Positions 1 to 64,000 of a DNA stretch of 64,000 nucleotides are shown piece by piece. Numbering within the stretch: position 1 is the first letter of the stretch; each line of letters starts with the position of its first letter. The notes beneath the pieces were generated by a model. That model ran no database searches. It was not told the DNA's origin and saw only the letters and a list, made by a program, of their open reading frames with translations. This stretch comes from Acidobacteriota bacterium (GTDB taxonomy: Bacteria; Acidobacteriota; Blastocatellia; RBC074), in the NCBI GenBank assembly GCA_016196035.1, contig JACPYM010000008.1, positions 1 to 64,000 of the forward strand, read 5' to 3'. The translations under genes were made by a program, and so were the position numbers.

Positions 1-215
1 TTCGGTCAGCAGGTTCGATTAGTCTCCTTTACGTGGTCAATCGCCACAACGAGATGATTCAACCTCTGACCTATCTACTCCAGCTACTTTCGCAACTGGA
101 GTTTACCGCCGCACCTCTTACTCATCATGCCGTCTCCTTTGGAATAATTGGATGCGCGGCAAATTTTTCATTCACCTGCTTTCAAAGAACTGAGCAAGGA
201 CTATGCCAGCTTGCG

Positions 216-242
216 AGTCATATCAGTCACACTGATATGACT
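216..242. repeat. Perfect 12-bp palindrome with 3-bp spacer
   Basis: AGTCATATCAGT, then CAC, then ACTGATATGACT form a perfect dyad. Its AT-rich, short-spacer form looks more like a dimeric repressor operator or a small hairpin than a Rho-independent terminator, since no T-run follows on either strand. No target gene can be assigned because the left neighbour is outside the window. Confidence 0.6.
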
Positions 243-412
243 ATGGTTACTCTTCCTAATGTCGGGAACGGCGAAGCTGCACCATCCATTTTTCTGAATT
301 TCGTTTTGGTTTTCGTTTTTCTAAAGCGAGCATTTCTCAAAGCCCGAAGCTAAAGCCAGAAAACTACGGCTGGCAGGCCGGTGGAAACGAAGCCGAGGGT
401 GCCCTCAACGTG

Positions 413-439
413 GCAGTATACCGGGCGTCAATATACTGC
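413..439. repeat. Inverted repeat downstream of the selenoprotein gene
   Basis: GCAGTATA (413-420) and TATACTGC (432-439) are a perfect 8-bp inverted repeat with an 11-nt loop, beginning 10 nt beyond the stop codon of the minus-strand gene at 449. It could be a weak 3' hairpin or terminator for that gene, but no T-run follows on the minus strand. Confidence 0.4.
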
Positions 440-448
440 TGTGCTTGT

Positions 449-976
449 TTATATCGTATCCAAACGCAAGGCAAGGGCTGCGTAATCAGGCCGGTCTGCC
501 GAGGTCCGGTGAAAGTGACTCCGTAGGATTTGCCCAGCTTGAATCAAAAACACACCAGGCATTTGCAACGTGTCGCCGATGGGCAAACCGACCGGATGCC
601 CATTTTTAATGCAGGATTCGAAGCCGCGCACCCAAACGCGCAGCCCCATCACCTGGCCCAAACCGCCGCGTTTCAGCTTGAATGCTTTGTAAAGTCTGGC
701 CCCCGGATCACTCACGCGCGGCACATCGCCGAGGCCGTAACGCGCGAAAAGTTCTGCACCTTGTTGTTCATTGCCCATGTGCACGAACGCCAACTGCGTT
801 CCGATCGCAGCGATGGCCGTGCGTTGTGCCTGCACATCGGCCAGCGCTTCGCGGCAGAACGTTCAACCCAGGTGGCGCAGAAAGACGAGCAGCAAGGGGC
901 GCTCCGCCGAAAGCTCGGCGAGCGTCGTACCGAATTGCGTCCGTGCGGACGATAAGTCAGGTGTGGGTTGATGCAT
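449..976 (-). CDS. Peroxiredoxin-like (AhpC/TSA_2, SelL-related) protein with in-frame TGA: probable selenoprotein
   Basis: Read from the ATG at 976 the frame gives 175 residues, interrupted only by one TGA at 863-865 (codon 38). The context is R-H-L-G-[TGA]-T-F-C-R-E. In the AhpC/TSA_2 thioredoxin-fold family (peroxiredoxin-like 2, SelL-related) this position is the first cysteine of a CxxC redox motif preceded by FLRHxG and followed by CRE. Reading TGA as selenocysteine restores a U-x-x-C centre and a full-length protein. Conventional calling would begin at the ATG at 835 and lose the whole active site. The start at 976 lies 18 nt after the ctaA stop, with a GCGAGG-like site upstream, suggesting one operon. 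A candidate bacterial SECIS hairpin follows the TGA. The likely role is cytoplasmic thiol or peroxide redox chemistry. The alternative is a nonsense mutation, but no other lesion is present. Use of Sec requires selABCD elsewhere in the genome. Confidence 0.8.
832..847 (-). promoter_or_regulatory. Candidate bacterial SECIS hairpin
   Basis: On the coding (minus) strand, 16-31 nt after the TGA, GCGC and GTGC can pair (one G-U) around the loop TGGCCGAT. The apical loop carries G residues early, and its distance from the UGA fits the usual bacterial SECIS arrangement that SelB recognises. The stem is short and an alternative CTGC/GCAG pairing overlaps it, so the exact fold is uncertain. It is coding sequence as well, as in all bacterial SECIS elements. 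Confidence 0.45.
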
Positions 977-994
977 AAATGCCTCGCGTGATGT

Positions 995-1957
995 TCAAGC
1001 TGTCGCAGCCGCTTCGATGGTTGCCAGCCTTGCGCTGTGCAACTGCGGTGTCAGCGCGGCGGCGGTGAGCAGCACCAGCGCAATCCAAATCAAATCGGAA
1101 AGCAGCAGGTGCACAAGCTGCAACCAGGTGGGCGCGTGCAAGAGCAAATTGCTGATGCCCACAGTCAGTTGAAGCACGACCAACACGATCAACGAAATTG
1201 ACAGCCAGTTCGTCCAAACGCTGGGCCGTTGCGCGCGAATCGTGTTGGCGACGAAGGCGAGCAATGTGCTGACGAAAAGCGCGATCAAGGGATGATAAAA
1301 CCGCAAACGGATGAGCAGATGTGAGGTTGGCGACAGGTCTTGCTGCAAGCCTTCGGCCAGTGAGGTGACGGGGAAAAGTGTGGCGCCCAAGGCGGTGATG
1401 GCGCCGCTGACGCCCAAAATCAAAGTGCCCGCGAGTGCCGCCGTCAGCAGCCAGGCACTGTTGTCCTGTTTAGGTGGTGTTGTGGGTTGGGGTTGCTGGT
1501 CTTCGATGGCGGCCCACAGTGTTAACGTAAAAGCGCCCAGCATCAGGAAGGTGTTGATCAAATGGCCTGACATCCACAGCGCGCGGGCGCTGGATTTGTT
1601 TTCGGCGACATATTCAAACAACACCAGACCCGCGCCGACCAGCGCTTCGGTCAGGATGAAGAAGCCAGAAAAAAAGGCCCAGCGCCGCACGGCATGTCCG
1701 CGCTCGTAAGCGCGAAACGCCCAAGCGATTAGGCCTGCGACCAACAACAATGCGAGACCACTGGTCAGGCGGTGCGAATACTCAATCAGCGTTTGCAACG
1801 TGGGCGCGCGCGGAATGATTTCGCCATTGCAGAGCGGCCAATGGCTGCCGCAACCAGCGCCGGAACCCGAGGCGCGGACGTAAGCTCCCCAGGCGATCAC
1901 GGCCAGGTTAAAGGCCAAGACCACACAGGCGTACTTCGCAAAACGATTCAGCTTCAT
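995..1957 (-). CDS. ctaA: Heme A synthase (COX15/CtaA family)
   Basis: A 320-residue polytopic membrane protein that oxidises the heme O methyl group to make heme A for aa3-type terminal oxidases. Visible marks are [13 protein letters not shown] at residues 24-36, a cysteine pair Cys36/Cys43 in C-G-S-H-W-P-L-C like that of Bacillus-type CtaA, the E-Y-S-H-R heme-ligand motif with His62, a second conserved His in M-S-G-H-L (about 132), and a repeat of the four-helix bundle in the C-terminal half with His in F-Y-H-P and L-V-H-L. About eight hydrophobic helices are evident. The start at 1957 is preceded by GCGAGG. The redox selenoprotein follows 18 nt downstream, which suggests co-transcription and perhaps a link to thiol or heme maturation; that link is inference. 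No ctaB or oxidase subunit is in the window. Confidence 0.9.
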
Positions 1958-2066
1958 GACGGCTTAAACCTCGCAAAGGAAGATAAAGATGATGCTCGCA
2001 GGCAGCATACACCCGGCAAGGTGGCGTCACCAAAAGTTGCGGTTCGAGTTAGCGAATTGCCGTGAA

Positions 2067-2348
2067 TTACAACTCACGCGGGCTGACATATTGCTCGTAA
2101 CGGCGCAGCGGTTCCCAGTTCGGATCGTAATCGAGCCGCGTTTCGGGCGCGCGCGCTTCGAGATTGACGACTTCGACGGCTTCGATAAAGAGGCGGTCAA
2201 GGCTCTCGATGGGGCTGCCGTTACGCACACAAGCGGCCAAATGCGTCTTGACGACTTTGGCGACCTGTTCACGCGTATCGTCAGAAAGTTTGCTGATCAA
2301 TTTGACGGTTTGGTCGGATAACTTCGGTAAGGGTGCCTGAAATTTCAT
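2067..2348 (-). CDS. Small hypothetical protein, 93 aa
   Basis: The start at 2348 is chosen because AAGGAG lies 8-13 nt upstream; a longer frame to 2510 has no such site. The protein begins MKFQAPLPKLSDQTVKLISK and has an amphipathic helical N-terminal half (residues 8-50) and an acidic, aromatic C-terminal tail with W-E-P-L-R-R-Y-E-Q-Y. I see no signal peptide, membrane segment or known catalytic motif. It is probably a soluble lineage-specific protein. It lies 109 bp upstream of ctaA on the same strand and is divergent from the ABC-transporter operon. Confidence 0.6.
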   Translation of the reverse strand: MKFQAPLPKLSDQTVKLISKLSDDTREQVAKVVKTHLAACVRNGSPIESLDRLFIEAVEVVNLEARAPETRLDYDPNWEPLRRYEQYVSPREL

Positions 2349-2578
2349 TGCTGCCTTCTCCTTTTTATGTGTGAGGGATGATAAGTCTGCTTTTTGCGCG
2401 TAAATTGAAACCGACTTGATAAACTGCTTGGGCCAAAATTTCAATAGCTTAGAAAAATAAATGCGCGCCAGGCTGAAATAAATGTTGTGGTCAAGCCATC
2501 TGTACATCACTTACGAGGCATTACGGCGCGCTTGCCGTAACACTGCGAATGCCGGGCTAAACTCTCTACACAAAAGGG

Positions 2579-3076
2579 ATGAAAGAAACGCCTTCAATGC
2601 AAACACAGACTTTTCGACAAGAATCCGAGATCCATGCGCCGCCAGCGGCAGTCTTCGCCTGGCACGAACGGCCAGGGGCGATTGAAGAGTTGACGCCGCC
2701 CTGGGAACGGGTCGAAGTGTTGGAGCGGGCGCGTAATTTGCAAATTGGCGCGCGCATGGTTTTCAAAATTCGCAGCGGGCCACTATCGCAACTCTGGGTG
2801 GCGGAACACATTGAAGATGATCCGCCGCTTCTTTTCACCGATGTACAGCGGCGGGGGCCGTTCGCGTACTGGGTGCATCGCCATCGTTTTGAACCGTCGG
2901 CGTCAGGCCAGACGCGGATGATTGACGAGGTCGAATACGCGCTGCCGTTGGGCTGGCTAGGCGAACTGTTGGCGGGCTGGTTTGTGCGCGCGAAGTTGCA
3001 GAGAATGTTCGCCTATCGTCATCAAATCGTAACGCAGGCGCTGAGTCGTAACGAGTCTGCTGCCAAAGCGGATTAA
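2579..3076 (+). CDS. SRPBCC (START/Bet v1-like) family protein
   Basis: A protein of about 159-165 residues with the helix-grip pattern of the SRPBCC superfamily: an initial strand ([11 protein letters not shown]), then A-A-V-F-A-W-H, then E-E-L-T-P-P-W, alternating strands and a long C-terminal helix from about residue 125. Members bind hydrophobic ligands; the ligand here is unknown. Two starts are possible: ATG 2579, or ATG 2597, which better fits the family's usual N-terminus. Neither has a strong ribosome-binding site. The stop is 28 nt before the ABC ATPase gene, so it is probably the first gene of that operon. SRPBCC proteins are often found beside similar ABC/AttH clusters. Confidence 0.8.
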
Positions 3077-3104
3077 CCCATGCGGCTGGATTGCTGAGGT
3101 ACAC

Positions 3105-3830
3105 GTGGCTGTATTGTTTGCTGAACAAATCAAGAAAACCTATCAGGACGGGGAAGCGCCCTTCGCCGCCGTGCGTGACGTCAGCCTGACGCTTGCGGCG
3201 GGCGAATTCGTGGCGTTGATGGGCCCCTCCGGCTGCGGCAAGTCTACGTTGTTACATTTGTGCGGTGCGATGGAACGCCCGACGAGGGGCCGGTTGGAAA
3301 TCGAAGGCCGCGACCTAAGTCAGTTGAATGACGATCAGTTGACGCGGTTACGGCGCGAACGGCTTGGTTTCGTCTTTCAGTTTTTCAACCTGTTGCCGAC
3401 GCTGACGGTGATCGAAAACATCGCGTTGCCGCTGCAATTGGCTGGCGCTGACACGCGCCAAGCCGAAACACGCGCACAAGCATTGGCCGACCGCGTAGGC
3501 CTGAGCCACCGTTTGCGCCATTACCCGCAGCAGCTTTCCGGCGGTGAACTGCAACGTGCGGCGATTGCGCGGGCGATTTTGCATCAACCGGCGCTGCTGA
3601 TCGCCGACGAACCGACCGGTAATCTGGATTCGGAAAACGGCGCGCGCGTGCTGGCGTTGCTGGACGAACTCAATCGCGAAATGGGCGTGACGATGTTGCT
3701 GGCGACGCACAGCGCCGAAATTGCCGCTGCCGCCCAGCGCGTCGTTCACATGCGCGATGGCTTGATTGAAAAGATCGTTGCAGGCCGCGCCTCTTCAGCA
3801 CAAATGGCGGAGTTGCATGCGGCAATTTAA
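3105..3830 (+). CDS. ABC transporter ATP-binding protein (LolD/MacB type)
   Basis: A 241-residue ATPase of the lipoprotein/macrolide-type ABC class. It has Walker [10 protein letters not shown] (about residue 40), the Q-loop region [10 protein letters not shown], the signature [14 protein letters not shown], Walker [14 protein letters not shown] and the switch histidine in L-A-T-H-S. The start is a GTG at 3105 preceded by TGAGGT. Its stop overlaps the permease start by 14 nt, so the two are translationally coupled. It supplies energy to the FtsX-type permease. Together with the downstream AttH-like protein it resembles AttEFGH transporters. Confidence 0.92.
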
Positions 3831-6444
3831 CCGGCTGTTTGCCCAATTCATCATCCGCCACCTACTGCAAGAACGGTTGCGTTCGGCTGCAACCATTCTC
3901 GGTATTGCGCTCGGCATCGCCGTCATCATCGCCATTCAATTGACCAACGCCAGTTCGGTGCGCGGTTTTGCCAAAGCGCTCGAAACGATGTCGGGTAAGA
4001 CTTCGCTCGAAGTCTTCAATGCCGGGGGCGCGGGCTTGGGCTTTGACGAATTGCGTCTGCGCGATTTGGGTTGGTTACGCGCTTACGGGCAAATCAGTCC
4101 CGTGATCGAGGGCGATGCCGATGTGAAAACTGGCCCCAGCACGCGCGAAAGCGTGCGCGTGCTGGGCGTAGACATCCTGCGTGACCGTTCTTTTCGCGCT
4201 TACAGCCTGCTGGAATTCGCCGCGAAAGGGCGCCAGCCCAGTCGCCAGGAATTTCTGACGCTGCTCATTGATCCGCACGCCGTCATCCTGACCGAAAAAT
4301 TCGCGCGGCGACACGGCTGGCAAGTCGGCAGCACGGTTGAAATGACCTGCGCCGATCAAGCGGAAAACTTTGTCGTGCGCGGCTTGCTGAAAGACGAAGG
4401 CGTGGGACGGACGCTGGATGGCAACTTCGCTTTGATGGACATCGCTGCCGCCCAGTTGGCGTTTCAGCGGTTGGGGCGGATTGATCGGCTGGATGTGTTG
4501 CTACAGGCAGACCAAGCGATTGACCTTGCCGAAGAGCAGATCAAACAGCGCTTGGCGACGAACGAAACGTTGCGGGGCTTGCAAGTGCAACGCCTGGCGC
4601 GGCGCGGGCGGCAGATCGAAAAGATGCTCGAAGCCTTTCATTTCAACCTGACGGCGCTGTCATACATCGCGCTGCTGGTCGGGCTGTTTTTGATTTACAA
4701 CACGGTTTCGATCTCGGTCATCACGCGGCGCGCTGAAATCGGCACGCTGCGCGCGTTGGGCGCGACCAGCCAACAAGTGCTCGTCTTATTCTTGGCCGAA
4801 GCCGCGTTGCTCGCCGTGCTCGGCTGCGCGCTCGGTGTGCTCTTCGGGCGGCTGCTTTCCTACGGCGCAGTCAAGCTGACGGCAACGACGGTCAACGCGC
4901 TTTATATCGCGACCGCCGCCGCGCCGCCGCCGTTGGAATTCAGGCATCTCGTCCTGGCGTTTGCGTTGGGCTTGCCGCTGGCCCTGCTCGCGGCCACGTT
5001 GCCCGCGTTGGAGGCGGCGCGCGTGACGCCGACGACGGCGATGCGCGGGCACGACCGGCTGGAATCGCGCTTCCGGTTGCGCGCCTTGTCTTGGGTCGCG
5101 CCCTTATTGCTGCTCGCCTTTACCTGGTGGTTCGCGCAGCAACGCGCCGTCGCGGGCCTGCCGCTGTTCGGTTATGCGGCGGCGCTCGCCATCGTATTTG
5201 GCGCGGCCTTGCTGGTGCCTGCGGTGTTGTTCGTCGTGGGGCGTTTGGGGCGGCGTCCGTTGACCGCGTTATTCGCCGTCGAAGGGCGCTTGGCGAACGC
5301 CAACTTGGCAGGCGCGATCCCACGGCTTTCGATTTCCGTCGCGGCGCTGGCGGTCAGCCTTTCGATGATGACGGCGGTGGCGGTGTTAATCGGCAGCTTC
5401 CGCGAAACGGTCGTGTATTGGGTCGAGCAAACTTTGCAGGCCGATTTGTATATGCGCCCGGCGGCGCGGCACAACGTCGCGACCGAGGCGACGTTTTCGC
5501 CCGCAGCCGTCGCGCAGGTGCGTGCGCATCCGGCAGTCGCGGCGGCAGAGGCCTTTCGCAATTTCGATGTGCCTTACGGCAGCGGACTGGTCACGGTCGG
5601 TGCGGGCGAATTCGGCGTCGTGTTGGCGCGCGGCAAGTTGCTCTTCAAAGACCCGGCTAACTTAGAGGCGGGCAAAGCGGCCATGCGCGGGGCGATTGGG
5701 CGCGACGCGGTGGTGGTGTCGGAAAGCTTCGCCATCAAGTATGACAAGCGCGTCGGTGACGTGATCACTTTGCCGACACCGCAAGGCGCGCGTACCTTTC
5801 AAATCGTCGCGGTGTATTACGACTATTCCAGCGATCGCGGCATTGTGGTGATGCAGCGCGGCACGCTGGCGAAATACTGGGGCGAGCAATTGCCGACTAG
5901 CTTGACTGCGTACCTAAAAGATGGCGCGAACGCCGATGCGGTGAAAGACGAGTTGTTGAAAGCTTTTGGCGAGCGTTATCGCGTGCTGATTTACACCAAC
6001 ACCGGCATCCGGCAGGAAGTCCTGCGCATTTTCGACAGCACCTTTGCGATCACCTACGCGCTGGAAGCCATTGCGATTTTCGTGGCGATTCTCGGCGTCG
6101 CCAGCACTTTGCTGACGCTGCTGCTCGAACGCAAACGCGAATTGGCGCTGTTACGCCTGATCGGCGCTGACCGGCAGCAGGTGCGCAAGATGGTGATGAT
6201 CGAAGCGGCGTTGATCGGCGGTGTCAGCCAGAGCATGGGGCTGGTCGTTGGGCTGTTGTTATCGCTGGTGCTGATTTATGTGATCAACGTGCAAAGCTTC
6301 GGCTGGACGATCCAGTTTCATCTGCCGGTGCTATTTTTGCTGCAATCGTCGTTGCTGATTTTGGTAGTGACGACGTTGTCGGGCATTTACCCGGCGAATC
6401 GCGCGGCAGAGATGCATGCGGCGGCAGAGGTGAGCGAGGAATAA
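3817..6444 (+). CDS. FtsX-type ABC transporter permease (two FtsX domains)
   Basis: An 875-residue inner-membrane protein. An N-terminal membrane helix (about residues 20-42) is followed by a MacB-like periplasmic domain. Next come three helices of the first FtsX domain (about 285-410), several central helices around 440-500, a second periplasmic domain, and a second FtsX domain ending with P-A-N-R-A-A-E-M. The start at 3817 ([11 protein letters not shown]) overlaps the ATPase stop and avoids an implausible extension to 3766. This duplicated arrangement is typical of LolCE-related and AttFG-like exporters, here fused in one chain. The substrate is probably a lipid, lipoprotein or hydrophobic molecule moved across the envelope; that is inference from the family. 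Confidence 0.9.
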
Positions 6445-6446
6445 CA

Positions 6447-7652
6447 ATGGATGAGAACGTGGCTCAAAGCAAAAAGGACAAGAGTGGCAAGAAGAAGCAA
6501 AACAAATTCCTGGTTTTGCTTTCTTTGTTCTTTTGCCTTTTTTGTGTTTACTCGCGACTTCCCGCGCAAGGCTCGTCGGCAGGACAAGTCAATCCACCAG
6601 CGTCTGCGCAGTTGGCCGGTAATTGGAAACAAGCCTTGCCGCCGTACCAATTCAACTTTCCCGCCGCCCATGCCAGCCATCCCGAATACAAAATCGAGTG
6701 GTGGTATTACACCGGCAATTTGGCCGCGCAGGGTGGGCGGCGCTTTGGTTATCAACTGACCTTCTTCCGCATCGGTGTGGAGCGTATGCCACAAAATGCC
6801 TCGCGCTGGGCCGTGCGCGATTTGTACGCGGCGCATCTGGCCGTGACCGATGTGGCGGGTCAGCGCTTCCGCTTTGGCGATAAACTGAATCGCGCGGGCA
6901 TTGGCTGGGCGGGCGCAGAGACCGCCACCTATCGCGTTTGGAACGAAGATTGGGAAGCGCGGCAGGACGTGAACGGCCAACATCTGTTGCGAGCGTTCGA
7001 GCGTGAGTTTGGCTTAGACTTACAACTGGCCGAGGGCAAAGTGCCCGTGGCGCACGGTGCGCGCGGCGTCAGCCAGAAAGGCACACAGCCCGGCAATGCC
7101 TCGCATTACTATTCGCTGACGCGCATGCCGACGCGCGGGACCTTGACGCTGAACGGCGAACGCATTCCGGTCGAAGGCGCAAGCTGGATGGATCACGAGT
7201 TCGGCACGAGCTATTTGGAACCCGCGCAACTCGGCTGGGATTGGTTCTCGTTACAATTGGATGACGGAACGGAACTGATGTTGTATCGCTTCCGGCGGCA
7301 GGACGGCGCGCGTGACCCGTTGTCGAGCGGGACGCTGGTCGCAGCCAATGGCCAAACAACCGGCTTGAAGTTCGATGCCTTTGCATTGACGCCCTTGCGC
7401 GAATGGCGTTCGGATAGCGGCGCGCGCTATCCCGTCGAATGGCGCGTGCAGATTCCCGCGCGCGAGTTGGAATTGATTGTGCATGCGGCCCTCGACCAAC
7501 AAGAACTGCGCACCGAAGGCTCGACCGGCGTGAGTTATTGGGAAGGCGCCATCGAAGTCAGCGGCACGCAACGCGGGCGTGCAGTGACAGGTCGCGGATA
7601 CTTGGAGCTGACCGGCTACGCGGGCCAGGCGATGGGGGCGGTAATGCAGTGA
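6447..7652 (+). CDS. AttH/CrtC-like lipocalin-fold protein, exported
   Basis: A 401-residue protein beginning with a positively charged stretch and a hydrophobic segment (about residues 18-37) consistent with a signal anchor or signal peptide. The mature part has the AttH/CrtC lipocalin-like pattern: [33 protein letters not shown] near residue 248 and G-W-D-W-F-S-L-Q-L. CrtC enzymes hydrate carotenoids, but AttH proteins next to ABC exporters have no settled activity, so no enzyme function is assigned. It starts 3 nt after the permease stop, with GCGAGGA upstream, and is clearly part of the same operon. Residues W-M-D-H-E-F are the ones usually conserved. Confidence 0.85.
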
Positions 7653-7664
7653 GCAGACGAGGCC

Positions 7665-7750
7665 AGGGATTCGGGGCGCGCGACTAGCTGTCTTTGTATC
7701 CGACGTAAGCCACGCCCAAAACCAAACCTAGCCCCCAGCCCCGAATCCCT
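7665..7750. repeat. Inverted repeat between convergent genes
   Basis: AGGGATTCGGGGC at 7665-7677 and its exact complement at 7738-7750 are 13-bp arms around a 60-nt loop. The right half also contains a C-rich tract (CCTAGCCCCCAGCCCCG). The element fills the gap between the AttH-like gene (stop 7652) and thiL (stop 7762, minus) and may act as a shared 3' hairpin. The C-rich tract resembles the sequence inserted inside the CHAT gene at 31277-31400. Confidence 0.6.
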
Positions 7751-7761
7751 ACCCCTTGTCC

Positions 7762-8841
7762 TTACCTAAATTTTTGCGTTTTTTGCTCCGGAGGGGCAGT
7801 GGGCAGTGGCCGGGTATGGAATCCAATGTCCTTGAAATGCTCGTAACCGTGCGTGTTCAGCGGTCTGATTTCAGCGCCGGTGCGCAACAGAACTTTTGTT
7901 TGAGAGTCTGCCGCGACAATCTCGCCAATGCGCGTGAGCGGCAAGCCGCAAACTTGCGCCAGTTGCTGCAATTCGGCTTCGGCTTTGCCATTCGCCGTAA
8001 ACAGCAATTCGTAATCCTCGCCGCCGCTCACGGCCAATTGAAACGCGGCGTGCGCTGCCGTAGCGATTAAGCCGACTTCTTTGGCCACGGGAACCGCAAC
8101 TTGGTCTAGCACGGCGCTGACGTGGCTCGCTTCGCACAGGTGCTCTAAATCCTGTGCCAGTCCATCACTCACATCAATCATTGCATGCGCCAAGCCGCGT
8201 TCGCCTAAAAGTTGCCCGAACTCGCTGCGTGCCGCTGGCCGCAAGTGTGCGCGGAGCGCTTGCTGTTCCAGGCTCGTGCTGGTTTCGTCCACGCGCGCGC
8301 CACGCAACAACAACTGCAAGCCCGCTGCTGCTGCGCCCAAGTATCCGGTGACATAAATGCCATCGCCGATTTGCGCGCCGCTGCGCCGCAGCGCGCGCCC
8401 GGCCTCGCAATCGCCCAGCACGCACGAATCAATGGCCAACCCGTGCAGCGTCGCCGAAATGTCGCCGCCGATGAGCACTACGCCACGGCGTTCGGCGAGC
8501 GCGAAGTAGCCGTCAAAAAACGCTTCCCAAAATAAATCTGATCGAAGCGCTGCCGAAATTGCCAGCGTGAGCATGGCATAGCGCGGGACGCCGCCCATCG
8601 CGGCAATATCGCTGAGGCTGACGGCCAACGCCTTGTGACCGAGCCAGGCAGGGAGGGCGTATTCAAGTTTGAAATCAATGTCCTCGACCAGCATGTCTGT
8701 GGTAATCAGCAACTCGCGGCCAGCGCGTGGGCGAAAGACCGCCGCGTCATCGCCAACGCCCAACGACAATTCCGGCGCTGGCACGCGACTCTGTTGCACG
8801 CGTTCACGAATACGATTGATAAAAGCGAATTCGCCATTCAT
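7762..8841 (-). CDS. thiL: Thiamine-monophosphate kinase
   Basis: ThiL phosphorylates thiamine monophosphate to thiamine diphosphate with ATP. The protein has the PurM/ThiL fold marks: GVGDDAAV near the N-terminus, TTDMLVEDIDF, the helix with S-L-S-D-I-A-A-M-G-G, IGGDISATL, G-D-G-I-Y-V-T-G-Y-L-G, D-V-S-D-G-L-A-Q-D-L and SGGEDYELLF. Its length (359 residues) is normal. I chose the ATG at 8841 (MNGEFAFINRI) because it matches family N-termini. The ATG at 8856 is equally possible, and the frame is open to 8967. The start region lies in a 15-bp tandem duplication. No thiC/D/E genes are adjacent, but the glycine oxidase thiO of the same pathway is at 45-46 kb. Confidence 0.93.
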   Translation of the reverse strand: MNGEFAFINRIRERVQQSRVPAPELSLGVGDDAAVFRPRAGRELLITTDMLVEDIDFKLEYALPAWLGHKALAVSLSDIAAMGGVPRYAMLTLAISAALRSDLFWEAFFDGYFALAERRGVVLIGGDISATLHGLAIDSCVLGDCEAGRALRRSGAQIGDGIYVTGYLGAAAAGLQLLLRGARVDETSTSLEQQALRAHLRPAARSEFGQLLGERGLAHAMIDVSDGLAQDLEHLCEASHVSAVLDQVAVPVAKEVGLIATAAHAAFQLAVSGGEDYELLFTANGKAEAELQQLAQVCGLPLTRIGEIVAADSQTKVLLRTGAEIRPLNTHGYEHFKDIGFHTRPLPTAPPEQKTQKFR

Positions 8842-8868
8842 AGAAAAGTCCGCCATAGAAAAGTCCGC
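8839..8868. repeat. 15-bp tandem duplication over the thiL start
   Basis: CATAGAAAAGTCCGC occurs twice in direct tandem (8839-8853 and 8854-8868). On the thiL strand it encodes A-D-F-S-M twice, creating two equivalent ATG codons with identical upstream contexts. It looks like a recent slippage or duplication event. Confidence 0.8.
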
Positions 8869-9034
8869 TTGAGCGGGCGTGATGTTTGTTTGCGCTGCCG
8901 ATTGTGCAGAAACCAAAACAAGCAAGCAATCCACGCGCACGCCAAACCCGCGCGTCATTTTCCGCATTGGTCAGCCTGAACAACAGCCGCAGCCGTTCCA
9001 AATTTCAGTTTGTGGCAGTGTCGTGCTTGAGGGT

Positions 9035-9128
9035 CGAATGCTGGTGCCTGGCGCCTGATTCCTGCTAAGCCGAAAATCAGCCATCATTTTTAGCCTGGCG
9101 GGAATCGGGCGCCAGGCACCAGCATTCG
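9035..9128. repeat. Long intergenic inverted repeat (28-bp arms)
   Basis: The arms 9035-9062 and 9101-9128 are complementary at 27 of 28 positions around a 38-nt loop; the core is CTGGTGCCTGGCGCC. The element lies in the thiL/EF-hand gap, upstream of both divergent genes. It has no T-run and no coding potential, and is probably a REP/MITE-like repeat. Confidence 0.75.
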
Positions 9129-9265
9129 GTTTAAGCCTCACTGGTCACTGCTCCCTTCAACTGAGATTGCAAACAATGTGACCGGCGCGTTTGGATGAGC
9201 GTCATGTAGGCAGCCAGATCAACTGGCGGCAGAATGATCATCAGTTCGTTAAGGGAGAAATGAAG

Positions 9266-9850
9266 ATGAGCAAACGTCTTATTGTGGGCATTGTCGTGAG
9301 TGTATTCACCTTGGGTTTAGCAGCTTTGTATGCGCAAGACGGGCCGCCAGGCGGCAGACGTGGCGGCGGGCGCGAGATGCTGCGCATGTTTCCGTTGATG
9401 GCCGCACTCGATGCCGATGGCGACGGTGTGCTTTCCGCCGAAGAAATCAGCAATGCCGCTGCGGCTTTGCGCAAACTCGACAAAAATGGCGATGGCCAAC
9501 TGACCGAAGAAGAACTCCGCCCCAACTTCCCGCCGGGCGGGCCGGGTGGCCCGGGTGGATTTGGCGGACGAGAGGGCAGAGGCCCTGAAGGAGCGGGCGG
9601 CCCCAACCCCGACGAAATGGTCAAGCAGTTGCTGGAATTCGATAAGAACGGCGATGGCCAACTCCAAAAGGCTGAAGTCCCCGAACGCATGCTCGGTCTG
9701 TTTGAACGCGGCGACACCAACAAAGACGGCGTGCTGAGCAAAGAAGAGTTACGCAAACTGGCCGAAACCCAAAGCCAAGGCGTAAGACGCGATGAACGCG
9801 ACGAACATCGTGAAGGCGAGCGGCGTCCCCAGCGTCCGCAAGACAATTAA
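9266..9850 (+). CDS. Exported EF-hand calcium-binding protein
   Basis: A 194-residue protein with a signal peptide (hydrophobic residues about 5-22, ending A-L-Y-A-Q) and four EF-hand loops: DADGDGVLSAEE, DKNGDGQLTEEE, DKNGDGQLQKAE and DTNKDGVLSKEE. The loops form two pairs joined by a Gly/Pro-rich linker. All have Asp/Asn at positions 1, 3 and 5 and Glu at 12, so calcium binding is likely. The C-terminus is highly charged. AAGGGAG lies 8 nt before the ATG at 9266, which I prefer to the ATG at 9260. It is followed after 86 bp by the ApbE fusion gene and may act in the same periplasmic electron-transfer or metal-handling cluster; this is inference. Confidence 0.85.
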   Translation: MSKRLIVGIVVSVFTLGLAALYAQDGPPGGRRGGGREMLRMFPLMAALDADGDGVLSAEEISNAAAALRKLDKNGDGQLTEEELRPNFPPGGPGGPGGFGGREGRGPEGAGGPNPDEMVKQLLEFDKNGDGQLQKAEVPERMLGLFERGDTNKDGVLSKEELRKLAETQSQGVRRDERDEHREGERRPQRPQDN

Positions 9851-9889
9851 CCGAACTCCCCATCAGACATCATCAAATTTGCGGGGCTC

Positions 9890-9912
9890 GCGGGGCTCAG
9901 GTTGGGCCCCGC
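9890..9912 (+). other. GC hairpin between EF-hand and apbE-like genes
   Basis: GCGGGGC (9890-9896) and GCCCCGC (9906-9912) form a 7-bp stem with a 9-nt loop, 39 nt after the EF-hand stop. No T-run follows, so it is at most an attenuating or processing hairpin within the transcription unit. Confidence 0.35.
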
Positions 9913-9936
9913 CTAACTATCCGTTTGGCAATAAGC

Positions 9937-11460
9937 ATGAAAATTCGATTTTTATTGGCAATTTGTCTGTGCGCGCTGGTATGCAACGGCAGCAGCAAAC
10001 CGGCTGCGGCACGTGCGAACTGGCATGTCGCGCAATTTGAAAACGTGCTGGGCACTTCGCTCGAAATGAAGTTCGCCGCCGCTTCTGACGCAGTCGCCGC
10101 GCGCGCTGAAAATGCCGCGCTGGCCGAAATCGAACGCGTCTCGCACCTCTTGAGCGGCTATGAGCAAACCAGCGAATTCAACCGTTGGCTTAAAACGTCC
10201 GGCGAACCCGTGCGCGTATCGCCTGAGTTGTTTGAAGTGCTCAGCCTGTTTGAGCAATGGCGCGCGCAAACCAATGGCGCGCTCGATCCGGCGGCGCAGG
10301 TCGTCTCGACCTTGTGGAAGCAAGCCGCCGCACAACAACGTGTGCCGACCACGGCTGAATTGCAAGCCGCCGTCAGCGCGATTCGCCAACCGCATTATCG
10401 CCTCGACGCGGCGGCGCAAACGGCGACGCGCTTGAGCGCTGCGCCGTTAATTCTCAATTCATTTGCCAAAAGCTATATCGTGAATCGTGCCGCCGAGGCC
10501 GCGCTGGCTGCGGTGAAACTCGACGGCATCGTTGTCAACAGCGGCGGCGATTTGGTCGTGCGCGGCGCGCTGGCCGAACCCGTGCGCATTGCTGATCCCC
10601 AAGCCGATGCTGAAAACGATGCGCCGCTGGCGCGCCTGTTGATTCGCAATCGCGCCGTCGCCACCAGCGGCAATTACCGGCGCGGCGTCACGATCAAGGG
10701 GCAGTGGTATTCGCACATTGTTGACCCGCGCACCGCGCAACCCGTTGATCACGTCATCAGCGCCACCGTCGTTGCGCCGCAAGCCGCCGACGCGGGCGCA
10801 CTGGCGACGACGTTCTGTGTCTTGCAACCCGCCGAAAGCGCCAAGCTGGCCGCGACGGTGCCAGGCATCGAGTATTTGCTGATTACCAAAACCGGTGAAC
10901 GCATCGAAAGCAAAGGCTGGCGCGCCTTGGAAATGCCTGCCGCACCGCGCGCGCAGGCGGCGGCAAAATCGGCGGCGGCGCCGGGCGCACAGGCTTGGGA
11001 TCAATCGTTTGAATTGGCGATCAACTTCGAACTGGCGCGCCTTGACGACATGCGCGCGCGGCGGCCTTATGTCGCGGTGTGGGTCGAGGACAAAGATCAC
11101 TTCCCCGTGCGCACCATCGCGCTGTGGTATCAGAAGCCGCGTTGGTTGCCTGACCTGAAATCGTGGTCACACGGCGACCGTATGCGCTCAATGGCCGAGG
11201 GCACAGATTTGGCGAGTTCCGTTTCCAGCGCAACGCGCTCGCCCGGCAAGTACACGCTCAAATGGGACGGCAAAGACAACAGCGGCAAGTTCGTCGCGCC
11301 GGGCAAATACACCGTGTTCATCGAAGCGGCGCGCGAACACGGCACCTATCAACTGATGCGGCAGGAAATGGATTTCAAAGGCGTCGCCGCGCAAGCTAAC
11401 TTGCCGGGTAATACCGAAATCACTGCGGCCTCGCTGGATTATCGCAAGAAGAGCCGTTGA
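9937..11460 (+). CDS. ApbE-type FAD:protein FMN transferase fused to a DUF2271 domain
   Basis: A 507-residue exported protein with a signal peptide (residues 2-21). Residues about 30-330 carry the ApbE marks: E-R-V-S-H-L-L-S-G-Y, N-S-F-A-K-S-Y-I-V, N-S-G-G-D-L, A-V-A-T-S-G-N-Y, Y-S-H-I-V-D-P-R-T and D-A-G-A-L-A-T-T. These are the motifs for FAD binding, Mg binding and transfer of FMN to Thr/Ser of periplasmic flavoproteins, so it is probably active. Residues about 360-505 match DUF2271, with FlgD-like Y-T-L-K-W-D-G-K-D-N-S-G. The start at 9937 (MKIRFLL) is preferred to a TTG at 9925. The stop is 10 nt before the PepSY gene. The fusion suggests that DUF2271 is a partner or target in an extracytoplasmic redox chain. 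Confidence 0.88.
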   Translation: MKIRFLLAICLCALVCNGSSKPAAARANWHVAQFENVLGTSLEMKFAAASDAVAARAENAALAEIERVSHLLSGYEQTSEFNRWLKTSGEPVRVSPELFEVLSLFEQWRAQTNGALDPAAQVVSTLWKQAAAQQRVPTTAELQAAVSAIRQPHYRLDAAAQTATRLSAAPLILNSFAKSYIVNRAAEAALAAVKLDGIVVNSGGDLVVRGALAEPVRIADPQADAENDAPLARLLIRNRAVATSGNYRRGVTIKGQWYSHIVDPRTAQPVDHVISATVVAPQAADAGALATTFCVLQPAESAKLAATVPGIEYLLITKTGERIESKGWRALEMPAAPRAQAAAKSAAAPGAQAWDQSFELAINFELARLDDMRARRPYVAVWVEDKDHFPVRTIALWYQKPRWLPDLKSWSHGDRMRSMAEGTDLASSVSSATRSPGKYTLKWDGKDNSGKFVAPGKYTVFIEAAREHGTYQLMRQEMDFKGVAAQANLPGNTEITAASLDYRKKSR

Positions 11461-11470
11461 GACTGCACGC

Positions 11471-12088
11471 ATGGCTGAACAAAAATCGCATCACTATACG
11501 CACCTGCGGCATCAGGTCGCTTCGTGGGGACGCTGGCTGCACATTTACCTTTCGATGGCGAGCTTCGCCATCCTGTTTTTCTTTGCCGTGACGGGGTTGA
11601 CGCTCAATCACACAGACTGGTTCAGCGCGCAACAACGCACGGCGCAACTCAAAGGCAACGTCGAGACCAAGTGGGTGCAAGTTGCCGATGCCGAAGTCAA
11701 CAAACTCGCTCTCGTCGAACACCTGCGCAACACCCACGGCATCAAAGGAGCGTTGAGTGACCTGCGGCTCGACGACGCGCAATGCGCCGTTTCGTTCAAA
11801 GGGCCGGGTTACGCGGCGGATGCGTTTATCAATCGCGAGACGGGCGCCTACGAGTTAACCGAAACGCGCAGCGGCTTTGTCGCGGTTCTGAATGACTTGC
11901 ACAAGGGCCGCGACTCGGGCCGCGTGTGGTCGTGGTTGATTGATCTTTCCGCAGTCTTGATGACGCTGGTTTCGCTCACCGGGATGCTGCTGATCTGGTT
12001 CGTCAAAAAGCGGCGGATGAGCGGGCTGATCTTGGCGGGCGTGGGCGCAGTGGTTTGCTATTTGGTGTATGTGATTTGGATTCCGTGA
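11471..12088 (+). CDS. PepSY-associated membrane protein
   Basis: A 205-residue protein with a first membrane helix after R-W-L-H-I-Y-L-S (about residues 22-42), a periplasmic PepSY-like segment (about 60-130), and two C-terminal helices (about 155-175 and 183-203). The invariant pattern H-I-Y-L-S-M at the first helix and D-L-H-K-G-R-D-S-G near residue 140 are typical of PepSY-TM proteins linked to iron or flavin redox systems. It is the last gene of the EF-hand/ApbE-DUF2271/PepSY unit and could pass electrons across the membrane. That function is inferred from neighbours; no heme- or flavin-binding motif is certain. Confidence 0.82.
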   Translation: MAEQKSHHYTHLRHQVASWGRWLHIYLSMASFAILFFFAVTGLTLNHTDWFSAQQRTAQLKGNVETKWVQVADAEVNKLALVEHLRNTHGIKGALSDLRLDDAQCAVSFKGPGYAADAFINRETGAYELTETRSGFVAVLNDLHKGRDSGRVWSWLIDLSAVLMTLVSLTGMLLIWFVKKRRMSGLILAGVGAVVCYLVYVIWIP

Positions 12089-12105
12089 CGGCATTGGGTG
12101 CGCCA

Positions 12106-12244
12106 CCTGGGAGCGCAGGCGTCTCGCCTGCTGTAAAAGAAGCCGCGCAGCCTTCCTCATCCCTAACCTCGCGAGCGGCGAAAGCAGGGATAAGGAAGCT
12201 GCGCGGCTTCTATCTTTGCAGGCAAGGATGCCTGCGTACCCAGG
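12106..12244. repeat. Long intergenic hairpin, family A copy 1
   Basis: The termini CCTGGGAGCGCAGGC (12106-12120) and GCCTGCGTACCCAGG (12230-12244) are complementary with two mismatches. Pairing continues inward through AGAAGCCGCGCAG and CTGCGCGGCTTCT. The sequence is homologous to the element at 37630-37754. It fills the gap between the PepSY gene (stop 12088) and the M16 gene (stop 12248, minus). Confidence 0.8.
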
Positions 12245-12247
12245 GCT

Positions 12248-15166
12248 TTACTGCCCGCGCACGACGCCGCGCCCAATCTGCGTCGGCTTGACGATCTTTT
12301 CGGCCACGCGTGTGAAATCGGAGCGCTTGACCGCGCGCAACAAATCCGGCTGGTTCTCAATCTCAGAAGGTTTGCGCCCGACCAGCACGGCGCGCGCGTA
12401 TTCGAGCGCCCGCAATTCATTTTGCTGCAAGTCAATGGCGTAAGAGCCAATCGTGAAATTGCGCCCGCGCTCAAACTCTTCATCCGTCGGCGCTTTGGAA
12501 ATCAACAACGCAAATTCATCGCGCACCGTTTCAAACGCCTTTTGCTCGTTGGCAGGATCGGTCGTCAGGAAGGCATAGAACGCGCCTGATGCCAGCCGCA
12601 AATCGGGTTGCACGGCGACCGGATCGGTGATGCCCTGCTTGGCGCGCAATTCGTCAGGAAAGCGGCCCGTCGAAGTCAGTGCGCCGAGCATCCGCAGCAC
12701 CAAATAATCCGCCGCATCTTTTTCCGCCGTGCGGAAGCCGATGGCTTGGGCAGTTTGCGGACGCGGGCGTTGTTCGATCATCTCTTGCGGCGGCATGGTC
12801 AGTGGCGGCAGATTGGCTTTCATCGTCTTGTCCAAATCGCCGCGTTTGAAGCCGTCGGAAAAGATGCGCGAGACCAGCGCCGAACCGTCGGTGTCACCGG
12901 CGATGATGACCAGCGGGAATTGCCGTTTGACGGTTTTAGCGTGCCAGGCTTCCAGCTTGTCTTCGGTCAGCCCTTTGATAACATCGGCGGAACCGAGACG
13001 CGGCAAGCCATACGGATGGCCGCCGGGATAGAGCGAGGCCCAGAGCAATTCGAGGGCGCGCGCTTTGGCGTTGTCGCGCAGTTTCAATTGATCGGCCAGC
13101 AGCGCATCGCGTTCGCGCGTCAGTTCAGGTTTGTCGAAATAAGGATTTTCCAGAATATCAATCAACAGCTTGACCGCCGGTTCGGCGTTGCGCGAAAGCA
13201 CATCGAGCGTGTAGCCGAAAAAGTCTGGCTCGTTCACGACGCGAATGTCGCCGCCATAGCTTTCCAATTCAAGCGCGATCAAATCGCCCTTGCGCGAAGT
13301 CGTGCTGCGCAACATCGAACGCAGCATCAATTCGGTTGTGCCGTTGGTGGCGGCGTCTTCGGTCAAGCGCCCGCCTTGAAAGTAAACGCCGACCGTGAGT
13401 TTGGGCAGCGACTTGTCTTCGCGCACGTATGCGCGCGGCCCACGCAGGACAGAAAAGTCTTTGATTGGCTGGGGCAGTTCGGCAATCAACACGTTGCGGC
13501 CTTCGATCACGCCGCCGCGCTCTTCGCCTTGTTTGAAGGTTTTCAGTGCGACCGCCGGTTTGACCTCTTCGGGCTTGATGGGTTGCGCGGCGTTGGGCGC
13601 AAAGGTCACCACCAACTCGGCAAATTTGTCGGGCGTGAAAGTGCGCGGCGTCGCGGTGGCCGGTTCGTATTCGTGCACGCTGGTGTTGGCGAGCGTCAGG
13701 TATCTGGCCGCCGCCGCTTGCACCTGTTGCGCGGTGACGGCGCGCGTGCGTTCGACAAAGGTGTCGAGCGCGCGGTAATCGCCGAGCAGCGCATAGTAAT
13801 TGCCCACCAAGGCCGCCTCTTCGCTTTGCCCGCCCAAGTCGTCAAAGTAGCGCTTTTCGAGCAAGGCTTTGGCGCGTTGCAATTCGCCCTCGCTCAGCAA
13901 TTCGCGTTTGAATTTTTCCAATTCGCGGAAGTAATCGGCCTCGACGCGATCAATGCGGCCCGGTTCGACGCGCAATTGCACGGCGAACATCCCGACATTG
14001 GGCAGCGTGTAATAACTCGCGCCCGATTCGGTCGGCAAGCCCGAACGCTCGGGCAACATCTGCGCCAGGCGCGCGCCGCGACCCAAGCCGAGCGTGGCGG
14101 CCAGCACTTCCAATACGGCTTGTTCCTGCTGCGCCTCTTTCGTTTTATCCAACGCCGCCACGCGATAGCCGATGGTCACGAGCGTCTGGCTGATGTCGCC
14201 GCGTGTATTGCTGTAACGCAGCCTGGCTTGCGGCGCTTCTTCCAGCGTGCTCTGTGTTGAAGGCGTCGGCGTCGGCGTCGGTGTCGGAGTGGGCGTCGGC
14301 GTCGGTTTGCCTTTGGCGGGCGCGGGCGTGGGCGTTGGTTTGGGTGTTGGCGCGGGCTTGTTCAAATTGCCAAAGGTCATTTGTATTTGTCCAGCGGCCT
14401 GCACGGCGAAAATGTCGCCGACCAGCGTCAGCACGATGTATTGCGGTTGATAATGTTCCTGCCAGAAAGCCAGCACCTGTTCGCGCGTCACGGTTGAGAG
14501 CATCGTCTCGTTCACGCTGCGCCCGCGTTTCAAGCGGTGCGTCGTGAAGGCGGTGGCGAACATGCGATCCAAGCCGTAAGCATCCAACCGCTCGGTCTGG
14601 CGCTTGCTTTCCTGCGCCATCCCGGCGGCGACCTGCTTCAATTCCCTTTCGTCAAAGGCCGGGTTGAGCATCAAGTCGGTCAGCAATTCCAGCATGCCGT
14701 TCAGGCTTTCGGCGGGCGCAATGAGGCTGAACGAAGCGTGATCGTAATCGCTCTCGGCTTGCAGCACCCCGCCCAAACGCGCGGCTTCTTTTTCAATCGT
14801 GCCCGCCGGACGTTTGGCCGTCCCGCGCAAAATCAGGCGCTGGACGAGTTGCGCCAGGCCTGCCTGTTCGTCGGTTTCGCTCAGCGTGCCGACTCTGACC
14901 AGCACATTGATGGCGACCAGCGGCGTGGCGTGGCGTTCGCGGATGAGTATGTGCATCCCGTTTTTCAGCACGCAGCGCGTGGTGATGCCGTCAATATCGA
15001 AGCGCAACAATTTGCCGCCGTCGGGCGGATTGAGCACGGTTTTCGGAATGTTGACAGCAGGTGCTGGCGCTTTGGGCGGCGGCGGCGGCGTATTGCGCCC
15101 GCGCCCACTTTGCGCATGAGCCAGCACAGAGAAACTAAGAATGAAAGCGATGAGTTGGTGACGCAT
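12248..15166 (-). CDS. Two-domain M16 (insulinase-like) protein lacking zinc motifs
   Basis: A 972-residue exported protein (signal peptide residues 1-18). Two M16 halves are visible, residues about 50-490 and 520-970, with typical segments such as V-A-I-N-V-L-V-R-V-G-T-L-S-E and the Y-Q-P-Q-Y-I-V-L-T-L-V-G-D-I region. The HxxEH zinc signature is missing from both: where G-L-A-H-F-L-E-H is expected, half one has GLAQLVQRLILRGT and half two GTTELMLRSMLRST. It should therefore be catalytically dead unless it pairs with an active partner. A Pro-Thr repeat linker (about residues 255-290), encoded by GGCGTC-type repeats near 14260-14345, lies in the first half. AAAAGG precedes the ATG at 15166. 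No active M16 gene is adjacent. Confidence 0.82.
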   Translation of the reverse strand: MRHQLIAFILSFSVLAHAQSGRGRNTPPPPPKAPAPAVNIPKTVLNPPDGGKLLRFDIDGITTRCVLKNGMHILIRERHATPLVAINVLVRVGTLSETDEQAGLAQLVQRLILRGTAKRPAGTIEKEAARLGGVLQAESDYDHASFSLIAPAESLNGMLELLTDLMLNPAFDERELKQVAAGMAQESKRQTERLDAYGLDRMFATAFTTHRLKRGRSVNETMLSTVTREQVLAFWQEHYQPQYIVLTLVGDIFAVQAAGQIQMTFGNLNKPAPTPKPTPTPAPAKGKPTPTPTPTPTPTPTPSTQSTLEEAPQARLRYSNTRGDISQTLVTIGYRVAALDKTKEAQQEQAVLEVLAATLGLGRGARLAQMLPERSGLPTESGASYYTLPNVGMFAVQLRVEPGRIDRVEADYFRELEKFKRELLSEGELQRAKALLEKRYFDDLGGQSEEAALVGNYYALLGDYRALDTFVERTRAVTAQQVQAAAARYLTLANTSVHEYEPATATPRTFTPDKFAELVVTFAPNAAQPIKPEEVKPAVALKTFKQGEERGGVIEGRNVLIAELPQPIKDFSVLRGPRAYVREDKSLPKLTVGVYFQGGRLTEDAATNGTTELMLRSMLRSTTSRKGDLIALELESYGGDIRVVNEPDFFGYTLDVLSRNAEPAVKLLIDILENPYFDKPELTRERDALLADQLKLRDNAKARALELLWASLYPGGHPYGLPRLGSADVIKGLTEDKLEAWHAKTVKRQFPLVIIAGDTDGSALVSRIFSDGFKRGDLDKTMKANLPPLTMPPQEMIEQRPRPQTAQAIGFRTAEKDAADYLVLRMLGALTSTGRFPDELRAKQGITDPVAVQPDLRLASGAFYAFLTTDPANEQKAFETVRDEFALLISKAPTDEEFERGRNFTIGSYAIDLQQNELRALEYARAVLVGRKPSEIENQPDLLRAVKRSDFTRVAEKIVKPTQIGRGVVRGQ

Positions 15167-15270
15167 GCTAAAAACCTTTTGCTTTGGAATTACCGCAATC
15201 GTTGAACGGCTGCACGCCCGATTGCTTGCCCAATTTAGCATAGCCAGGCGTCAAATACGGCTTGGCTGAA

Positions 15271-15375
15271 GTAGCGCAACCCGCCGAGGTTGCGCCGCTC
15301 ATTAACTACGATCAGGGTTACGCTGTCCACATGACGCTACTGATGAAGCAGCGCAACCTCGGCAGGTTGCGCTAC
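15271..15375. repeat. Long intergenic inverted repeat (about 31-bp arms)
   Basis: 15271-15301 and 15344-15375 are largely complementary (core GTAGCGCAACC-GCCGAGGTTGCGC) around a loop of about 42 nt. Each arm is itself partly palindromic. It lies in the 324-bp gap between the divergently transcribed M16 and cyclophilin genes. The remainder of that gap contains no gene. Confidence 0.7.
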
Positions 15376-15490
15376 TATTGCGGCGGCATTCAGGGTCGGA
15401 TGATTTTACAAGTGCCCCAATGTGCGGAAGAATGCAGCAGCGAATTACGGCTAATCGTAATTTCCGAAATACTGACAGAGGAGTCAAAAC

Positions 15491-15940
15491 ATGGCTGATA
15501 CCAACAACCGCTCGGCAATCATCGAAACCAACAAAGGCACGATCACCTTTGAATTGTTTGAATCCGACGCGCCGATTACGACCGAAAATTTTATCACCCT
15601 GGCCGAACAGGGCTTTTATGACGGACTGACCTTTCACCGCTATGTCGCCGATTTCGTCATCCAGGGTGGCTGTCCGCAAGGCACGGGCACGGGCGGTTCG
15701 GGCCGCAACATCCCACTTGAGGTCAAAGCCCATTTGAAACATGGTGAAGCGGGCGGGGTGGCAATGGCGCGCTCCCAGCATCCTGACAGCGCCAGTTCGC
15801 AGTTTTACATCACGCTTGCGCCCGCGCCGTTTTTGGACATGCAATATGCTGTTTTTGGGCGTGTGACTGACGGTCTGGATGTCGCGTTGAATTTGCGCCA
15901 GGGCGACAAGATGACCAAAGTCACCATCGCCGATGCGTAA
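15491..15940 (+). CDS. Cyclophilin-type peptidyl-prolyl isomerase, cytoplasmic
   Basis: A 149-residue single-domain cyclophilin that catalyses cis-trans isomerisation of Xaa-Pro bonds. Family marks are [23 protein letters not shown] (catalytic Arg in FHR), Q-G-T-G-T-G-G-S-G and [16 protein letters not shown]. There is no signal peptide. GAGGAG lies 9 nt before the ATG at 15491. It is apparently a single-gene unit, followed by a 12-bp hairpin. Confidence 0.94.
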
Positions 15941-15968
15941 GCAAGCATGCGGCTTAACTCGAAAAGGA

Positions 15969-15999
15969 GAAAGGCTAACCACGTGCGGGTTAGCCTTTC
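15969..15999 (+). terminator. Hairpin after the cyclophilin gene
   Basis: GAAAGGCTAACC (15969-15980) and GGTTAGCCTTTC (15988-15999) form a perfect 12-bp stem with a 7-nt loop, 29 nt after the stop. The following plus-strand sequence has only a short T stretch, while on the minus strand CTTTTC follows. It may therefore work weakly in both directions. Confidence 0.65.
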
Positions 16000-16005
16000 C
16001 TGTTT

Positions 16006-16109
16006 CCTGGGTACGCACCGCTGCCAGCGTGCAGGACTGATTCAGAAGTACAGGGGGTTCGACTGTGCTCACAGCCGAGTCGGCACGCTGGCAGCGGTGC
16101 GTACCCAGG
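16006..16109. repeat. Long intergenic hairpin with perfect 27-bp arms
   Basis: 16006-16032 and 16083-16109 are exact complements around a 50-nt loop. The outer end, CCTGGGTACGCA, matches the ends of the family A elements at 12106 and 37630, although the interior differs. The right arm ends one base before the AsmA stop codon (16110-16112). Confidence 0.8.
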
Positions 16110-18950
16110 CTAGGGCTTATCTTTCTTCCGCAACTTGTCGAAGACGCCTTTCAACAAATCCGCCGGTTTCGTCGCCGGCGTCGGCTTTGTTTCCGCCGGT
16201 TTATTCGGGTCTGCCTGCGGGGCGTCAGGTTTGGTTGGATTAATCTTTTTCTTGAGTTGATCGAACAGGCTCTCTTTCAATTGCGCCGTCGCGCGTTTTT
16301 GCAGCAACGCGGAATTCAGGCCGAAACTCGGCTCTTTCAACGATCCTGAGACCTTCAGCGGCAAGGCCAGCACGCCTTGATCCACAAAGAAATTGCCAAA
16401 CAGCGCAGACAGCCCGGCAGGCGCTTTGGCCGCTGTCGCGCTGCCAGTCGTTGCGTCGGCGCTGGCCGCGTTGCCCGGTAAGAAACGCTTGGTCAACGCC
16501 GCGCTGAGCCGCACCAGCAGGTCATAATTGATCGTTGGCACGGCTCCCAATTGCATCGCGCCGTCACCGTTGACCTGTATGTCATCCATCACAATCTGCA
16601 ACGCATCCATCGTCAGCCGTCCCTGCTCAAAACGCAGATTGGTTTTCAGCGAACGGAAGGCCGTGCCCGCGCCGCCCGTAGGCAGGTTGGTGAACTTGCC
16701 CAACACCTCGACCTGTTTCATCAAATCGAAGCTCGTGAATTTGCCGTTGTTGATGGCAATCGCGCCGTTGCCGACGAGCGATTGCGCCAACTGCTCGCCC
16801 GCGTGACCGCGCCCGCGCACGTCAATCGAACCGTCGGCCTGCCCATAAATCGCGCTCGGCTGCCCGCCCGACGACAGCAGTTGATTGATGTTCAAATTGT
16901 TGAAGCGGCCTTGCAACCCGACGGCGGGCGGATTTTGCGCCTGATCAATGCGCAGCGTGCCTTGATAGCTGCCGCCGAAAGCTTTGAGCGTGACCGGGTC
17001 GAGCGTCGTCACCTGATTGACCAATGTGACGTTGCTGCTCACGTCGGTCGCGGTCAGCGTTTCAAGCTGCAACTTGCCGACGGAAAGTTTGCCTTCGGCG
17101 CGCATATCATTGCCTGCCGCCTGGCGCTTGGGCGCGTTGTCCGTCGCGCCGCTTTCATTCAAGGCCTGCTGCAATTCGGCGACGTTGAGTTGATTGGCTT
17201 GCAGATCAAAGGCGACCAACGATTGCGCAAAGGATTTGATTTGCACCCAGCCCGCCGCCTGACTTGCGCCGAGTTGCGCTTGCAAGTTGTCGAGCCGCGC
17301 GCTGTCGCCGGTGAAATTCAAATTGGCGTTGGCGATTTCCAGCGGTTTTTTTAGTTGCGCCGGTTGCAAACGCACGCCAGACAATTTGCCCTGCCCGTTG
17401 ATTTGCAACGCGCGACCCGCCTTGCCCAGGTTCGTCTCCAGCGTCGCGGTCAGCGAAGCCGTGCCGCTGCCGCTGGCGTTAGGCCGCGCGCCAAAGGCTT
17501 CAGCAATATGCAGCAGGTCGCCGACCTGGGCGTTGCTGGTGGCAAGTTCCAGATGCGCGCGCGGCGCTTGGTCGAGTGGGCCGTAATTGCTCAGCGTCAG
17601 CCCTTTGAAATCCACCGTGGTTTGCGAAAGGGTCGAGCGAAACGGCGCGGCGGTGATCGTTTGCGGTGTGCAATTCAATTTCAGTTCGCTGACTTGCATG
17701 GCTTGCGGCAATTGGGCGCTTTGGAATTTCAGGTCGCGCACTTCGGCCTGGCCCTGCAAGGCGACGTTTTGCGAATTGCCAGTGGCGCGCAATTTTATCG
17801 TCGCCGCGCCACTGGCCTTGGTTCCGGCGGGCGGGCCAAAGCCCAGCGCGTAAGCCGATTCGAGCAAGCTGTCGAGCGCGATGCGGTCGCCTTGCAGTTG
17901 CAAATCGTAAGTCGGGTGCGCGGGCAATTGATTGATTTGCCCGGTGACGCTGACGGCGGTTTTGCCCAGCGTGAGATCGCCTTGTTCGATCTGCACGCCG
18001 ATGTTGGTGGCGCCCGTGGCGTCTTTAACAGACTTGGCGATGAGTTTGAATTTGGCTGCGAGCGGCGTGCGGGCCGGTTCGACAGCGGCGACGAAGCGCC
18101 ATTGTTCGGCTTTGAATTGTCCGCTGGTTTTCAATCCGTCCGCCAATTTGCCCGCGATTTCAGCGTCTACGGTGAGCTTGCCCGCGTGTGCGCTTTGCTC
18201 GCCCAGCAACGCTTCGAGGCTGGCGAGTTCGACCTGTTGCAGCTTCACCCGCGCGTCCAGCGGCGTTTGCGTGGCGTCTTTGGCGTCGAGCGGCCCCGCC
18301 GTGCCGCTGATTTGCAATTGGCCCGCCTGTGCGCCCGGCATCGTCACACCGAGTTCAAAATCGAAGGCGCGGCGCGGCGCAAAACCCGCGAGCATGAGAT
18401 TCACGCCGCTATAGGTTTTCTCGACCGGCGGCGTCAGCGTGCGGTCAATCAATTTGAAGCTGCCGTTGGTGACGCGCAAATTCAACGGCGCTGGTTCAGC
18501 CTCACCGCCCGCCGCTTGCAGCGGTTTGAGCGTGCTCCAGTTCCACTTTTCCGGCGTCGCCTTGATCAACGTCACGACGGGTTCGATCAACTCCAGCCCC
18601 GCCACTTGCGGATTGCCGCGCAAGAGCGACAGCCAGCCCAGCCGCAAGCGCACGGCTTTGGCCTGCACAAAGGCGCCCGACGCAATTTGCGGATCATCGC
18701 CGATTTGCACGTCATCCACATTGACGTTGAGCAGCGGCCAAACGTGCAAGCTCAGCGCACCCAAGCCGACCTGGCGGCCCAACCGCTGTTCGAGTTGGCC
18801 GGCGATTTGCGGGCGGTAATTGTTAATGTTGATCAGATGCGGCAGGGCCAATGCGCTTAGCAACAACAAACCAAGCAGGGCGGCCAAGCCCAGGGCTGGT
18901 TTGAACCAGCGGCTGGCGCGCAACGATTTCCAAGCGGCGGGGCTAGTCAT
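16110..18950 (-). CDS. AsmA family envelope protein
   Basis: A 946-residue protein with one N-terminal membrane helix (about residues 20-42) followed by L-I-N-I-N-N-Y-R-P-Q-I, the usual start of the AsmA periplasmic domain. The rest is a long beta-rich region with repeats such as Q-V-A-G-L-E-L-I-E-P-V-V, ending in an AsmA C-terminal domain (about 640-860) and a Lys/Pro-rich tail. AsmA/TamB-like proteins are thought to bridge lipids from inner to outer membrane. GAGGA 7 nt upstream selects the ATG at 18950; a TTG 12 nt earlier extends the frame. The gene is monocistronic as far as can be seen. Confidence 0.85.
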   Translation of the reverse strand: MTSPAAWKSLRASRWFKPALGLAALLGLLLLSALALPHLININNYRPQIAGQLEQRLGRQVGLGALSLHVWPLLNVNVDDVQIGDDPQIASGAFVQAKAVRLRLGWLSLLRGNPQVAGLELIEPVVTLIKATPEKWNWSTLKPLQAAGGEAEPAPLNLRVTNGSFKLIDRTLTPPVEKTYSGVNLMLAGFAPRRAFDFELGVTMPGAQAGQLQISGTAGPLDAKDATQTPLDARVKLQQVELASLEALLGEQSAHAGKLTVDAEIAGKLADGLKTSGQFKAEQWRFVAAVEPARTPLAAKFKLIAKSVKDATGATNIGVQIEQGDLTLGKTAVSVTGQINQLPAHPTYDLQLQGDRIALDSLLESAYALGFGPPAGTKASGAATIKLRATGNSQNVALQGQAEVRDLKFQSAQLPQAMQVSELKLNCTPQTITAAPFRSTLSQTTVDFKGLTLSNYGPLDQAPRAHLELATSNAQVGDLLHIAEAFGARPNASGSGTASLTATLETNLGKAGRALQINGQGKLSGVRLQPAQLKKPLEIANANLNFTGDSARLDNLQAQLGASQAAGWVQIKSFAQSLVAFDLQANQLNVAELQQALNESGATDNAPKRQAAGNDMRAEGKLSVGKLQLETLTATDVSSNVTLVNQVTTLDPVTLKAFGGSYQGTLRIDQAQNPPAVGLQGRFNNLNINQLLSSGGQPSAIYGQADGSIDVRGRGHAGEQLAQSLVGNGAIAINNGKFTSFDLMKQVEVLGKFTNLPTGGAGTAFRSLKTNLRFEQGRLTMDALQIVMDDIQVNGDGAMQLGAVPTINYDLLVRLSAALTKRFLPGNAASADATTGSATAAKAPAGLSALFGNFFVDQGVLALPLKVSGSLKEPSFGLNSALLQKRATAQLKESLFDQLKKKINPTKPDAPQADPNKPAETKPTPATKPADLLKGVFDKLRKKDKP

Positions 18951-19373
18951 GATCTTCCTCAACAGTCAGGGGAGTTATCACAGATATGTCTATGCGCAGC
19001 TTACTCTCAACCGGCTCGAAATGACATGCGCACATGCCGCCGCGCGTCAAAATCCTGCCGACGCACAAATTGATTTTCGCAAACATGGGCGTGCGCTGGT
19101 GAATGAAAAAACTGCTGCGTAAAAGCAGCACGCGAATACTTGGCAAAACGTGCCAGCGCGTAACAAATACACGCCCAGCGTGTAGAAAGGTAAAGTTTCG
19201 CCTTTGCATGACTGCGCTTACTCCTTGTCCGGGTTGACGCTGTACCGCGCTAACATTTCTTTTTCCTGGTTCGGCCAAAAGACAAATCACCCAATAAAAA
19301 TAGGCATTTTGCCCAGTTGTTGCCTTCCTTTTCCGAAGTGACTTAACAAAGCCATATCGTAGTGCCAACGCAA

Positions 19374-19388
19374 TGGCACACTGGTTGC
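19374..19388 (+). promoter_or_regulatory. Candidate sigma54 (-24/-12) promoter
   Basis: TGGCACACTGGTTGC matches the -24/-12 pattern TGGCAC-N5-TTGC with exactly 10 nt between the invariant GG and GC. It is followed by G rather than A/T. It points toward the response-regulator gene and would give a 5' UTR of about 280 nt. An NtrC-family activator is encoded at 36-38 kb, but whether it acts here is unknown. Confidence 0.5.
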
Positions 19389-19515
19389 GAATGTGTATGG
19401 CGTCAGTCAACGAGTAGTTGGCGTTAGGTGAGGCGCAGGGTCGTGCGCAAGAAACAGGTGAGTTTGAATAACAAAAGTTGAAGTTGACGTTACAGCAAAA
19501 GTTGTGCGGGTCTAT

Positions 19516-19583
19516 CGGTTTTCAGACAAGGCGCAACGATTCGCATTTGATATGGGGATGCCAAAGGCGAATCGGGAAAACCG
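19516..19583 (+). ncRNA. Structured 5' leader element upstream of the response regulator
   Basis: An outer stem CGGTTTTC (19516-19523)/GAAAACCG (19576-19583) encloses an inner stem CGATTCGC (19537-19544)/GCGAATCG (19567-19574). Both are perfect 8-bp helices, separated by a one-sided 13-nt internal loop and closed by a 22-nt apical loop containing GGGGATGCC. It ends 94 nt before the start codon. It may be a cis-regulatory RNA or a small RNA transcribed from the sigma54-type promoter. I do not recognise it as a named riboswitch. Confidence 0.45.
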
Positions 19584-19677
19584 TTGCTGGGGTGAGCGAC
19601 GATTCTCGTCTGAAGGCCGGTAGGCCCGGCAATCCTCTCAAGCCAATCGGCAAAGCCATTCGGTGAGGTAACAAGCT

Positions 19678-20130
19678 ATGGCTACGAGAGAGAACAACAA
19701 ACAGGCTGGACACGCTGGGAATTTGGTTTTGATTGCCGACGATAACGCTGATGTACAGGCGGTGCTCGGCATCTTGTTGCGCGGCGCTGGGTTTCAAACG
19801 GTCACAGCGTTTGATGGTGAAGAGGCCGTGGATGTGGCGGCGCAAACGCAACCTGATCTGGTTTTAATGGATATTGTTTTGCCGCGTCTGGATGGTCTGA
19901 CGGCGGCCCGCAGGATTCGCAAGCTCGCGGGGATGGAGCGCGTCCCGATTGTCGGTTGTTCGGCTTACGAACCGGAAAACCCGGAGAACGAAGCAGAAGC
20001 CGAAAGCACGCGCACCCAATACGGGCAATTGAATGCGTTTCTGCGCAAACCTACGGATTTTTCTACGCTGCTCACGGTAATGCAGTACCTCCTTGAGCAG
20101 CCTCCTCTGGCTCAGACCGGTTTTCACTGA
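19678..20130 (+). CDS. Single-domain response regulator (receiver only)
   Basis: A 150-residue receiver protein without an output domain. The acidic pocket is Asp21/Asp22, the phospho-acceptor is Asp65 in V-L-M-D-I-V-L-P-R-L-D-G, the switch residue is Ser in G-C-S-A-Y, and the Lys is in F-L-R-K-P-T-D. It would act by protein-protein contact, as CheY/DivK-type regulators do. TGAGG lies about 10-15 nt before the ATG. No kinase is adjacent. The upstream sigma54-type promoter and structured leader suggest regulated expression. Confidence 0.88.
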   Translation: MATRENNKQAGHAGNLVLIADDNADVQAVLGILLRGAGFQTVTAFDGEEAVDVAAQTQPDLVLMDIVLPRLDGLTAARRIRKLAGMERVPIVGCSAYEPENPENEAEAESTRTQYGQLNAFLRKPTDFSTLLTVMQYLLEQPPLAQTGFH

Positions 20131-20198
20131 CCGGACTGACCAATGCCCTCCCCAACACTCCCGCCTTTCCGCTCGTGTCGTCCTCTCGGACAAAAAAT

Positions 20199-20232
20199 GG
20201 GGAACGTCGTAAGAGTCGCAACGACGTTCCCC
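20199..20232 (-). terminator. Rho-independent terminator of the BON gene
   Basis: GGGGAACGTCGT (20199-20210) and ACGACGTTCCCC (20221-20232) form a perfect 12-bp stem with a 10-nt loop. On the minus strand it is followed by ATTTTTTG, so it ends transcription of the BON gene at 20261. On the plus strand AACCGCTTTTC follows, so it may also end the response-regulator transcript. Confidence 0.85.
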
Positions 20233-20260
20233 AACCGCTTTTCAAGCCTGCCTGAACAAA

Positions 20261-20641
20261 CTAATTCTTCTTTTCCGCCGGTTTCTTTTCGGCTTTCTTT
20301 GCGCCTGCGGCCACGGTCATGTCGTTCTTGACCTGTTTTGCGCCGCAGCCTTTGGCATAGCGTGTCGCCGCACCTTTTGCGCCGCCATTCTTGGCCTCGC
20401 CCGTAATGGTCGCCGTGCCACCGCTGACCGTCACGCTGGGCGGTTTGTCTTTCAAACTCGCCGCCCCGGCGAATTTATCCTGAATGCATTTGAGAATGTC
20501 GGCGTCCGCCGTGGGCAGCGCCGCTTTGGCTTTGGCGGCTTTCGGCTTGGCCTCGGTTTTTTTCTGCATGTCCTGCGCCATGACGTTGCATGTAAGCAGG
20601 ACAAACACTGCAATGGTCAATACAGCATTGATTCGTTTCAT
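20261..20641 (-). CDS. Exported BON-domain protein
   Basis: A 126-residue protein with a signal peptide (residues 1-22, ending V-M-A-Q). A BON-like domain lies at about residues 45-110: D-A-D-I-L-K-C-I-Q-D-K-F, then P-S-V-T-V-S-G-G-T-A-T-I-T-G-E-A, then K-Q-V-K-N-D-M-T-V. Both flanks are Lys/Ala-rich and the tail is K-K-A-E-K-K-P-A-E-K-K. BON domains in periplasmic proteins bind phospholipids or support osmotic-shock protection. GGAGAG lies upstream of the ATG at 20641. Monocistronic, with its own terminator. Confidence 0.82.
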   Translation of the reverse strand: MKRINAVLTIAVFVLLTCNVMAQDMQKKTEAKPKAAKAKAALPTADADILKCIQDKFAGAASLKDKPPSVTVSGGTATITGEAKNGGAKGAATRYAKGCGAKQVKNDMTVAAGAKKAEKKPAEKKN

Positions 20642-20907
20642 TTAGATCTCTCCATGGTTAATCGAAAAGGGTTAGTCGAAGGAACCGGGACACGCAATCA
20701 ATGGCACGCTGCGTTTCCCGCTGAGTCCGCGCAATTCTCAAAACCTGCTGGGTATGTTCGGCTCTTGCTGAATCTCATGCGGCTTTGGATTTGCGAGTCG
20801 CATTGTGCAGACATTGTTGTTTTTTGGCAATGCCGCTTGGCTTTGGTCAGGACTTTTGCAAACCTCTCAAATGACCTTTGCCCCTTTGGAGCAGTTTGCA
20901 ATCGAGT

Positions 20908-21675
20908 TTACGGCAAAGGCAGATGCCCCGTGTCAGTCAAGGAGAACGGCAGCGGCTTCGTGCTGCGCATGCGCCGCAACCGCCGAAACACGAGCAGATG
21001 CCCGAACCACGCCGCTTGCACCAAAAACGCGGGCAACCAGACCCAGGGCCAATCGGCGATGAACGTATTCGCCGGTTCATTGAAAAAACGGCGTAGCGGC
21101 AGCGGAGCCGAGAGTAAGGCGATGGTAACGATGTTGATGAGCAGCGCGAGACCGATCAGGTTGAACGCCCAAAGCGCCCAGTGCGGCAGCGCTGTGCGTT
21201 TGCTCCAGAGCAGCAAGAGCAACGCCAGCGTGCCGGTGATAATGTCGAAGTTGCGCCCGGCATAAGTCATTTGCACTGGGACGACGTTTTCCTGATAGAG
21301 CCGATGCAACAGCCATTCGAGCGGCAGCCGAAACACTTGAAACCCGATCAGCCAGCCGATAGGGAGGCCTTCGATCAAACGTGTGCCATAACTCGAAAAC
21401 GCCAGCCACGTCGTCAGCAAGAAGGCTGAAACCAGCAGCAAGGGGAATCGCGGCGGGCGGGCGGTGAAATCGTGCAGCCAGCCGCTCAATGCAAGCGCCG
21501 CCGGTACAGCCAGCCAGACCAGCAAAATGAAGAGGACGTTGCGTGTCCACCGATTCGTTGTCGCAGCCGTTTCGCTGTCAGCAGCGGCCTGGCGCTGGCC
21601 TATCCACCAGCAACCGGCGACGAACGCGACGAGCAGTAAAAAGACTATTTGAGAGAGAGTAGATGCTTGGGACAT
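20908..21675 (-). CDS. Polytopic membrane protein of unknown function, 255 aa
   Basis: About seven hydrophobic helices are visible (around residues 8-25, 44-64, 78-96, 105-120, 143-160, 165-190 and 205-235). Distinctive residues are R-N-F-D-I-I-T-G-T (about residue 142) and L-P-I-G-W-L-I-G-F-Q-V-F-R-L-P-L-E. It contains no motif I can tie to a transporter or enzyme. AAGGA precedes the ATG at 21675. It has no clear operon partner; the subtilisin gene ends 82 bp upstream and the BON gene starts 267 bp downstream. Confidence 0.75.
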   Translation of the reverse strand: MSQASTLSQIVFLLLVAFVAGCWWIGQRQAAADSETAATTNRWTRNVLFILLVWLAVPAALALSGWLHDFTARPPRFPLLLVSAFLLTTWLAFSSYGTRLIEGLPIGWLIGFQVFRLPLEWLLHRLYQENVVPVQMTYAGRNFDIITGTLALLLLLWSKRTALPHWALWAFNLIGLALLINIVTIALLSAPLPLRRFFNEPANTFIADWPWVWLPAFLVQAAWFGHLLVFRRLRRMRSTKPLPFSLTDTGHLPLP

Positions 21676-21718
21676 TAGTCTTTCCTTGTGTTTGGGTCTT
21701 CGGATTTCGCAGGGCGGC

Positions 21719-21745
21719 GTAGAGCAGGTCGGGAACCTGCTCTAC
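21719..21745. repeat. Short intergenic hairpin repeat
   Basis: GTAGAGCAGGT (21719-21729) and ACCTGCTCTAC (21735-21745) are a perfect 11-bp stem with a 5-nt loop, ending 12 nt before the subtilisin stop codon (minus strand). No T-run follows. It may act as a 3' hairpin or be a dispersed palindromic repeat. Confidence 0.6.
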
Positions 21746-21756
21746 GCATTGTATGG

Positions 21757-23382
21757 TTAAGGTCGCTGCATCCAGAAGTCATAAAAGCCATTGCCGCTGT
21801 AGGCATAAACCCTCCACATGTAATAGCCCGGTATGCCGTAAAACGAGATGTCTTCATTCGGCGTAGGGCTTTCAGAACTGGCGACGATCACCCATTGTGT
21901 ACCGTTCCACCACCAGAGATACAAATCGAAATCCGTGCCTTCGGGGGCGCGTAATGATCCTCTGTGAGAGCCGTAAGAAGCGCTGTAGTAATACGTCCCG
22001 TTCGGCTCGAAAGACTCCTGCCCCTTGAATAGCAGACCTGTGTAATGCTCGCTATTACCGCCGCCACCGTTATCGGCGAATTGCGCAAAAAGCAATTTGT
22101 CAGGTGAACCCGGTCCGGCCTCGCTGACCGCGCCCGCCGTGGCGTTGTCGAGCAGCGCGCGATTGACCTCGGCGGGTGTCGCATTAGGGTGGGTTTCGAG
22201 GTAAAGCGCCGCCGCGCCCGCCACGTGCGGCGTCGCCATCGAAGTGCCGCTCATGACCTGCGTGGCGTAATCGTTCGCAATGCCCGCGCTGGTGATCCCC
22301 GAGCCAGGGGCGAAGATGTTTACGCAGGCGCCGTAATTGGAAAACGAAGAGCGCACATCGGCATTGGTTGCGGCGCCCACGGTGATGGTGCCTTCGGCGC
22401 GCGCGGGCGAAACGTTGCACGCATCCTGATGATCGTTCATGGCGGCTACGACGAAGGTCACACCTGCCGCGATAGCGTTTTTCACGGCGGTATCCATGGC
22501 CTGGCTTACCGGGCCGCCGCCGCTCAGGTTGGCGATGGCGGGTTTAATGTGATTGGCCGTCACCCAATCTACTCCTGCGATCATGTCCGACATATTCCCC
22601 ACGCCCTGGCAGTCGAAGATGCGCACGGCATAAAGGTTCACTCCCTTGGCTACGCCATACGTTGCGCCGCCAATCGTACCCGCGACGTGCGTGCCGTGCC
22701 CGTGACAATCGTTGATGCCATTTCCGTCATTGACCGCGTCGAAGGCGGGCGTCACGCGCCCATTGAATTCCGTATGCGTCGCGCGAATGCCAGTGTCAAT
22801 CACATAAACATTCACGCCGCGCCCGGTCGTGTTGTAAGTGTAGCTGTTGTCCAGCGGCAGTTGGCGCTGATCTATGCGGTCAAGTCCCCAGGTAGCGTTG
22901 CCTTGCGTCAGATTTTCCGGCGTGGTTTCGTCCGGCGTAAGTGGCTCAACGCCGACTTCGGTGTCTTCTTCGACATAGGCAACACGCGGGTCTTGGCTGA
23001 GCGCCAGGGCCTGCGCCTCACTCATTTCCATCACATAACCGTTGAGCGCGTGTTGGTACGTCCGCCTGATCTGCGCGCCATAACCGGCCTCAAGCGCGCC
23101 GCCAATGGCCGCGACCGAGGCTTCACGCGCGAAGCTATTCACAGCCTCAGCGTGCAAAACGACGATGTAGCGATTGGCGATGGCTCGCGCATTGGCGTGT
23201 TTGCGAAATTTGGTCTGCACGACTTGCGCTTGAAACTTGGCCTGGCCGTGCACCGGCGTGAGTCTGGGCAACGCCGCCCACAACGCCGTCAGCACCAGCA
23301 AGGTCAGCGGCAAATGCCGCGCGAGTTGGCGCCGCCGAGTTATCACACTGCTGCAAAATGTCTTCGTCATCTGAGTTTTCAT
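21757..23382 (-). CDS. Secreted subtilisin-like serine protease (S8, proteinase K-like)
   Basis: A 541-residue pre-pro-protease. It has a signal peptide (about residues 20-47), an I9-type propeptide (about 68-140, with R-Y-I-V-V-L-H and Y-V-E-E-D-T-E) and an S8 domain (about 160-435). The catalytic Asp is in V-I-D-T-G-I, His in H-G-H-G-T-H-V-A-G, and Ser in G-T-S-M-A-T-P-H-V-A-G. The oxyanion Asn is in V-A-A-M-N-D, where family members usually have A-A-G-N. A C-terminal domain rich in Tyr/Trp (about 455-541) resembles a PPC-like domain. GGAGAAGGAG precedes the ATG. It should act outside the cell on proteins and stands with two other secreted proteases. Confidence 0.93.
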   Translation of the reverse strand: MKTQMTKTFCSSVITRRRQLARHLPLTLLVLTALWAALPRLTPVHGQAKFQAQVVQTKFRKHANARAIANRYIVVLHAEAVNSFAREASVAAIGGALEAGYGAQIRRTYQHALNGYVMEMSEAQALALSQDPRVAYVEEDTEVGVEPLTPDETTPENLTQGNATWGLDRIDQRQLPLDNSYTYNTTGRGVNVYVIDTGIRATHTEFNGRVTPAFDAVNDGNGINDCHGHGTHVAGTIGGATYGVAKGVNLYAVRIFDCQGVGNMSDMIAGVDWVTANHIKPAIANLSGGGPVSQAMDTAVKNAIAAGVTFVVAAMNDHQDACNVSPARAEGTITVGAATNADVRSSFSNYGACVNIFAPGSGITSAGIANDYATQVMSGTSMATPHVAGAAALYLETHPNATPAEVNRALLDNATAGAVSEAGPGSPDKLLFAQFADNGGGGNSEHYTGLLFKGQESFEPNGTYYYSASYGSHRGSLRAPEGTDFDLYLWWWNGTQWVIVASSESPTPNEDISFYGIPGYYMWRVYAYSGNGFYDFWMQRP

Positions 23383-23427
23383 ACGACTTCTCCTTCTCCG
23401 AATGTTTTGGCAGCCATTGGGCCTGCC

Positions 23428-26352
23428 TTATTTGATGTTGATTCTGACTGTGTTTGCCGCCTTGCCATCCACCACCAGCACCAAGTCCTGTTCGCCGCGC
23501 CCCAGCAGGCTACGCGGTAGCAAGGCATTGATTTGATCCCCGCCAGGGTCGCTCGGATTCGCGCCCGCGAATTGCACGGGTAAGACAATGCCGCCGAGTT
23601 TGAGACTGACGCTCGACAACCCCGGGTGATTGCGCAGCCCGGTGCCGAACAGAATCAAGTAGACCTGTTCGCTCGCGCCGCCCAGATCAATCGGACGCGG
23701 CACGAAGCGGCGTTGCGCGGCGTCATATTGTGCGACTTCCTCAAAGCTCAGCTTCTCGTCTTTGACGCGCACGGTGACTGCCGTCGGCACGCCTTGCCCG
23801 TTGCCGTTCGCGGTGAAAAGTCCCGGCGCGACCGCCACGATTTGCGCCGTGCCCGTCGAAACCGTGCCGTCGCCGCTGGTCACGGTGATCGTCACCGGCC
23901 CGACAGCCGTTTGCCACGGCAGGTAGTAATTGATCTGATTGGGCGAGACGAAAAAGAGACCGGCGGCGCGGGTCACACCCTGGCTATCGGTGATTTTGAC
24001 CGTCGTGCCCAGCAGCACGGGCGCCACAAACCCTGCCGCCACGCCCGTCGCCAGCCGCTCGCCAAAGGCCGTCACGATCATGCCGCTCGCCAATTCGCCG
24101 CCTCTGAAACTCGCCGCCGAGACATTCGCCAGCTTGCCCTGGGTTGGCGCGCCGGTGGCCGTGGCCTTGATTTTGAAAGTGGCCGGGCCGGGGCCGTAAT
24201 TGATGACCATCACGTAATACGTGCCGACCCGCAACGCTGGCGCACTGGCGGGCGTGATGGTGAGCGATTCAGAGTACGCATCCGTCTCCACTTTGTAGTC
24301 GGTGGTCAGGTAACCGCCTTCCAGCCCGACGCGTTCGCCGAAGCGCACGCAAAAATCCATGTCCGTATTGGCGTCCAATTCGATTTTGAGTTGCGTCGCG
24401 CCGCTGGGCACCTGAATCGTGTACTGCGTGCCAGAGGCCCAGCCGATATAAGGATCAAATCTGACCATGTAGGCGTCTTGCGGCACGCCCGAAGTCAGCG
24501 CCACCGTGGCGGGGCCGGGCATGGGCGTCGGGGTTGGCACGGGCGTCGGCGTGGGCGTGGGGGCCGGGCCGCCAATTTGCACCAACGCGCGGATCAGAGC
24601 GTTGGCCGGGGGGTCGCCAGGGTCGGTGATCGACGCAAAGCTCGCGCCGTTGTTATCCGAATAGAAACTGCGCGTTTCCGCCGCGCCGTTTTGGTCAATG
24701 GCGAAGCCCGTTCCCAGATACGGCGCGGGCGCTTGATAGCCGACATAAAAATCGCCGCTGGTAAGCGTCGGACCGTTGGGAATAGGGAATTCCAAAAACA
24801 GCTCGTTGCTGGCGCTGGGCACGGTCGTTTCGATGCGCGTGAATTGATTGCCCGCCGGTGGTTGCCCATTCGCGTTTTGCTGGGCAGCGATCCACAACGT
24901 GATCGGTTGCCCGGTCGGATTAGGCTCTTCCCCAATTTGGGGAACCATCAGGCGCAGCTTGCGCAAAGTGGCCGGGTAACTGGGCGGCGTCAAACGATTG
25001 ACCACGATCAACCCATCGCCAAAGCCGGCAAATTCCTGCGTCCCGTCATCGAGTTTCAATTCGGCCTCGCGCGGATTGGGCAGCGGGTTGGTGCGATAGC
25101 CGATCCACTCCATGGCCGCGCGGTCGTTCTCGGTCAAATCATAGCGGTACCCCCGCAGCGTGAGCGGGTCCATTACACCGAGATATTGTTGGGTATAGAA
25201 GAAGTCTTTCCAGTGTCCGGCTTGCCGTAAATCGCCGCCGCTGTGATCACTCCGGCCCGTCGAGAGCGGCAGTTCCGCACCGCCGCCAAAAAAGACCTGC
25301 TCGCCGCCGGACGATTGCACGCGCAACGCCGACCCAAAGGTCGCAGCCGTTACACCGGGACGGAAGCGGAACAAGTCCAACACCGAAAGCATAGGCGGTT
25401 GATCCAGGCGTAATTCCTTTCTGCCGACGCCCGAGAAAAAGCCGAGCACGTGGCCGATCTCGTGAATGGCGGTCGCCGTGAAATCGGACCGCTTGAGCTT
25501 GATGCCGTCACTCTGATCGAAATCAAAGTTGAGGGCCGAATTGAAACCGATGCGCGGCGGCGGCCCCCAGCCTTCCGGCTCATGCTCCGGATCAGCCACG
25601 GGCGCAATTCGTCCGAGCGCGCGCAACATGGCCGAGCTATAGAACATTTCCGTGGCGGGGCCTTGGTTGGTCGGCACGTGATCTGGCGGCAGCGCGCGGT
25701 AAAAGGCCGCTTCTTGCGGACTGCCCGCGCCGTTGATGAGTTCAGTGCGGATAAGCGGGTAAGCATTTGGACGCGAGAGATTCTGCGAATGCGTTTTACC
25801 GCCATAACCGTCAAAAGATTGGCCGAAGAAGGTCGGCCCAAAATCCACGTCAATCACTACGGTGATCGGATTTTGAATCAGCGCCTCCCACACGCGGGCC
25901 GCGCGCAGGAAAGCCGTCTTGGCTTCGGGGAACTGATCGAGCTGCGAGGTGCCGCGCAAGACGATCTTCAAACCCGGCTGCACCTGCCCTGGCGCGCCGG
26001 GCGCAACCGCCTCGTCATTGAGCGCCTGTAAGGGCAAGCCGTGCGCGCGCCGCAGCGCCTGCGCCTCCGCAACGGTCGCTTCGCGGCAATCCAACTGCCC
26101 CGCGCGCAGTTCGAGCACCATGCCGCCCTCCACCGCCGCGAGTTGCGGATCGGCTTGCGGTTGGGTGGCAGGCGTTGCCGGATGCGCCGCGCGCACGCGC
26201 TGCACGGGACGTTGCGGCGCTGCGGCGGCACGCGCGGCAGACGCCGGTTGTAACTTCGCGCCAACCACGCCCGCCATCAACAGACAGCCGAGCGCGGTCA
26301 AAAACAGCGTTGTGCGCAGGCCGGATACGGCGTTGCGGATGTGTCGTTTCAT
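23428..26352 (-). CDS. Secreted NF038122-type metalloprotease with PPC and TIGR03437 domains
   Basis: A 974-residue exported protein: signal peptide (about residues 15-40), metalloprotease domain (about 150-430) with the zinc motif T-A-I-H-E-I-G-H-V-L-G-F-F, a Pro-Thr linker (about 610-630), a PPC-like domain (about 635-745) and a C-terminal TIGR03437-type domain (about 750-974). The last domain shows V-S-A-A-S-F-R-G-G, V-S-P-N-Q-I-N-Y-Y-L-P, V-A-P-G-L-F-T-A-N-G-N-G-Q-G and L-F-G-T-G-L-R-N. TIGR03437 is a hallmark of Acidobacteriota secreted proteins. GGAGGAGGG precedes the ATG at 26352. It is 45 bp upstream of the subtilisin gene on the same strand, so the two may be co-transcribed. Confidence 0.9.
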   Translation of the reverse strand: MKRHIRNAVSGLRTTLFLTALGCLLMAGVVGAKLQPASAARAAAAPQRPVQRVRAAHPATPATQPQADPQLAAVEGGMVLELRAGQLDCREATVAEAQALRRAHGLPLQALNDEAVAPGAPGQVQPGLKIVLRGTSQLDQFPEAKTAFLRAARVWEALIQNPITVVIDVDFGPTFFGQSFDGYGGKTHSQNLSRPNAYPLIRTELINGAGSPQEAAFYRALPPDHVPTNQGPATEMFYSSAMLRALGRIAPVADPEHEPEGWGPPPRIGFNSALNFDFDQSDGIKLKRSDFTATAIHEIGHVLGFFSGVGRKELRLDQPPMLSVLDLFRFRPGVTAATFGSALRVQSSGGEQVFFGGGAELPLSTGRSDHSGGDLRQAGHWKDFFYTQQYLGVMDPLTLRGYRYDLTENDRAAMEWIGYRTNPLPNPREAELKLDDGTQEFAGFGDGLIVVNRLTPPSYPATLRKLRLMVPQIGEEPNPTGQPITLWIAAQQNANGQPPAGNQFTRIETTVPSASNELFLEFPIPNGPTLTSGDFYVGYQAPAPYLGTGFAIDQNGAAETRSFYSDNNGASFASITDPGDPPANALIRALVQIGGPAPTPTPTPVPTPTPMPGPATVALTSGVPQDAYMVRFDPYIGWASGTQYTIQVPSGATQLKIELDANTDMDFCVRFGERVGLEGGYLTTDYKVETDAYSESLTITPASAPALRVGTYYVMVINYGPGPATFKIKATATGAPTQGKLANVSAASFRGGELASGMIVTAFGERLATGVAAGFVAPVLLGTTVKITDSQGVTRAAGLFFVSPNQINYYLPWQTAVGPVTITVTSGDGTVSTGTAQIVAVAPGLFTANGNGQGVPTAVTVRVKDEKLSFEEVAQYDAAQRRFVPRPIDLGGASEQVYLILFGTGLRNHPGLSSVSLKLGGIVLPVQFAGANPSDPGGDQINALLPRSLLGRGEQDLVLVVDGKAANTVRINIK

Positions 26353-26406
26353 GTTTCCCTCCTCCGATTATTTTCTCTGGTGATCGTTCCTCGTCCGTAG
26401 TCCCGG

Positions 26407-26565
26407 CTGATGGTGTTTGAAAAATAGATTTAACAAACGGATCGAACCACTGGGAACACTGGGAACACTGGGAAAATCAATGGGTTACCGGCTTTCCCAG
26501 TGTCCCCCGTGTCCCCAGTGGTTGCTTCACTTTGATTGTTAAACTTATTTTTCAAAGACCATCAG
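26407..26565. repeat. 159-bp nested palindrome
   Basis: The outer arms 26407-26436 and 26536-26565 match at 27 of 30 positions (core CTGATGGT-TTTGAAAAATA). The inner arms 26447-26475 and 26493-26521 (CCACTGGG-ACAC-GGG-ACACTGGGAAA) match with few mismatches. The whole element could fold into one long hairpin. It occupies most of the first half of the 449-bp gap between the two metalloprotease genes. Confidence 0.8.
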
Positions 26566-26580
26566 CCGGAAGCTTCCATA

Positions 26581-26615
26581 GTTCGAGACTTCCGCCTGAA
26601 GGCGGGGCTACGAAC
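26581..26615. repeat. Small hairpin repeat
   Basis: GTTCG (26581-26585)/CGAAC (26611-26615) and CCGCC (26592-26596)/GGCGG (26601-26605) form a stem with an internal loop and a TGAA tetraloop, between two larger palindromes. Confidence 0.5.
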
Positions 26616-26623
26616 GGGTTTAT

Positions 26624-26804
26624 TAGATCGGTTTTCATTTGCGTGTACGGTAGGCGCGCCGCGCCGGGACAGTACCGCGCGCGTGAGCAAGCGGCGCTTC
26701 GGTGTTGCGTCAGTCAGCCGTGCTTGACGCGCCGCTTGCTCACGCGCGCGGTACTGTCCCGCTGCGCGGCTTTTTTGCCATACACCGAAGTGAAAACCGA
26801 TCTA
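26624..26804. repeat. 181-bp inverted repeat, family B copy 1
   Basis: A perfect 33-bp stem (26665-26697 with 26729-26761, core GGGACAGTACCGCGCGCGTG) is extended outward by further imperfect pairing (GCCGCGC/GCGCGGC, then TAGATCGGTTTTCA/TGAAAACCGATCTA) to 26624 and 26804. The outer right end contains the stop codon of the downstream minus-strand protease gene (26802-26804). The core is shared with the element at 60721-60818. Confidence 0.8.
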
Positions 26805-28652
26805 GTTGCTGATGTCTATTGCGCTGGGAAGGCGCGTGTCCGGCGGCACGGGCGGCAGACCGACGACGCGGCGCTCGCCCTGAGGGTGCTCCGGCGTGAA
26901 GACGTCCACCCACTCGAAGGGGCCGGCGTTCCCCGGCACGCGCGCCGCCACCGTCCACTGGCCGTCCGCGTTGCGCACGAGCGCCAGCGGTACGCCGTGT
27001 TCGTCAAGGCGCATTTGGTAAGCTTGGCGGAGTTGCATCCACGCCTGCGTCTGCGCGAATTCGTCGCCCGCCAGCGGCGTTGACGGTCCGCCATCGGGCA
27101 ACGGCGAATGGTAATCGGCTAGGCCGCCGCTCGCGCGAAACACGAGGATGCCGTGGTTGTCGAGCAGCGCCGCGTTCGGCCCGCGCCCCTCGGTCAATTG
27201 CAGGCGCACGATGATTTGTGTTTGCCGGGCTGGCCCGCCGGTGGAATTGGCGCGCGTGACGCTCTGCAACTGCAAGCCGAAATTCGGCCCGAGGCCGAGT
27301 CTGCTTTGATTGGCTTGCAACGCCTGCGCGATCTGTTCGTCGCCCCATGACGGCAGCAGGTACAGTTGCGGCAGGGCCGCTTCGTGCGCTTGCCATTCGC
27401 GCACCGAATCGGCGTCGAAAATTTCGCGCCGCATGAATTCGTCCACCAGCACGGTGTGATAGCGGCTGCCGAAAAATTCCTTATCTACTTTGAGGTAGGC
27501 TTTGCCGACGTCTTCCAACGTCATCTGGTTTTCGGGCGTGAAATCGGTGGCGCGCATTTGGATGATGCCCATGATCTCGCCGGCCTGGCGCATGGCTTCA
27601 GCAGCGCCCAGCGCGCCTTTCAACTCGTCGTAAATCCGCAGGAAGATTTTGTAGGCCGCACCGGTCAGCACTTCCGAGCGGTGGTGTATTTCTTCATCGG
27701 TGTCGGAAACTTTCTTGTCGTTGAAGGCGTCACGTAAAGCCGTGCCCGCGCCCAACAGCGCCGCGAAGGCTTCATTCATGCGCGTGGCCGCGCTCGACTG
27801 GTTTAAGTCGCCGTGGGTTTCGTTCAGCAATTGTTGCACCCGCGCCGGGTTGCGCAACGAAGCCCACAACGCGGTTTGGTCGCCGAACGATTCGCCCCAG
27901 AAACTAAAGCCCAGGTCGTCGCCATACGAGTTCGGCTTGAGCGCGAAATGCAGCGCATGCCCGGACTCATGCGCCGCGATCTCCCACGAAGACGCCAGCT
28001 CGTAAAACTTGATGTCCGTTTCGCCGGGCAGACGGTAAGGCACAATGCCAAAGAACAGGCCGTGCGCGGAACGGCTGTGAAAGGCATTGAAGTCAATGTA
28101 AAAGTGCGGGCGAATCAGCAACAGCCCGTCGCTGCCCCAGGCGATGTCGCGCCCCGCCCAGGCCTCCGCCGCGTCTTTGGCGGCATTGGCCGCCGCGAAG
28201 GCGGTGTTCATCCCCAGGTGCAAATTATTCGGCGACCAGACTTGCAAGCCTTCGCGGCGGATGATCTTGCCGTCCGGCCCGCGTTCGGGAGTGAACAAGG
28301 GAAAGCGCGCTTCATGTGGGAACCGGAAATCGCCTTGCTGATTCGCCAACGGCAGCGGCCAGGGATTCCAGGCAACCGCCTCAAGCTCCCATTTGATAGG
28401 GTCTAGCGTGTTGAAAATAACGCGCTCGTCCTCAACCCAAACCTGCTTGTTTCTGAGTATGAGGCACCCGCTTTCGTCCATTCCGAACTTGGCCGCATCC
28501 AGATGTTCAATGTCCGCCACTGCCACAAACGGGTCGTCGCGATAACACGAAAGCGGAATGAACGCCCCTCTGGCGGGAATCGTCTGTGCCTGTACGACCG
28601 GCAGTAGCAACGCCAGCAACACAAATTTGAACAGCAACAATTGCTTTTTCAT
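26802..28652 (-). CDS. Exported zinc metalloprotease (gluzincin-like), 616 aa
   Basis: Signal peptide at residues 1-22 (ending V-Q-A-Q). The zinc site is A-A-H-E-S-G-H-A-L-H-F (about residue 230), with a likely third ligand Glu in F-W-G-E-S-F-G-D-Q-T-A, about 25 residues later. This HExxH...E arrangement is that of gluzincins. The exact MEROPS family is not clear to me. The C-terminal 150 residues are beta-rich and end with a Pro-rich tail. GAGGAGAGAGGG selects the ATG at 28652 over an upstream TTG. Its stop codon is the outer end of a 181-bp palindrome. It is the third secreted protease in a row. Confidence 0.78.
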   Translation of the reverse strand: MKKQLLLFKFVLLALLLPVVQAQTIPARGAFIPLSCYRDDPFVAVADIEHLDAAKFGMDESGCLILRNKQVWVEDERVIFNTLDPIKWELEAVAWNPWPLPLANQQGDFRFPHEARFPLFTPERGPDGKIIRREGLQVWSPNNLHLGMNTAFAAANAAKDAAEAWAGRDIAWGSDGLLLIRPHFYIDFNAFHSRSAHGLFFGIVPYRLPGETDIKFYELASSWEIAAHESGHALHFALKPNSYGDDLGFSFWGESFGDQTALWASLRNPARVQQLLNETHGDLNQSSAATRMNEAFAALLGAGTALRDAFNDKKVSDTDEEIHHRSEVLTGAAYKIFLRIYDELKGALGAAEAMRQAGEIMGIIQMRATDFTPENQMTLEDVGKAYLKVDKEFFGSRYHTVLVDEFMRREIFDADSVREWQAHEAALPQLYLLPSWGDEQIAQALQANQSRLGLGPNFGLQLQSVTRANSTGGPARQTQIIVRLQLTEGRGPNAALLDNHGILVFRASGGLADYHSPLPDGGPSTPLAGDEFAQTQAWMQLRQAYQMRLDEHGVPLALVRNADGQWTVAARVPGNAGPFEWVDVFTPEHPQGERRVVGLPPVPPDTRLPSAIDISN

Positions 28653-28831
28653 GGTGAATCCCTCTCTCCTCTCCAAACGTTAATCAGTTGCGGCGCGGCC
28701 ATCTGGCGGCGCGCGCGTTTTCTTTCACCCCGTACTGGCAGGAGTTCGGAAAACACCACACAGAAATTTTTATCACTTGGCGGAATTGCGTGAATTCATC
28801 AAGAAGCGGGCTAAGTCGGCTTTGGTAGGAA

Positions 28832-29803
28832 TTATTTCTTCAGCACGTCGAAGTAGTAATAACGCACCGCTTCGGTTTGTTGCGTCGCGGTCACGCCCTT
28901 GAGCGTCAGTTCGTATTGGCCCGCGCTGAGCGTGCTGGCAGGGATGGTCAGTTGAATGACGCGGCCCGCGCGCGCGGTTTGCGGACGCAACTGATCGCGT
29001 GCCCAGACCGGCTGGCCTTGCGCGGTGCGGAGTTCGACGCGGTAGCGCTTGAAATCGTCTGCGCGCTCAAGCCCGACCTGCAACCGCGTCGTGCGCACCA
29101 TGGGCGGCAGCAGCAACTGCGGACGGGTGGTGCCGCCACGCGCGATGCCCGGCGGCAAAAACAGCGCCGCAAAGAACGGCGCGCTGACGGCGCTGCCCGG
29201 CGTATGCTGGCGTTCGAGCTGTTGGGCCAACTCCTGGCTGTGCGCGCGTTCGCGTTCGAGTTGCGCGGCGAGCTCGGCGTTGCGCGCGCGTTCGCTGGCG
29301 GCTTGCTGGCGCAACGTTTCTGCCTGCTGCTGCCGCGTGTGCTGCTCCGCTTGAAGCTGTGCGAGTTGTGAGCGCAACCCGCGCGTCACGTTGAATAGCC
29401 ACAGTCCGCCGATCACGAGCAGCAACGCCGCCGCCGCTAACGAAAATTGCAGCGCCGGCTGCCAGCCGCGCAGGAAAGCGCTTAACGCTTCCCACCAATG
29501 AGCCGTGGCCGGTTGCTCAGCCGCTTCAACCGCAGGGACGAGGCGCGCCAACGCGCGCGCGAATTCGACTTTCTTTTGTCGTTCGACAGAAACGAGAAAG
29601 CGGCTTTCAAACTGTTTTCGTTCCGTTTCGTTAAGCGCCCCGCGCACATATTCGTCAATCAAATCGTTCTCGGCATCCTCGATGTGGCGCAGGTAGTCGC
29701 GCTCTGCAAACGCGCGCTCTTCCAACCGCGCCTGCTCGTCTTCGGGCAAATCGCCCAGCAGATAACGCACGATCAATTGTTCATTCGCAGCTTTCAGTTC
29801 CAT
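28832..29803 (-). CDS. Anti-sigma-factor-like membrane protein with coiled coil
   Basis: A 323-residue protein. The cytoplasmic N-terminal region (residues 1-100) begins E-Q-L-I-V-R-Y-L-L-G-D-L-P-E-D-E, a common start of acidobacterial anti-sigma regulators, and lacks a zinc-finger HCC motif. One membrane helix is at about residues 120-142. A periplasmic coiled coil rich in Gln/Glu/Arg (about 145-200) and a beta-rich C-terminal domain (about 225-323) follow. The start at 29803 has AGGAG upstream. It follows the sigma gene by 81 nt in the CHAT-sigma-anti-sigma operon and would hold that sigma factor at the membrane. The function is inferred from position and layout. Confidence 0.75.
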   Translation of the reverse strand: MELKAANEQLIVRYLLGDLPEDEQARLEERAFAERDYLRHIEDAENDLIDEYVRGALNETERKQFESRFLVSVERQKKVEFARALARLVPAVEAAEQPATAHWWEALSAFLRGWQPALQFSLAAAALLLVIGGLWLFNVTRGLRSQLAQLQAEQHTRQQQAETLRQQAASERARNAELAAQLERERAHSQELAQQLERQHTPGSAVSAPFFAALFLPPGIARGGTTRPQLLLPPMVRTTRLQVGLERADDFKRYRVELRTAQGQPVWARDQLRPQTARAGRVIQLTIPASTLSAGQYELTLKGVTATQQTEAVRYYYFDVLKK

Positions 29804-29884
29804 GTTCTTCTGCGGCTCCTGGGGATGTCTCGAACGGGAGAAGATGATTACCTTCACCCCGTACTGACGCGCCGCCAAAATCCA

Positions 29885-30508
29885 TCACAGCTTTTTTTTC
29901 AAACACTGCTCGACACATTCTTGCAACTTCTCGCGCAACCGCAGCGCCCGCATCCGCAGCGTATTGATCGGCACTTTGAAGTGATCGGTCAGCCGCTTGC
30001 GGTTCTCAATCTTTGCGCCTTTATCGCCCTGGTAGTAATGCAAGATCAGTTCGCGGTTCTCAGCCGAGAGGCTTTGCAGGCAATGTTCCAGGCACGCAAC
30101 GCGCGGGTCTAGCTCTTCAAATTCATAAACAACCGGTTCGGCGTTGCCGAGTTCGCTCAATGCGGTTTGCTGTTTAGCCAGTTCCTTGCGAATTTCGAGC
30201 AGCAACAACCGCGCGACGCCGATGGCGTATTGGGCCGGTTCCCGCAGCGTTTCGCCCGCGCTGAGTTTGCGGGCGACGCGGTTGAGCGTTTCATCGGCGT
30301 GTTCTTCAGGAAACGGGCAGCCGCGCCATTCAAACAGGCGCAGCAAATTGCCGCGCACTTCCAGATATTTCTTCCCGGCAATTTCGCGGTCTGCGTCAAA
30401 AGCGGCTAGCAACAGATCAAAGGCGTCCTGGGTCAAGGCCCATTGGCGGCGCGGCGCCGACGCGGCGGACGCATTGCTTTCCAAGTTGGCATCGGCGCGC
30501 TGATCCAT
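29885..30508 (-). CDS. ECF-like RNA polymerase sigma factor
   Basis: A 207-residue protein. A region-2-like segment L-L-R-L-F-E-W-R-G-C-P-F-P-E-E-H-A-D (about residues 50-75) is followed by V-A-R-K-L. A region-4-like helix-turn-helix near the C-terminus (about 165-198) reads L-T-D-H-F-K-V-P-I-N-T-L-R-M-R-A. This variant is seen in Acidobacteriota next to TPR/CHAT proteins. The start lies 10 nt after the CHAT stop, so the two are probably translationally coupled. The adjacent membrane anti-sigma-like protein probably controls it. Its target promoters are unknown; autoregulation of the operon would be usual. Confidence 0.8.
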   Translation of the reverse strand: MDQRADANLESNASAASAPRRQWALTQDAFDLLLAAFDADREIAGKKYLEVRGNLLRLFEWRGCPFPEEHADETLNRVARKLSAGETLREPAQYAIGVARLLLLEIRKELAKQQTALSELGNAEPVVYEFEELDPRVACLEHCLQSLSAENRELILHYYQGDKGAKIENRKRLTDHFKVPINTLRMRALRLREKLQECVEQCLKKKL

Positions 30509-30518
30509 CGTGCTGCGT

Positions 30519-33500
30519 TCACTTCCATTCGCCCTGCAACGTAAAGACGGCCCAGTAATACGGCGTTTCCCAGCGTTTGTCTTGCCACAGCGAAACCTGC
30601 GCCGCGCGCAAGGCCGCCGCCGCTGTCATTTTTTCGCCCAACATGCGTTGGTAAAAACGCTTCATCAATTCCGCCGCCGCGCGGTCGTCGGTGCGCCACA
30701 GGCTGGCAGCCACACGCGGCGCGCCCGCGTACATAAACCCGCGTGTCAGGCCGATCATGCCTTCGCCTTTGACTTCTTTGCCGAGCGCTGTTTCGCAGGC
30801 GCTGAGCACGACGAGTTCCGCCGACAAGCGCAGGTTATAAATTTCGTGCAGCCGCAAAAACCCGTTGCGCGGCTGTCCCCGTTCATCCACTTGTGACAAG
30901 ACGATGCCGGAAAGTTCAGGATGCTGCTGGTTGATCAGCGCATGCGTCGCAAAATGCACGATGCGGTAATCGCCCAACTCCGCGCTGGTCGCCGTTTCAC
31001 GATTGGCGGCGAAATCGAGCGCCTTCAGCGTCTGCGCGGCGGGCGCGAGGCTGGCAATCTCTTCGGCTTCGGCGCGGCTGAAGCGCAATCGAACAAACTC
31101 CGCCTCGCCCGTGCGCGTGGCGTTTGCCGTCGCCAGGCGCGGGTCGTTGCCTTGAAAGACCGGATCGGCCAACACGGCCAGCGCCTTCCCGGCTGATTTG
31201 CGGCTGGCGTTTTCCTGCCGCAGCACAGCGAGTACAGACGCCGAGGGCAGGCTGACGATTTCGTGGGCGGCAATCAGGGGCTGGGGGCTAGGGGCTGGGG
31301 GCTGCTTCTGCTTAGCCCCTAATCTCCCGTCGCTAGCTGCTGCTGCTGGCAACTGCTTCTGCTTAGCCCCTAACCCCCAGTCCCTCGCCCCTAATTCTGG
31401 CAGCGCCGCGAACGGCACGTATTGCAGCACGCTGTCGGCCACGATCAGCAACCGTTTCGCGCCCAATTCGGCGGCGACCGGGCTTAACAACACCTGGCTC
31501 AGCGCCGCCGCCGCGGGCGAATAGGCGGCGGCGGCTTGCTCCAAACGCCGTCGGCGTTGTTCCGGCGTTTCATTTGCGGGAGCTTGGTTGCGCGCGGTCA
31601 ACGAGTCGTAAACGCGCCGCGCCGCCACTTCGATGTCGGCGCGCTTGGGCAAGGCAAAACTCTTGATAGAGGTTGGTGTAACGGCCCAGAGCCAACTCCG
31701 CTCTTCGCCCAGCGCGTATTCGAGCAAGAGCGTGTCGGCGTCAAGCACCGTGGTTTGAATCTCGTTCAGGTTGAGCGGCGCGGGTTGCGTGAGCGCGGCA
31801 TAGCGCGGACTGGCGCGCCGAATCTCTGTTTGCACCTGTTCATAGTCGGTCGTCAACGCGCTGATTTCTTTGGCGGCGGTGGCGGCTTGTTCAGTCGTGT
31901 GCTTGCCGTTGAGCAACCGCATCTGGGCTGCCGCTTTTGTATCGAGCGCTTGTTGCAGCGTGTGTTCGCGGGCCAGCAAATCGGATGAAACGCCCTGCCG
32001 CAGGTCGGCGCGGGCTTCGGTCAGGAGTTCGAGCAAGCTGCGGGCGTGGGCGCGTTCGCAAGTTTGCAGCGCAACGGCAGCGTAGCCTGCGGCGGGTTGC
32101 TGCTCGTGCAAGCGCATCAGCAAATCAATGTCGAGTTCGTAATACTGTTGGACGGACGCCAGGTAAGAAGTGCGCAGCCCCTGACTGGCGACTTTGGTGC
32201 GCAGCGCTTCCACGAGGGCGAGCGCGGCTGCGCTTTGCGCCTGGGCATCCGTCAGTTGATTGAGGTCGCGTTGCGCGACGGCCAGGTTATACCGCGTGAT
32301 CGCTTCCCCGCTGCGGTCGCTGATGATTTGCCGCAAGGACAGCGCCTGCTTGAAGCATTCGAGCGCTTTCGGGAATTCGCCCAATCCGCGGTATGCGCGC
32401 CCTTGATTGGTGAGCGTGATGGCCTCGCCGCGCCGGTCGCCGATTTCGCGCCGAAGCTGTAATGCCTGTTCATAAAACTGTAGCGCTTTGCGCTGATCGC
32501 CTAAATCGCCGTAGGTCTTACCCAGATTGCCCAAGGTGGTCGCTTCCATCGAACGCGCTCCCCGGCTGAGTGGCAGGGCGCGTTGATAGTATTCCAGCGC
32601 CTTTTGATGTTCTTTCAACTTGCCATAGGCCACGGCGATGTTATTGAGCGCGGTGGCTTCTTCGACGCGGTTCCCGGTGGCGCGCTTGAGTTCCAGCACT
32701 TGTTCCAGAAACTCCAACGCCTTCAGCGGGTCGCCCAAGTCATCATAGAGTGTGGCGATGTTATTGAGTGCCGTGCTTTCCCCCGCCCGATGATTGAGCG
32801 CCCGGTAAAGCGGCAGGGCGCGCTGATAAGAGTCCAGCGCCTGCTGGCTCTCACCCAGATAATTCTGTACGAGGCCGATGTTATTCAGCAGCGTGGCCTC
32901 GCCGTATGGATCGCGCATGGCCCGCTTGAGTACTAGCGCGCGGTTGAAAAGCTCCAACGCCTGTTGTTGTTCGCCGAGGCCGCTGTAAATCACGCCCATG
33001 TTGCCGAACACGGCGGCTTCCATTGAACGATCACCCAGCGCCTGATAGATGTCCAACGCCTGCTGATACGGCGTGAGCGCCTTTTGCGGATCGCCCAATT
33101 CGCCATAAACCGCGCCCATGTTATAGAGCGTTTGGGCGGCGCCGCTGCGGTTGCCAGCCGCCTGATGGAGCGGCAACGCCCGTTGCTGATAGGCCAGTGC
33201 CTGCCGGGATTCGCCGAGTAGTTTGTACAAATGCCCGATGGTGGAGAGCGTAACGGCCTCTTGGCCGCGATCTCCCAGGGCCTGCCAGAGCGGAATCACT
33301 TTTTCGTATTTCTCAATCCCCTGCCGCACGGAATCCGCCGATCCCTGATAGGTAATCGTGGCCTCCGCAAAGGCACGTTCGGCGATGATGCGCGCTTTGT
33401 CCTGTGGTGTCGCCGCCCGCACCTCTTCTAGCCTCACCTCATAACGCCCCTGCGGCGCATGCTGCTGCATCGGGCGCACCTGCAACCGATAAGCGCCAGA

Positions 33501-33875
33501 GGTTTCCGCAACCAGCGAAACCGGCTCCGGGCCTTCCGCGCCAACCGGGCTGTCGAGATCGGCGAGCTTCTGACCGTTGGGGCTGTAAAGCGTGACCAGC
33601 AAATTAACGCCCTGTTGCTCAACCACCGCGCGCATGAACTGCCCGGCGGCAAGTTCGATCTGGTAGGCGTGCGTTTCGCCGCCGCTGATTTCCCGGCTCA
33701 GCGGTTTGCCCAGTTCGAGCGACACATTGTCTTGCGCAAACAAGCGGGCGGGCGGGTGCATCGTCAGCAGGCTCAGGGCCAGCAGACTGGCGCAAAACGC
33801 ACGCCAAACATTCGGGCCGCGGCGGAAGTCGGTCTGAACAGCAGAACTGGCGAGATGGAAACAAGGCTGGCGCAT
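30519..33875 (-). CDS. Exported PPC-TPR-CHAT protein (caspase-like)
   Basis: A 1118-residue protein with a signal peptide (hydrophobic core about residues 27-40, ending L-F-A-Q). Next come a PPC-like beta domain (about 48-150), about ten tetratricopeptide repeats (about 185-570, unit pattern A-L-x-x-Y-x-Q-A-L and L-G-x-x-x-x-A), a helical linker, and a CHAT domain (about 760-1118). The likely caspase-type dyad is His in V-H-F-A-T-H-A and Cys in V-V-L-S-A-C-E-T-A. A low-complexity insertion with LGAKQKQ twice interrupts the CHAT domain near residues 830-870. AGGAG selects the ATG at 33875. Its export, together with the coupled sigma and anti-sigma genes, suggests that it senses or cleaves something in the envelope; this is inference. 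Confidence 0.88.
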   Translation of the reverse strand: MRQPCFHLASSAVQTDFRRGPNVWRAFCASLLALSLLTMHPPARLFAQDNVSLELGKPLSREISGGETHAYQIELAAGQFMRAVVEQQGVNLLVTLYSPNGQKLADLDSPVGAEGPEPVSLVAETSGAYRLQVRPMQQHAPQGRYEVRLEEVRAATPQDKARIIAERAFAEATITYQGSADSVRQGIEKYEKVIPLWQALGDRGQEAVTLSTIGHLYKLLGESRQALAYQQRALPLHQAAGNRSGAAQTLYNMGAVYGELGDPQKALTPYQQALDIYQALGDRSMEAAVFGNMGVIYSGLGEQQQALELFNRALVLKRAMRDPYGEATLLNNIGLVQNYLGESQQALDSYQRALPLYRALNHRAGESTALNNIATLYDDLGDPLKALEFLEQVLELKRATGNRVEEATALNNIAVAYGKLKEHQKALEYYQRALPLSRGARSMEATTLGNLGKTYGDLGDQRKALQFYEQALQLRREIGDRRGEAITLTNQGRAYRGLGEFPKALECFKQALSLRQIISDRSGEAITRYNLAVAQRDLNQLTDAQAQSAAALALVEALRTKVASQGLRTSYLASVQQYYELDIDLLMRLHEQQPAAGYAAVALQTCERAHARSLLELLTEARADLRQGVSSDLLAREHTLQQALDTKAAAQMRLLNGKHTTEQAATAAKEISALTTDYEQVQTEIRRASPRYAALTQPAPLNLNEIQTTVLDADTLLLEYALGEERSWLWAVTPTSIKSFALPKRADIEVAARRVYDSLTARNQAPANETPEQRRRRLEQAAAAYSPAAAALSQVLLSPVAAELGAKRLLIVADSVLQYVPFAALPELGARDWGLGAKQKQLPAAAASDGRLGAKQKQPPAPSPQPLIAAHEIVSLPSASVLAVLRQENASRKSAGKALAVLADPVFQGNDPRLATANATRTGEAEFVRLRFSRAEAEEIASLAPAAQTLKALDFAANRETATSAELGDYRIVHFATHALINQQHPELSGIVLSQVDERGQPRNGFLRLHEIYNLRLSAELVVLSACETALGKEVKGEGMIGLTRGFMYAGAPRVAASLWRTDDRAAAELMKRFYQRMLGEKMTAAAALRAAQVSLWQDKRWETPYYWAVFTLQGEWK
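31277..31400. repeat. Repeat-derived in-frame insertion inside the CHAT gene
   Basis: This stretch contains repeated GGGGCTGGGGGCTAG-type units, two copies of CTGCTTCTGCTTAGCCCCTAA and a C-rich complement, giving an overall inverted-repeat design. Translated, it is a low-complexity segment rich in Gln, Lys, Pro and Ala, with LGAKQKQ twice. It sits between two well-conserved CHAT strands (A-L-P-E-L before, L-I-A-A-H-E-I-V after) and keeps the frame open. It resembles the C-rich intergenic sequence at 7730-7757. Confidence 0.65.
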
Positions 33876-34145
33876 AACTGTGCTCCTGTGTTGAACCTGC
33901 GCATGCGGTTCGCGTCGTTCGTAACCACGCTCAAAGCGCGGGCGACCTTGCAAAAGCTTCGGGCAATCTGTAACTCAAAAAAGTAGGCGTGGCAACTTCA
34001 TGCCCGTCTAAAAGGTGCGGGTTCCTCCGCCTGCCCTTAACATGCCCGAAGCCGCAACAACGCGCGTTTGTGGCCTCAGCAAAGTACGCACTACGGCAAC
34101 GCGCAGGTTTGAGTTGCCGAAATTGTTCGGCATAATCCAGCGCCT

Positions 34146-34460
34146 ATGCCAGACGAAAAACGCTTCCACCGCGTCGCCACCCGCGCCGAAATCACACCAC
34201 AAACCGGCCTGCGAGTGCAGGTCGGGACGCATGAAATCGCCATCTTCAATCGCGCGGGCACTCTTTACGCGCTCGACAACCACTGCCCCCATCGCGGCGC
34301 TTCGCTCGCTGAAGGTTTTGTGGATGGCGGGCGTGTGCTTTGCCCGCTGCACCTATTCGATTTTGATTTGCAGACGGGGATGTGCGGTGCGGTAGGTGAA
34401 TTGAAAGTGATGACGTATGAGGTGAAGGTGGAAAGTGATGAGGTCTTTGTGCTGGTTTGA
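34146..34460 (+). CDS. Rieske [2Fe-2S] ferredoxin-like protein
   Basis: A 104-residue single-domain Rieske protein of the NirD/ferredoxin-component type. Cluster ligands are in C-P-H-R-G-A (about residue 41) and C-P-L-H-L-F-D-F (about 60), the usual C-x-H...C-x2-H set. There is no signal peptide or membrane anchor, so it is a soluble cytoplasmic electron carrier or a subunit of an oxygenase or reductase. No partner enzyme is adjacent. It is transcribed divergently from the CHAT operon across a 270-bp gap. Confidence 0.88.
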   Translation: MPDEKRFHRVATRAEITPQTGLRVQVGTHEIAIFNRAGTLYALDNHCPHRGASLAEGFVDGGRVLCPLHLFDFDLQTGMCGAVGELKVMTYEVKVESDEVFVLV

Positions 34461-34491
34461 ACCGTTTGGTGGAATACAATTTGGCAGCGTT

Positions 34492-34893
34492 TCAACTGCA
34501 CAGCTTATTCAGCCCCCTTGCTTCTACCCAGCCAAAAACACGCTTTAACACCCACCACGGCACACCGGCGACATCCAGTTCGATTTCAATGTCAGAAAAC
34601 TGATCTGTGAAATCCGCGAGCCAGATCGGCCCAACCTGTTCAAGCGATTCGCCTGCCTCGGTACACACTCGGAGAGCAAGCGCATCTTTGGCTCTGAAGG
34701 TGGCGATGCCCTCTGGCGTACTGGAATTGGTGTAGTCTGAATATCGGATGGTGTTCCAGATGACGGGCTGAATTCTCTGATACGCATCGGTTGGGTGGAA
34801 TACGCCCGACACGCCACCCATTGATGGGTCTGTCGGCGTGAGATCAGCCCAACCAACTAGGTCATTACCAGCGAATAGTAGAATTCTTGTCAC
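34492..34893 (-). CDS. Hypothetical protein, 133 aa
   Basis: A soluble protein without signal peptide or membrane segment. It starts MTRILLFAGNDLVGWADL and contains the hydrophobic C-terminal pattern D-V-A-G-V-P-W-W-V-L-K-R-V-F-G-W. I do not recognise a domain. It has alternating strands consistent with a small alpha/beta or beta fold. Its codon and base composition are a little less GC-rich than its neighbours, which could indicate a different origin. It is convergent with the Rieske gene and 66 bp downstream of nadA. Confidence 0.6.
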   Translation of the reverse strand: MTRILLFAGNDLVGWADLTPTDPSMGGVSGVFHPTDAYQRIQPVIWNTIRYSDYTNSSTPEGIATFRAKDALALRVCTEAGESLEQVGPIWLADFTDQFSDIEIELDVAGVPWWVLKRVFGWVEARGLNKLCS

Positions 34894-34959
34894 GGTTGTC
34901 CTTCACGCCAGAGTTCACCAGGGTAGCAGCCGAACTATCAGTTCGCTGGAGATAAGCCA

Positions 34960-36096
34960 TCATTGAATCTGCAACATCCGATCCAACGCCACCCGCGCCC
35001 AGCGCGCCGTCTCGTCATCCACTTTGATCTGATTGACGACGTGGCCCGCCGCCAGATTCTCTAACGACCAGGCCAGATTTTCGGGCGCGATGCGGAACAT
35101 GGTCGCGCACATGCACAAGTCGGGTGCGAGCAGCGTGACCAGCTTGTCGGGGTGCTGTTTCGTCAGGCGATTGACCAGATTCAATTCCGTGCCCACGGCC
35201 CATTGGCTGCCTGCCGGAGCTTCACAAACGGTCTTGATGATGTATTCGGTCGAGCCGTTCAGATCGGCTTTACTGACGACTTCATATTTGCATTCGGGAT
35301 GCACCAGCACCTTAATGCCCGGATGTTCGGCGCGGCGGTCGTCCACGTGACGCGGCAAAAAGCGCCCGTGCACCGAACAGAAACCTTTCCACAAAATCAG
35401 CTTGGCCGCGCGCAACTGCTCCGGCGTGTTGCCGCCCAGTGGTTGGCGCGGGTCCCACACCGCCATACGGTCGAGCGGGATGCCGAACTTGACGCCCGTG
35501 TTGCGGCCCAGATGTTCATCGGGGAAGAAGAACAATTTCTCGCTCTGTCGCAGCGCCCAATCAAACAGCGGCACGGCATTGGATGAAGTGCAAACCACGC
35601 CTTCGTGACGGCCACAAAATGCCTTGATGGCCGCCGATGAATTCATATAGGTGATCGGCAACATTGAGGCGATGCCCAGCTCTTCTAATTGCTCCCAAGC
35701 CGACTCGACCTGTTCGATCTGCGCCATGTCGGCCATCGAACAGCCCGCCGCCAGATCGGGCAGGATGACCTGCTGCTGCGCGCCGCTCAGGATGTCCGCC
35801 GATTCGGCCATGAAATGCACGCCGCAAAACACGATGTAATCGGCGTCGGGGCGCGTGTTGGCCTGCTGCGCCAGTTTGAACGAATCACCCGTGAAATCGG
35901 CGTGGCAGACGACATCGTCGCGCTGATAGTGATGCCCCAGAATCACGACGCGGTCGCCGAGCGCGCGCTTGGCCGCTTGGATGCGGTCGTAAAGTTCATG
36001 TTCGCCCAGGCTCAGATAGTCTTCGATTTTTTTCACGCCGCCCGGATTCATCGTGACGTGCGGAGCGTAGGTTGGTGTCGCGGTTGTCGTGCTCAT
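34960..36096 (-). CDS. nadA: Quinolinate synthase
   Basis: A 378-residue NadA, which condenses iminoaspartate with dihydroxyacetone phosphate to quinolinate in de novo NAD synthesis, using a [4Fe-4S] cluster. Visible are V-I-L-G-H-H-Y-Q-R near residue 55, cluster-type cysteines in V-F-C-G-V-H-F-M-A-E, V-V-C-T-S-S-N and H-P-E-C-K-Y, and a further C-M-C near residue 330. Length is normal for the longer NadA class. An excellent AGGAGG site precedes the ATG at 36096. No nadB or nadC is adjacent. Two operator-like palindromes lie 24-65 nt upstream of the start. Confidence 0.95.
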   Translation of the reverse strand: MSTTTATPTYAPHVTMNPGGVKKIEDYLSLGEHELYDRIQAAKRALGDRVVILGHHYQRDDVVCHADFTGDSFKLAQQANTRPDADYIVFCGVHFMAESADILSGAQQQVILPDLAAGCSMADMAQIEQVESAWEQLEELGIASMLPITYMNSSAAIKAFCGRHEGVVCTSSNAVPLFDWALRQSEKLFFFPDEHLGRNTGVKFGIPLDRMAVWDPRQPLGGNTPEQLRAAKLILWKGFCSVHGRFLPRHVDDRRAEHPGIKVLVHPECKYEVVSKADLNGSTEYIIKTVCEAPAGSQWAVGTELNLVNRLTKQHPDKLVTLLAPDLCMCATMFRIAPENLAWSLENLAAGHVVNQIKVDDETARWARVALDRMLQIQ

Positions 36097-36119
36097 GCTT
36101 CCTCCTGCTTGTTTTGGTT

Positions 36120-36162
36120 AGTGTACTTTGTACACCGCAGGCAAAGTGTACTGGTGACACTA
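36120..36162. promoter_or_regulatory. Two tandem operator-like palindromes upstream of nadA
   Basis: Site 1 is GTGTAC-TTT-GTACAC (36121-36135), a perfect dyad. Site 2 is AGTGTAC-TGG-TGACACT (36145-36161), a near-perfect dyad sharing AGTGTACT with site 1. Their centres are 25 bp apart and both lie just upstream of the nadA ribosome-binding site. This is the position expected of an NAD-responsive repressor such as NrtR or NiaR. I cannot assign the regulator from the motif alone. Confidence 0.55.
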
Positions 36163-36257
36163 AGTCTGCGCAAGTGGATTTTTGGTTGAAGGGGATTAAA
36201 GAAAGATTGTGCTGAAATTGATCGAACTTTTGCTTGGCGAAGCGACACAGATAGCCA

Positions 36258-37613
36258 TCAACTCTCTTGTCCCCGATTGATGCCGAGCGCCTTCATGCGC
36301 CGGTAAAGATGGCTGCGATCAATGCCCATCAGTTCAGCCGTGCGCGTAATGTGGCCTTCGGTTTCGGCCAGTTTGCGCAGAATGTATTCGCGTTCATAAG
36401 TCTCAGCGGCCGCGCGGTAAGAGTCGAAATTGTAGCTGGACGCGGGCGGCACCTCGGCCCCCAGAATCGGCAGGTCGTCGGCTTCGATCTGTGGCCGCGC
36501 GTGCATGATGATGACGCGCTCGACCGTGTTGCGCAGTTCGCGCACGTTGCCGGGCCAACTGTAACTTTGCATCCGCTCAATAGCCGAAGGTTTGAACTCT
36601 TTGGGCGGGCGGCCATTGGCGACCGAAAATTCGCGGCGGAAGTGTTCGACCAGCAGCGGCACGTCTTCCAGCCGTTCGCGCAACGGCGGGATTTCAAACG
36701 GGATGACGTTCAGGCGATAAAACAGATCAGCGCGAAAGGCGCCGCTCTCGATTTCTTCTTCCAGCTTCTTGTTGGTGGCGGCGATCACACGCACATCCAC
36801 GTTGACCGTCGCTTCTGATCCCACTGGCTCGAAGCGTTGCTCTTCCAGGGCGCGCAAAACTTTGGATTGCGTCCTCAGACTCATATCGCCGACTTCATCG
36901 AGAAAGAGCGTCGCGCCATCGGCCCGCTCGAACTTGCCGCGCTTGGCCTGGGTCGCGCCGCTGAACGCGCCTTTGAGGTGGCCAAAGAGTTCCGATTCGA
37001 TCAACTCTTCTGGGATCGCGGCGCAATTCACTTCGACGAAGGGTTTGCTGGCGCGCAGGGATTGAGCGTGCAGCGCGCGTGCGACCAGTTCTTTGCCGGT
37101 GCCCGATTCGCCATACAACAGCACGCGCCCGCTGGTCGGCGCGGCGTAACGAATCTGCTGGCGCAAGGCGCGCATCGGCACCGATTCGCCGATCATCGCG
37201 TAGCCGCGTTCGAGTTGGGCCTGCAATTCGGAGTTGGCAGTTTCGAGTTCGCGCTGGCGAATTGCGTTCTTGATGGTCAGCACGGTCTTTTCGAGCGCCA
37301 AGGGTTTTTCGATGAAATCGTAAGCGCCCAGCTTGGTCGCGCGCACGGCGGTCTCGATGCGCCCGTGGCCTGAGATCATCACGACGCTGACATCGGGATA
37401 GGCCGCTTTGATGCGCGCCAGTGTTTCCAACCCATCCATGCCCGGCATCCAAACGTCCAGCAGCACGCAGGCAAACAAGCGGCGTTCGAGCGCGTGCAAA
37501 GACTCTTCGCCACTTGCCACGGCAGTGACGCTGAAACCTTCGTCTTCGAGCACGCCGGTCAGCGATTGGCGGATGCCGGGTTCGTCATCCACGATTAATA
37601 TCGAATGGGCCAT
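36258..37613 (-). CDS. NtrX/NtrC-family sigma54-dependent response regulator
   Basis: A 451-residue protein with a receiver domain (Asp pair in V-D-D-E, phospho-Asp in L-D-V-W-M-P-G-M-D-G, Lys in E-K-P), an AAA+ domain (Walker A G-E-S-G-T-G-K-E-L, Walker B A-T-L-F-L-D-E-V-G) and a Fis-type HTH at the C-terminus (G-H-I-T-R-T-A-E-L-M-G-I-D-R-S). The sigma54-contact loop reads G-A-F-S-G-A, with Ser in place of the usual Thr of GAFTGA. The start at 37613 gives a normal N-terminus. It is downstream of the histidine kinase and separated from it by a long hairpin element. It should activate sigma54 promoters on phosphorylation. Confidence 0.9.
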   Translation of the reverse strand: MAHSILIVDDEPGIRQSLTGVLEDEGFSVTAVASGEESLHALERRLFACVLLDVWMPGMDGLETLARIKAAYPDVSVVMISGHGRIETAVRATKLGAYDFIEKPLALEKTVLTIKNAIRQRELETANSELQAQLERGYAMIGESVPMRALRQQIRYAAPTSGRVLLYGESGTGKELVARALHAQSLRASKPFVEVNCAAIPEELIESELFGHLKGAFSGATQAKRGKFERADGATLFLDEVGDMSLRTQSKVLRALEEQRFEPVGSEATVNVDVRVIAATNKKLEEEIESGAFRADLFYRLNVIPFEIPPLRERLEDVPLLVEHFRREFSVANGRPPKEFKPSAIERMQSYSWPGNVRELRNTVERVIIMHARPQIEADDLPILGAEVPPASSYNFDSYRAAAETYEREYILRKLAETEGHITRTAELMGIDRSHLYRRMKALGINRGQES

Positions 37614-37629
37614 AAGTTCAGTGCTTGGC

Positions 37630-37754
37630 CCTGGGAGCGCAGGCATCTCTGCCTGCTATAAAAGAAGTCGCGCAGCCTTCCTTATCCCTGATCTGGGAAG
37701 AAGGAAGGCTTCGCCACTTTTTATAAAACAGGCAAGGGTGCCTGCGCTCCCAGG
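37630..37754. repeat. Long intergenic hairpin, family A copy 2
   Basis: CCTGGGAGCGCAGGCA (37630-37645) and TGCCTGCGCTCCCAGG (37739-37754) are exact complements, and pairing continues inward (TATAAAA-AAGT). It shares its outer arms and the GCGCAGCCTTCC interior with the element at 12106-12244. It lies between the kinase stop (37764) and the regulator start (37613) of what should be one operon. Confidence 0.85.
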
Positions 37755-37763
37755 TTTATACGT

Positions 37764-40004
37764 TCAATTATTCAACGGCAACTCAAGCGTGAAGCGGGCG
37801 CCGCGCGGCAGGTTTTCGCTCACGCGGATGCGCCCCTGATGTTCGGCCACGATACGGCTAACGATGGCCAGCCCCAAGCCGGTGCCGCGTTTGCGCGTCG
37901 AAAAGTATGGGTCAAAGATACGTTCGCGGTCAGCGGGCACAATGCCGGGGCCGGTGTCGGCGACGGTCAGTTCCAGCGCATCGCGGTCGGCGAGTTCGCG
38001 CGTTTCAACCGTGATGCGGCGTTCGTGTTGCGCATCGTTGCTGCTGGAGATTGCCTCAGCAGCATTATCAATCAAGTTGACCAATACGCGTTTGAGCTGT
38101 TCGGGATCGAGCCAGACCGATGGTAAATCAGAAGCCAGCCGCGTTTCCAAGCGCACACCATCCAACCGTTCGTCATAAAGTTTGAGCGCGCCCGCGACCA
38201 CGACATTCAACGAACTGAGTTCGAGTTGTGCGTTAGGCAAACGAGCGAAAGTCGAAAATTCATCCACCATGCGTTGCAGCGTCTCGACCTCGGTGCCGAT
38301 CAACGTCGTGCATTCGCGCACCAGCTTTGACTGGCGTTCGGTCAGATTGGACGGCGAACCATTCGAGCCATTCGTACCATCTGCGTTCAGCAACAGGTTT
38401 TTCGCCAGCCGATCTGCGGACAAACGAATCGGCGTCAGCGGATTTTTGATCTCGTGCGCCATGCGGCGGGCGACCTCGCTCCAGGCGGCGCGGCGTTGGG
38501 CTTCGATCAGTTCGCTTAAATCTTCCAGCACGATGACCGCGCCGCGCGTTTGGCCCGCCGGATCGTGCAGCGCCGTGACCGTGATGGCGGCGTCGAGCTT
38601 GGCATTGTTGGCAAGCGTGAAATGGACTTCGCGCGTGACCGAATTGACGCGGGCGGCGCGGCGCGTCATACGGCGTAACTCTTCGCGTTGCTCTTCGGGC
38701 AGCAGCGCGCCCAGTGCTACGCCGGATTCGGGCGGCGCATCCAGATGCAATAGGCGTTGCGCCGCCGGATTGATCGTCGTGATGTTGCTGTGTTCGTCCA
38801 GCGAGATCACGCCCGCCGAGAGGCTTTGCAAAATGGTTTCGATGTAGCGGCGGCGCTCTTCCAGCGTGCGCCGGTTGGACGACATTTCCGCCGTCATCTC
38901 ATTGAACGACGTGGCCAGCGCGGCCAATTCGTCATCGCCCACGACGCTGGCGCGATAATCCAGATCGCCTTGCCGTATGTGTTGCGTTGCTTGCGCCAGT
39001 TGTTGCACCGGATCGGCGATGCCGCGCGCGACATAGAGCGCCAGCCAGAAGGCGATGAACAGCACCAGCAGCGTCAGCAGCAAGAGCGTTTGCATTGAAG
39101 TCTGGCGAATGGCGCGTTTGTCGCTTTTGAGTTTTTCGTAAGTCGTCTCGACCTCGCGGATGCGGTTGATGTTGTTGGCGAAATCTTCTTCGGCTGGCTG
39201 GGCGATGACAAAGGCGCCGCCCTGTTCGGTGGGCACGGCGGCGACCAAATGGATCGTGGCTTTGCCCTGCGCCGCCGATTCGGTCAATTCGGCGCTGAAA
39301 CGTGCGCCCTGCAAGGCCTTTGCGCGCGCTGCCAGCCAAGTCTGGCGAAACTTGTCGGAAAGCTGCCGGGGATCGAGCTGGCCATGCTGGGCGATGATTT
39401 GTCCGTCTTTGTCGTGCAATTGCCCCAGTTCCAGATGCTGCGTGGCGGCCTCTTTGCCAAGGATCGCGAAACGTTGTTCGGGCGCGGCGTGCAAAAGCAT
39501 ACGGCTAATCGTCTCGGCGGTGCGTTCCAACCCTTCGCGTTCGCCTTTGAGATATTGCGACTGGATGTAAAGCGCATTGGAGAGCATCTCGTCCGCCGGT
39601 AAGCTGAACCATTTCTCCAGGCTGCGATTGAGAAAGCCGTAGGCCCCGAAAAACATAAACGTCACCGGCAACAACGACAGTACGACCGAATAAAACACCA
39701 GCCGCTGTTTGAACCGCGCCCCCGACTTGCCCGCTTGCTGTTCGCGGCGCAACTTGATGATGTTGCGTACAAACACCATCAGCAACACCACAAAGGCCAG
39801 GAAGTTGAACGTCGAGAGCGCAAAGAGAATATACGTGCCGCTGGCCGTATCCGGACGCACCCAGGGCAGCGTGTCGAAGGCTTGCTGAACGAACAGCAGC
39901 GTAAACAGCAGGCCCGTGATGACCGCCAACACCACAATGCGCGTGCGGCGGCGCTGGATGCGGCGCGCGAGTTGTTCATCGGTTTGCGTGGCGGGTGTGT
40001 TCAT
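37764..40004 (-). CDS. NtrY-like sensor histidine kinase
   Basis: A 746-residue membrane kinase with three N-terminal helices (about residues 22-42, 58-78 and 103-123), a periplasmic sensing segment (about 125-300), a fourth helix (about 310-330), HAMP, then a PAS domain (about 395-490). HisKA has the phospho-His in R-R-M-A-H-E-I-K-N-P-L-T-P. The ATPase domain has the N box N-L-I-D-N-A-A-E-A, V-A-D-T-G-P-G-I and the G-T-G-L-G-L-A-I box. The multi-helix N-terminus and HEIKNPLTP match NtrY. It should phosphorylate the downstream NtrX-like regulator; the signal is unknown, although nitrogen or envelope/redox cues are usual for NtrYX. Confidence 0.9.
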   Translation of the reverse strand: MNTPATQTDEQLARRIQRRRTRIVVLAVITGLLFTLLFVQQAFDTLPWVRPDTASGTYILFALSTFNFLAFVVLLMVFVRNIIKLRREQQAGKSGARFKQRLVFYSVVLSLLPVTFMFFGAYGFLNRSLEKWFSLPADEMLSNALYIQSQYLKGEREGLERTAETISRMLLHAAPEQRFAILGKEAATQHLELGQLHDKDGQIIAQHGQLDPRQLSDKFRQTWLAARAKALQGARFSAELTESAAQGKATIHLVAAVPTEQGGAFVIAQPAEEDFANNINRIREVETTYEKLKSDKRAIRQTSMQTLLLLTLLVLFIAFWLALYVARGIADPVQQLAQATQHIRQGDLDYRASVVGDDELAALATSFNEMTAEMSSNRRTLEERRRYIETILQSLSAGVISLDEHSNITTINPAAQRLLHLDAPPESGVALGALLPEEQREELRRMTRRAARVNSVTREVHFTLANNAKLDAAITVTALHDPAGQTRGAVIVLEDLSELIEAQRRAAWSEVARRMAHEIKNPLTPIRLSADRLAKNLLLNADGTNGSNGSPSNLTERQSKLVRECTTLIGTEVETLQRMVDEFSTFARLPNAQLELSSLNVVVAGALKLYDERLDGVRLETRLASDLPSVWLDPEQLKRVLVNLIDNAAEAISSSNDAQHERRITVETRELADRDALELTVADTGPGIVPADRERIFDPYFSTRKRGTGLGLAIVSRIVAEHQGRIRVSENLPRGARFTLELPLNN

Positions 40005-40135
40005 CTTGAGTGCCTTGTAAATGTTTAGGAAAGTTGCGCCCGTGGATTCTAGCGCAGCGTTTGGAAGCGCGGCAATCTATGTTCAATAACCGCATCTTGC
40101 CCAGCCAGCAACCACGCACCTATGATGCGGCGCGT

Positions 40136-41086
40136 ATGAGCCTTTTCATCCACCCGCAAACCGGATTGTTACGCAGCGGCTGGCGTGTGCTGGGGTTTGT
40201 GTCCATTGCCGTGCTGCCACGCATTGCGGCGGCGTTCGTTACCCTCCCAGCGCCTGCGACGGCGAAGACCGAAGCTGTCTTTGAGATGAGCGGCGCAATG
40301 ATCGTGGTTTATCTGGCGCTGGTCATTTGGGTCGCACTGGTGTCGTGGTTCTGTCTGCACTTTCTGGAAGGGTTGCGTTTCGGCGCGCTCGGCTATGCAC
40401 TGCATCGCGGCTGGTGGCGCGATGTCTTGCTGGGGTTGGCGATGAGCGTGTTGATGATCGTCGTGGTCGTCGCGCTGCAAACCCTGAGCGGCGGCACAAA
40501 ATTGCAATTCAATCCGCTGGGCTGGCGCACGTTGATTGGCGGCTTCACACTGGCGAGTGGCTTGCTGTTGATGGCGGCGGTGTTTGAAGAAATTGTCTTT
40601 CGTGGCTATGCCTTTCAAACACTGTTACGCGATGTCCCGGCGGTCGTGCCAATGGTCTTACTCGCGTTGGTCTTCGGTTTGGCGCATTGGTCGAATCCCA
40701 ACCGGACGCTGTTTTCGGCTATCAACACAGCGTTGGCGGGCGTGTGGCTGGCGGTCGCCTATCTGAAAACACGCAGCTTGTGGTTTCCGACGGCGCTGCA
40801 TTTCGGCTGGAATTGGACGATGGGCTTGTGCTTTGGCTTGCCGATTAGCGGCCTGCCGTTGCGCAATTCGTTGTTGCTTTCAACCGATCAAGGGCCGCGC
40901 TGGTTGACGGGCGGCAGTTATGGTTGCGAGGGCGGCGTGCCCGCGACCATTATTTTCGCGCTCGCCACGCTTTTGATTTGGCGCGCCGGGTGGTTACGGG
41001 CGACGCCGGAGATGGTTTCGGCTACGGCTCAATGCGCACCGGAAACCGAAGCACCGCTCAAACTCGGTCTCAATGAACCTGCTTGA
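40136..41086 (+). CDS. CPBP (CAAX/bacteriocin-processing) family intramembrane metalloprotease
   Basis: A polytopic membrane protein of 316 residues (335 if started at ATG 40079). The Abi/CPBP motifs are present: E-E-I-V-F-R-G-Y (EExxxR, about residue 162), F-G-L-A-H-W (FxxxH) and L-H-F-G-W-N-W with the third metal-ligand His and Asn. Around eight hydrophobic helices are visible. I chose ATG 40136 because S-L-F-I-H-P-Q-T-G-L-L-R-S-G-W-R matches the family's usual N-terminus. No strong ribosome-binding site separates the options. It is divergent from the NtrY-like kinase and upstream of pckA by 222 bp. Its substrate is unknown. Confidence 0.85.
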   Translation: MSLFIHPQTGLLRSGWRVLGFVSIAVLPRIAAAFVTLPAPATAKTEAVFEMSGAMIVVYLALVIWVALVSWFCLHFLEGLRFGALGYALHRGWWRDVLLGLAMSVLMIVVVVALQTLSGGTKLQFNPLGWRTLIGGFTLASGLLLMAAVFEEIVFRGYAFQTLLRDVPAVVPMVLLALVFGLAHWSNPNRTLFSAINTALAGVWLAVAYLKTRSLWFPTALHFGWNWTMGLCFGLPISGLPLRNSLLLSTDQGPRWLTGGSYGCEGGVPATIIFALATLLIWRAGWLRATPEMVSATAQCAPETEAPLKLGLNEPA

Positions 41087-41308
41087 TTGCTGGTTGGTAT
41101 TACCACCTGTGACCACGCCAAACGCATTCACTTTTCCGCGCTGATTGGCTATCTTGCCCACGTAATAAAAATTCTAAATGCCCTCATTACTGCGGGTGAT
41201 TGCGTTATCCACCCACACGAACAAGGCAAAACACGAAATCATCATTTCTGGCGCGAGAACCAAGCGCGCTGATGACAATCGCAACGTCATTCAACAAAGG
41301 AGCGGTTT

Positions 41309-42937
41309 ATGGATCCGAGACCTGTGAAAGTGACGACCCAAGCGGGCTGGAATCCCAGCAGCTACGGTCTCGATAAACAAGGCTTGTTGGCCAAGCTGGC
41401 GTATTGGAATTTACCAGCCGGAGAACTTTACGAGCACGTCATTCGCCGCAACGAAGGCCAAGTCGCCCACCTGGGGCCGCTGGTCGTCAACACGGGCCAG
41501 CACACGGGCCGTTCGCCCAACGACAAATTCATCGTGCGCGAACCGTCCTGCGAAGAACACGTCTGGTGGGGCAAGGTCAATCGCCCATTTACCGAAGCCA
41601 ACTTCGACCGCATTTACGCCAAGGTGTTGCAGCACCTGCAATCACAAGAAGTTTATGTCCAGGATTGTTTCGCGGGCGCCGACCCGGCCTTCCGCGTCCC
41701 GATTCGCGTGATCACCGAATACGCCTGGCACAGCCTGTTTGCGCGCCACATGTTCGTGCGCCCCGATTGGGACAAACAAGCGGCCAGCCACGTGCCCGAG
41801 TTCACCGTCATCAACACGCCCTCGTTGCAAGCCCACCCGGCGACCGATGGCACCACCTCCGGCACTTACATCCTGATGAATTTCGCGCGCAAGTTGATCC
41901 TGATCGGCGGCACCAGCTACGCGGGCGAGACCAAGAAGTCCATCTTCACGCTGTTGAATTACCTGCTGCCCTTGCGCGGCGTGCTCTCGATGCACTGTTC
42001 GGCCAACATTGGCGCGAGCGGCGACGCGGCGATTTTCTTCGGGTTGTCGGGCACAGGCAAAACGACGCTCTCGGCTGACCCCGAACGCAAGCTGATCGGC
42101 GATGATGAACACGGCTGGTCGGAACGCGGCGTCTTCAACATCGAAGGCGGCTGTTACGCCAAAGTCATCAACCTCTCGCCCGCAGCCGAACCGGAGATTT
42201 ATGCCTGCACGCGCCGCTTTGCTACGGTGCTCGAAAACGTGACGATGGACCCAGTCACGCGCCGCTTGAACCTGGACGATGGTTCTGTCACCGAAAACAC
42301 GCGCGCGGCCTATCCGCTGTCTTACATCTCGAACCATGAACCGTCGGGCATGGGCGGCCATCCGAAAAACATCATAATGCTCACCGCCGACGCCTTCGGC
42401 ATTCTGCCGCCGATTGCGAAGCTGACGCCCGAACAGGCGATGTACCACTTCATTTCCGGCTATACGGCCAAGCTGGCGGGCACCGAAAAAGGTTTGAGCA
42501 GCGAGCCGCAAGCGACCTTTTCGACCTGCTTCGGCGCGCCGTTTATGGTGCATCATCCGGGCGTGTATGCCGAACTGTTGCGCGAACGCATCGCCAAGCA
42601 CAATGCCAATTGCTGGCTGGTCAACACCGGCTGGTCGGGCGGGCCGTATGGCGTCGGGCAGCGCATGAAAATCGCCTACACACGCGCGATGGTGCGCGCC
42701 GCGCTGGACGGACGTTTGAACGATGTGCCGACCGAAGCCGATCCGATCTTCGGCGTGCATGTGCCGACGGCTTGCCCCGATGTGCCGAGCGAAGTGCTGA
42801 AACCGCGCAACACCTGGCCGGACAAAAACGCCTACGACGAAAAGGCCAGGCATCTGGCGAAGCTGTTTAACGAAAACTTCAAACAATTTGAAGCGGGCGT
42901 GACGGAAGCGGTGAAGGCGGCAGGGCCGCGCGCCTAG
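41309..42937 (+). CDS. pckA: Phosphoenolpyruvate carboxykinase (ATP)
   Basis: A 542-residue ATP-type PckA, converting oxaloacetate and ATP to phosphoenolpyruvate, CO2 and ADP in gluconeogenesis. Motifs are G-R-S-P-N-D-K-F near residue 68, the kinase-1a loop [11 protein letters not shown] (about 250), M-H-C-S-A-N-I-G (about 229), the metal-binding D-D-E-H-G-W, and [21 protein letters not shown] precedes the ATG at 41309. It is followed by a Rho-independent terminator, so it is the end of its transcript. Together with the isocitrate dehydrogenase at 47 kb it covers central carbon flux. Confidence 0.97.
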
Positions 42938-42974
42938 GTGCTAGGTGTAGCGGCGCTTGTGTGAAGATGTAAGT

Positions 42975-43016
42975 AGGCGGCAGCGGCTTCAAAGCTTCTG
43001 CCGCCTTTGATTTTTT
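42975..43016 (+). terminator. Rho-independent terminator of pckA
   Basis: AGGCGGCAG (42975-42983) and CTGCCGCCT (42998-43006) form a perfect 9-bp stem with a 14-nt loop, followed by TTGATTTTTT, 38 nt after the pckA stop. Confidence 0.85.
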
Positions 43017-43084
43017 ACGAGCGGTTTTCGTCTTCCGCCTCGCGGCAAAGAAGTCTCGCGGCAAGCAGCACCCAAGAGCGGCCA

Positions 43085-44848
43085 TTACTTGCAGAGCGCG
43101 GCCCTGCGATGATTGGCGCAGACCAGCTGCTTCAAGGCTTTGATCTCACCGCGCTGGCTGGCGAGTTGGGCTTGTTGTTGGTCGTTGCGCCGTTGCTCAG
43201 CGCTGAGTTGTTTTTGATATTGCGCGATCTGCGCCTGCTGTTCCTGGATGGCCCTGATCGCCACCGGCAGCAGTCCGAGGTAGTTCAGGCCGAGCGGTTG
43301 GGCTGGGTCAGCCTCACGTTGTACCAACTCCGGCAGCACATCCTCAACCTCCTGGGCGATTAGGCCGAGTTGGAGTTGCCCCTCCGGCTGCGCTTTCCAC
43401 TTCCAGGTCACAGGCCGCAACCGGAGCACTTGCGACAGACCGTAGCCGAGCGGCTTGACCTGCTGTTTCAGCCGGGCGTCGGAGGGGTTTGAGAAGACGC
43501 CGTCAACGATGAGATTGCCGGTGATCCCTACTCGGCCATTGAAATAACCGGCGTGGCCGATGGTGTTGCTGTTACCGTTATCTCCGTAGACGCCCGTGCC
43601 GGAAATTGTATTTCCGGCCACTCCAAAACCACCGGGGCTATAGCCCGAAACGCCCGTGCCGCTGCCGGTACTGAGGCCGCTCACCGCAATGCCGTTAATG
43701 TTATTATCGCTTTGGCCTTGTATGCCGATGCCGCTACTGCTGAGACCATACACGCCATAGCCGCTATTGCTTCTGCCAAACACCCCATCTCCCGTGCTAC
43801 TTTGGCCAGCCACGCCGCTCGCGAGGGTACTAGAGCCAATTACGCCATAATTGCTGGTGCTTTCGCCATGCACACCGAAGTTAGCGCCGCTCTTGGCAAA
43901 AATGCCGGTGTCGTTGCCACCCTCAACATGAAGCTTAACTAAAGGGTTAGTAGTCCCAATGCCCACATAGCCTGAGGCCCGCTGGATGAACAGGTGTGTC
44001 CCAATGCCGTTGCCAGCGTCGTTGTACGCATCAAGCCTGAAATTGGAGCCTGCGTTGCTGCCGCTTTCCGCGCTATTGTCGGCGAACAGCAGCCAGCGGT
44101 TGAAGTTGTTCTTGCGGTAAGCGAGGACGGAGTTTTGAGACGCCGCCGTGGCATCAATGATGACGTAGGCGTCTGCGCCGGAGCGCCGCGCCGTGACGAC
44201 TGCTCCATCGCCGTTGGCGCCTGTGATCGTGACGCCGCCATTGGCCCTCAGATTGCCGCCCAGCGTGCCGTTGCCGCTGATATTGAAATTGCTGGCGGCT
44301 TGCGGGCTGGTTGTGTTCTGAATGTAATTCGCGCTGCCCGCCGTCGGCGGGCGCGCATCGCTCAAGCGCGCGTCGCCCGTCAAGATATACTGATTGGCCG
44401 CCACGCCGCCCAACTGCAAGGCATTCTGCGCCGTCATCGTGTTCAGACTCTGCACGGCATACGGCGTCGAGGTGATCGGTTGTAGCGGGCTGAGCGCAGT
44501 GAATACGCCGGTGCTCACGCCCGGCCGCACGCCGATTTCCAGCCAGCGATTCGCCCCCGAAAAAGCCGCCGCTCCGAAATCGAGCGTCACGCTGAAGATG
44601 CCATTGGCGACTGCCACATCCTCGCGGACGAGGGTCGTGCCCACCTGATTGCCGCTTACCAGCGCATCGAAGAGACGAAACTGCAAATCATACGCGCCAG
44701 TGGCGGGATTGCCCGCGTCCGTAAGTTTGCCTTGATAGGTGAACGCGGTCGTTTGGGCCAACGCGGTGGCGCAGACGCTGATCGCCAACAACAGCATCAA
44801 CGACAGCCAGGCCGCCCATTTGCAATCAGCCTGAGACAGATGATTCAT
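43085..44848 (-). CDS. Exported surface protein with C-terminal peptidase S74 chaperone domain
   Basis: A 587-residue protein with a signal peptide (about residues 12-32). Next is an acidobacterial-type N-terminal domain with F-T-Y-Q-G-K-L-T-D-A-G-N-P-A. A Gly/Ser/Asn-rich beta-helical repeat region follows (about 280-450; units such as G-V-Y-G and G-V-x-G-x-S). The C-terminal S74 domain (about 460-587) has the S-D-A-R-L-K-Q-Q-V-K start and a coiled coil. S74 domains help trimeric beta-helices fold and then cut themselves off at the Ser of the S-D-x-R-L-K motif. AAGGAG selects the ATG at 44848. No phage genes are near, so it is more likely a bacterial adhesin or surface fibre than a tail spike. 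Confidence 0.85.
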   Translation of the reverse strand: MNHLSQADCKWAAWLSLMLLLAISVCATALAQTTAFTYQGKLTDAGNPATGAYDLQFRLFDALVSGNQVGTTLVREDVAVANGIFSVTLDFGAAAFSGANRWLEIGVRPGVSTGVFTALSPLQPITSTPYAVQSLNTMTAQNALQLGGVAANQYILTGDARLSDARPPTAGSANYIQNTTSPQAASNFNISGNGTLGGNLRANGGVTITGANGDGAVVTARRSGADAYVIIDATAASQNSVLAYRKNNFNRWLLFADNSAESGSNAGSNFRLDAYNDAGNGIGTHLFIQRASGYVGIGTTNPLVKLHVEGGNDTGIFAKSGANFGVHGESTSNYGVIGSSTLASGVAGQSSTGDGVFGRSNSGYGVYGLSSSGIGIQGQSDNNINGIAVSGLSTGSGTGVSGYSPGGFGVAGNTISGTGVYGDNGNSNTIGHAGYFNGRVGITGNLIVDGVFSNPSDARLKQQVKPLGYGLSQVLRLRPVTWKWKAQPEGQLQLGLIAQEVEDVLPELVQREADPAQPLGLNYLGLLPVAIRAIQEQQAQIAQYQKQLSAEQRRNDQQQAQLASQRGEIKALKQLVCANHRRAALCK

Positions 44849-45162
44849 AGCAACTTCTCCTTTACTTGCAAACATTGATGTTCGGATGGTCAGCCGACCG
44901 GCTAACGACGCACGCGTCAACGCAAACAAGCAGTCAGTTGACCGCGTGAGAGCGCGTAATCGTAGCCTGCTCAGTGGCGATTGTGTAGCTTGCTCAAGCA
45001 TAGCAGGGCGGCGGCATAAAGTAGTTTGGTAGTGATGAACAGTAAGGCTGTGGTTTTGCCGTCGCGTAGTGGCGACCTGAGTTTAGCCCGGCGTTTCAAC
45101 GCTAGCATAGCGGTGTCTGTGGAAACTTGGCGTTCTTGGCGTCTTGATGTTCCGGAGATTCT
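44849..45162. other. Intergenic region upstream of the S74 gene
   Basis: 314 bp between the S74 start and the thiO stop. No gene or clear terminator is visible. A 6-bp dyad GTCAAC...GTTGAC spans about 44916-44942, upstream of the S74 ribosome-binding site, and could be part of its promoter region. Confidence 0.4.
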
Positions 45163-46305
45163 TTAGTGGGCAGGCAAGTTAAACCGCGCAAGGCTGAATG
45201 GTGCGAGATCAACGGACGGCACGCCACCCAGCACCAGTTCGCTCACTACCTTAGCTGTGATCGGCGTCAACAGGATGCCGTTGCGGTAATGGCCCGTGGC
45301 ATAAATCAACCCTTGCACCTCAGCATCTGCCCCCAGCACCGGCCAATCATCACCGGCTTTCGGGCGCAAACCGGCCCAGGTTTCGACCAATGGCTGCGCG
45401 GCCAGCGCAGGCGTCAGCGCACATGCACGCTGGATGATCGAAGCAATGCCGCCAGCGGTGTTGCGTTTATCGTAGCCCGCATCCTCAGTGGTGGAACCGG
45501 CAATCACGAAGCCGCTGAGGCGCGGAATCAAATAAGCGTCGCGCGCGTAAACGACGTGTTGCAGCGGTGGCTCAGGCATTTCAAACGCCACCATCTGCCC
45601 GCGCACCGGTTTGACCTTTGCCAGATGCGAAAGCAGTCCAGCCTGGAGCGGGATTGTGGTTGACCAACTGCCAGCGGCGAGGATGACGGTATTGGCGTCG
45701 AGGTGCTCACGCGAGGTCAAGACGCCGGTCACGCGCGCATCGGCAATCTCAACCGACAGGGCTTCGGTGCGCGGCTGGAACACGACGCCAGCCTTGCGCG
45801 CGGCCAGTTCGAGCGCCTTGACCAGTCGCCGATTGTCTACCTGATGATCGTCGGGGAATTTCAGCGCCCAGCGCAGCTTGTCGGTGACCAGAGGTTCCAG
45901 CTTGCGCACGCAATTGGCCTTTAGCTTTTTGACGTTCAACCCCGCCGCGTGTTGCCATTGCCAGCGGTGTTCTAGTTCCGCTTCGTCTTCGTCAGTCAGC
46001 GCCAGATAGAGCGTGCCTTCGATGCGGTATTCGATGTCAATGCCAGAGGCTGCGCGCAATTCGCGGGCGAAATCGGCGTAGAGGGCGCGGCTGGCTACGC
46101 ACAGATCGAAGAAGGCATCGGCGCGGTCGGCTTCGGCCAGCGGGGCGAGCATACCGCCCGCCGCCCAGGAAGCTTCCTGACCGATAGCGCCGCGTTCGAT
46201 GACGACGACGCGTTGACCGGCTTGGGCCAGGTGCCAGGCGATGGAACAGCCAATGACACCGCCACCGATGATGGCGGTGTCAAAGCTGGGAAAGGATGCT
46301 GACAT
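45163..46305 (-). CDS. thiO: Glycine oxidase ThiO (FAD-dependent)
   Basis: A 380-residue FAD oxidoreductase of the DAO family. The N-terminal dinucleotide motif is I-I-G-G-G-V-I-G-C-S-I-A, followed by V-I-E-R-G and G-Q-E-A-S-W-A-A-G-G-M-L. Near the C-terminus is Y-A-T-G-H-Y-R-N-G-I-L-L-T-P, typical of ThiO. It oxidises glycine to iminoglycine for assembly of the thiazole ring of thiamine. The start at 46305 lies 13 nt after the stop of the small upstream gene, with no own ribosome-binding site, which suggests translational coupling in a queD-orf-thiO unit. The thiazole synthase genes are not in the window. Confidence 0.9.
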   Translation of the reverse strand: MSASFPSFDTAIIGGGVIGCSIAWHLAQAGQRVVVIERGAIGQEASWAAGGMLAPLAEADRADAFFDLCVASRALYADFARELRAASGIDIEYRIEGTLYLALTDEDEAELEHRWQWQHAAGLNVKKLKANCVRKLEPLVTDKLRWALKFPDDHQVDNRRLVKALELAARKAGVVFQPRTEALSVEIADARVTGVLTSREHLDANTVILAAGSWSTTIPLQAGLLSHLAKVKPVRGQMVAFEMPEPPLQHVVYARDAYLIPRLSGFVIAGSTTEDAGYDKRNTAGGIASIIQRACALTPALAAQPLVETWAGLRPKAGDDWPVLGADAEVQGLIYATGHYRNGILLTPITAKVVSELVLGGVPSVDLAPFSLARFNLPAH

Positions 46306-46317
46306 GTGGGAACCGAA

Positions 46318-46602
46318 TTACGCCGCACTGGGCGCAGCATCCGTGGGTGGCGCGGGCGGCGCGTCTTCCGTGAAGCCACAGGCGCGATCGTCTTCGCGGC
46401 GGATGTGGCGGGCGCGTTCGACGTGGCGCTCCATGCACTTAATCTCTTCGTCAATCAGCGTGTCAACGACGCTCTTGATGCCGGTCAGCACGTCTTTTTT
46501 GAATTTGGCGAAGTCGTCGGCGGTCTCTTCGGGCAGGGCGGCCCAGAGCGAACTAAACAGATCGCCCAGCGGATCGAAAACGTGGTCTTGTGGTTCAGCC
46601 AT
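46318..46602 (-). CDS. Small acidic hypothetical protein, 94 aa
   Basis: AAGGAG precedes the ATG at 46602, which I prefer to the frame start at 46623. The protein is predominantly helical: acidic D-P-L-G-D-L-F-S-S-L-W-A-A-L-P-E-E at the N-terminus, then K-K-D-V-L-T-G-I-K-S-V-V-D and a charged helix with C-M-E-R-H-V-E-R-A-R-H, followed by a Pro/Ala tail. There is no signal peptide and no known domain. It lies between queD and thiO on the same strand with gaps of 24 and 12 nt, so it is co-transcribed with them; its role is unknown. Confidence 0.72.
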   Translation of the reverse strand: MAEPQDHVFDPLGDLFSSLWAALPEETADDFAKFKKDVLTGIKSVVDTLIDEEIKCMERHVERARHIRREDDRACGFTEDAPPAPPTDAAPSAA

Positions 46603-46626
46603 TGTGTTACTCCTTGGTTCCAACGG

Positions 46627-47004
46627 TTAATCAATCGAGCAACTGACGACGCAGTTGTCGGTTTCCCAGAGGCGCACCTTGTAAACCTGAAGCCGGTCGT
46701 TGTTGATTTGCGCGCCGACTTCACGCAGGAAGTAAGCGGCAATCTCTTCGGCAGTCGAATTGATCTCGCGCTCAAAGGGCGGCAGGTCGTTGATGTTGCG
46801 ATGATCCAGATAATCCACTACTTTGCCGGTCGCCACTTTCAGGTCAGCGAAATCAATCAACATGCCAATTTGGTTGAGTTGGCGGCCCCGCGCGTGGACT
46901 TCGACCTTGTAATTGTGTCCGTGCAGGTTGGCGCATTTGCCTACGTAATCGCGCAGGTAATGCGCCGACGAAAAACTCATCTGGATCATGACTTCGTGCA
47001 ACAT
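46627..47004 (-). CDS. queD: 6-carboxy-tetrahydropterin synthase / PTPS family
   Basis: A 125-residue protein of the QueD/6-pyruvoyl-tetrahydropterin synthase family. Zinc ligands are His in F-S-S-A-H-Y-L and the two His of N-L-H-G-H-N-Y. The catalytic Cys is in G-K-C-A-N. M-L-I-D-F-A-D-L-K and L-D-H-R-N-I-N-D are the other family motifs. QueD makes the CPH4 precursor of queuosine from dihydroneopterin triphosphate. The family also includes PTPS used in tetrahydropterin synthesis, so the precise product is not certain. The start at 47004 is preferred; an in-frame ATG at 46989 is an alternative. First gene of the queD-orf-thiO unit. Confidence 0.88.
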   Translation of the reverse strand: MLHEVMIQMSFSSAHYLRDYVGKCANLHGHNYKVEVHARGRQLNQIGMLIDFADLKVATGKVVDYLDHRNINDLPPFEREINSTAEEIAAYFLREVGAQINNDRLQVYKVRLWETDNCVVSCSID

Positions 47005-47124
47005 CGGCGGCGAGTATAGCACGCAGAAAAGTTGAAAGTTCAAAGGGCGGCGGCTAAAGTGGCGAGGCAATCAACCCATCACGTTGAACTGACAACTGAC
47101 AACTATGAATCGCTAACTCAACTT

Positions 47125-48138
47125 ATGACACACAAAATCACCCTCATTCCCGGCGACGGCATCGGGCCGGAGATCTCAGGCGCGGTCGTGCGCATCATCG
47201 AAGCCAGTGGCGTTGACATCGAATGGGAGAGCTACATCGCAGGGGCTGAGGCGCTCGCGCGCTTTGGCGATCCGCTGCCGGACAACGTGCTCGAATCCAT
47301 CCGGCGCAACAAGGTCGCCTTGAAAGGGCCGCTGACCACGCCGGTCGGCAAAGGCTTCGCCAGCGTCAACGTGCGTTTGCGCAAGACCCTAGACCTTTAC
47401 GCCAACCTGCGCCCGGTGCGCACACTGCCCGCGATCAAGACGCCCTTTGGCGACCTCGATCTGATCATTGTGCGCGAAAACACCGAGGGGCTTTATGCCG
47501 GGCTGGAGCACATGGTCATCCCCGGTGTGGCGCAAAGTTTGAAGATCATCACCGAGAAGGCTTCGACGCGCATCGCGCGGTTCGCCTTCGAACTAGCGCG
47601 CCGCGATGGCCGCAAGCGGATCACTTGCATCCACAAGGCCAATATCATGAAGCTTTCCGACGGCCTGTTCCTGGACTGCTTCCGTGCGGTCGCGGCGGAC
47701 TATCCTGACATCCGGGCCGACGACCGGATCGTGGACAACGCCTGCATGCAACTGGTGATGAACCCGCAGCAATTCGATATGCTGTTGCTGGAAAACCTGT
47801 ATGGCGACATCGTTTCTGACTTGGCGGCTGGCCTGGTCGGCGGCCTGGGTGTCGTGCCGGGCGCTAACATTGGCGAACTGGGCGCGGTGTTTGAAGCCGT
47901 GCACGGCAGCGCACCCGACATTGCGGGCAAGAATCTAGCTAACCCGACGGCGCTGTTGCAATCTGGGATTCAGATGTTGCGCTATCTGGGCGAACGCACG
48001 GCTGCCGATTTGATTGAAAAAGCGTTGTTTCACACCCTGTCGTCAAAGAACGTCCGCACACGCGATCTGGGCGGCACGGCGCATACGACGGAGTACACCG
48101 AAGCGATTGTAGCTTCGATGAAAGAGCTGGGCGGTTGA
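47125..48138 (+). CDS. NAD-type isocitrate dehydrogenase (isocitrate/isopropylmalate dehydrogenase family)
   Basis: A 337-residue decarboxylating beta-hydroxyacid dehydrogenase. It shows I-P-G-D-G-I-G-P-E-I, the substrate loop V-N-V-R-L-R-K-T-L-D-L-Y-A-N-L-R-P, I-V-R-E-N-T-E-G-L-Y-A-G, H-K-A-N-I-M-K, the metal-binding D-M-L-L-L-E-N-L-Y-G-D-I-V-S-D and H-G-S-A-P-D-I-A-G-K. The V-N-V-x-L-R-K loop favours isocitrate over isopropylmalate, and no leu genes are adjacent. It is therefore probably the TCA-cycle enzyme or a homoisocitrate-type relative. The ATG at 47125 starts the conserved strand M-T-H-K-I-T-L-I-P-G-D-G. It is divergent from queD. Confidence 0.9.
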   Translation: MTHKITLIPGDGIGPEISGAVVRIIEASGVDIEWESYIAGAEALARFGDPLPDNVLESIRRNKVALKGPLTTPVGKGFASVNVRLRKTLDLYANLRPVRTLPAIKTPFGDLDLIIVRENTEGLYAGLEHMVIPGVAQSLKIITEKASTRIARFAFELARRDGRKRITCIHKANIMKLSDGLFLDCFRAVAADYPDIRADDRIVDNACMQLVMNPQQFDMLLLENLYGDIVSDLAAGLVGGLGVVPGANIGELGAVFEAVHGSAPDIAGKNLANPTALLQSGIQMLRYLGERTAADLIEKALFHTLSSKNVRTRDLGGTAHTTEYTEAIVASMKELGG

Positions 48139-48165
48139 AGCGCAAAGACAAGCATGAACAAAGAA

Positions 48166-48203
48166 GGGCGGCGTTGATCGAATTGGATCAACGCCGCCCT
48201 TTT
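48166..48203 (+). terminator. Rho-independent terminator of the isocitrate dehydrogenase gene
   Basis: GGGCGGCGTTGATC (48166-48179) and GATCAACGCCGCCC (48186-48199) form a perfect 14-bp stem with a 6-nt loop, followed by TTTT. It lies between convergent genes and starts 27 nt after the dehydrogenase stop. Confidence 0.85.
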
Positions 48204-48218
48204 GCACTGAGCAACCGT

Positions 48219-48545
48219 TTATTTGAAATTCGGATTGGGCGTCATAAACACGAGCAGCGTCAGCCGTTCGGCACTGGCGTTTTTCACGCCGTGCACTGAA
48301 CCTGCCGGGGCGAACACGATTTGCTGCTCGCCCAATTCTTCAAACTCTTCGCCCACTTGAAACGTGCCGCGCCCGTTGAGCACGTAATAGAGCTTGTCTT
48401 CATCCGCGTGGGCGTGCGCCTTTTGCGCCTGCCCCGGTTCCAGGCAGTACACGTCGCAGAAAAAATTCCTGGTTTCAAACAGGTTCAACTTCTGCATCTT
48501 TTCAGCGGAAAAGCGCAGGTTTGCGAGCACATCTTTGTGATTCAT
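48219..48545 (-). CDS. Single-domain cupin protein
   Basis: A 108-residue cupin_2 protein. Motif 1 contains H-A-H-A-D-E-D-K-L-Y-Y-V-L-N-G-R-G, with His and Glu metal ligands, and motif 2 A-P-A-G-S-V-H-G-V-K-N. It is a small beta-barrel that probably binds a divalent metal and may be an enzyme or sensor. The substrate is unknown. There is no signal peptide. It lies 60 bp downstream of a secreted-protein gene on the same strand and may be co-transcribed with it. Confidence 0.87.
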   Translation of the reverse strand: MNHKDVLANLRFSAEKMQKLNLFETRNFFCDVYCLEPGQAQKAHAHADEDKLYYVLNGRGTFQVGEEFEELGEQQIVFAPAGSVHGVKNASAERLTLLVFMTPNPNFK

Positions 48546-48604
48546 CTCGATTGTCTATCAATCAGTTGGTTGGGGAAATCGCCAAGCCGAATCCAACACT
48601 CGGC

Positions 48605-49354
48605 TCAATATTCCAGCTTGCCGTTGTACATCATCTCCGGCACCTTGAACCGCATGTTGAGTTTGAAGTCCTTGCCGACCTCGGAATAAAACCGCACGTA
48701 ACCGCTGTCTTCGGTGATGAACGGCTTGTCTTCATACGCTCTGGGAAAGATGAACTTGGCACCCATGCCATCGCTGATCGGGGCTTTGTAATCTTTCAGG
48801 AACAGGCGCTTGCCATCCTTGCGTTCCAGATAAGTCGCGTTGGCCAGCAACCCCAGATTGGCGGAGTTGAAAGTTTGCATGACACGGCCCGTAAAGCGTT
48901 GATCACTGCTGTCATAATCAACCGCGACCACGATCCATTCGTTGGAAGTTTGCTCGGCAAAGGCCTTCAACTGCGCTTCCATCTGCGGGTTTTGCAAGAT
49001 GACGCGACGCGCAAAGGCTTCGCGCACGGGTTTGGCGGACAGGAAACGGATACGGAAATTGATATTGACCGCCTGGTTGAGCGCGCCCTGCGCATTGCGG
49101 TCGTTGCCGCCGGTCAGGCCGCCGCTGTTGCCGGTCGAAGCCGCCCCGCGCGTAGTGCCGCCGCCGCTCGCCGTCGGGCTGTAAAACATTTCCGACGTAT
49201 TAGTCTCGGTCTGCGTCTGCCCCCAGGGAGAATCATTGAGCATTTTCAGCGCTTCCTTTTCATTCCATTCCTGCCAGGGTTTGAATTTCTTTTGCGCCGT
49301 GGCGAGCAGGCTGAAGGCGAGAATCAGGAAAATGGTTAGCGCGAGCAGCTTCAT
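48605..49354 (-). CDS. Secreted hypothetical protein, 249 aa
   Basis: A signal peptide (residues 1-20, ending L-A-T-A-Q) precedes K-P-W-Q-E-W-N-E-K-E-A-L-K-M-L-N-D-S-P-W-G-Q, a pattern I associate with acidobacterial secreted proteins of unknown function. A Gly/Ser/Thr-rich linker (about residues 58-85) follows, then an alpha/beta domain containing I-R-F-L-S-A-K-P-V-R-E-A. AGGAGG selects the ATG at 49354. No catalytic motif is visible. Confidence 0.8.
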   Translation of the reverse strand: MKLLALTIFLILAFSLLATAQKKFKPWQEWNEKEALKMLNDSPWGQTQTETNTSEMFYSPTASGGGTTRGAASTGNSGGLTGGNDRNAQGALNQAVNINFRIRFLSAKPVREAFARRVILQNPQMEAQLKAFAEQTSNEWIVVAVDYDSSDQRFTGRVMQTFNSANLGLLANATYLERKDGKRLFLKDYKAPISDGMGAKFIFPRAYEDKPFITEDSGYVRFYSEVGKDFKLNMRFKVPEMMYNGKLEY

Positions 49355-49601
49355 AGTTTACCTCCTTGTGATTGCCAGCAATCGCCGTCTGTAACGTTGA
49401 GTGATGCTCCGCCCCAGGGTTCAACTCATTATCAGTGATGGCCGGGACGGACAGGCTAACGGACGCCGGTAGTGTTGCGCGTTTGCTTAAACGACGCAAG
49501 CAGTCCGGGTTTCAGTTGCAAGGAATAGCGTTGCGCAGCTTATTCCCTGTGCAACGCGCCGCCAACCAAAACCTTGGGCGCGGCGGTGCACCATAAAAAA
49601 C

Positions 49602-49637
49602 GGGAGGGGCGTGCCAGCAACCTGCCGCGCCCCTCCC
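49602..49637 (-). terminator. Rho-independent terminator of TonB receptor 1
   Basis: On the minus strand GGGAGGGGCG pairs with CGCCCCTCCC around a 16-nt loop and is followed by CGTTTTTT, 25 nt after the receptor stop codon. Confidence 0.85.
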
Positions 49638-49662
49638 CGTCCGATTGGGTGAACCGGAAGTT

Positions 49663-52600
49663 TTAGAAATTGAAGCGAGCGACCAATTGCACCAACCGTC
49701 CACCCGGGTCTTGCGTGTTGGACGAATCGGTGTAAGCCGTCGTCACCTGACCAAAGGTCTGGCTCGATGGGTTGATGAAGGCATTGCCGGTCGGGTTGAA
49801 GAAGTTGATGTTGTTAAATGCATTCAGGAATTCGCCGCGCAATTCAAAATTGTAACGCTCGGTGAATTTGACGCGCTTGACCACGCTCAAATCCCAACGG
49901 GTGAATTTCGGGCCGGTGACAAACAGGTTCTGCGGCGCGCATTGACCGTTGTAAACCTGAAGGCAGTTGGCGTTGCTAGCCGGCGCCAGATAACGGCCCG
50001 TCGGCGCGCCCGAAGCGCCGTAGCCGGTGGCCGCCGTGGCGCTGGTGCCAAAGGCCTTGATTGTATTGTCAATGATGTCCTGCGGCAGGATGTAAACGAC
50101 CTTCTTCGCATCGTCGAAGCGCAGCTTGTAGGCGTCGCGTAACTCTTTCATCGTCATCCCGACCAAGCTCAAGTTGCCGCTATTGCTGGCGGCGAGGTCG
50201 AACAACTGGCCGCTCTGAATACGCGCGGAGCCGTCGAATTCCCAGCCTCCGACCAGGCTATCCATCAAGCGGCTGGTTTTGCCGAAGAACGCCTGCCCGC
50301 GTCCGAATGGCAGGCCGTACACCCAATTCACCTTGAAGGCGTGGCGCAGCGTGTTGGTGTCCAGCGCATTGATGCGCGGCGCGCGGAACGAGACGCGCTG
50401 CGAACTGAAGGCTTTGGCGAATTGATAATTGGCCTGTACCAACAGCCCTTTTGAGAGGCGGCGGCGCAGATCAATTTGCAGACCGTCGTAGCGAGTGTAG
50501 CCGCCATTGCCAGTGAAATTCGCGCCGCCGCGCAGGTCGGGATTGGTCAGCATGAAATTCGCCCCCAGCCCAGCCCGCCCGGCATTGGTGCGGAAGGTCG
50601 CGCTGGCGTCAAGATTGGCGGCGAAGCTCGACGCCTGGCACGCGCCTGTGCCGGTCGAGTTGCAGATGTTGGGATTGTTCAACGCCAGCGTATTCACAAA
50701 CGTGCTGCTGGTGAAATTAGTGGAAGTATAGTTGGTCGCGATACCCGCCTGCGCCGCCGGCAGCCCTTGGAAGTACGCCAGGATGATCGGCAAAGGCGAC
50801 TGCCCCGGCAGACCTCGGTAAGCGAAGCTGCAAGCGGGTTGGTTGGGTTGTCCGCAAGTCGGATTGGCGGCGATAAAGGCTTGCAGGTTCCGCTGTGCCA
50901 GCTTGAATTCATTGAGCAGGCCGTTTTCCGCGATGTTGTTCTCGACCGCGTTGAGATTGTAGGTCGTCCAGCCACGCAGGAAGCGATTGCCGACGTAGCG
51001 CACTTCGACCGCCATGCTCCTGGTGATTTCACGCTGGATGCCGAAGCTCCACGATTGCGTGTAAGGCACCTTGAGATTCGGATCGAAGGTATTCGCCGAA
51101 TTCGTCACCGCGCCTGTCAGCGGATAAACCGGTGTGTCATTGAACGTGGGCGCACCCAACCGGCTGGTTTCGCGCAACAGCAACGGCAGCGCACCCAGAT
51201 TGCCCGTCGCGATGTCGCGGTTGGTGGTGATGGTGATGCCGGGGTTGGCCGAAATGATTCCACGGAATTCGCCGATGCCGCGGCGACTGTAGGCCAGCGA
51301 GTAGCCGCCGCGCACCACCGTCTGGCCGCCTTCGCCGACGAGGCGTTTGAGCCAGCCGCTCTTGGCATTCGGACTCCAGGCCAGACCGAAGCTGGGCGCG
51401 AAGTTTTTGTAGTCGGTGTTGTAGGACTGATCGCCCGCCTTGAATTGATTGAACTGCGTGACGCGGCCTGGAAGCGTCGTGCTGCTCGACAGGGCAGGCT
51501 TGAAGAGATTGCCCGGCCCGGAAACGCCCCAAGCGTCGTTGATGCTGGCGTAGGTGTAGCTGCTGTTGAGCGGATAGAACGAGCCTTGCAATTCCCAACG
51601 CAAGCCGTAATTGAGCGTCAAGTTCGGACGCATGCGCCAGGTGTCCTGCGCAAAAAGACCTAGCTCTTTCTGCCGCGAACGTTCAAAAGCGTTGCCCAGA
51701 TAGACATACTTGCCGGTCTTCTCGACCAACCGCGCGTTGCCGTTGATGGCCGTGATACGCCCGGTCAGGATGGCGTAAATGGCTTTGGCGTTGTTGATGT
51801 CCGTGGTGTTGGCACCCTGGAAGTTCGCTGTGGTGAACATCGCATTCGCCGGGTCGCTGGTGTCCACGCCAAAGTTGAGCGAAGGCACGAGTGTCTGAGC
51901 ATTAAACGTCAAAGTGACCCAGGACAATTGGCCGCCCAGGCTGAAGCCGTGCGCGCCGCGCGTCCAGTTCACGGTGTCACTGACGGTGCGGTACAGTGGA
52001 TTGCGGCGACTGGGCGCGCTGGTGGCCGTCGGGTTGCTGATGCCCGCCGCCGCAAAGAAGCCGCCCGTGCTGCCGGCGGTGCCGAAGGCGAAGCCCGCCT
52101 GATTCGCCACCGACTGGCTGAAATCCGCCGCGCTCGCGGTCGGATTGAAACGCGAAGGGCCGCCCGAAAGACCGGCGCGCAGTTCGTTGACGAGGCTCGA
52201 ACTCAAAGTCGAACGCAGCGCGACGGAACCGGTATAGCGATCCGCCGGCTGACTGCCTTGATTCGGGAAGCCGGGGAATTGCGGCTCGACGTTGTTGAGA
52301 AAGTCAGGCCCGCCGCGGCCATCCAGATAGCTCCAGCTTGTTTCGACGTGATGTTTGTCGGTCACATTGACATCAAAGCGCACGGTCGGGCGCTTGTTGA
52401 TGCTAAAGCCGGTCGGGTTATAGCTGAACCGTTGCAGGTTCGGATCGGTCAATTGCGTGATGCCACCGGTGGCGGCGGTCGCCGAGCGAATATCACCCAA
52501 CAGTTTTCCAATGGTCGGGTCAATGGTTGAAGTGCAAGGGACAGGCGTCGCGCCTTGCGGTGCACAATTGTTACCGGCCGCCAGCGTCAACAGGTTCACC

Positions 52601-53652
52601 GTGCGCACCTGGCCCGACACGTTATATTGAAAAACGCCTGACTGCGTCAGCGGATTGAGAATCGTGCGTTGACGGCTGACTTGGCTCGGCTGGCGCGACT
52701 CTTCATAGTTGACGAAGAAGAAAGCTCGGTTGCGGCCATTGAAAATTTTCGGTAGCCAGATTGGCCCGCCTACGCGAAAGCCATATTGATTGAACAGCAC
52801 GCGGTCACGGGGCGCTTTGCCGGTGCGCGGATCAGCCGGCAGATCGCGGTTGTTGAACCAATAGTTGGAATTGAGCCAGGGGTTGCGATGATATTCATAA
52901 AGGCTGCCGTGCAAATTATTGCTGCCCTGTCGCGAGACGAATTTGATTTGCACCGCACCCAAACCGCCGCCTTGCGCTTCGGGCGTGGCGGTGGAGACGG
53001 TGACTTCCTCAACCGAATCAAGGCTGGGCGCGACACGGGTGAAAAAGCCGTCGGTGGACTTGTTGAAATTGTCCTGAATGTTGATGCCATCCAGCGTGAT
53101 GTCAATGGCGCTGGTGGGCAGCCCGTTGATCGTCGAGTTGCGATTCTGACCCGGCGTATTGACCCCCGCCATCAGCGTGACAAAGTTGAGTGGGTTGCGC
53201 GAAACCAGCGGCAGATTGGCAATCTGGTTGACGCTCAGCGTGGTGCTGATGTTGGCCGTCTGCGATTGCACGACCTCGCCCCCGCCCTGCACAACAACGG
53301 TTTCACTGGCCGCGCCGAGTTCGAGCGTGACATTGGTCGTCGCCGGTACACCCGTGTCAATTTTAACGCCTTCCACGTTGATGGATTTGAAGCCCGTGGC
53401 GGAAATGGCGACATTGTAAGTCCCAGGCCCCAGCGAGGGCACGGTGTAAGTCCCATTGCCAGCCGTGGCGGCCCTGAATTCAGCGCCGGTGGCAGTATTT
53501 TTCACCGTGACTGTGGCGCCAGGCACGACTGCCCCGTTCGGGTCAGTGACTGTTCCTGAAAGCGGTGCGGTCACCTGCCCGAAGGCTGTGACTCCCAGCA
53601 GCACCAGCAGCAGAACGAAGACAGTGGCGACATTGACGATTTTGTGTTGCAT
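49663..53652 (-). CDS. Oar-like TonB-dependent receptor 1
   Basis: A 1329-residue outer-membrane protein. Signal peptide (residues 1-25); N-terminal carboxypeptidase-regulatory (Ig-like) domain with L-S-G-T-V-T-D-P-N-G-A-V-V-P-G-A-T-V (about 30-115); plug domain (about 130-240) with I-N-G-L-P-T-S-A-I-D-I-T-L-D-G; and a very large beta-barrel ending R-L-V-Q-L-V-A-R-F-N-F with a terminal Phe for outer-membrane insertion. Such SusC/Oar-like receptors import large substrates or take part in surface adhesion in Acidobacteriota; no SusD partner is adjacent. GGAGGT precedes the ATG at 53652. It is clearly paralogous to the next gene upstream and has its own terminator. Confidence 0.92.
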   Translation of the reverse strand: MQHKIVNVATVFVLLLVLLGVTAFGQVTAPLSGTVTDPNGAVVPGATVTVKNTATGAEFRAATAGNGTYTVPSLGPGTYNVAISATGFKSINVEGVKIDTGVPATTNVTLELGAASETVVVQGGGEVVQSQTANISTTLSVNQIANLPLVSRNPLNFVTLMAGVNTPGQNRNSTINGLPTSAIDITLDGINIQDNFNKSTDGFFTRVAPSLDSVEEVTVSTATPEAQGGGLGAVQIKFVSRQGSNNLHGSLYEYHRNPWLNSNYWFNNRDLPADPRTGKAPRDRVLFNQYGFRVGGPIWLPKIFNGRNRAFFFVNYEESRQPSQVSRQRTILNPLTQSGVFQYNVSGQVRTVNLLTLAAGNNCAPQGATPVPCTSTIDPTIGKLLGDIRSATAATGGITQLTDPNLQRFSYNPTGFSINKRPTVRFDVNVTDKHHVETSWSYLDGRGGPDFLNNVEPQFPGFPNQGSQPADRYTGSVALRSTLSSSLVNELRAGLSGGPSRFNPTASAADFSQSVANQAGFAFGTAGSTGGFFAAAGISNPTATSAPSRRNPLYRTVSDTVNWTRGAHGFSLGGQLSWVTLTFNAQTLVPSLNFGVDTSDPANAMFTTANFQGANTTDINNAKAIYAILTGRITAINGNARLVEKTGKYVYLGNAFERSRQKELGLFAQDTWRMRPNLTLNYGLRWELQGSFYPLNSSYTYASINDAWGVSGPGNLFKPALSSSTTLPGRVTQFNQFKAGDQSYNTDYKNFAPSFGLAWSPNAKSGWLKRLVGEGGQTVVRGGYSLAYSRRGIGEFRGIISANPGITITTNRDIATGNLGALPLLLRETSRLGAPTFNDTPVYPLTGAVTNSANTFDPNLKVPYTQSWSFGIQREITRSMAVEVRYVGNRFLRGWTTYNLNAVENNIAENGLLNEFKLAQRNLQAFIAANPTCGQPNQPACSFAYRGLPGQSPLPIILAYFQGLPAAQAGIATNYTSTNFTSSTFVNTLALNNPNICNSTGTGACQASSFAANLDASATFRTNAGRAGLGANFMLTNPDLRGGANFTGNGGYTRYDGLQIDLRRRLSKGLLVQANYQFAKAFSSQRVSFRAPRINALDTNTLRHAFKVNWVYGLPFGRGQAFFGKTSRLMDSLVGGWEFDGSARIQSGQLFDLAASNSGNLSLVGMTMKELRDAYKLRFDDAKKVVYILPQDIIDNTIKAFGTSATAATGYGASGAPTGRYLAPASNANCLQVYNGQCAPQNLFVTGPKFTRWDLSVVKRVKFTERYNFELRGEFLNAFNNINFFNPTGNAFINPSSQTFGQVTTAYTDSSNTQDPGGRLVQLVARFNF

Positions 53653-53740
53653 AGGTAAGCGACCTCCGATTGTCGTGTGTTGAAATAGGCTCAAACGCGG
53701 GCAGTATGAAACACTGTCCGCGTGCGTGATGATGACCAAT

Positions 53741-53756
53741 CATTACGAAAGTAATG
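53741..53756. promoter_or_regulatory. CATTAC-GAAA-GTAATG palindrome upstream of TonB receptor 1
   Basis: A perfect 6-bp dyad around GAAA lies about 90 bp upstream of the receptor-1 start. In RNA it would be a GNRA-tetraloop hairpin in the 5' UTR; in DNA it could be an operator. No equivalent sequence was found upstream of receptor 2. Confidence 0.4.
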
Positions 53757-54004
53757 AGAACCCACGCCGTAACTTACAACGGCCTGGCGGCGCATTCGAT
53801 TTTCGTGTCTTGCGTTGGTGGCGCTTTAGTATGTGGATGAATTCGTAACCAGAAAAGCTAGCAATGGCCGGGATCATAGCCAGATTACCGAATTCCTGCA
53901 ATAAAAACTGACAGCGATTTGATCTTAATCGCCCGCTTCAGCCAAGCTTTCCGCCGATGTTGCGCGAAACAGGAAATTCATCAAAATCCCTTGAGTAATA
54001 AAAA

Positions 54005-54036
54005 CGGAGGAGCGCGTAACAAGCTGCGCTCCTCCG
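54005..54036 (-). terminator. Rho-independent terminator of TonB receptor 2
   Basis: On the minus strand CGGAGGAGCGC pairs with GCGCTCCTCCG around a 10-nt loop and is followed by TTTTTATT, 36 nt after the receptor stop codon. Confidence 0.88.
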
Positions 54037-54072
54037 TGGGTGGTCTTCGCGGTCGGGTGAACCGGAAGCTCG

Positions 54073-57000
54073 TTAGAAATTAAAGCGGCCGACAAATTGA
54101 ACCAGCCGTCCGCCGGGATCCTGGGTATTGTTCACATCGCGATAAGCCGAGGTGACCTGACCAAAATTCGCATTGCTGGCGGTGTTACTCGGCGCGACAT
54201 TGGTGTTACCCAGGAAGTTGATGTTGTTGAACGCGTTCAGGAATTCAGCCCGGAACTCGAAGTTGGTGCGCTCGGTGATGCTGACCCGTTTGATCACACT
54301 CAGATCGTAGCGGGCGAAATTCGGGCCTTGAATAATCAGGTTCGTGAAGCCGCATTGACCGGTCACGGCCTGAATACAGTTCTTGCCGTTGGCCGGCGCA
54401 ATGTAACGGCCCGTGGGCGCCAGCGGCTGGCCCGCCGAATCAAGCGGATAGCCGCTTGCCGTCGTGGCGCTCACGCTGAAGGCCCGGATAGTGTTGTCCA
54501 CGATGTCTTGCGGGAAGATGTAGACCCGTTTGTTGGCATCGTCGAAGCGCAGCTTGTAGGCCTTCTGCAAATCCTTGCGCGTCATCCCGACCAGATTGAC
54601 GTTGCCCAGGTCGAGATTGGCGCCGGTTTGCAGGCGCGCCGTGCCGTTCCATTCCCAGCCGCCCACGAGCCGGTCCAACCCGCGGCCAGCATTGCCGAAT
54701 AACCATTTGCCTTTGCCGATGGGCAGTTCATAAACCCAGTTGGCCTTGAACGCCTGCGCCAGCGTCCCGCCATTGGTCGTGAAAAGCGCATTGACACGCG
54801 GGACACGGAACGAATTGCGCAGGCCATTGAAGCTCTTGGCAAAGGTGTAGTTGCTTTCCAACAGCAGTCCCTTGGACAGGCGGCGGCGGAAGTCCACTTG
54901 CAAGCCATCATAGCGGCTGTAGCCGCCATTGCCGGTGAAATTAGCCCCGCCTTGCAAGTCCGGATTGACCAGGAATAAGTTCGCCGGTAAGCCGGCATTC
55001 AACGCATTTTGCCGGAAGGTCGCACTGCCCAACAGCCCCTGCGTAGAACTGGTTGAGGCAGGTAGGAAAGGTAGCGGATTAGTAAGCGCCAGCGGATTGA
55101 CGAAATTCGCGGCGGCGAAATTGGCGGACGTGTAATTGGTAAAAACATTGGGATCAACTTTGCCGCTGAAATAGCCTAGATAGATCGGTAGCGGCGATGT
55201 GCCCGTCCCAGGGCCAAAGTAGCGGAAGTTCGCCCCGCGTCCATTCGCAATATTGGCCTGCAAGTTAGCTTGCGCCTTCTTGAACTCGTCGAGGAAGCCG
55301 TTCTCGACGATGTTGGTCTCGTTGAGATTGTAGGTCACCCACTGTTGCAAATTGAGGGTGTGCACATAGCGCACCTCAATCGCCATGTTCTTGCTCAGTT
55401 CGCGCTGCACCCCAAGCGTCCAGGATTGCGCGTAGGGCACCTGTAGGTTGGGATCGAAGATATTCGCCGAACTGGTAATAGCCACGGCGGCTGAACCCGC
55501 CACGAGTGCGCTAGCCCGGTCGGTCGAGAAATCTGCCGGGCCAAGCCGGGACGGCTGACTCAATAACACCGGCAGCGCTTCGCCCGTCTTAACCAGATTC
55601 CCAATCGTCGTGCTGCGCGTCGCCGAGAGCGTCAGACCCGGATTGGCGTCAAAGACGCCGCTGAACGAAGCGCCACCCTGACGTTCAAAGGCAATCGAAT
55701 AACCGCCGCGTATCACTGTTTGTCCGCCCTCGCCCACGAGGCGTTTCAACCAGCCGTCTGTTTTGCCAACCGTCCAGGCAAACCCGACGCTCGGCGCGAA
55801 ATTGTTCTTGTCGGTGTTATAGGCTTTGTCGCCATTTTTGTATTGGGTAAACCTGGTGGCGCTGCCACCCGTCGCGCCGGGTTTGAAGAGGTTGCCCGCC
55901 CCTGAGGCCCCGTACAGATCGTTCACGGACGTGATGTTGTATACGTCATTGAGCGTTTGGAACGGCAGTTGGAATTCATAGCGCAAGCCGCCGGTCAGTG
56001 TCAGGTTCTGACGCACCCGCCAGGAGTCCTGCCCATAGAAGCCCCATTCACGCATGCGGAAGCGCCGGACTTGCGGCGCGAGGTATTCATACTTATTGGT
56101 CTTTTCATTGAGCACGGCATTGGCCGTGACCGCCGTCACGCGTCCGGTCAAGACGGCATAAAGATTCTGGGCGTCGGTCAGATTGGTGCCCGATAAGCCC
56201 GTGTTCGCAGTGGTGAACACGGTAGCGGCGGGGTCGCCGGAAGCCAGGCCAAAGGTGATCGTCGGCACTAGCGTTTGATCATAGAGCCAGGTATTGACCT
56301 GCGTGAACTGGCCGCCAAAGCTCAAGTTGTGCGCGCCCCGTGTCCAGTTCAGGTTGTCGGCGAAATCCCAAATCGGCGAATTGCGGCGGCTGGGCGCGGT
56401 CGTATTCGTCGCTGTGGTGATACTGCTGAAGGCACTAATATTGAGATTGAAGCCAGCTTGATTCCCCACCGAACCGGAAAATTGCGAGGCATTGACATCC
56501 GGGAAGAAAAGTACGGTACCGCCATTCAGCCCCACGCGCGCTTCATTAACCACCGAAGATGACAGCGTCGAGCGCAACGTCAACGAATCGGCAAAGCGGT
56601 TCGAGAATTGGCCGCCGTGATTGGGGAAACCAGGGAACTGCGGGTCACGGCTATTGAGGGTGTCAATCGTGGTCACATAGCTTTGATAGTTATAGGTATT
56701 TTCCAGCCGATGCTTGTTCGTCAAATTGACATCGAAGCGGATCGTCGGCAGATAGCGAATCCCCATGCTCCCATTGCTGAAAGTGAACGTGTCTAAATTG
56801 GGATTGCTTTGCGGCACAATACCGCCGGTGTTGGCGCTTGAACTGCGAATGTCGGCCAGCAATTTCCCCACCACCGGATCAACCGTCGAGACCTGATTGT
56901 TCCGGCGGGCCAGATCCAGCAAATCCACGGTGCGCGTCTCGCCACTCACCACATACCGGAAAATGCCTTTCTGCGTATCTGTGTTCATGATCGTGCGCTG

Positions 57001-58038
57001 GCGCGACACTTGGTTGGGCTGACGGAATTCCTCAAAGTTGACGAAGAAGAACGCCTTGTCGCGGCCATTGAACAGCTTCGGGATTCTGATTGGCCCGCCT
57101 ATACGCCCGCCGAATTGATTGAACAAATTGGCGGCCCGGGGCGCTTTGCATTTTTCGGGGTCATAGGCTTCCTGGACTCCGTTACAAAGCTTGGCCGTCT
57201 GCACGTCATAGGGCGTCGTGTCGCGGTTCGTGAACCAGTAGTTGGAATTGAGCACGGTATTGCGGTGATACTCATAGAGACTGCCGTGAAATTCATTGGT
57301 TCCTTGCCGGGTGGCGAACTTGATTTGAATCGCTCCCTGTCCACCACTTTCCGCGCCCGGTGTTGCCGTCGAGAGCGTGACCTCCTGGATCGCATCCACA
57401 CTGGGCGAGATATAGCTGAAAAATCCATCACCGTTCTTGTTGAAGTTGTCTTGCGTGTTCAAGCCATCCAGCGTCACGCTGTAAGCGCTGGATGGCAGCC
57501 CGTTGATGGTGGAATTACGCGGGCTGGCCGTGGCCGCTGAACTGACACCCGGCAGCATGGTCAGAAAGTAGATGGTATTGCGCGACTGAAGCGGCAATTC
57601 AGCAATCTGTTTAGTGGAAATGGTCGTGGAGATGGTGGCGGATTGAGTTTGCAACACCTCGCCGCCGCCTTGCACTACGACCGATTCAGTGGCGGCGCCG
57701 ACTTCAAGCGTTACATTGGCAGTCGCCGGGGCACCGACATCCACTTTGACATCCTGCACGATCACGCGCTTGAACCCAGCCGCCTCAACCGTCACCGTGT
57801 AAACACCCGTACCAAGCGCGGGTACAGTGTAAGTTCCGTTGCTGGCGGTGGTCACCTTGAATTCCAAACCGGTCGCGCTGTTTTTGACACTGACATGGGC
57901 GCCCTGAATGACCGCGCCGTTCGGGTCAGCGACGAGACCTGCAAGCGTGGAAGTCGAACTGCTTTGACCAAGACTGGGCAGACAGCACACGAGGGTGACG
58001 AAAATGCTGGCGACAACCCGACAGAAAAAGCTTTGCAT
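54073..58038 (-). CDS. Oar-like TonB-dependent receptor 2
   Basis: A 1321-residue paralogue of receptor 1 with the same layout: signal peptide (residues 1-24), carboxypeptidase-regulatory domain with L-A-G-L-V-A-D-P-N-G-A-V-I-Q-G-A, plug with I-N-G-L-P-S-S-A-Y-S-V-T-L-D-G-L-N, and a large barrel ending R-L-V-Q-F-V-G-R-F-N-F. Identity with receptor 1 is high in the first 350 residues and in the C-terminal third, and lower in the middle barrel. This pattern suggests different ligands after duplication. AGGAGG selects the ATG at 58038. It has its own terminator, so the two genes are probably separately transcribed. Confidence 0.92.
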   Translation of the reverse strand: MQSFFCRVVASIFVTLVCCLPSLGQSSSTSTLAGLVADPNGAVIQGAHVSVKNSATGLEFKVTTASNGTYTVPALGTGVYTVTVEAAGFKRVIVQDVKVDVGAPATANVTLEVGAATESVVVQGGGEVLQTQSATISTTISTKQIAELPLQSRNTIYFLTMLPGVSSAATASPRNSTINGLPSSAYSVTLDGLNTQDNFNKNGDGFFSYISPSVDAIQEVTLSTATPGAESGGQGAIQIKFATRQGTNEFHGSLYEYHRNTVLNSNYWFTNRDTTPYDVQTAKLCNGVQEAYDPEKCKAPRAANLFNQFGGRIGGPIRIPKLFNGRDKAFFFVNFEEFRQPNQVSRQRTIMNTDTQKGIFRYVVSGETRTVDLLDLARRNNQVSTVDPVVGKLLADIRSSSANTGGIVPQSNPNLDTFTFSNGSMGIRYLPTIRFDVNLTNKHRLENTYNYQSYVTTIDTLNSRDPQFPGFPNHGGQFSNRFADSLTLRSTLSSSVVNEARVGLNGGTVLFFPDVNASQFSGSVGNQAGFNLNISAFSSITTATNTTAPSRRNSPIWDFADNLNWTRGAHNLSFGGQFTQVNTWLYDQTLVPTITFGLASGDPAATVFTTANTGLSGTNLTDAQNLYAVLTGRVTAVTANAVLNEKTNKYEYLAPQVRRFRMREWGFYGQDSWRVRQNLTLTGGLRYEFQLPFQTLNDVYNITSVNDLYGASGAGNLFKPGATGGSATRFTQYKNGDKAYNTDKNNFAPSVGFAWTVGKTDGWLKRLVGEGGQTVIRGGYSIAFERQGGASFSGVFDANPGLTLSATRSTTIGNLVKTGEALPVLLSQPSRLGPADFSTDRASALVAGSAAVAITSSANIFDPNLQVPYAQSWTLGVQRELSKNMAIEVRYVHTLNLQQWVTYNLNETNIVENGFLDEFKKAQANLQANIANGRGANFRYFGPGTGTSPLPIYLGYFSGKVDPNVFTNYTSANFAAANFVNPLALTNPLPFLPASTSSTQGLLGSATFRQNALNAGLPANLFLVNPDLQGGANFTGNGGYSRYDGLQVDFRRRLSKGLLLESNYTFAKSFNGLRNSFRVPRVNALFTTNGGTLAQAFKANWVYELPIGKGKWLFGNAGRGLDRLVGGWEWNGTARLQTGANLDLGNVNLVGMTRKDLQKAYKLRFDDANKRVYIFPQDIVDNTIRAFSVSATTASGYPLDSAGQPLAPTGRYIAPANGKNCIQAVTGQCGFTNLIIQGPNFARYDLSVIKRVSITERTNFEFRAEFLNAFNNINFLGNTNVAPSNTASNANFGQVTSAYRDVNNTQDPGGRLVQFVGRFNF

Positions 58039-58373
58039 AGGTACGAGCCTCCTGGAGGTAAAGTTGGATTCATCCTTAACCCGGTGAACCAGAGAACCAA
58101 CGTTTCGCTCCATCAAGTAACCGGGCCGCGTGATGGTAATTATTCCGTTGTCTGATAATTCCGTCTCAAGAAGATGAGAGATAGGATTTCCACCTGCTTG
58201 GAAGCAAGCTGTATGCCCGTAGGAATGCTATGTCGCTGGCATTGAAGCATCACAACTTACAGGTAGTGACTTTGTAGCTAGCCCATCCGCCCCTCCATTT
58301 TTTTGGACAGGGTTGAATTTTTCGGATGACTAACTTGTTTGGCCCAATGTCAGGGCTGATTGGGAAGTCGTGT
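58039..58373 (-). other. Upstream region of TonB receptor 2
   Basis: 335 bp with the ribosome-binding site of receptor 2 at the left and otherwise no recognisable gene. An imperfect AT-rich repeat GGTAATTATTCCG...GATAATTCCG lies around 58135-58168 and could mark the promoter or operator. Nothing else is visible. Confidence 0.4.
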
Positions 58374-58619
58374 CTATTGCTTTTTGAGGCGGCGGGTTTG
58401 CAGCACTTCTGCGGTGTGAATCGGGGTCGCGTGATTGAGGACGGTATGGCTGATCGTAATTAAGAGTTGGTCATCTCTGCCACGAAAGCGTCCTTGCAAA
58501 GGGCGGTCACCGGTTTGCGTCACCACGCCCATCCGCACCCAATTCCAGAATTGCTTTTGGGTAATCCAGTATTCCTTGCCATCGTTGCAGACGATCAATG
58601 CCGTTTTTTTGACTCTCAT
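58374..58619 (-). CDS. Small hypothetical protein, 81 aa
   Basis: Starts M-R-V-K-K-T-A-L-I-V-C-N-D-G-K-E-Y-W-I-T at 58619. The longer frame to 58748 runs into an inverted repeat and is unlikely. The protein is basic, with a central Q-K-Q-F-W-N-W-V-R and G-R-F-R-G-R-D-D-Q-L-L-I-T-I. No ribosome-binding site is obvious, so the call is tentative. I recognise no domain. It could be a small nucleic-acid-binding protein, but there is no direct evidence for that. Confidence 0.45.
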   Translation of the reverse strand: MRVKKTALIVCNDGKEYWITQKQFWNWVRMGVVTQTGDRPLQGRFRGRDDQLLITISHTVLNHATPIHTAEVLQTRRLKKQ

Positions 58620-58713
58620 ATTTTGCGTGGTGCGGTTGCGTTGGGGAATCAACAGCGCGGTTTTGGACGGGACGGATTTTGCCACGCCGACTGAAGCATA
58701 AGCAAGCGCGCGG

Positions 58714-58754
58714 TCAGCCGTGCTGACGACCCCTCTGGCCGTCGGCACGGCTGA
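58714..58754. repeat. Inverted repeat downstream of the DAHP synthase gene
   Basis: TCAGCCGTGCTGAC (58714-58727) and GTCGGCACGGCTGA (58741-58754) are 14-bp arms with one mismatch and a 13-nt loop, ending 7 nt before the aroF stop codon. No T-run follows. It is another hairpin abutting a stop codon on the minus strand. Confidence 0.65.
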
Positions 58755-58760
58755 TCATGA

Positions 58761-59780
58761 TCAATTCGACTCGCTTTTACGCAAAGTAACGTAAGGTTGC
58801 AGTTCGCGCATCATCGTCGTGAATTCTTCGAAGCGCAGTGATTGCGGGCCGTCCGACCAGGCTTCTTCGGGTTTTGGATGCACTTCGGTCATCAAGCCGT
58901 CAGCGCCGACGGCGACGGCGGCCTTGGCCAGCGGGCGCACCAAGCTGCGCTTGCCCGTGCCGTGACTGGGGTCAACGATGATGGGCAGGTGGCTCAACTC
59001 ATTGATCACCGGCACGGCCGCCAGGTCTAGGGTGTTGCGCGTGGCCGTCTCGAAGGTGCGAATGCCACGTTCGCATAGAATCACATCGGGATTGCCGTGC
59101 GCGACAATGTATTCCGCCGAGAGCAGGAATTCGCGGATCGTTGCCGATAGTCCGCGTTTCAACATCACCGGTTTGCCAATCGTGCCCAGCTTTTTCAACA
59201 AGGCGAAGTTCTGCATGTTACGCGCCCCGATTTGCAGGATGTCGGCGTATTCGGCCACCAATTCGACATCGTCGCTGTCCAACACTTCAGTGATCACGCG
59301 CAAGCCGGTCTTTTCGCGCGCTTCCGCCAGCAGCTTCAGCCCTTCTTCAGCCAGGCCCTGAAATTCATAAGGCGAGGTGCGCGGTTTATAGGCGCCGCCG
59401 CGCAGCAGGTTCGCGCCTTGTTTAGCGACGTGTTCGGCTGTGCTTAAGAGTTGTTCGCGCCCTTCGACCGAACAGGGGCCAGCCATCACTACAAAGCCGC
59501 CATCGCCGATGCTGACATCGCCCACGCGAATCACTGTTTTCTGTTTTTTGACCTCTTTGCTGACTAGCTTAAACGGTTGCAGGATGGGAAAAGCATCTTC
59601 CACACCGTCCGCCGACTTGATGTGTTCGATGTGTTCTTTCTTGTCACCGGGGCCGACGGCGGCGATGACGGTGCGCTCGGTGCCTTTGATAACGTGCGGG
59701 GCGTAGCCGAAGCCGCGGATGCGGTCACAGATGTGATTGATCTGGTCTTCGGATGCTCCGGGTTGCATTGCTACGATCAT
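58761..59780 (-). CDS. aroF: 3-deoxy-7-phosphoheptulonate (DAHP) synthase, AroF type with N-terminal regulatory domain
   Basis: A 339-residue type I-beta DAHP synthase, the first enzyme of the shikimate pathway (phosphoenolpyruvate plus erythrose 4-phosphate). An N-terminal ferredoxin-like domain (about residues 1-70) is joined to the barrel, which has [40 protein letters not shown] and the metal site in I-V-D-P-S-H-G-T-G. The N-terminal extension is the feedback-regulatory domain in Thermotoga-type enzymes. AGGAG precedes the ATG at 59780. It lies 63 nt after pheA, and both appear to be controlled by the Phe/Tyr attenuator upstream. Confidence 0.95.
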
Positions 59781-59843
59781 GGTTGTGTGCTCCTGTTGGT
59801 GAAAAAGTCGAAAAGAGTTTGAATGAAAAGGCGCCGCCGTGCC

Positions 59844-60695
59844 TCAGCTTTCCGGCAACGCCGCGTGCTGATAACAGCCCAGCACTTTGATGTGATGGGC
59901 GAATTCGGCCAGATGCGCCAGCGCGTGCTGGACGCGCGCCTCAGCCAGATTGCCGGTGAAATCTACATAAAAACTATATTCCCAAGGGTGACCGCCAAGT
60001 GGGCGCGATTCGATCTTCGACAGGTCAATGTCGCGCAAAGCGAACACTGCCATCGCGCGAAAGAGCGCGCCCGTTTCGTTCTTCAGCGTAAAGACAATCG
60101 AAGTTTTGTCAGCAGCGGCAGGCGAGTCGCCCGCTTCGTCAGCGCGCGTGAGCAGCAGGAAGCGGGTGAAGTTCTGGCGGTCGTCTTCGATCCCGCGCAG
60201 CAGAATTTCCGCGTTGTAAACTTCGGCGGCGGCGGCGCTGGCAATTGCGGCGGCGCCCGTCTCGCGGCTTTGCATAATCAGTTTGACGCTGCCCGCCGTG
60301 TCATACGCCGCGACTGCCTTCAGCGTGGGGTGCGTCGCAAAGAAGCGCTGGCATTGCCCCAGGGCGACCGGGTGCGAATAGACCTTTTCAATTGCTTCGA
60401 GTTGCGTGCCCGGCGCGGCAATCAGGTTGTGGACGATGCGCAGATTGACTTCGCCCACCACGCGCAACTGGTCGTGTTGCAGCAACAGGTCGTAATTCTG
60501 ATGAACCGCGCCATACAACGAATTCTCAATTGGGGCGAGGCAATAGCGGCACGCGCCGTTTTCGACGGCGGCGAACATCTGTTCAAACGTCTCGCAGGGC
60601 AGCAATTCGATGGCCTCGCCCAACAGTTTGCGCGCGGCTTCGCTACTGAAGGCGCCAGCTTCGCCTTGATAGGCCACGGTTTGATTTGGGTTCAT
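59844..60695 (-). CDS. pheA: Prephenate dehydratase with ACT domain
   Basis: A 283-residue monofunctional prephenate dehydratase, making phenylpyruvate for phenylalanine synthesis. The catalytic domain (about residues 5-185) has A-Y-Q-G-E-A-G-A-F-S near the start, L-A-P-I-E-N-S-L-Y-G-A-V and the N-F-T-R-F-L motif with the essential Thr. The C-terminal ACT domain has N-E-T-G-A-L-F-R-A-M and K-I-E-S-R-P, the GALV/ESRP regions that bind phenylalanine for feedback inhibition. AGAGGA selects the ATG at 60695. A leader peptide and terminator precede the gene, and a long inverted repeat sits between that terminator and the start codon. Confidence 0.96.
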   Translation of the reverse strand: MNPNQTVAYQGEAGAFSSEAARKLLGEAIELLPCETFEQMFAAVENGACRYCLAPIENSLYGAVHQNYDLLLQHDQLRVVGEVNLRIVHNLIAAPGTQLEAIEKVYSHPVALGQCQRFFATHPTLKAVAAYDTAGSVKLIMQSRETGAAAIASAAAAEVYNAEILLRGIEDDRQNFTRFLLLTRADEAGDSPAAADKTSIVFTLKNETGALFRAMAVFALRDIDLSKIESRPLGGHPWEYSFYVDFTGNLAEARVQHALAHLAEFAHHIKVLGCYQHAALPES

Positions 60696-60720
60696 GGTTG
60701 GTTCCTCTGGGACGCTGGAA

Positions 60721-60818
60721 CGGGACGGTACCGCGCGCGTAGGCAAGCGGCGCGTCAACTCCGGCGCATTGTCTCAACGGCACCGTCTCCGCTTGTCCAG
60801 GCGCGCGGTGCCGTCCTG
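60721..60818. repeat. Inverted repeat, family B copy 2, inside the pheA leader
   Basis: 60721-60750 and 60789-60818 are complementary over most of 30 positions. The left arm shares GGTACCGCGCGCGT and GCAAGCGGCGC with the element at 26624-26804. It lies between the attenuator terminator and the pheA ribosome-binding site, so it is transcribed only when termination is relieved. Confidence 0.75.
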
Positions 60819-60822
60819 TTAT

Positions 60823-60870
60823 AAAAACCGAACGGCCCTTCTCTCGTTTGGAGAGAAGGGCCGTTCGGTT
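60823..60870 (-). terminator. Attenuator terminator upstream of pheA
   Basis: A perfect 20-bp stem (60826-60845 with 60851-60870), a 5-nt loop and, on the minus strand, a T-run (GGTTTTTATAAC). It begins 22 nt after the stop codon of the Phe/Tyr-rich leader peptide. Its 5' arm segment CGGCCCTTCT (plus coordinates 60854-60863) can instead pair with AGAAGGGTCG of the leader (60910-60919), 10 bp with one G-U, which would form an antiterminator. Confidence 0.9.
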
Positions 60871-60892
60871 GATCTCGCTTTTGCGTCAGGCG

Positions 60893-61030
60893 TTAGATGA
60901 GCGAGCCTCCGACCCTTCTGTCGTTGCTAAAGTAAAAATAGAAGCTAAACGCGAAGGAGGAGCGCGCAGACCAGGACCACAACGCGGCACGCTTGCTCAG
61001 CTTTCGATTTGTGGTCAGCCTGGAATTCAT
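60893..61030 (-). CDS. Phe/Tyr-rich leader peptide of the pheA-aroF operon (PheL-like)
   Basis: A 45-codon frame starting at ATG 61030, 25 nt or so after the predicted transcription start. Residues 26-34 are F-A-F-S-F-Y-F-Y-F (five Phe, two Tyr in nine codons), and W18 and W20 precede them. The stop at 60893 lies 22 nt before the terminator stem. A first RNA stem, CCAGG-x3-ACCACAA region with TTGTGGTCCTGG (61009-61023 with 60971-60982), spans codons 3-20. The 2:3 antiterminator segment starts 9 nt after the last Phe codon. The arrangement is that of amino-acid attenuation: stalling at Phe/Tyr codons frees region 2 to block the terminator. The weak point is the absence of a clear Shine-Dalgarno site. 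Confidence 0.8.
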   Translation of the reverse strand: MNSRLTTNRKLSKRAALWSWSARSSFAFSFYFYFSNDRRVGGSLI

Positions 61031-61061
61031 ACTGTTTGGTGAAAGTATCAAGACGCAGCGC

Positions 61062-61090
61062 ATTATGCGGATGGCTTCAGAAGCTGTCAA
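61062..61090 (-). promoter_or_regulatory. Sigma70 promoter of the pheA-aroF operon
   Basis: On the minus strand TTGACA (61085-61090) and CATAAT (61062-61067) are separated by exactly 17 nt. The -35 box is perfect and the -10 box is 5/6. The transcript would start near 61055, just ahead of the leader peptide. Confidence 0.88.
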
Positions 61091-61146
61091 GAAAGGCTAG
61101 GGTCGTAGGCGATAAGCAAATTGAATATACCTATAAACGGCTTGGC

Positions 61147-61794
61147 TCATTTAATCGGCAGGCGTTCGCCCAACACGGTCTCAGGCGGCGTCAGGCGCAG
61201 ATTGAAAAAGGCTTTGATCTCAGCCGCCCATTCGCGCACACGCTGATAATCCACTTCGTGTTTGAGCTTGATGTCGCTGGCGACGCCAACCGCATCTAGC
61301 CCCAATTCGTTCGCCAGATACAGCGAGCGCGGCAAATGATAACGTTGCGTGACCAGCACCGCGTGCCGCAATCCGAAGACTTCTTTGGCGCGCAAACAGG
61401 TTTCGTAAGTCGAGCGCCCGGCATAATCAATCACCGCGTCTTTCTTATCCACCGCGTGCGTGATGAGGTATTCGTACATGGCCTTGGGTTCGTTGTAGCT
61501 GGGATGACGATTGTCACCGGAGACCAAAATCTTGTCTATCTGTTTGGCGCGATAAAGTTCGATGGCCGTGTCCACGCGGTCTTCCAGCATGGGCGAGAGT
61601 TCCCCGTTGCTGAACACGCTCGCGCCGAATACGACCGCCACGCGCGGGCGCGGCCAGTTCTCGATATTCAACCGTGCTGGATTGGCGATGATCCGCCGGT
61701 CATAACTATGAACTTCAAAATGAATGCCCCACAGGAAAAGCGCTGTGAGCAAGAGCAGGACAATGACAATGAAAAAACGCGCACGACTTGTCAT
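61147..61794 (-). CDS. SanA/YdcF-like (DUF218) membrane-anchored protein
   Basis: A 215-residue protein with one N-terminal membrane helix (about residues 7-26) and a DUF218 domain. V-A-V-V-F-G-A-S-V-F follows, then L-E-D-R-V-D-T-A-I-E-L-Y, I-L-V-S-G-D-N-R and V-T-Q-R-Y-H-L-P-R-S-L-Y. SanA-type proteins contribute to envelope barrier function; the biochemical activity of this family is not settled. The start at 61794 gives M-T-S-R-A-R-F-F before the helix. Its stop is 57 bp upstream of the pheA promoter, so the two are separate units. Confidence 0.88.
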   Translation of the reverse strand: MTSRARFFIVIVLLLLTALFLWGIHFEVHSYDRRIIANPARLNIENWPRPRVAVVFGASVFSNGELSPMLEDRVDTAIELYRAKQIDKILVSGDNRHPSYNEPKAMYEYLITHAVDKKDAVIDYAGRSTYETCLRAKEVFGLRHAVLVTQRYHLPRSLYLANELGLDAVGVASDIKLKHEVDYQRVREWAAEIKAFFNLRLTPPETVLGERLPIK

Positions 61795-62078
61795 TAAAGC
61801 ACCAGAGGAGAAAACCGGAAATGCCGGGGCGGGCGCTATCAAACTATCTGCTCGCCAAAGCTGTCAAGCTGAATGTCACTTGACGTTGAGATTGGCTTTA
61901 CCACTTCAACCGCGATTGACTACAATGCGCGCGACTGCACTAGGTTGAGATCCCAGGTTGGGATGGTTGACGCGATTTCCGCACTCCACTGCTCAAACGT
62001 AAATCATTGTGAATGGCTGGCGCTGGCTTTGCGGCTGCGCCTTTAACTTCCAAATTGACCAAATAGAGAGGACGACTT

Positions 62079-63353
62079 ATGAAGAAAGAACAAGACCTCG
62101 TTTCACGCCGGACATTTGTCAAAGGCACCGCGGCTGTGACCGCCGCTTCAGCTTTCACGATTGTCGAAGCGAAATCGGTGCGCGGCACCACCGCCAATTC
62201 GATGGTTGAAATCGGCTGGGTCGGTAATGGCGGCCAAGGCACGCGCGACGCCCAGTTGCTGGAACAGACCGGCGAAGCCAAGATTGTCGCCGTCGGCGAT
62301 TATTTCAAAACCCAGGCGGACAAGGCCGCCACGCGTTTCAAAGTGGATGCCAACCGCACTCACGTCGGCATTGACGCTTACAAAGAAGTCATCGGTTCCA
62401 AAGTGGACGCCGTGTTGCTGACCACGCCGCCGGGCTTCCGCCCCGAACATTTCAAAGCCGCCGTCGCCGCCAAAAAGCATGTTTATGCCGAAAAGCCGCT
62501 GGCTGTGGACGTGCCCGGCTGCCACATGGTGATGGAAGCGGGCGACAAGGCGAAAATGCAAAACCTGACCGTTGTGGTCGGTTTGCAACGCCACTATTCA
62601 AAAGCCTATCGCGCCGCCAAGAAGATTTTTGACGAAGGTGGAATGGGTCAGGCCGTGATGGCACATTCAGCCTGGGATCAAGGCAAAATCTGGCCCGACC
62701 GGCGCGGCAAACGCGCTGACTGGAAATCGCAGATGGATTTTGAAGTCCAGCATTGGTACTTCTTCAAATGGCTTTGCGGTGACCACATCGTCGAGCAGAA
62801 CATTCACAACATTGACGTGATCAACTGGTTCATGGGCGCGCCCCCTGTGCGCGCCAGTGGCATTTGCAGCCTGACCGACAAACGCGAGGGCCTCGGCGAC
62901 ATCATGGATCACTTTGCGATCACGTATGAGTACGCCAACGGCGTGCTCTCGTCGAACACTTGCGTGCAAGTTGATGGCGTGGTCGGCGACGTTTCGGAAA
63001 CGATTCGCGGCACCAAAGGCACCTTCACCACCACGGCCGGTAAAGGTGGCACGGGCGGCGTGCGCATCGAAGCCCTCGCCACCCGTAAAGACCCTAATCC
63101 CGCGCCGATTTACAAATACGAAGGCGGCGACGACAAGCACTACGATCAAGAGGCCGCCACCTTTGTCGCCAGCGTGCTGGGCAAGGGCGAAGGCGAAGAC
63201 AAGTACCGCAACGACACCAAGTACGGCGTCGAAAGCACCTTCACTGCGATTCTCGGACGTGAATCGGCCTACCGCAAAGCGGCGCTGAACTGGAACGAAC
63301 TGTGGAACGAGAACAAGAAGATCGGCTTCAAACCCGAATCGAAGGCGGACTAA
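62079..63353 (+). CDS. Tat-exported Gfo/Idh/MocA family oxidoreductase
   Basis: A 424-residue protein starting with a twin-arginine signal (S-R-R-T-F-V-K-G-T-A, residues 9-18, then a hydrophobic stretch to Ala31). A Rossmann domain follows (V-E-I-G-W-V-G-N-G-G-Q-G-T) with the family motif A-E-K-P-L-A at about residue 140 and a C-terminal catalytic domain carrying G-D-H-I-V-E-Q-N-I-H-N-I-D-V. Export of a folded NAD(P)-bound enzyme to the periplasm fits Tat dependence, as in glucose-fructose oxidoreductase. The substrate is probably a sugar or sugar derivative but is not determined. AGAGAGGA lies upstream of the ATG. It is followed by a strong terminator. Confidence 0.9.
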   Translation: MKKEQDLVSRRTFVKGTAAVTAASAFTIVEAKSVRGTTANSMVEIGWVGNGGQGTRDAQLLEQTGEAKIVAVGDYFKTQADKAATRFKVDANRTHVGIDAYKEVIGSKVDAVLLTTPPGFRPEHFKAAVAAKKHVYAEKPLAVDVPGCHMVMEAGDKAKMQNLTVVVGLQRHYSKAYRAAKKIFDEGGMGQAVMAHSAWDQGKIWPDRRGKRADWKSQMDFEVQHWYFFKWLCGDHIVEQNIHNIDVINWFMGAPPVRASGICSLTDKREGLGDIMDHFAITYEYANGVLSSNTCVQVDGVVGDVSETIRGTKGTFTTTAGKGGTGGVRIEALATRKDPNPAPIYKYEGGDDKHYDQEAATFVASVLGKGEGEDKYRNDTKYGVESTFTAILGRESAYRKAALNWNELWNENKKIGFKPESKAD

Positions 63354-63373
63354 TCGCCAGCGCAGTTCTAATC

Positions 63374-63408
63374 AAAAGGCGCAAGCGGAACGTCCGCTTG
63401 CGCCTTTT
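63374..63408 (+). terminator. Rho-independent terminator of the oxidoreductase gene
   Basis: AAAAGGCGCAAGCGGA (63374-63389) and TCCGCTTGCGCCTTTT (63393-63408) form a perfect 16-bp stem with a 3-nt loop and a T-run, 21 nt after the stop. The A-run on the other side makes it potentially bidirectional. Confidence 0.9.
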
Positions 63409-63443
63409 CGTTAGTACGAACCAGAGATTAACCTTCGTTGCGT

Positions 63444-63794
63444 ATGAGCCAGAGCACACCCTTTCGGCCACTCTTACCCGAAGGTTGGTTTTATCCTGAT
63501 TTGGCGACCGCGCAGGGACTCTATGCTGAGCTTCAACAGGAGTTGCCGCGCGGCCATTTACTTTATGGACGCGCGGTCGAGACGTTTGCCTGGCGCGCAG
63601 GGGCAACTGATGACGTCTTGTTTCGCCACCTGGATGAGCCTACGCGCTTCACCGTTATTCATCTATCCTGGCGGGGCCGCACCGAAATCAACGCCCAATA
63701 TCCGCCCGTCGAGTTTGACGGCATGTTCGACGAGTTCAGCGCCACCGAAGAACGCCTTTACGGGCTCACAGTGCCAATCAGCGAAGATGAATGA
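63444..63794 (+). CDS. Small hypothetical protein, 116 aa
   Basis: The ATG at 63444 gives M-S-Q-S-T-P-F-R-P-L-L-P-E-G-W. An in-frame TTG lies 6 nt earlier. The sequence is soluble, with L-L-Y-G-R-A-V-E-T-F-A-W-R and F-T-V-I-H-L-S-W-R-G-R-T-E-I-N. I recognise no domain and see no signal peptide. It resembles a compact alpha/beta protein. It ends 64 bp before the NAD(P)HX-repair gene. Confidence 0.65.
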   Translation: MSQSTPFRPLLPEGWFYPDLATAQGLYAELQQELPRGHLLYGRAVETFAWRAGATDDVLFRHLDEPTRFTVIHLSWRGRTEINAQYPPVEFDGMFDEFSATEERLYGLTVPISEDE

Positions 63795-63858
63795 GGCGGA
63801 GGCAAAGAGCATGTGGCCTTCTTGCGCTCTTTTTGTGGCAGGCGATAATGCATAAACG

Positions 63859-64000
63859 ATGAAGATTTTTACGGCGGCACAAATGCGCGAGTTGGATCGG
63901 CTGACGGTCGAACGTTGCGGGATTCCCTATGCGACGTTGATGGAGACGGCAGGGGGTCACGTGGTCGAAGCGATTCTCAAAGAATACGGGCCAGTTGAAG
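63859..64000 (+). CDS. NAD(P)H-hydrate repair enzyme (YjeF N-domain), start only
   Basis: The last 142 bp encode about 47 residues, M-K-I-F-T-A-A-Q-M-R-E-L-D-R-L-T, followed by P-Y-A-T-L-M-E-T-A-G. This matches the N-terminus of YjeF_N (NnrE) epimerases and of bifunctional Nnr proteins (NAD(P)H-hydrate epimerase/dehydratase), with the characteristic A-x-Q-M-R-x-L-D-R and L-M-E-x-A-G motifs. The gene continues beyond the window, so whether the dehydratase domain is present cannot be seen. It belongs functionally with NAD metabolism, as does nadA at 35 kb. Confidence 0.85.
   Translation, partial: MKIFTAAQMRELDRLTVERCGIPYATLMETAGGHVVEAILKEYGPVE

Follow-up and report, generated by a model that had tools for sequence, protein, structure and literature searches.

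In bacteria, SelB binds a stem-loop of the mRNA, the SECIS element, and delivers Sec-tRNA to the UGA codon (PMC10778597). The loop of this element is found 16-37 nt from the UGA (PMC13188914, PMC10778597), and the canonical bacterial model comprises a loop of 3-9 nt, an upper stem of 4-16 bp, a G in the first two loop positions and an energy of -7.5 kcal/mol or lower; some SECIS elements fail this model and form distinct classes (PMC13188914). A total of 119 prokaryotic selenoprotein families was inventoried in 2026 (PMC13188914). The entry nearest to the gene described here is a peroxiredoxin-like AhpC/TSA selenoprotein with a UxxS motif (cd02970), which has been placed under pfam13911 (PMC9312934), and the UxxC form of the NF040769 family is absent from the 119 entries of Table 1 of the inventory. 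In eukaryotes, SelL is a Prx-like selenoprotein (PMC2398784) whose two Sec residues are separated by two positions (PMC3316567).

The DNA analysed here (the window) is a stretch of 64,000 nucleotides from an Acidobacteriota bacterium (assembly GCA_016196035.1, contig JACPYM010000008.1). As described in a first-pass annotation made from the sequence alone, its minus strand contains a frame that runs from the ATG at 976 to the stop codon at 451-449 and is open except for a single internal TGA at 865-863. Read through this codon, the gene (449-976, minus strand; 175 codons plus stop) gives a product of 175 residues with the motif LRHLG-U-TF-C-RE, in which the UGA (863-865) would be read as selenocysteine, U38, the first position of U-x-x-C. 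Standard gene calling yields a 128-residue ORF with a GTG start (449-835) that begins past the TGA and lacks the active site, again as anticipated. The translation scores 155.9 bits against the NCBIfam model NF040769 ('SelL-related redox protein', cut-off 120) and agrees with the members of this family in length, motif surroundings and score. Kinship with AhpC/TSA_2, also proposed earlier, holds as well: PF13911 gives 36.3 bits over a gathering cut-off of 27, and the gene is the sole AhpC-TSA_2 match in the genome, which spans 9.59 Mb on 139 contigs. The UxxS selenoprotein, likened to the present gene by description, belongs to the same Pfam family and has Sec at the same first redox position, but the motif of the window is UxxC. 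Most of the fetched homologues are CxxC (103/129), in contrast to the UxxC of the window; the model may already mention Sec members, and its cut-off is also reached by the Sec forms L107, L116, L118, L156 and L157. Eukaryotic SelL differs in having UxxU where the window has UTFC. Two TGA codons three codons apart (U-x-x-U), as in eukaryotic SelL, are found in the bacterial relatives L156, L157 and L158, with NF040769 scores of 180.6 bits for L156 and 152.3 bits for L157.

An AlphaFold2 model built from 34 sequences, with Cys placed at position 38, reached a mean pLDDT of 91.6, and position 38 immediately precedes the helix formed by residues 39-57. Among PDB structures, human prostamide/prostaglandin F synthase matches the model best (TM 0.65/0.69), followed by peroxiredoxin Q, whose fold is similar. 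In the human enzyme (PDB 9usa, a C44S/C47S mutant) the redox pair is two residues apart, as in the window, although Cys stands there in the place of Sec and identity is 19%. Fold and motif suggest a thioredoxin-fold selenol/thiol oxidoreductase or peroxide reductase, with U38 as the presumed attacking and C41 as the presumed resolving residue.

Homologues were collected from public genomes (80 of 288 loci kept), from 195 relatives (35 matching) and from 396 genomes of the phylum (79 matching). Among 129 aligned loci, the TGA of the window falls exactly on the conserved redox Cys column, the first Cys of CxxC, as the first reading of the sequence had it. The codons of this column are TGC (76 loci), TGT (27) and TGA (26), with no others, and the residue at +3 is Cys in 24 of the 26 TGA forms and in 102 of the 103 Cys forms. 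Two Sec forms, L110 (UxxA) and L129 (UxxP), do without the second redox Cys; where Sec occupies the first position, a resolving Cys may not be needed. The reading preferred here, with a probability of roughly 0.83, is that the window encodes a 175-residue thioredoxin-fold redox enzyme with a catalytic U38 (U-T-F-C), whose Sec would be directed by a displaced hairpin at 801-785 together with a basal helix.

SECIS elements of the ordinary type were scored as the best uninterrupted stem with a G in loop positions 1-2 and a loop 16-37 nt past the UGA, compared with synonymous-codon shuffles. This score replaced a loose bSECIS energy scan, which was abandoned because it did not discriminate (20/21 TGA and 63/88 Cys loci passed, Mann-Whitney p 0.53). 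The mean z was -1.59 (s.e.m. 0.30) for 46 TGA forms, against -0.01 (0.11) for 103 Cys forms (Mann-Whitney p about 1e-8). Since the z of the TGA forms is so far below that of the Cys forms, the Sec forms outside the clade of the window appear from their sequences to carry ordinary SECIS elements, and the Cys forms none beyond chance. Typical elements are GUCGCGC[AGUU]GCGCGAC and GCGUAAA[GGA]UUUACGC, whose loops follow after 25 and 23 nt, respectively. The TGA forms L132, L162, L159, L165, L152, L128 and L163, all outside this clade, have no hairpin of -4 kcal/mol or lower at 16-37 nt, and an Rfam search of eight loci gave no match.

Within the clade of the window, the discovery set consisted of the seven nearest Sec forms (L106, which is the window itself, L107-L110, L136 and L139), and none of them gave a signal in the near-UGA test (z from -1.01 to +1.17). 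Hairpins of -5 kcal/mol or lower at 16-37 nt occur in one of these seven, in 31 of the 39 other TGA forms and in 22 of the 103 Cys forms. The first-pass annotation had proposed as SECIS a hairpin starting 16 nt after the TGA. This hairpin (nt 16-31; 832-847, minus strand) does exist but is weak (GCGC[UGGCCGAU]GUGC, -3.9 kcal/mol) and is not conserved: only 47.7% of the cells are paired across 11 Sec relatives, and its energy is matched by 155 of 300 shuffles of the gene's synonymous codons. It is probably not the SECIS element. Local folds of the 40-61 nt after the TGA had no advantage over shuffles either.

A different hairpin, GAACGC[AGUUG]GCGUUC (785-801, minus strand; loop 795-791), is proposed as the displaced SECIS, that is, the SelB-binding element, owing to its conservation in Sec forms only. 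It has a 6-bp stem and a 5-nt loop, the loop lies 67 nt past the UGA, and the codons involved are GGA ACG CAG NNN GCG TTC. The same spacing is found, by alignment and with no gaps, in ten other Sec forms of the clade. In the clade, the synonymous sites of codons +21 to +26 are frozen, whereas those of most of the gene are not, and codons +21, +22, +23 and +25 alone exceed the 99th percentile of random Cys-form sets. Hairpins of -5 kcal/mol or lower with the loop 60-72 nt past the UGA are present in 7/7 discovery sequences, 7/39 other TGA forms and 19/103 Cys forms. At each of the stem's four free third-base positions the fitting base is present in 11/11 Sec forms, and the G of the loop is equally constant; where Cys forms encode the same amino acid, the fitting base occurs in 40/92, 13/40, 13/32 and 15/30 at the stem sites and in 3/11 at the loop G. 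The full stem with a G[G/U] loop is seen in 11/11 Sec forms of the clade versus 0/97 Cys forms (six pairs without the loop occur in 5/97). The difference persists inside a single family grouping (f30), with stem and loop in 5/5 Sec forms and 0/6 Cys forms.

Once the hairpin had been defined, a second class (193 genomes, the class of G211) was searched as a hold-out and provided four further Sec forms (L197, L198, L199 and L201). All six pairs are kept at the same place in 4/4, an A-U pair having become G-U in three. Wider class and family searches near home found no further forms of the clade. The eleven Sec sequences are related to one another. Five of the six hairpin pairs never vary among them, which leaves little covariation, and the argument is built on the frozen synonymous sites. 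The displaced hairpin is regarded as well supported. The Cys form L142 keeps six weak pairs at the same site, which may be left over from a Sec ancestor.

Compared with the canonical bacterial SECIS, the hairpin of the window agrees in the size of the loop (5 nt), in the stem (6 bp) and in its location within the coding sequence; its loop has G in the second position, followed by G or U, as in 11/11 Sec forms. However, the loop is placed at 67 nt instead of 16-37 nt, roughly double the distance that the rule permits, and behind a separate helix. The displaced element would be one of the distinct SECIS classes. The hairpin alone has an energy of -7.0 kcal/mol and so narrowly misses the published -7.5, a value for which the legend leaves unstated the stretch that was folded, and nt 1-84 with the hairpin forced reach -32.9 kcal/mol. 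The exact pattern, with A fixed at the A position, occurs in the 396 genomes at 17 places in 16 genomes. At three of them (L182, L191 and L195) the upstream in-frame stop is a TGA that precedes the loop by 67 nt, and all three are the SelL-related gene. Because the other 14 of 17 places have no such TGA, the pattern is not a general signal detectable at this strictness.

Some room is left for the possibility that the gene encodes a selenoprotein but SelB uses an unrecognised element at nt 16-37, the hairpin at 801-785 serving for ribosome pausing or mRNA regulation. Such an element would respect the published spacing rule (PMC13188914, PMC10778597), it would be in keeping with the near-UGA hairpins of 31/39 other TGA forms, and certain bacterial SECIS reportedly escape every model (PMC13188914). 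Nevertheless, in the clade of the window only 1/7 Sec forms have a hairpin at 16-37 nt and 7/7 have one with the loop at 60-72 nt, and it is the displaced hairpin that shows the loop pattern of a bacterial SECIS and goes with TGA, not with Cys. This explanation is regarded as unlikely.

The displaced hairpin is accompanied by a second element. Consensus folding adds a helix between nt 6-12 past the UGA (851-857, minus strand, the proposed 5' strand) and nt 55-61 (802-808, minus strand, the proposed 3' strand), which ends exactly where the hairpin starts. This basal helix has on average 6.36 of 7 pairs in the 11 Sec forms versus 3.55 in 96 Cys forms. Its score was reached by 0/1000 set-level shuffles, and by 1/2000 when one sequence per lineage was used. 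When the partners are slid by 1-3 columns, pairing falls from 95.1% to 31-52%. Two pairs of the helix show changes on both sides; columns 12/61 are UA in 8 sequences and CG in 2, and columns 10/63 are UG, GC or UA. The window itself forms 5/7 pairs and its unconstrained fold favours another pairing by 1.0 kcal/mol, and L110 has the helix in another register. When the seven discovery sequences were folded to a consensus over nt 1-60 alone, the result did not go beyond the nulls (75/300 synonymous sets and 89/300 Cys sets); the helix is clear only with nt 61 included and with pairs counted at a fixed register. As this register was derived from the fold of those seven sequences, the clean test is given by the four hold-outs, each of which has 7 of 7 pairs. 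In constrained folds the 42 nt between the strands adopt differing shapes in each sequence, which fits with a stretch behaving as a spacer. Taken from these comparisons, the basal helix is likely.

The genome contains the Sec machinery whose absence, according to the first-pass annotation, would have pointed to a pseudogene. Genome searches found tRNA-Sec (66.9 bits, anticodon tca) and profile matches for selA (582 bits), selB (364 bits) and selD (362 bits). The selD gene has its own in-frame TGA (NCAG-U-ASK), and the loop of its hairpin begins 33 nt past the UGA (-12.7 kcal/mol), within the published 16-37 nt. A small extra hairpin (nt 9-22) lies in selD (L021, 1530-1585) between the UGA and the strong hairpin, a layout that is possibly a smaller version of the two-helix arrangement. 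SelA is encoded in 21/21 genomes whose TGA loci came from the 195 relatives (weakest E 2.2e-93). Its presence was also tried as a discriminator between Sec and Cys and set aside, given that 171/195 relatives are over the cut-off, a result that is consistent but does not separate the two forms. Elsewhere in the window, 7762-8967 (minus strand) encodes an AIRS/AIRS_C protein related to selD (70.3 bits, below the selD cut-off), which is probably a thiamine-monophosphate kinase.

Ordinary gene calling reads the TGA as a real stop, which would derive from a sequencing error or a recent nonsense mutation and leave a pseudogene or a truncated product of 37 residues. Against this, the TGA occupies the same column in 26/129 loci, with the protein conserved on either side. 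The relatives are not broken at several sites, as would be expected of decaying genes, but share the same lone TGA followed by 129-152 open codons in the 26 TGA forms. On a tree of the 129 rows, the Sec label requires 6 changes, of which at least 4 are forced by supported branches, the bootstrap being unsettled and its values rough, and the RNA elements accompany TGA only. From the column counts, the open frames and the changes on the tree, the TGA seems to have been retained through long evolution and swapped with Cys several times. A real stop is consequently very improbable. Because the column holds TGA or Cys only, the frame is intact and conserved, the genome has the Sec machinery and the product passes NF040769, the gene is very probably a selenoprotein and not a pseudogene, as had been proposed. 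Decoding of the TGA as Trp or Cys, whether through suppression or through an altered code, is just as hard to sustain: Sec as the inserted residue is a prediction, but the column admits only Cys or TGA, a tRNA-Sec with anticodon tca is present, SECIS-type hairpins go with TGA and not with Cys, and TGA serves as a normal stop for other genes of the window (as in ctaA).

For the preferred reading, a selenoprotein directed by the displaced hairpin and the basal helix, the following mechanism can be proposed. The basal helix would start five nt past the UGA and fold away the 42 nt between its strands. SelB carrying Sec-tRNA would bind the hairpin at 801-785, which stands right behind this helix and would be reached by a short path through the structure despite the linear distance of 67 nt. 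The SelB site would thereby lie near the stalled ribosome in space. It is fairly probable, with somewhat less confidence than for the preferred reading, that this represents a bacterial SECIS class whose SelB hairpin stands about 67 nt away from the UGA and is returned to it by a helix of variable content that lies in between. A search of the literature, most subscription journals excepted, yielded no displaced bacterial SECIS.

With respect to the gene neighbourhood, an operon with heme A synthase had been suggested. The gene for this enzyme (COX15-CtaA, 995-1957, minus strand; PF02628, 137.6 bits) is indeed located 18 nt upstream on the same strand, which agrees with that suggestion, but CtaA appears in the flanks of only 3/129 loci: L106 (the window), L108 and L109, all from the family of the window and with CtaA directly upstream. 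As no other examined flank of the 129 loci contains it, any tie to the synthesis of heme A is local at most.

If the hairpin at 67 nt works, the spacing rule for bacterial SECIS elements would become a structure rule, and candidates dropped for having no near SECIS would merit a second look. If the displaced class is true, the rule of 16-37 nt misses such genes, and the coding sequence between the codon and the signal could evolve almost freely. The clade of the window would offer a natural experiment, with Cys and Sec forms of one enzyme in one bacterial family and the RNA signal in the Sec forms only.

Follow-up and report, generated by a model that had tools for sequence, protein, structure and literature searches.

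The pheA-aroF operon of a soil acidobacterium (genome of 9.6 Mb in 139 contigs) is predicted with high confidence to be controlled by a ribosome-mediated transcription attenuator that reads the supply of charged tRNA-Phe and tRNA-Tyr. The switch lies on the minus strand of the analysed window, a DNA stretch of 64,000 nucleotides. As far as can be judged from sequence, it has every core feature of this kind of control: a short leader ORF enriched in codons for the end products of the pathway, an intrinsic terminator separating the leader from the first structural gene, an antiterminator that overlaps the 5' arm of the terminator, excludes it and is supported by covariation, a computed geometry in which a stalled ribosome frees the antiterminator and a ribosome at the stop codon masks it, and a position upstream of matching-pathway genes that is kept in relatives. 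Since the same switch recurs in related genomes with matching base changes, the leader can be regarded as a real member of the classic kind and is very probably functional. It appears to extend classic ribosome-mediated attenuation to a bacterial group in which it has hardly been described before.

Organization of the pheA-aroF leader

A DUF218/SanA-like gene is followed on the minus strand by the promoter, the leader ORF, the terminator, pheA, and aroF. The features are as follows (coordinates in the window).

61842-61147, minus: DUF218/SanA-like gene, upstream of the promoter
61062..61090, minus: sigma-70-type promoter TTGACA-N17-CATAAT (TTGACA 61090-61085, CATAAT 61067-61062; 11 of 12 matches)
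60893..61030, minus: leader peptide ORF of 45 aa, MNSRLTTNRKLSKRAALWSWSARSSFAFSFYFYFSNDRRVGGSLI, beginning at the first ATG after the expected transcription start; aromatic leader kept in relatives
60971..60979, minus: W-S-W codons (codons 18-20; W18, W20); the motif as a whole is not conserved (13 of 38 leaders contain Trp)
60929..60955, minus: control codons F-A-F-S-F-Y-F-Y-F (codons 26-34, F26 to F34); Phe in 38 and Tyr in 35 of 38 tallied leaders
60910..60919, minus: antiterminator outer stem, 5' arm, located within the leader ORF; pairs with 60854-60863, species-matched in permutation tests
60900..60905, minus: antiterminator inner stem, 5' arm, just ahead of the stop codon; CTCGCT, pairs with AGCGAG at 60874-60879
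60874..60879, minus: antiterminator inner stem, 3' arm, AGCGAG
60854..60863, minus: antiterminator outer stem, 3' arm, which is also part of the terminator 5' arm; pairing includes one G-U
60826..60870, minus: intrinsic terminator hairpin, perfect 20-bp stem (arms 60870-60851 and 60845-60826) with a 5-nt loop
60823..60827, minus: U-run of the terminator (T-run in the DNA), read from sequence
59844..60695, minus: pheA, first regulated gene, prephenate dehydratase with an ACT domain (NF008865, 2.4e-75; PF00800, 1.3e-61; the ACT match scores below the Pfam gathering score)
58761..59780, minus: aroF, second regulated gene, DAHP synthase with an N-terminal ferredoxin-like domain (TIGR01361, 3.3e-124; PF18152, 6.7e-20)

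All elements of the sequence-only reading were located on the minus strand, exactly or within a few bases of where it had placed them. These included the promoter, the 45-codon leader in which the run F-A-F-S-F-Y-F-Y-F is followed by a stop codon, and the 20-bp terminator, whose arms are perfect over 60870-60826 and whose T's extend to 60823. Promoter sites as good as this one are expected 0.3 times by chance in a 700-nt region. The motif TTGAC(A/T/G)-N17/18-(G/C/A)ATAAT also precedes the leader in most relatives of the same family (f1) and of its sister family (f2), with a mean promoter score of 9.95 versus 8.04 in shuffles (20 loci). The leader starts with an ATG at 61030 without a clear Shine-Dalgarno sequence before it, and its peptide ends with LWSWSARSSFAFSFYFYFSNDRRVGGSLI, followed by a TAA stop at 60895-60893.

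The combination of an aromatic ORF and a terminator is not a chance property of this region. Among 2000 dinucleotide shuffles of the 405-nt upstream region, at least six aromatic residues within 10 codons appeared twice and a terminator-like hairpin scoring at least 14 appeared twice, while the two occurred jointly in none; the real hairpin scores 23.6. The 64-kb window contains no other ORF of up to 70 codons, on either strand, with at least six aromatics in 10 codons, whether or not accompanied by a terminator. Folding of the transcript gave z = -5.9 relative to shuffles. A promoter/terminator scanner did not call the 60870-60826 hairpin, apparently because two of the T's were counted in the stem.

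Conservation of the leader and species-matched pairing

Phe/Tyr-rich leaders with a hairpin precede pheA in 10 of 10 f1 genomes and 7 of 7 f2 genomes with pheA sequence. A third family (f3) contributed 18 leaders, with the terminator found automatically in 15 and a hairpin recognized by eye just downstream in the other 3. One leader came from family f6, and two further MAGs also carry leaders. Examples are LAWSACFEFGFYFYFYFSRSRGVGSSLA (L006), GAWRYFYFSFFSIARGAGNAMV (L013), RFYYFAFTYRFFLGRAAAGKLVGVTG (L018), and FTFGFFWFYFGKTAEGEALCIKD (L145), each ending at a stop codon. In the 38 leaders tallied from these four families of the class and the two MAGs, Phe was present in 38, Tyr in 35, and Trp in 13. 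Phe and Tyr make up 16.2% and 6.3% of leader residues, versus 4.6% and 3.5% in the PheA of the window. Conservation of the leader codons was one of the two points on which the sequence-only reading had staked its proposal of ribosome-mediated Phe/Tyr attenuation, and the Phe and Tyr tallies support that proposal. Some f3 genomes and the f4 genomes yielded no leader in the scan.

The W-S-W codons noted ahead of the aromatic run are present (W18 and W20) but do not form a conserved sensor, and Trp was ruled out as a third conserved signal because it occurs in just 13 of the 38 leaders. An accessory Trp input through these codons is possible.

Operon layouts vary among relatives (pheA-aroF, CM-PDT, or an inserted PfpI-like gene), and the leader nevertheless occupies the operon start. 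In the f3 loci that were read, it precedes a chorismate mutase gene or domain, then the prephenate dehydratase part, with DAHP synthase, tyrA, or aroC next. In L012 and L039, the attenuator and pheA are separated by a DJ-1/PfpI-like gene, which would come under aromatic control; in L012, the leader and terminator stay at the operon start despite the insertion. L149, the only genome of the same genus, keeps the hairpin but has a weak U-run (GGCATTTCAGG); its terminator may work poorly, or the contig sequence may be faulty.

In families f5 and f7 (L022, L025, L027, L030), short ORFs rich in Phe and Tyr, e.g., ending FTEFRFSPF and a stop codon, are located about 60-150 nt before a DAHP synthase-PDT fusion gene. 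Some of them have a small hairpin (GCCCG..CGGGC) over or beside the leader stop codon, and no U-run terminator was found at these ORFs. They possibly represent a different output mode.

For the alternative structure, the segment folded in each leader ran from the final aromatic codons through the terminator 5' arm, and most loci gave a single two-tier hairpin. The 10-bp pairing of 60910-60919 with 60854-60863, proposed from the sequence alone, exists with one G-U but is incomplete: an inner stem around the stop codon adds a second tier. Most relatives fold an analogous inner stem; it is CTCGCT/AGCGAG in the window and GCGATG/CATCGC in L013. The outer-tier leader arm is AGAAGGGTCG in the window, GAGGGG in other f1 genomes, AGGAGCGGG in f2, and CGGCT in one f3 group, and the matching terminator 5' arms are CGGCCCTTCT, CCCCTC, CCCGCTCCT, and AGCCG, respectively. 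Between f1 and f2, the outer arms are offset by one codon and differ in sequence, each fitting its own terminator.

Species matching was evaluated by joining the leader half of one species to the terminator half of another and folding the product; such permutations model phylogeny only in part. True partners folded at -11.15 versus -8.93 kcal/mol for permuted ones in a set of 20 loci (P = 0.0009), and the effect was weaker (P = 0.03) when permutation was confined within f1 and f2. The difference was larger in 15 f3 loci (-14.45 versus -8.94 kcal/mol; 0 of 50,000 permutations). For all 35 loci, the values were -12.56 and -7.87 kcal/mol (0 of 100,000 permutations), and permuting only within subgroups likewise gave 0 of 50,000. 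A plain two-strand duplex swap of leader arm versus terminator arm was not significant (P = 0.08) and did not discriminate because the GC-rich arms pair promiscuously, whereas folding of joined halves including the inner stem did.

These data bear on two simpler explanations. The terminator, strong by itself with its 20 bp, could merely end background transcription or set a fixed partial readthrough, with the leader ORF translated by chance and sensing nothing. Against this, the aromatic codons and reading frame are kept across families despite differing operon layouts, and the leader arms co-vary with the terminator arms, which makes such a passive arrangement quite improbable. Trans-acting leader peptides such as peTrpL exist (PMC7298713), and the ORF could likewise encode a functional small protein whose own gene ends at the hairpin. 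This seems very improbable, since conservation is limited to the aromatic run and the hairpin-forming part, the N-terminal halves differ widely and lengths range from 21 to 52 aa in the 38 leaders, and a free-standing small gene has no need of arms that pair with the terminator. The peptide may still have a role in trans alongside attenuation.

Predicted switching mechanism and comparison with known systems

Ribosome masking was computed for the leader of the window, assuming a 13-nt downstream footprint. With the A-site at any of the control codons F26-F34, the antiterminator retains -26.4 to -24.7 kcal/mol, and 55-67% of the terminator-arm bases are paired upstream. Folding with and without a stalled ribosome, suggested as a check in the sequence-only reading, gave -24.7 kcal/mol for the A-site at the last Phe codon (F34) and -5.1 kcal/mol for the A-site at the stop codon, where the antiterminator is masked and 21% of terminator-arm bases are paired upstream. 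Before the 3' arm of the terminator is made, the antiterminator dominates in folding. Even without a ribosome, it still forms in the partial transcript (P about 0.59); a dedicated 1:2 protector is thus not apparent. Folding of the full-length transcript does pair leader bases with the antiterminator arm.

In the attenuation model, RNA polymerase would start about 25 nt before the leader ATG with a ribosome trailing behind. If both Phe and Tyr were plentiful, the ribosome would reach the stop codon within the antiterminator loop and cover the 5' arm of that hairpin; the terminator could then form, and the leader transcript would end near 60823 with a length of roughly 230 nt. If Phe or Tyr were short, the ribosome would be expected to stall within codons 26-34, with 12 nt between the start of the last codon and the antiterminator 5' arm. 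The two-tier antiterminator could then form first, with its outer stem capturing the terminator 5' arm, and transcription would probably be read into pheA and aroF. A single leader would apparently respond to two end products and would govern the Phe branch through pheA as well as the shared entry step of the pathway through DAHP synthase.

Alternative hairpins by themselves would also suit a T-box, a riboswitch, or an RNA-binding protein, any of which could choose between the two structures in place of a translating ribosome. Searches of Rfam with the window and nine sampled loci gave no relevant match at gathering or relaxed thresholds, and the covariance models of the Leu/phe leader (RF01743) and the T-box had no match above the gathering threshold. 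Moreover, what relatives retain ahead of the hairpins is an open frame containing Phe and Tyr codons. A sensor other than the translating ribosome is therefore extremely improbable.

The Escherichia coli pheA leader (pheL) is an attenuator with a short Phe-rich leader, overlapping terminator and antiterminator hairpins, and the ribosome as the sensor. The acidobacterial leader resembles it in all three respects, including its location before pheA. Unlike pheL, it mixes Phe and Tyr codons, shares its operon with the DAHP synthase gene, and has a two-tier antiterminator that encloses the leader stop codon without a clear 1:2 protector. The 1:2 protector hairpin belongs to the classic trp model and is not present in all attenuators; in contrast to that model, the antiterminator here can form without a ribosome (about 0.59), and no strong protector is seen. 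Enterobacterial pheA leaders use Phe codons, and enterobacterial aroF-tyrA is under TyrR. A mixed Phe/Tyr leader over pheA-aroF is thus not the textbook enterobacterial layout, and the sequence-only reading was not accurate in calling attenuation of prephenate dehydratase plus DAHP synthase by mixed Phe/Tyr codons a well-known enterobacterial feature.

Other phyla have candidate cis-regulatory RNAs whose names point to Phe or pheA, namely, the Leu/phe leader of Lactococcus lactis (RF01743), whose model had no match here, and the Actinobacteria pheA motif (Weinberg et al. 2010, PMC2864571); the latter has no Rfam accession in the table of that paper and is likened by name only. Beyond Proteobacteria, leader-peptide attenuators are published for trp, ilv, and leu genes in Actinobacteria (PMC1262725) and for his operons in Firmicutes (PMC9413887); they share the mechanism and the comparative reasoning but concern other amino acids, operons, and phyla. 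In a genome-wide survey from 2010, predicted attenuators in Acidobacteria were almost all without an assigned function (PMC2965389). The sequence-only reading knew of no description for this type of organism, and none for Acidobacteriota was found in the open-access literature, the coverage of which is limited, so an earlier prediction is possible.

A co-varying, conserved Phe/Tyr attenuator would give the large soil phylum Acidobacteriota a defined amino acid sensor and an RNA family that could join Rfam, and would make a classic, testable question accessible in a phylum where hardly any attenuators are annotated. It would also be indirect evidence that ribosomes trail RNA polymerase closely enough for attenuation in these bacteria.

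Occurrence outside the class and other loci of the genome

Most other classes of the phylum gave no aromatic leader in the scan, which reached operon starts up to about 2 kb upstream: 67 loci outside the class (189 kb) contained two matches, both of them a Phe/Tyr leader with a terminator upstream of pheA. In these 67 loci and in about 3-6 kb around pheA in 80 named genomes, a strong leader with a terminator was found only beside aromatic-pathway genes. Isolated members of other acidobacterial lineages (L053, L060, L212, L217) have a Phe/Tyr leader with a terminator upstream of pheA. The patchy distribution outside the class appears to reflect sporadic gain, loss, or transfer.

Two Anaerolineae (Chloroflexi) genomes contain the Phe/Tyr leaders RFYFAYYFYGLRSSVAVGDA (L073, 3400-3600) and RWFAYFYFYGFRNSVAVGGA (L099, 900-1150), each ending at a stop codon and accompanied by a terminator. 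Both are located downstream of pheA, directly before genes for an aroH-type chorismate mutase and DAHP synthase, and apparently represent an attenuator in another phylum.

We tentatively propose, as a possibility that goes well beyond the operon studied, a class-wide family of multi-input aromatic attenuators in Acidobacteriota. They would respond to Phe and Tyr, with Trp in about a third, and would have a two-tier antiterminator enclosing the stop codon and no true 1:2 protector, so that without translation the leader would tend toward readthrough; in Anaerolineae (Chloroflexota), a switch of analogous design would operate over aroH-aroF. If this is true, the family and the Anaerolineae switch would constitute a widespread, largely undescribed mode of aromatic control, requiring close timing of transcription and translation in Acidobacteriota and Chloroflexota.

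In the genome carrying the window, no comparable leader with a terminator was found upstream of trpE, hisG, two leuA-type genes, or other genes of the DAHP synthase family. On contig C33 (L151, L156), trpE and a second chorismate mutase-DAHP synthase pair are 10 kb apart, and no leader is visible; a dedicated DAHP synthase under separate regulation may therefore serve the Trp branch.

A palindromic element of about 96 nt (60721-60816, minus strand), folding at -62 kcal/mol, lies between the terminator and pheA. Neither the same-genus genome (L149) nor other relatives have it in their pheA leaders. Across its own genome, it has at least 72 matches including half-matches and at least about 40 near-full-length copies, with 40 of 371 candidates scored. 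The element appears to be a REP/MITE-like insertion that would be present only in the read-through mRNA.
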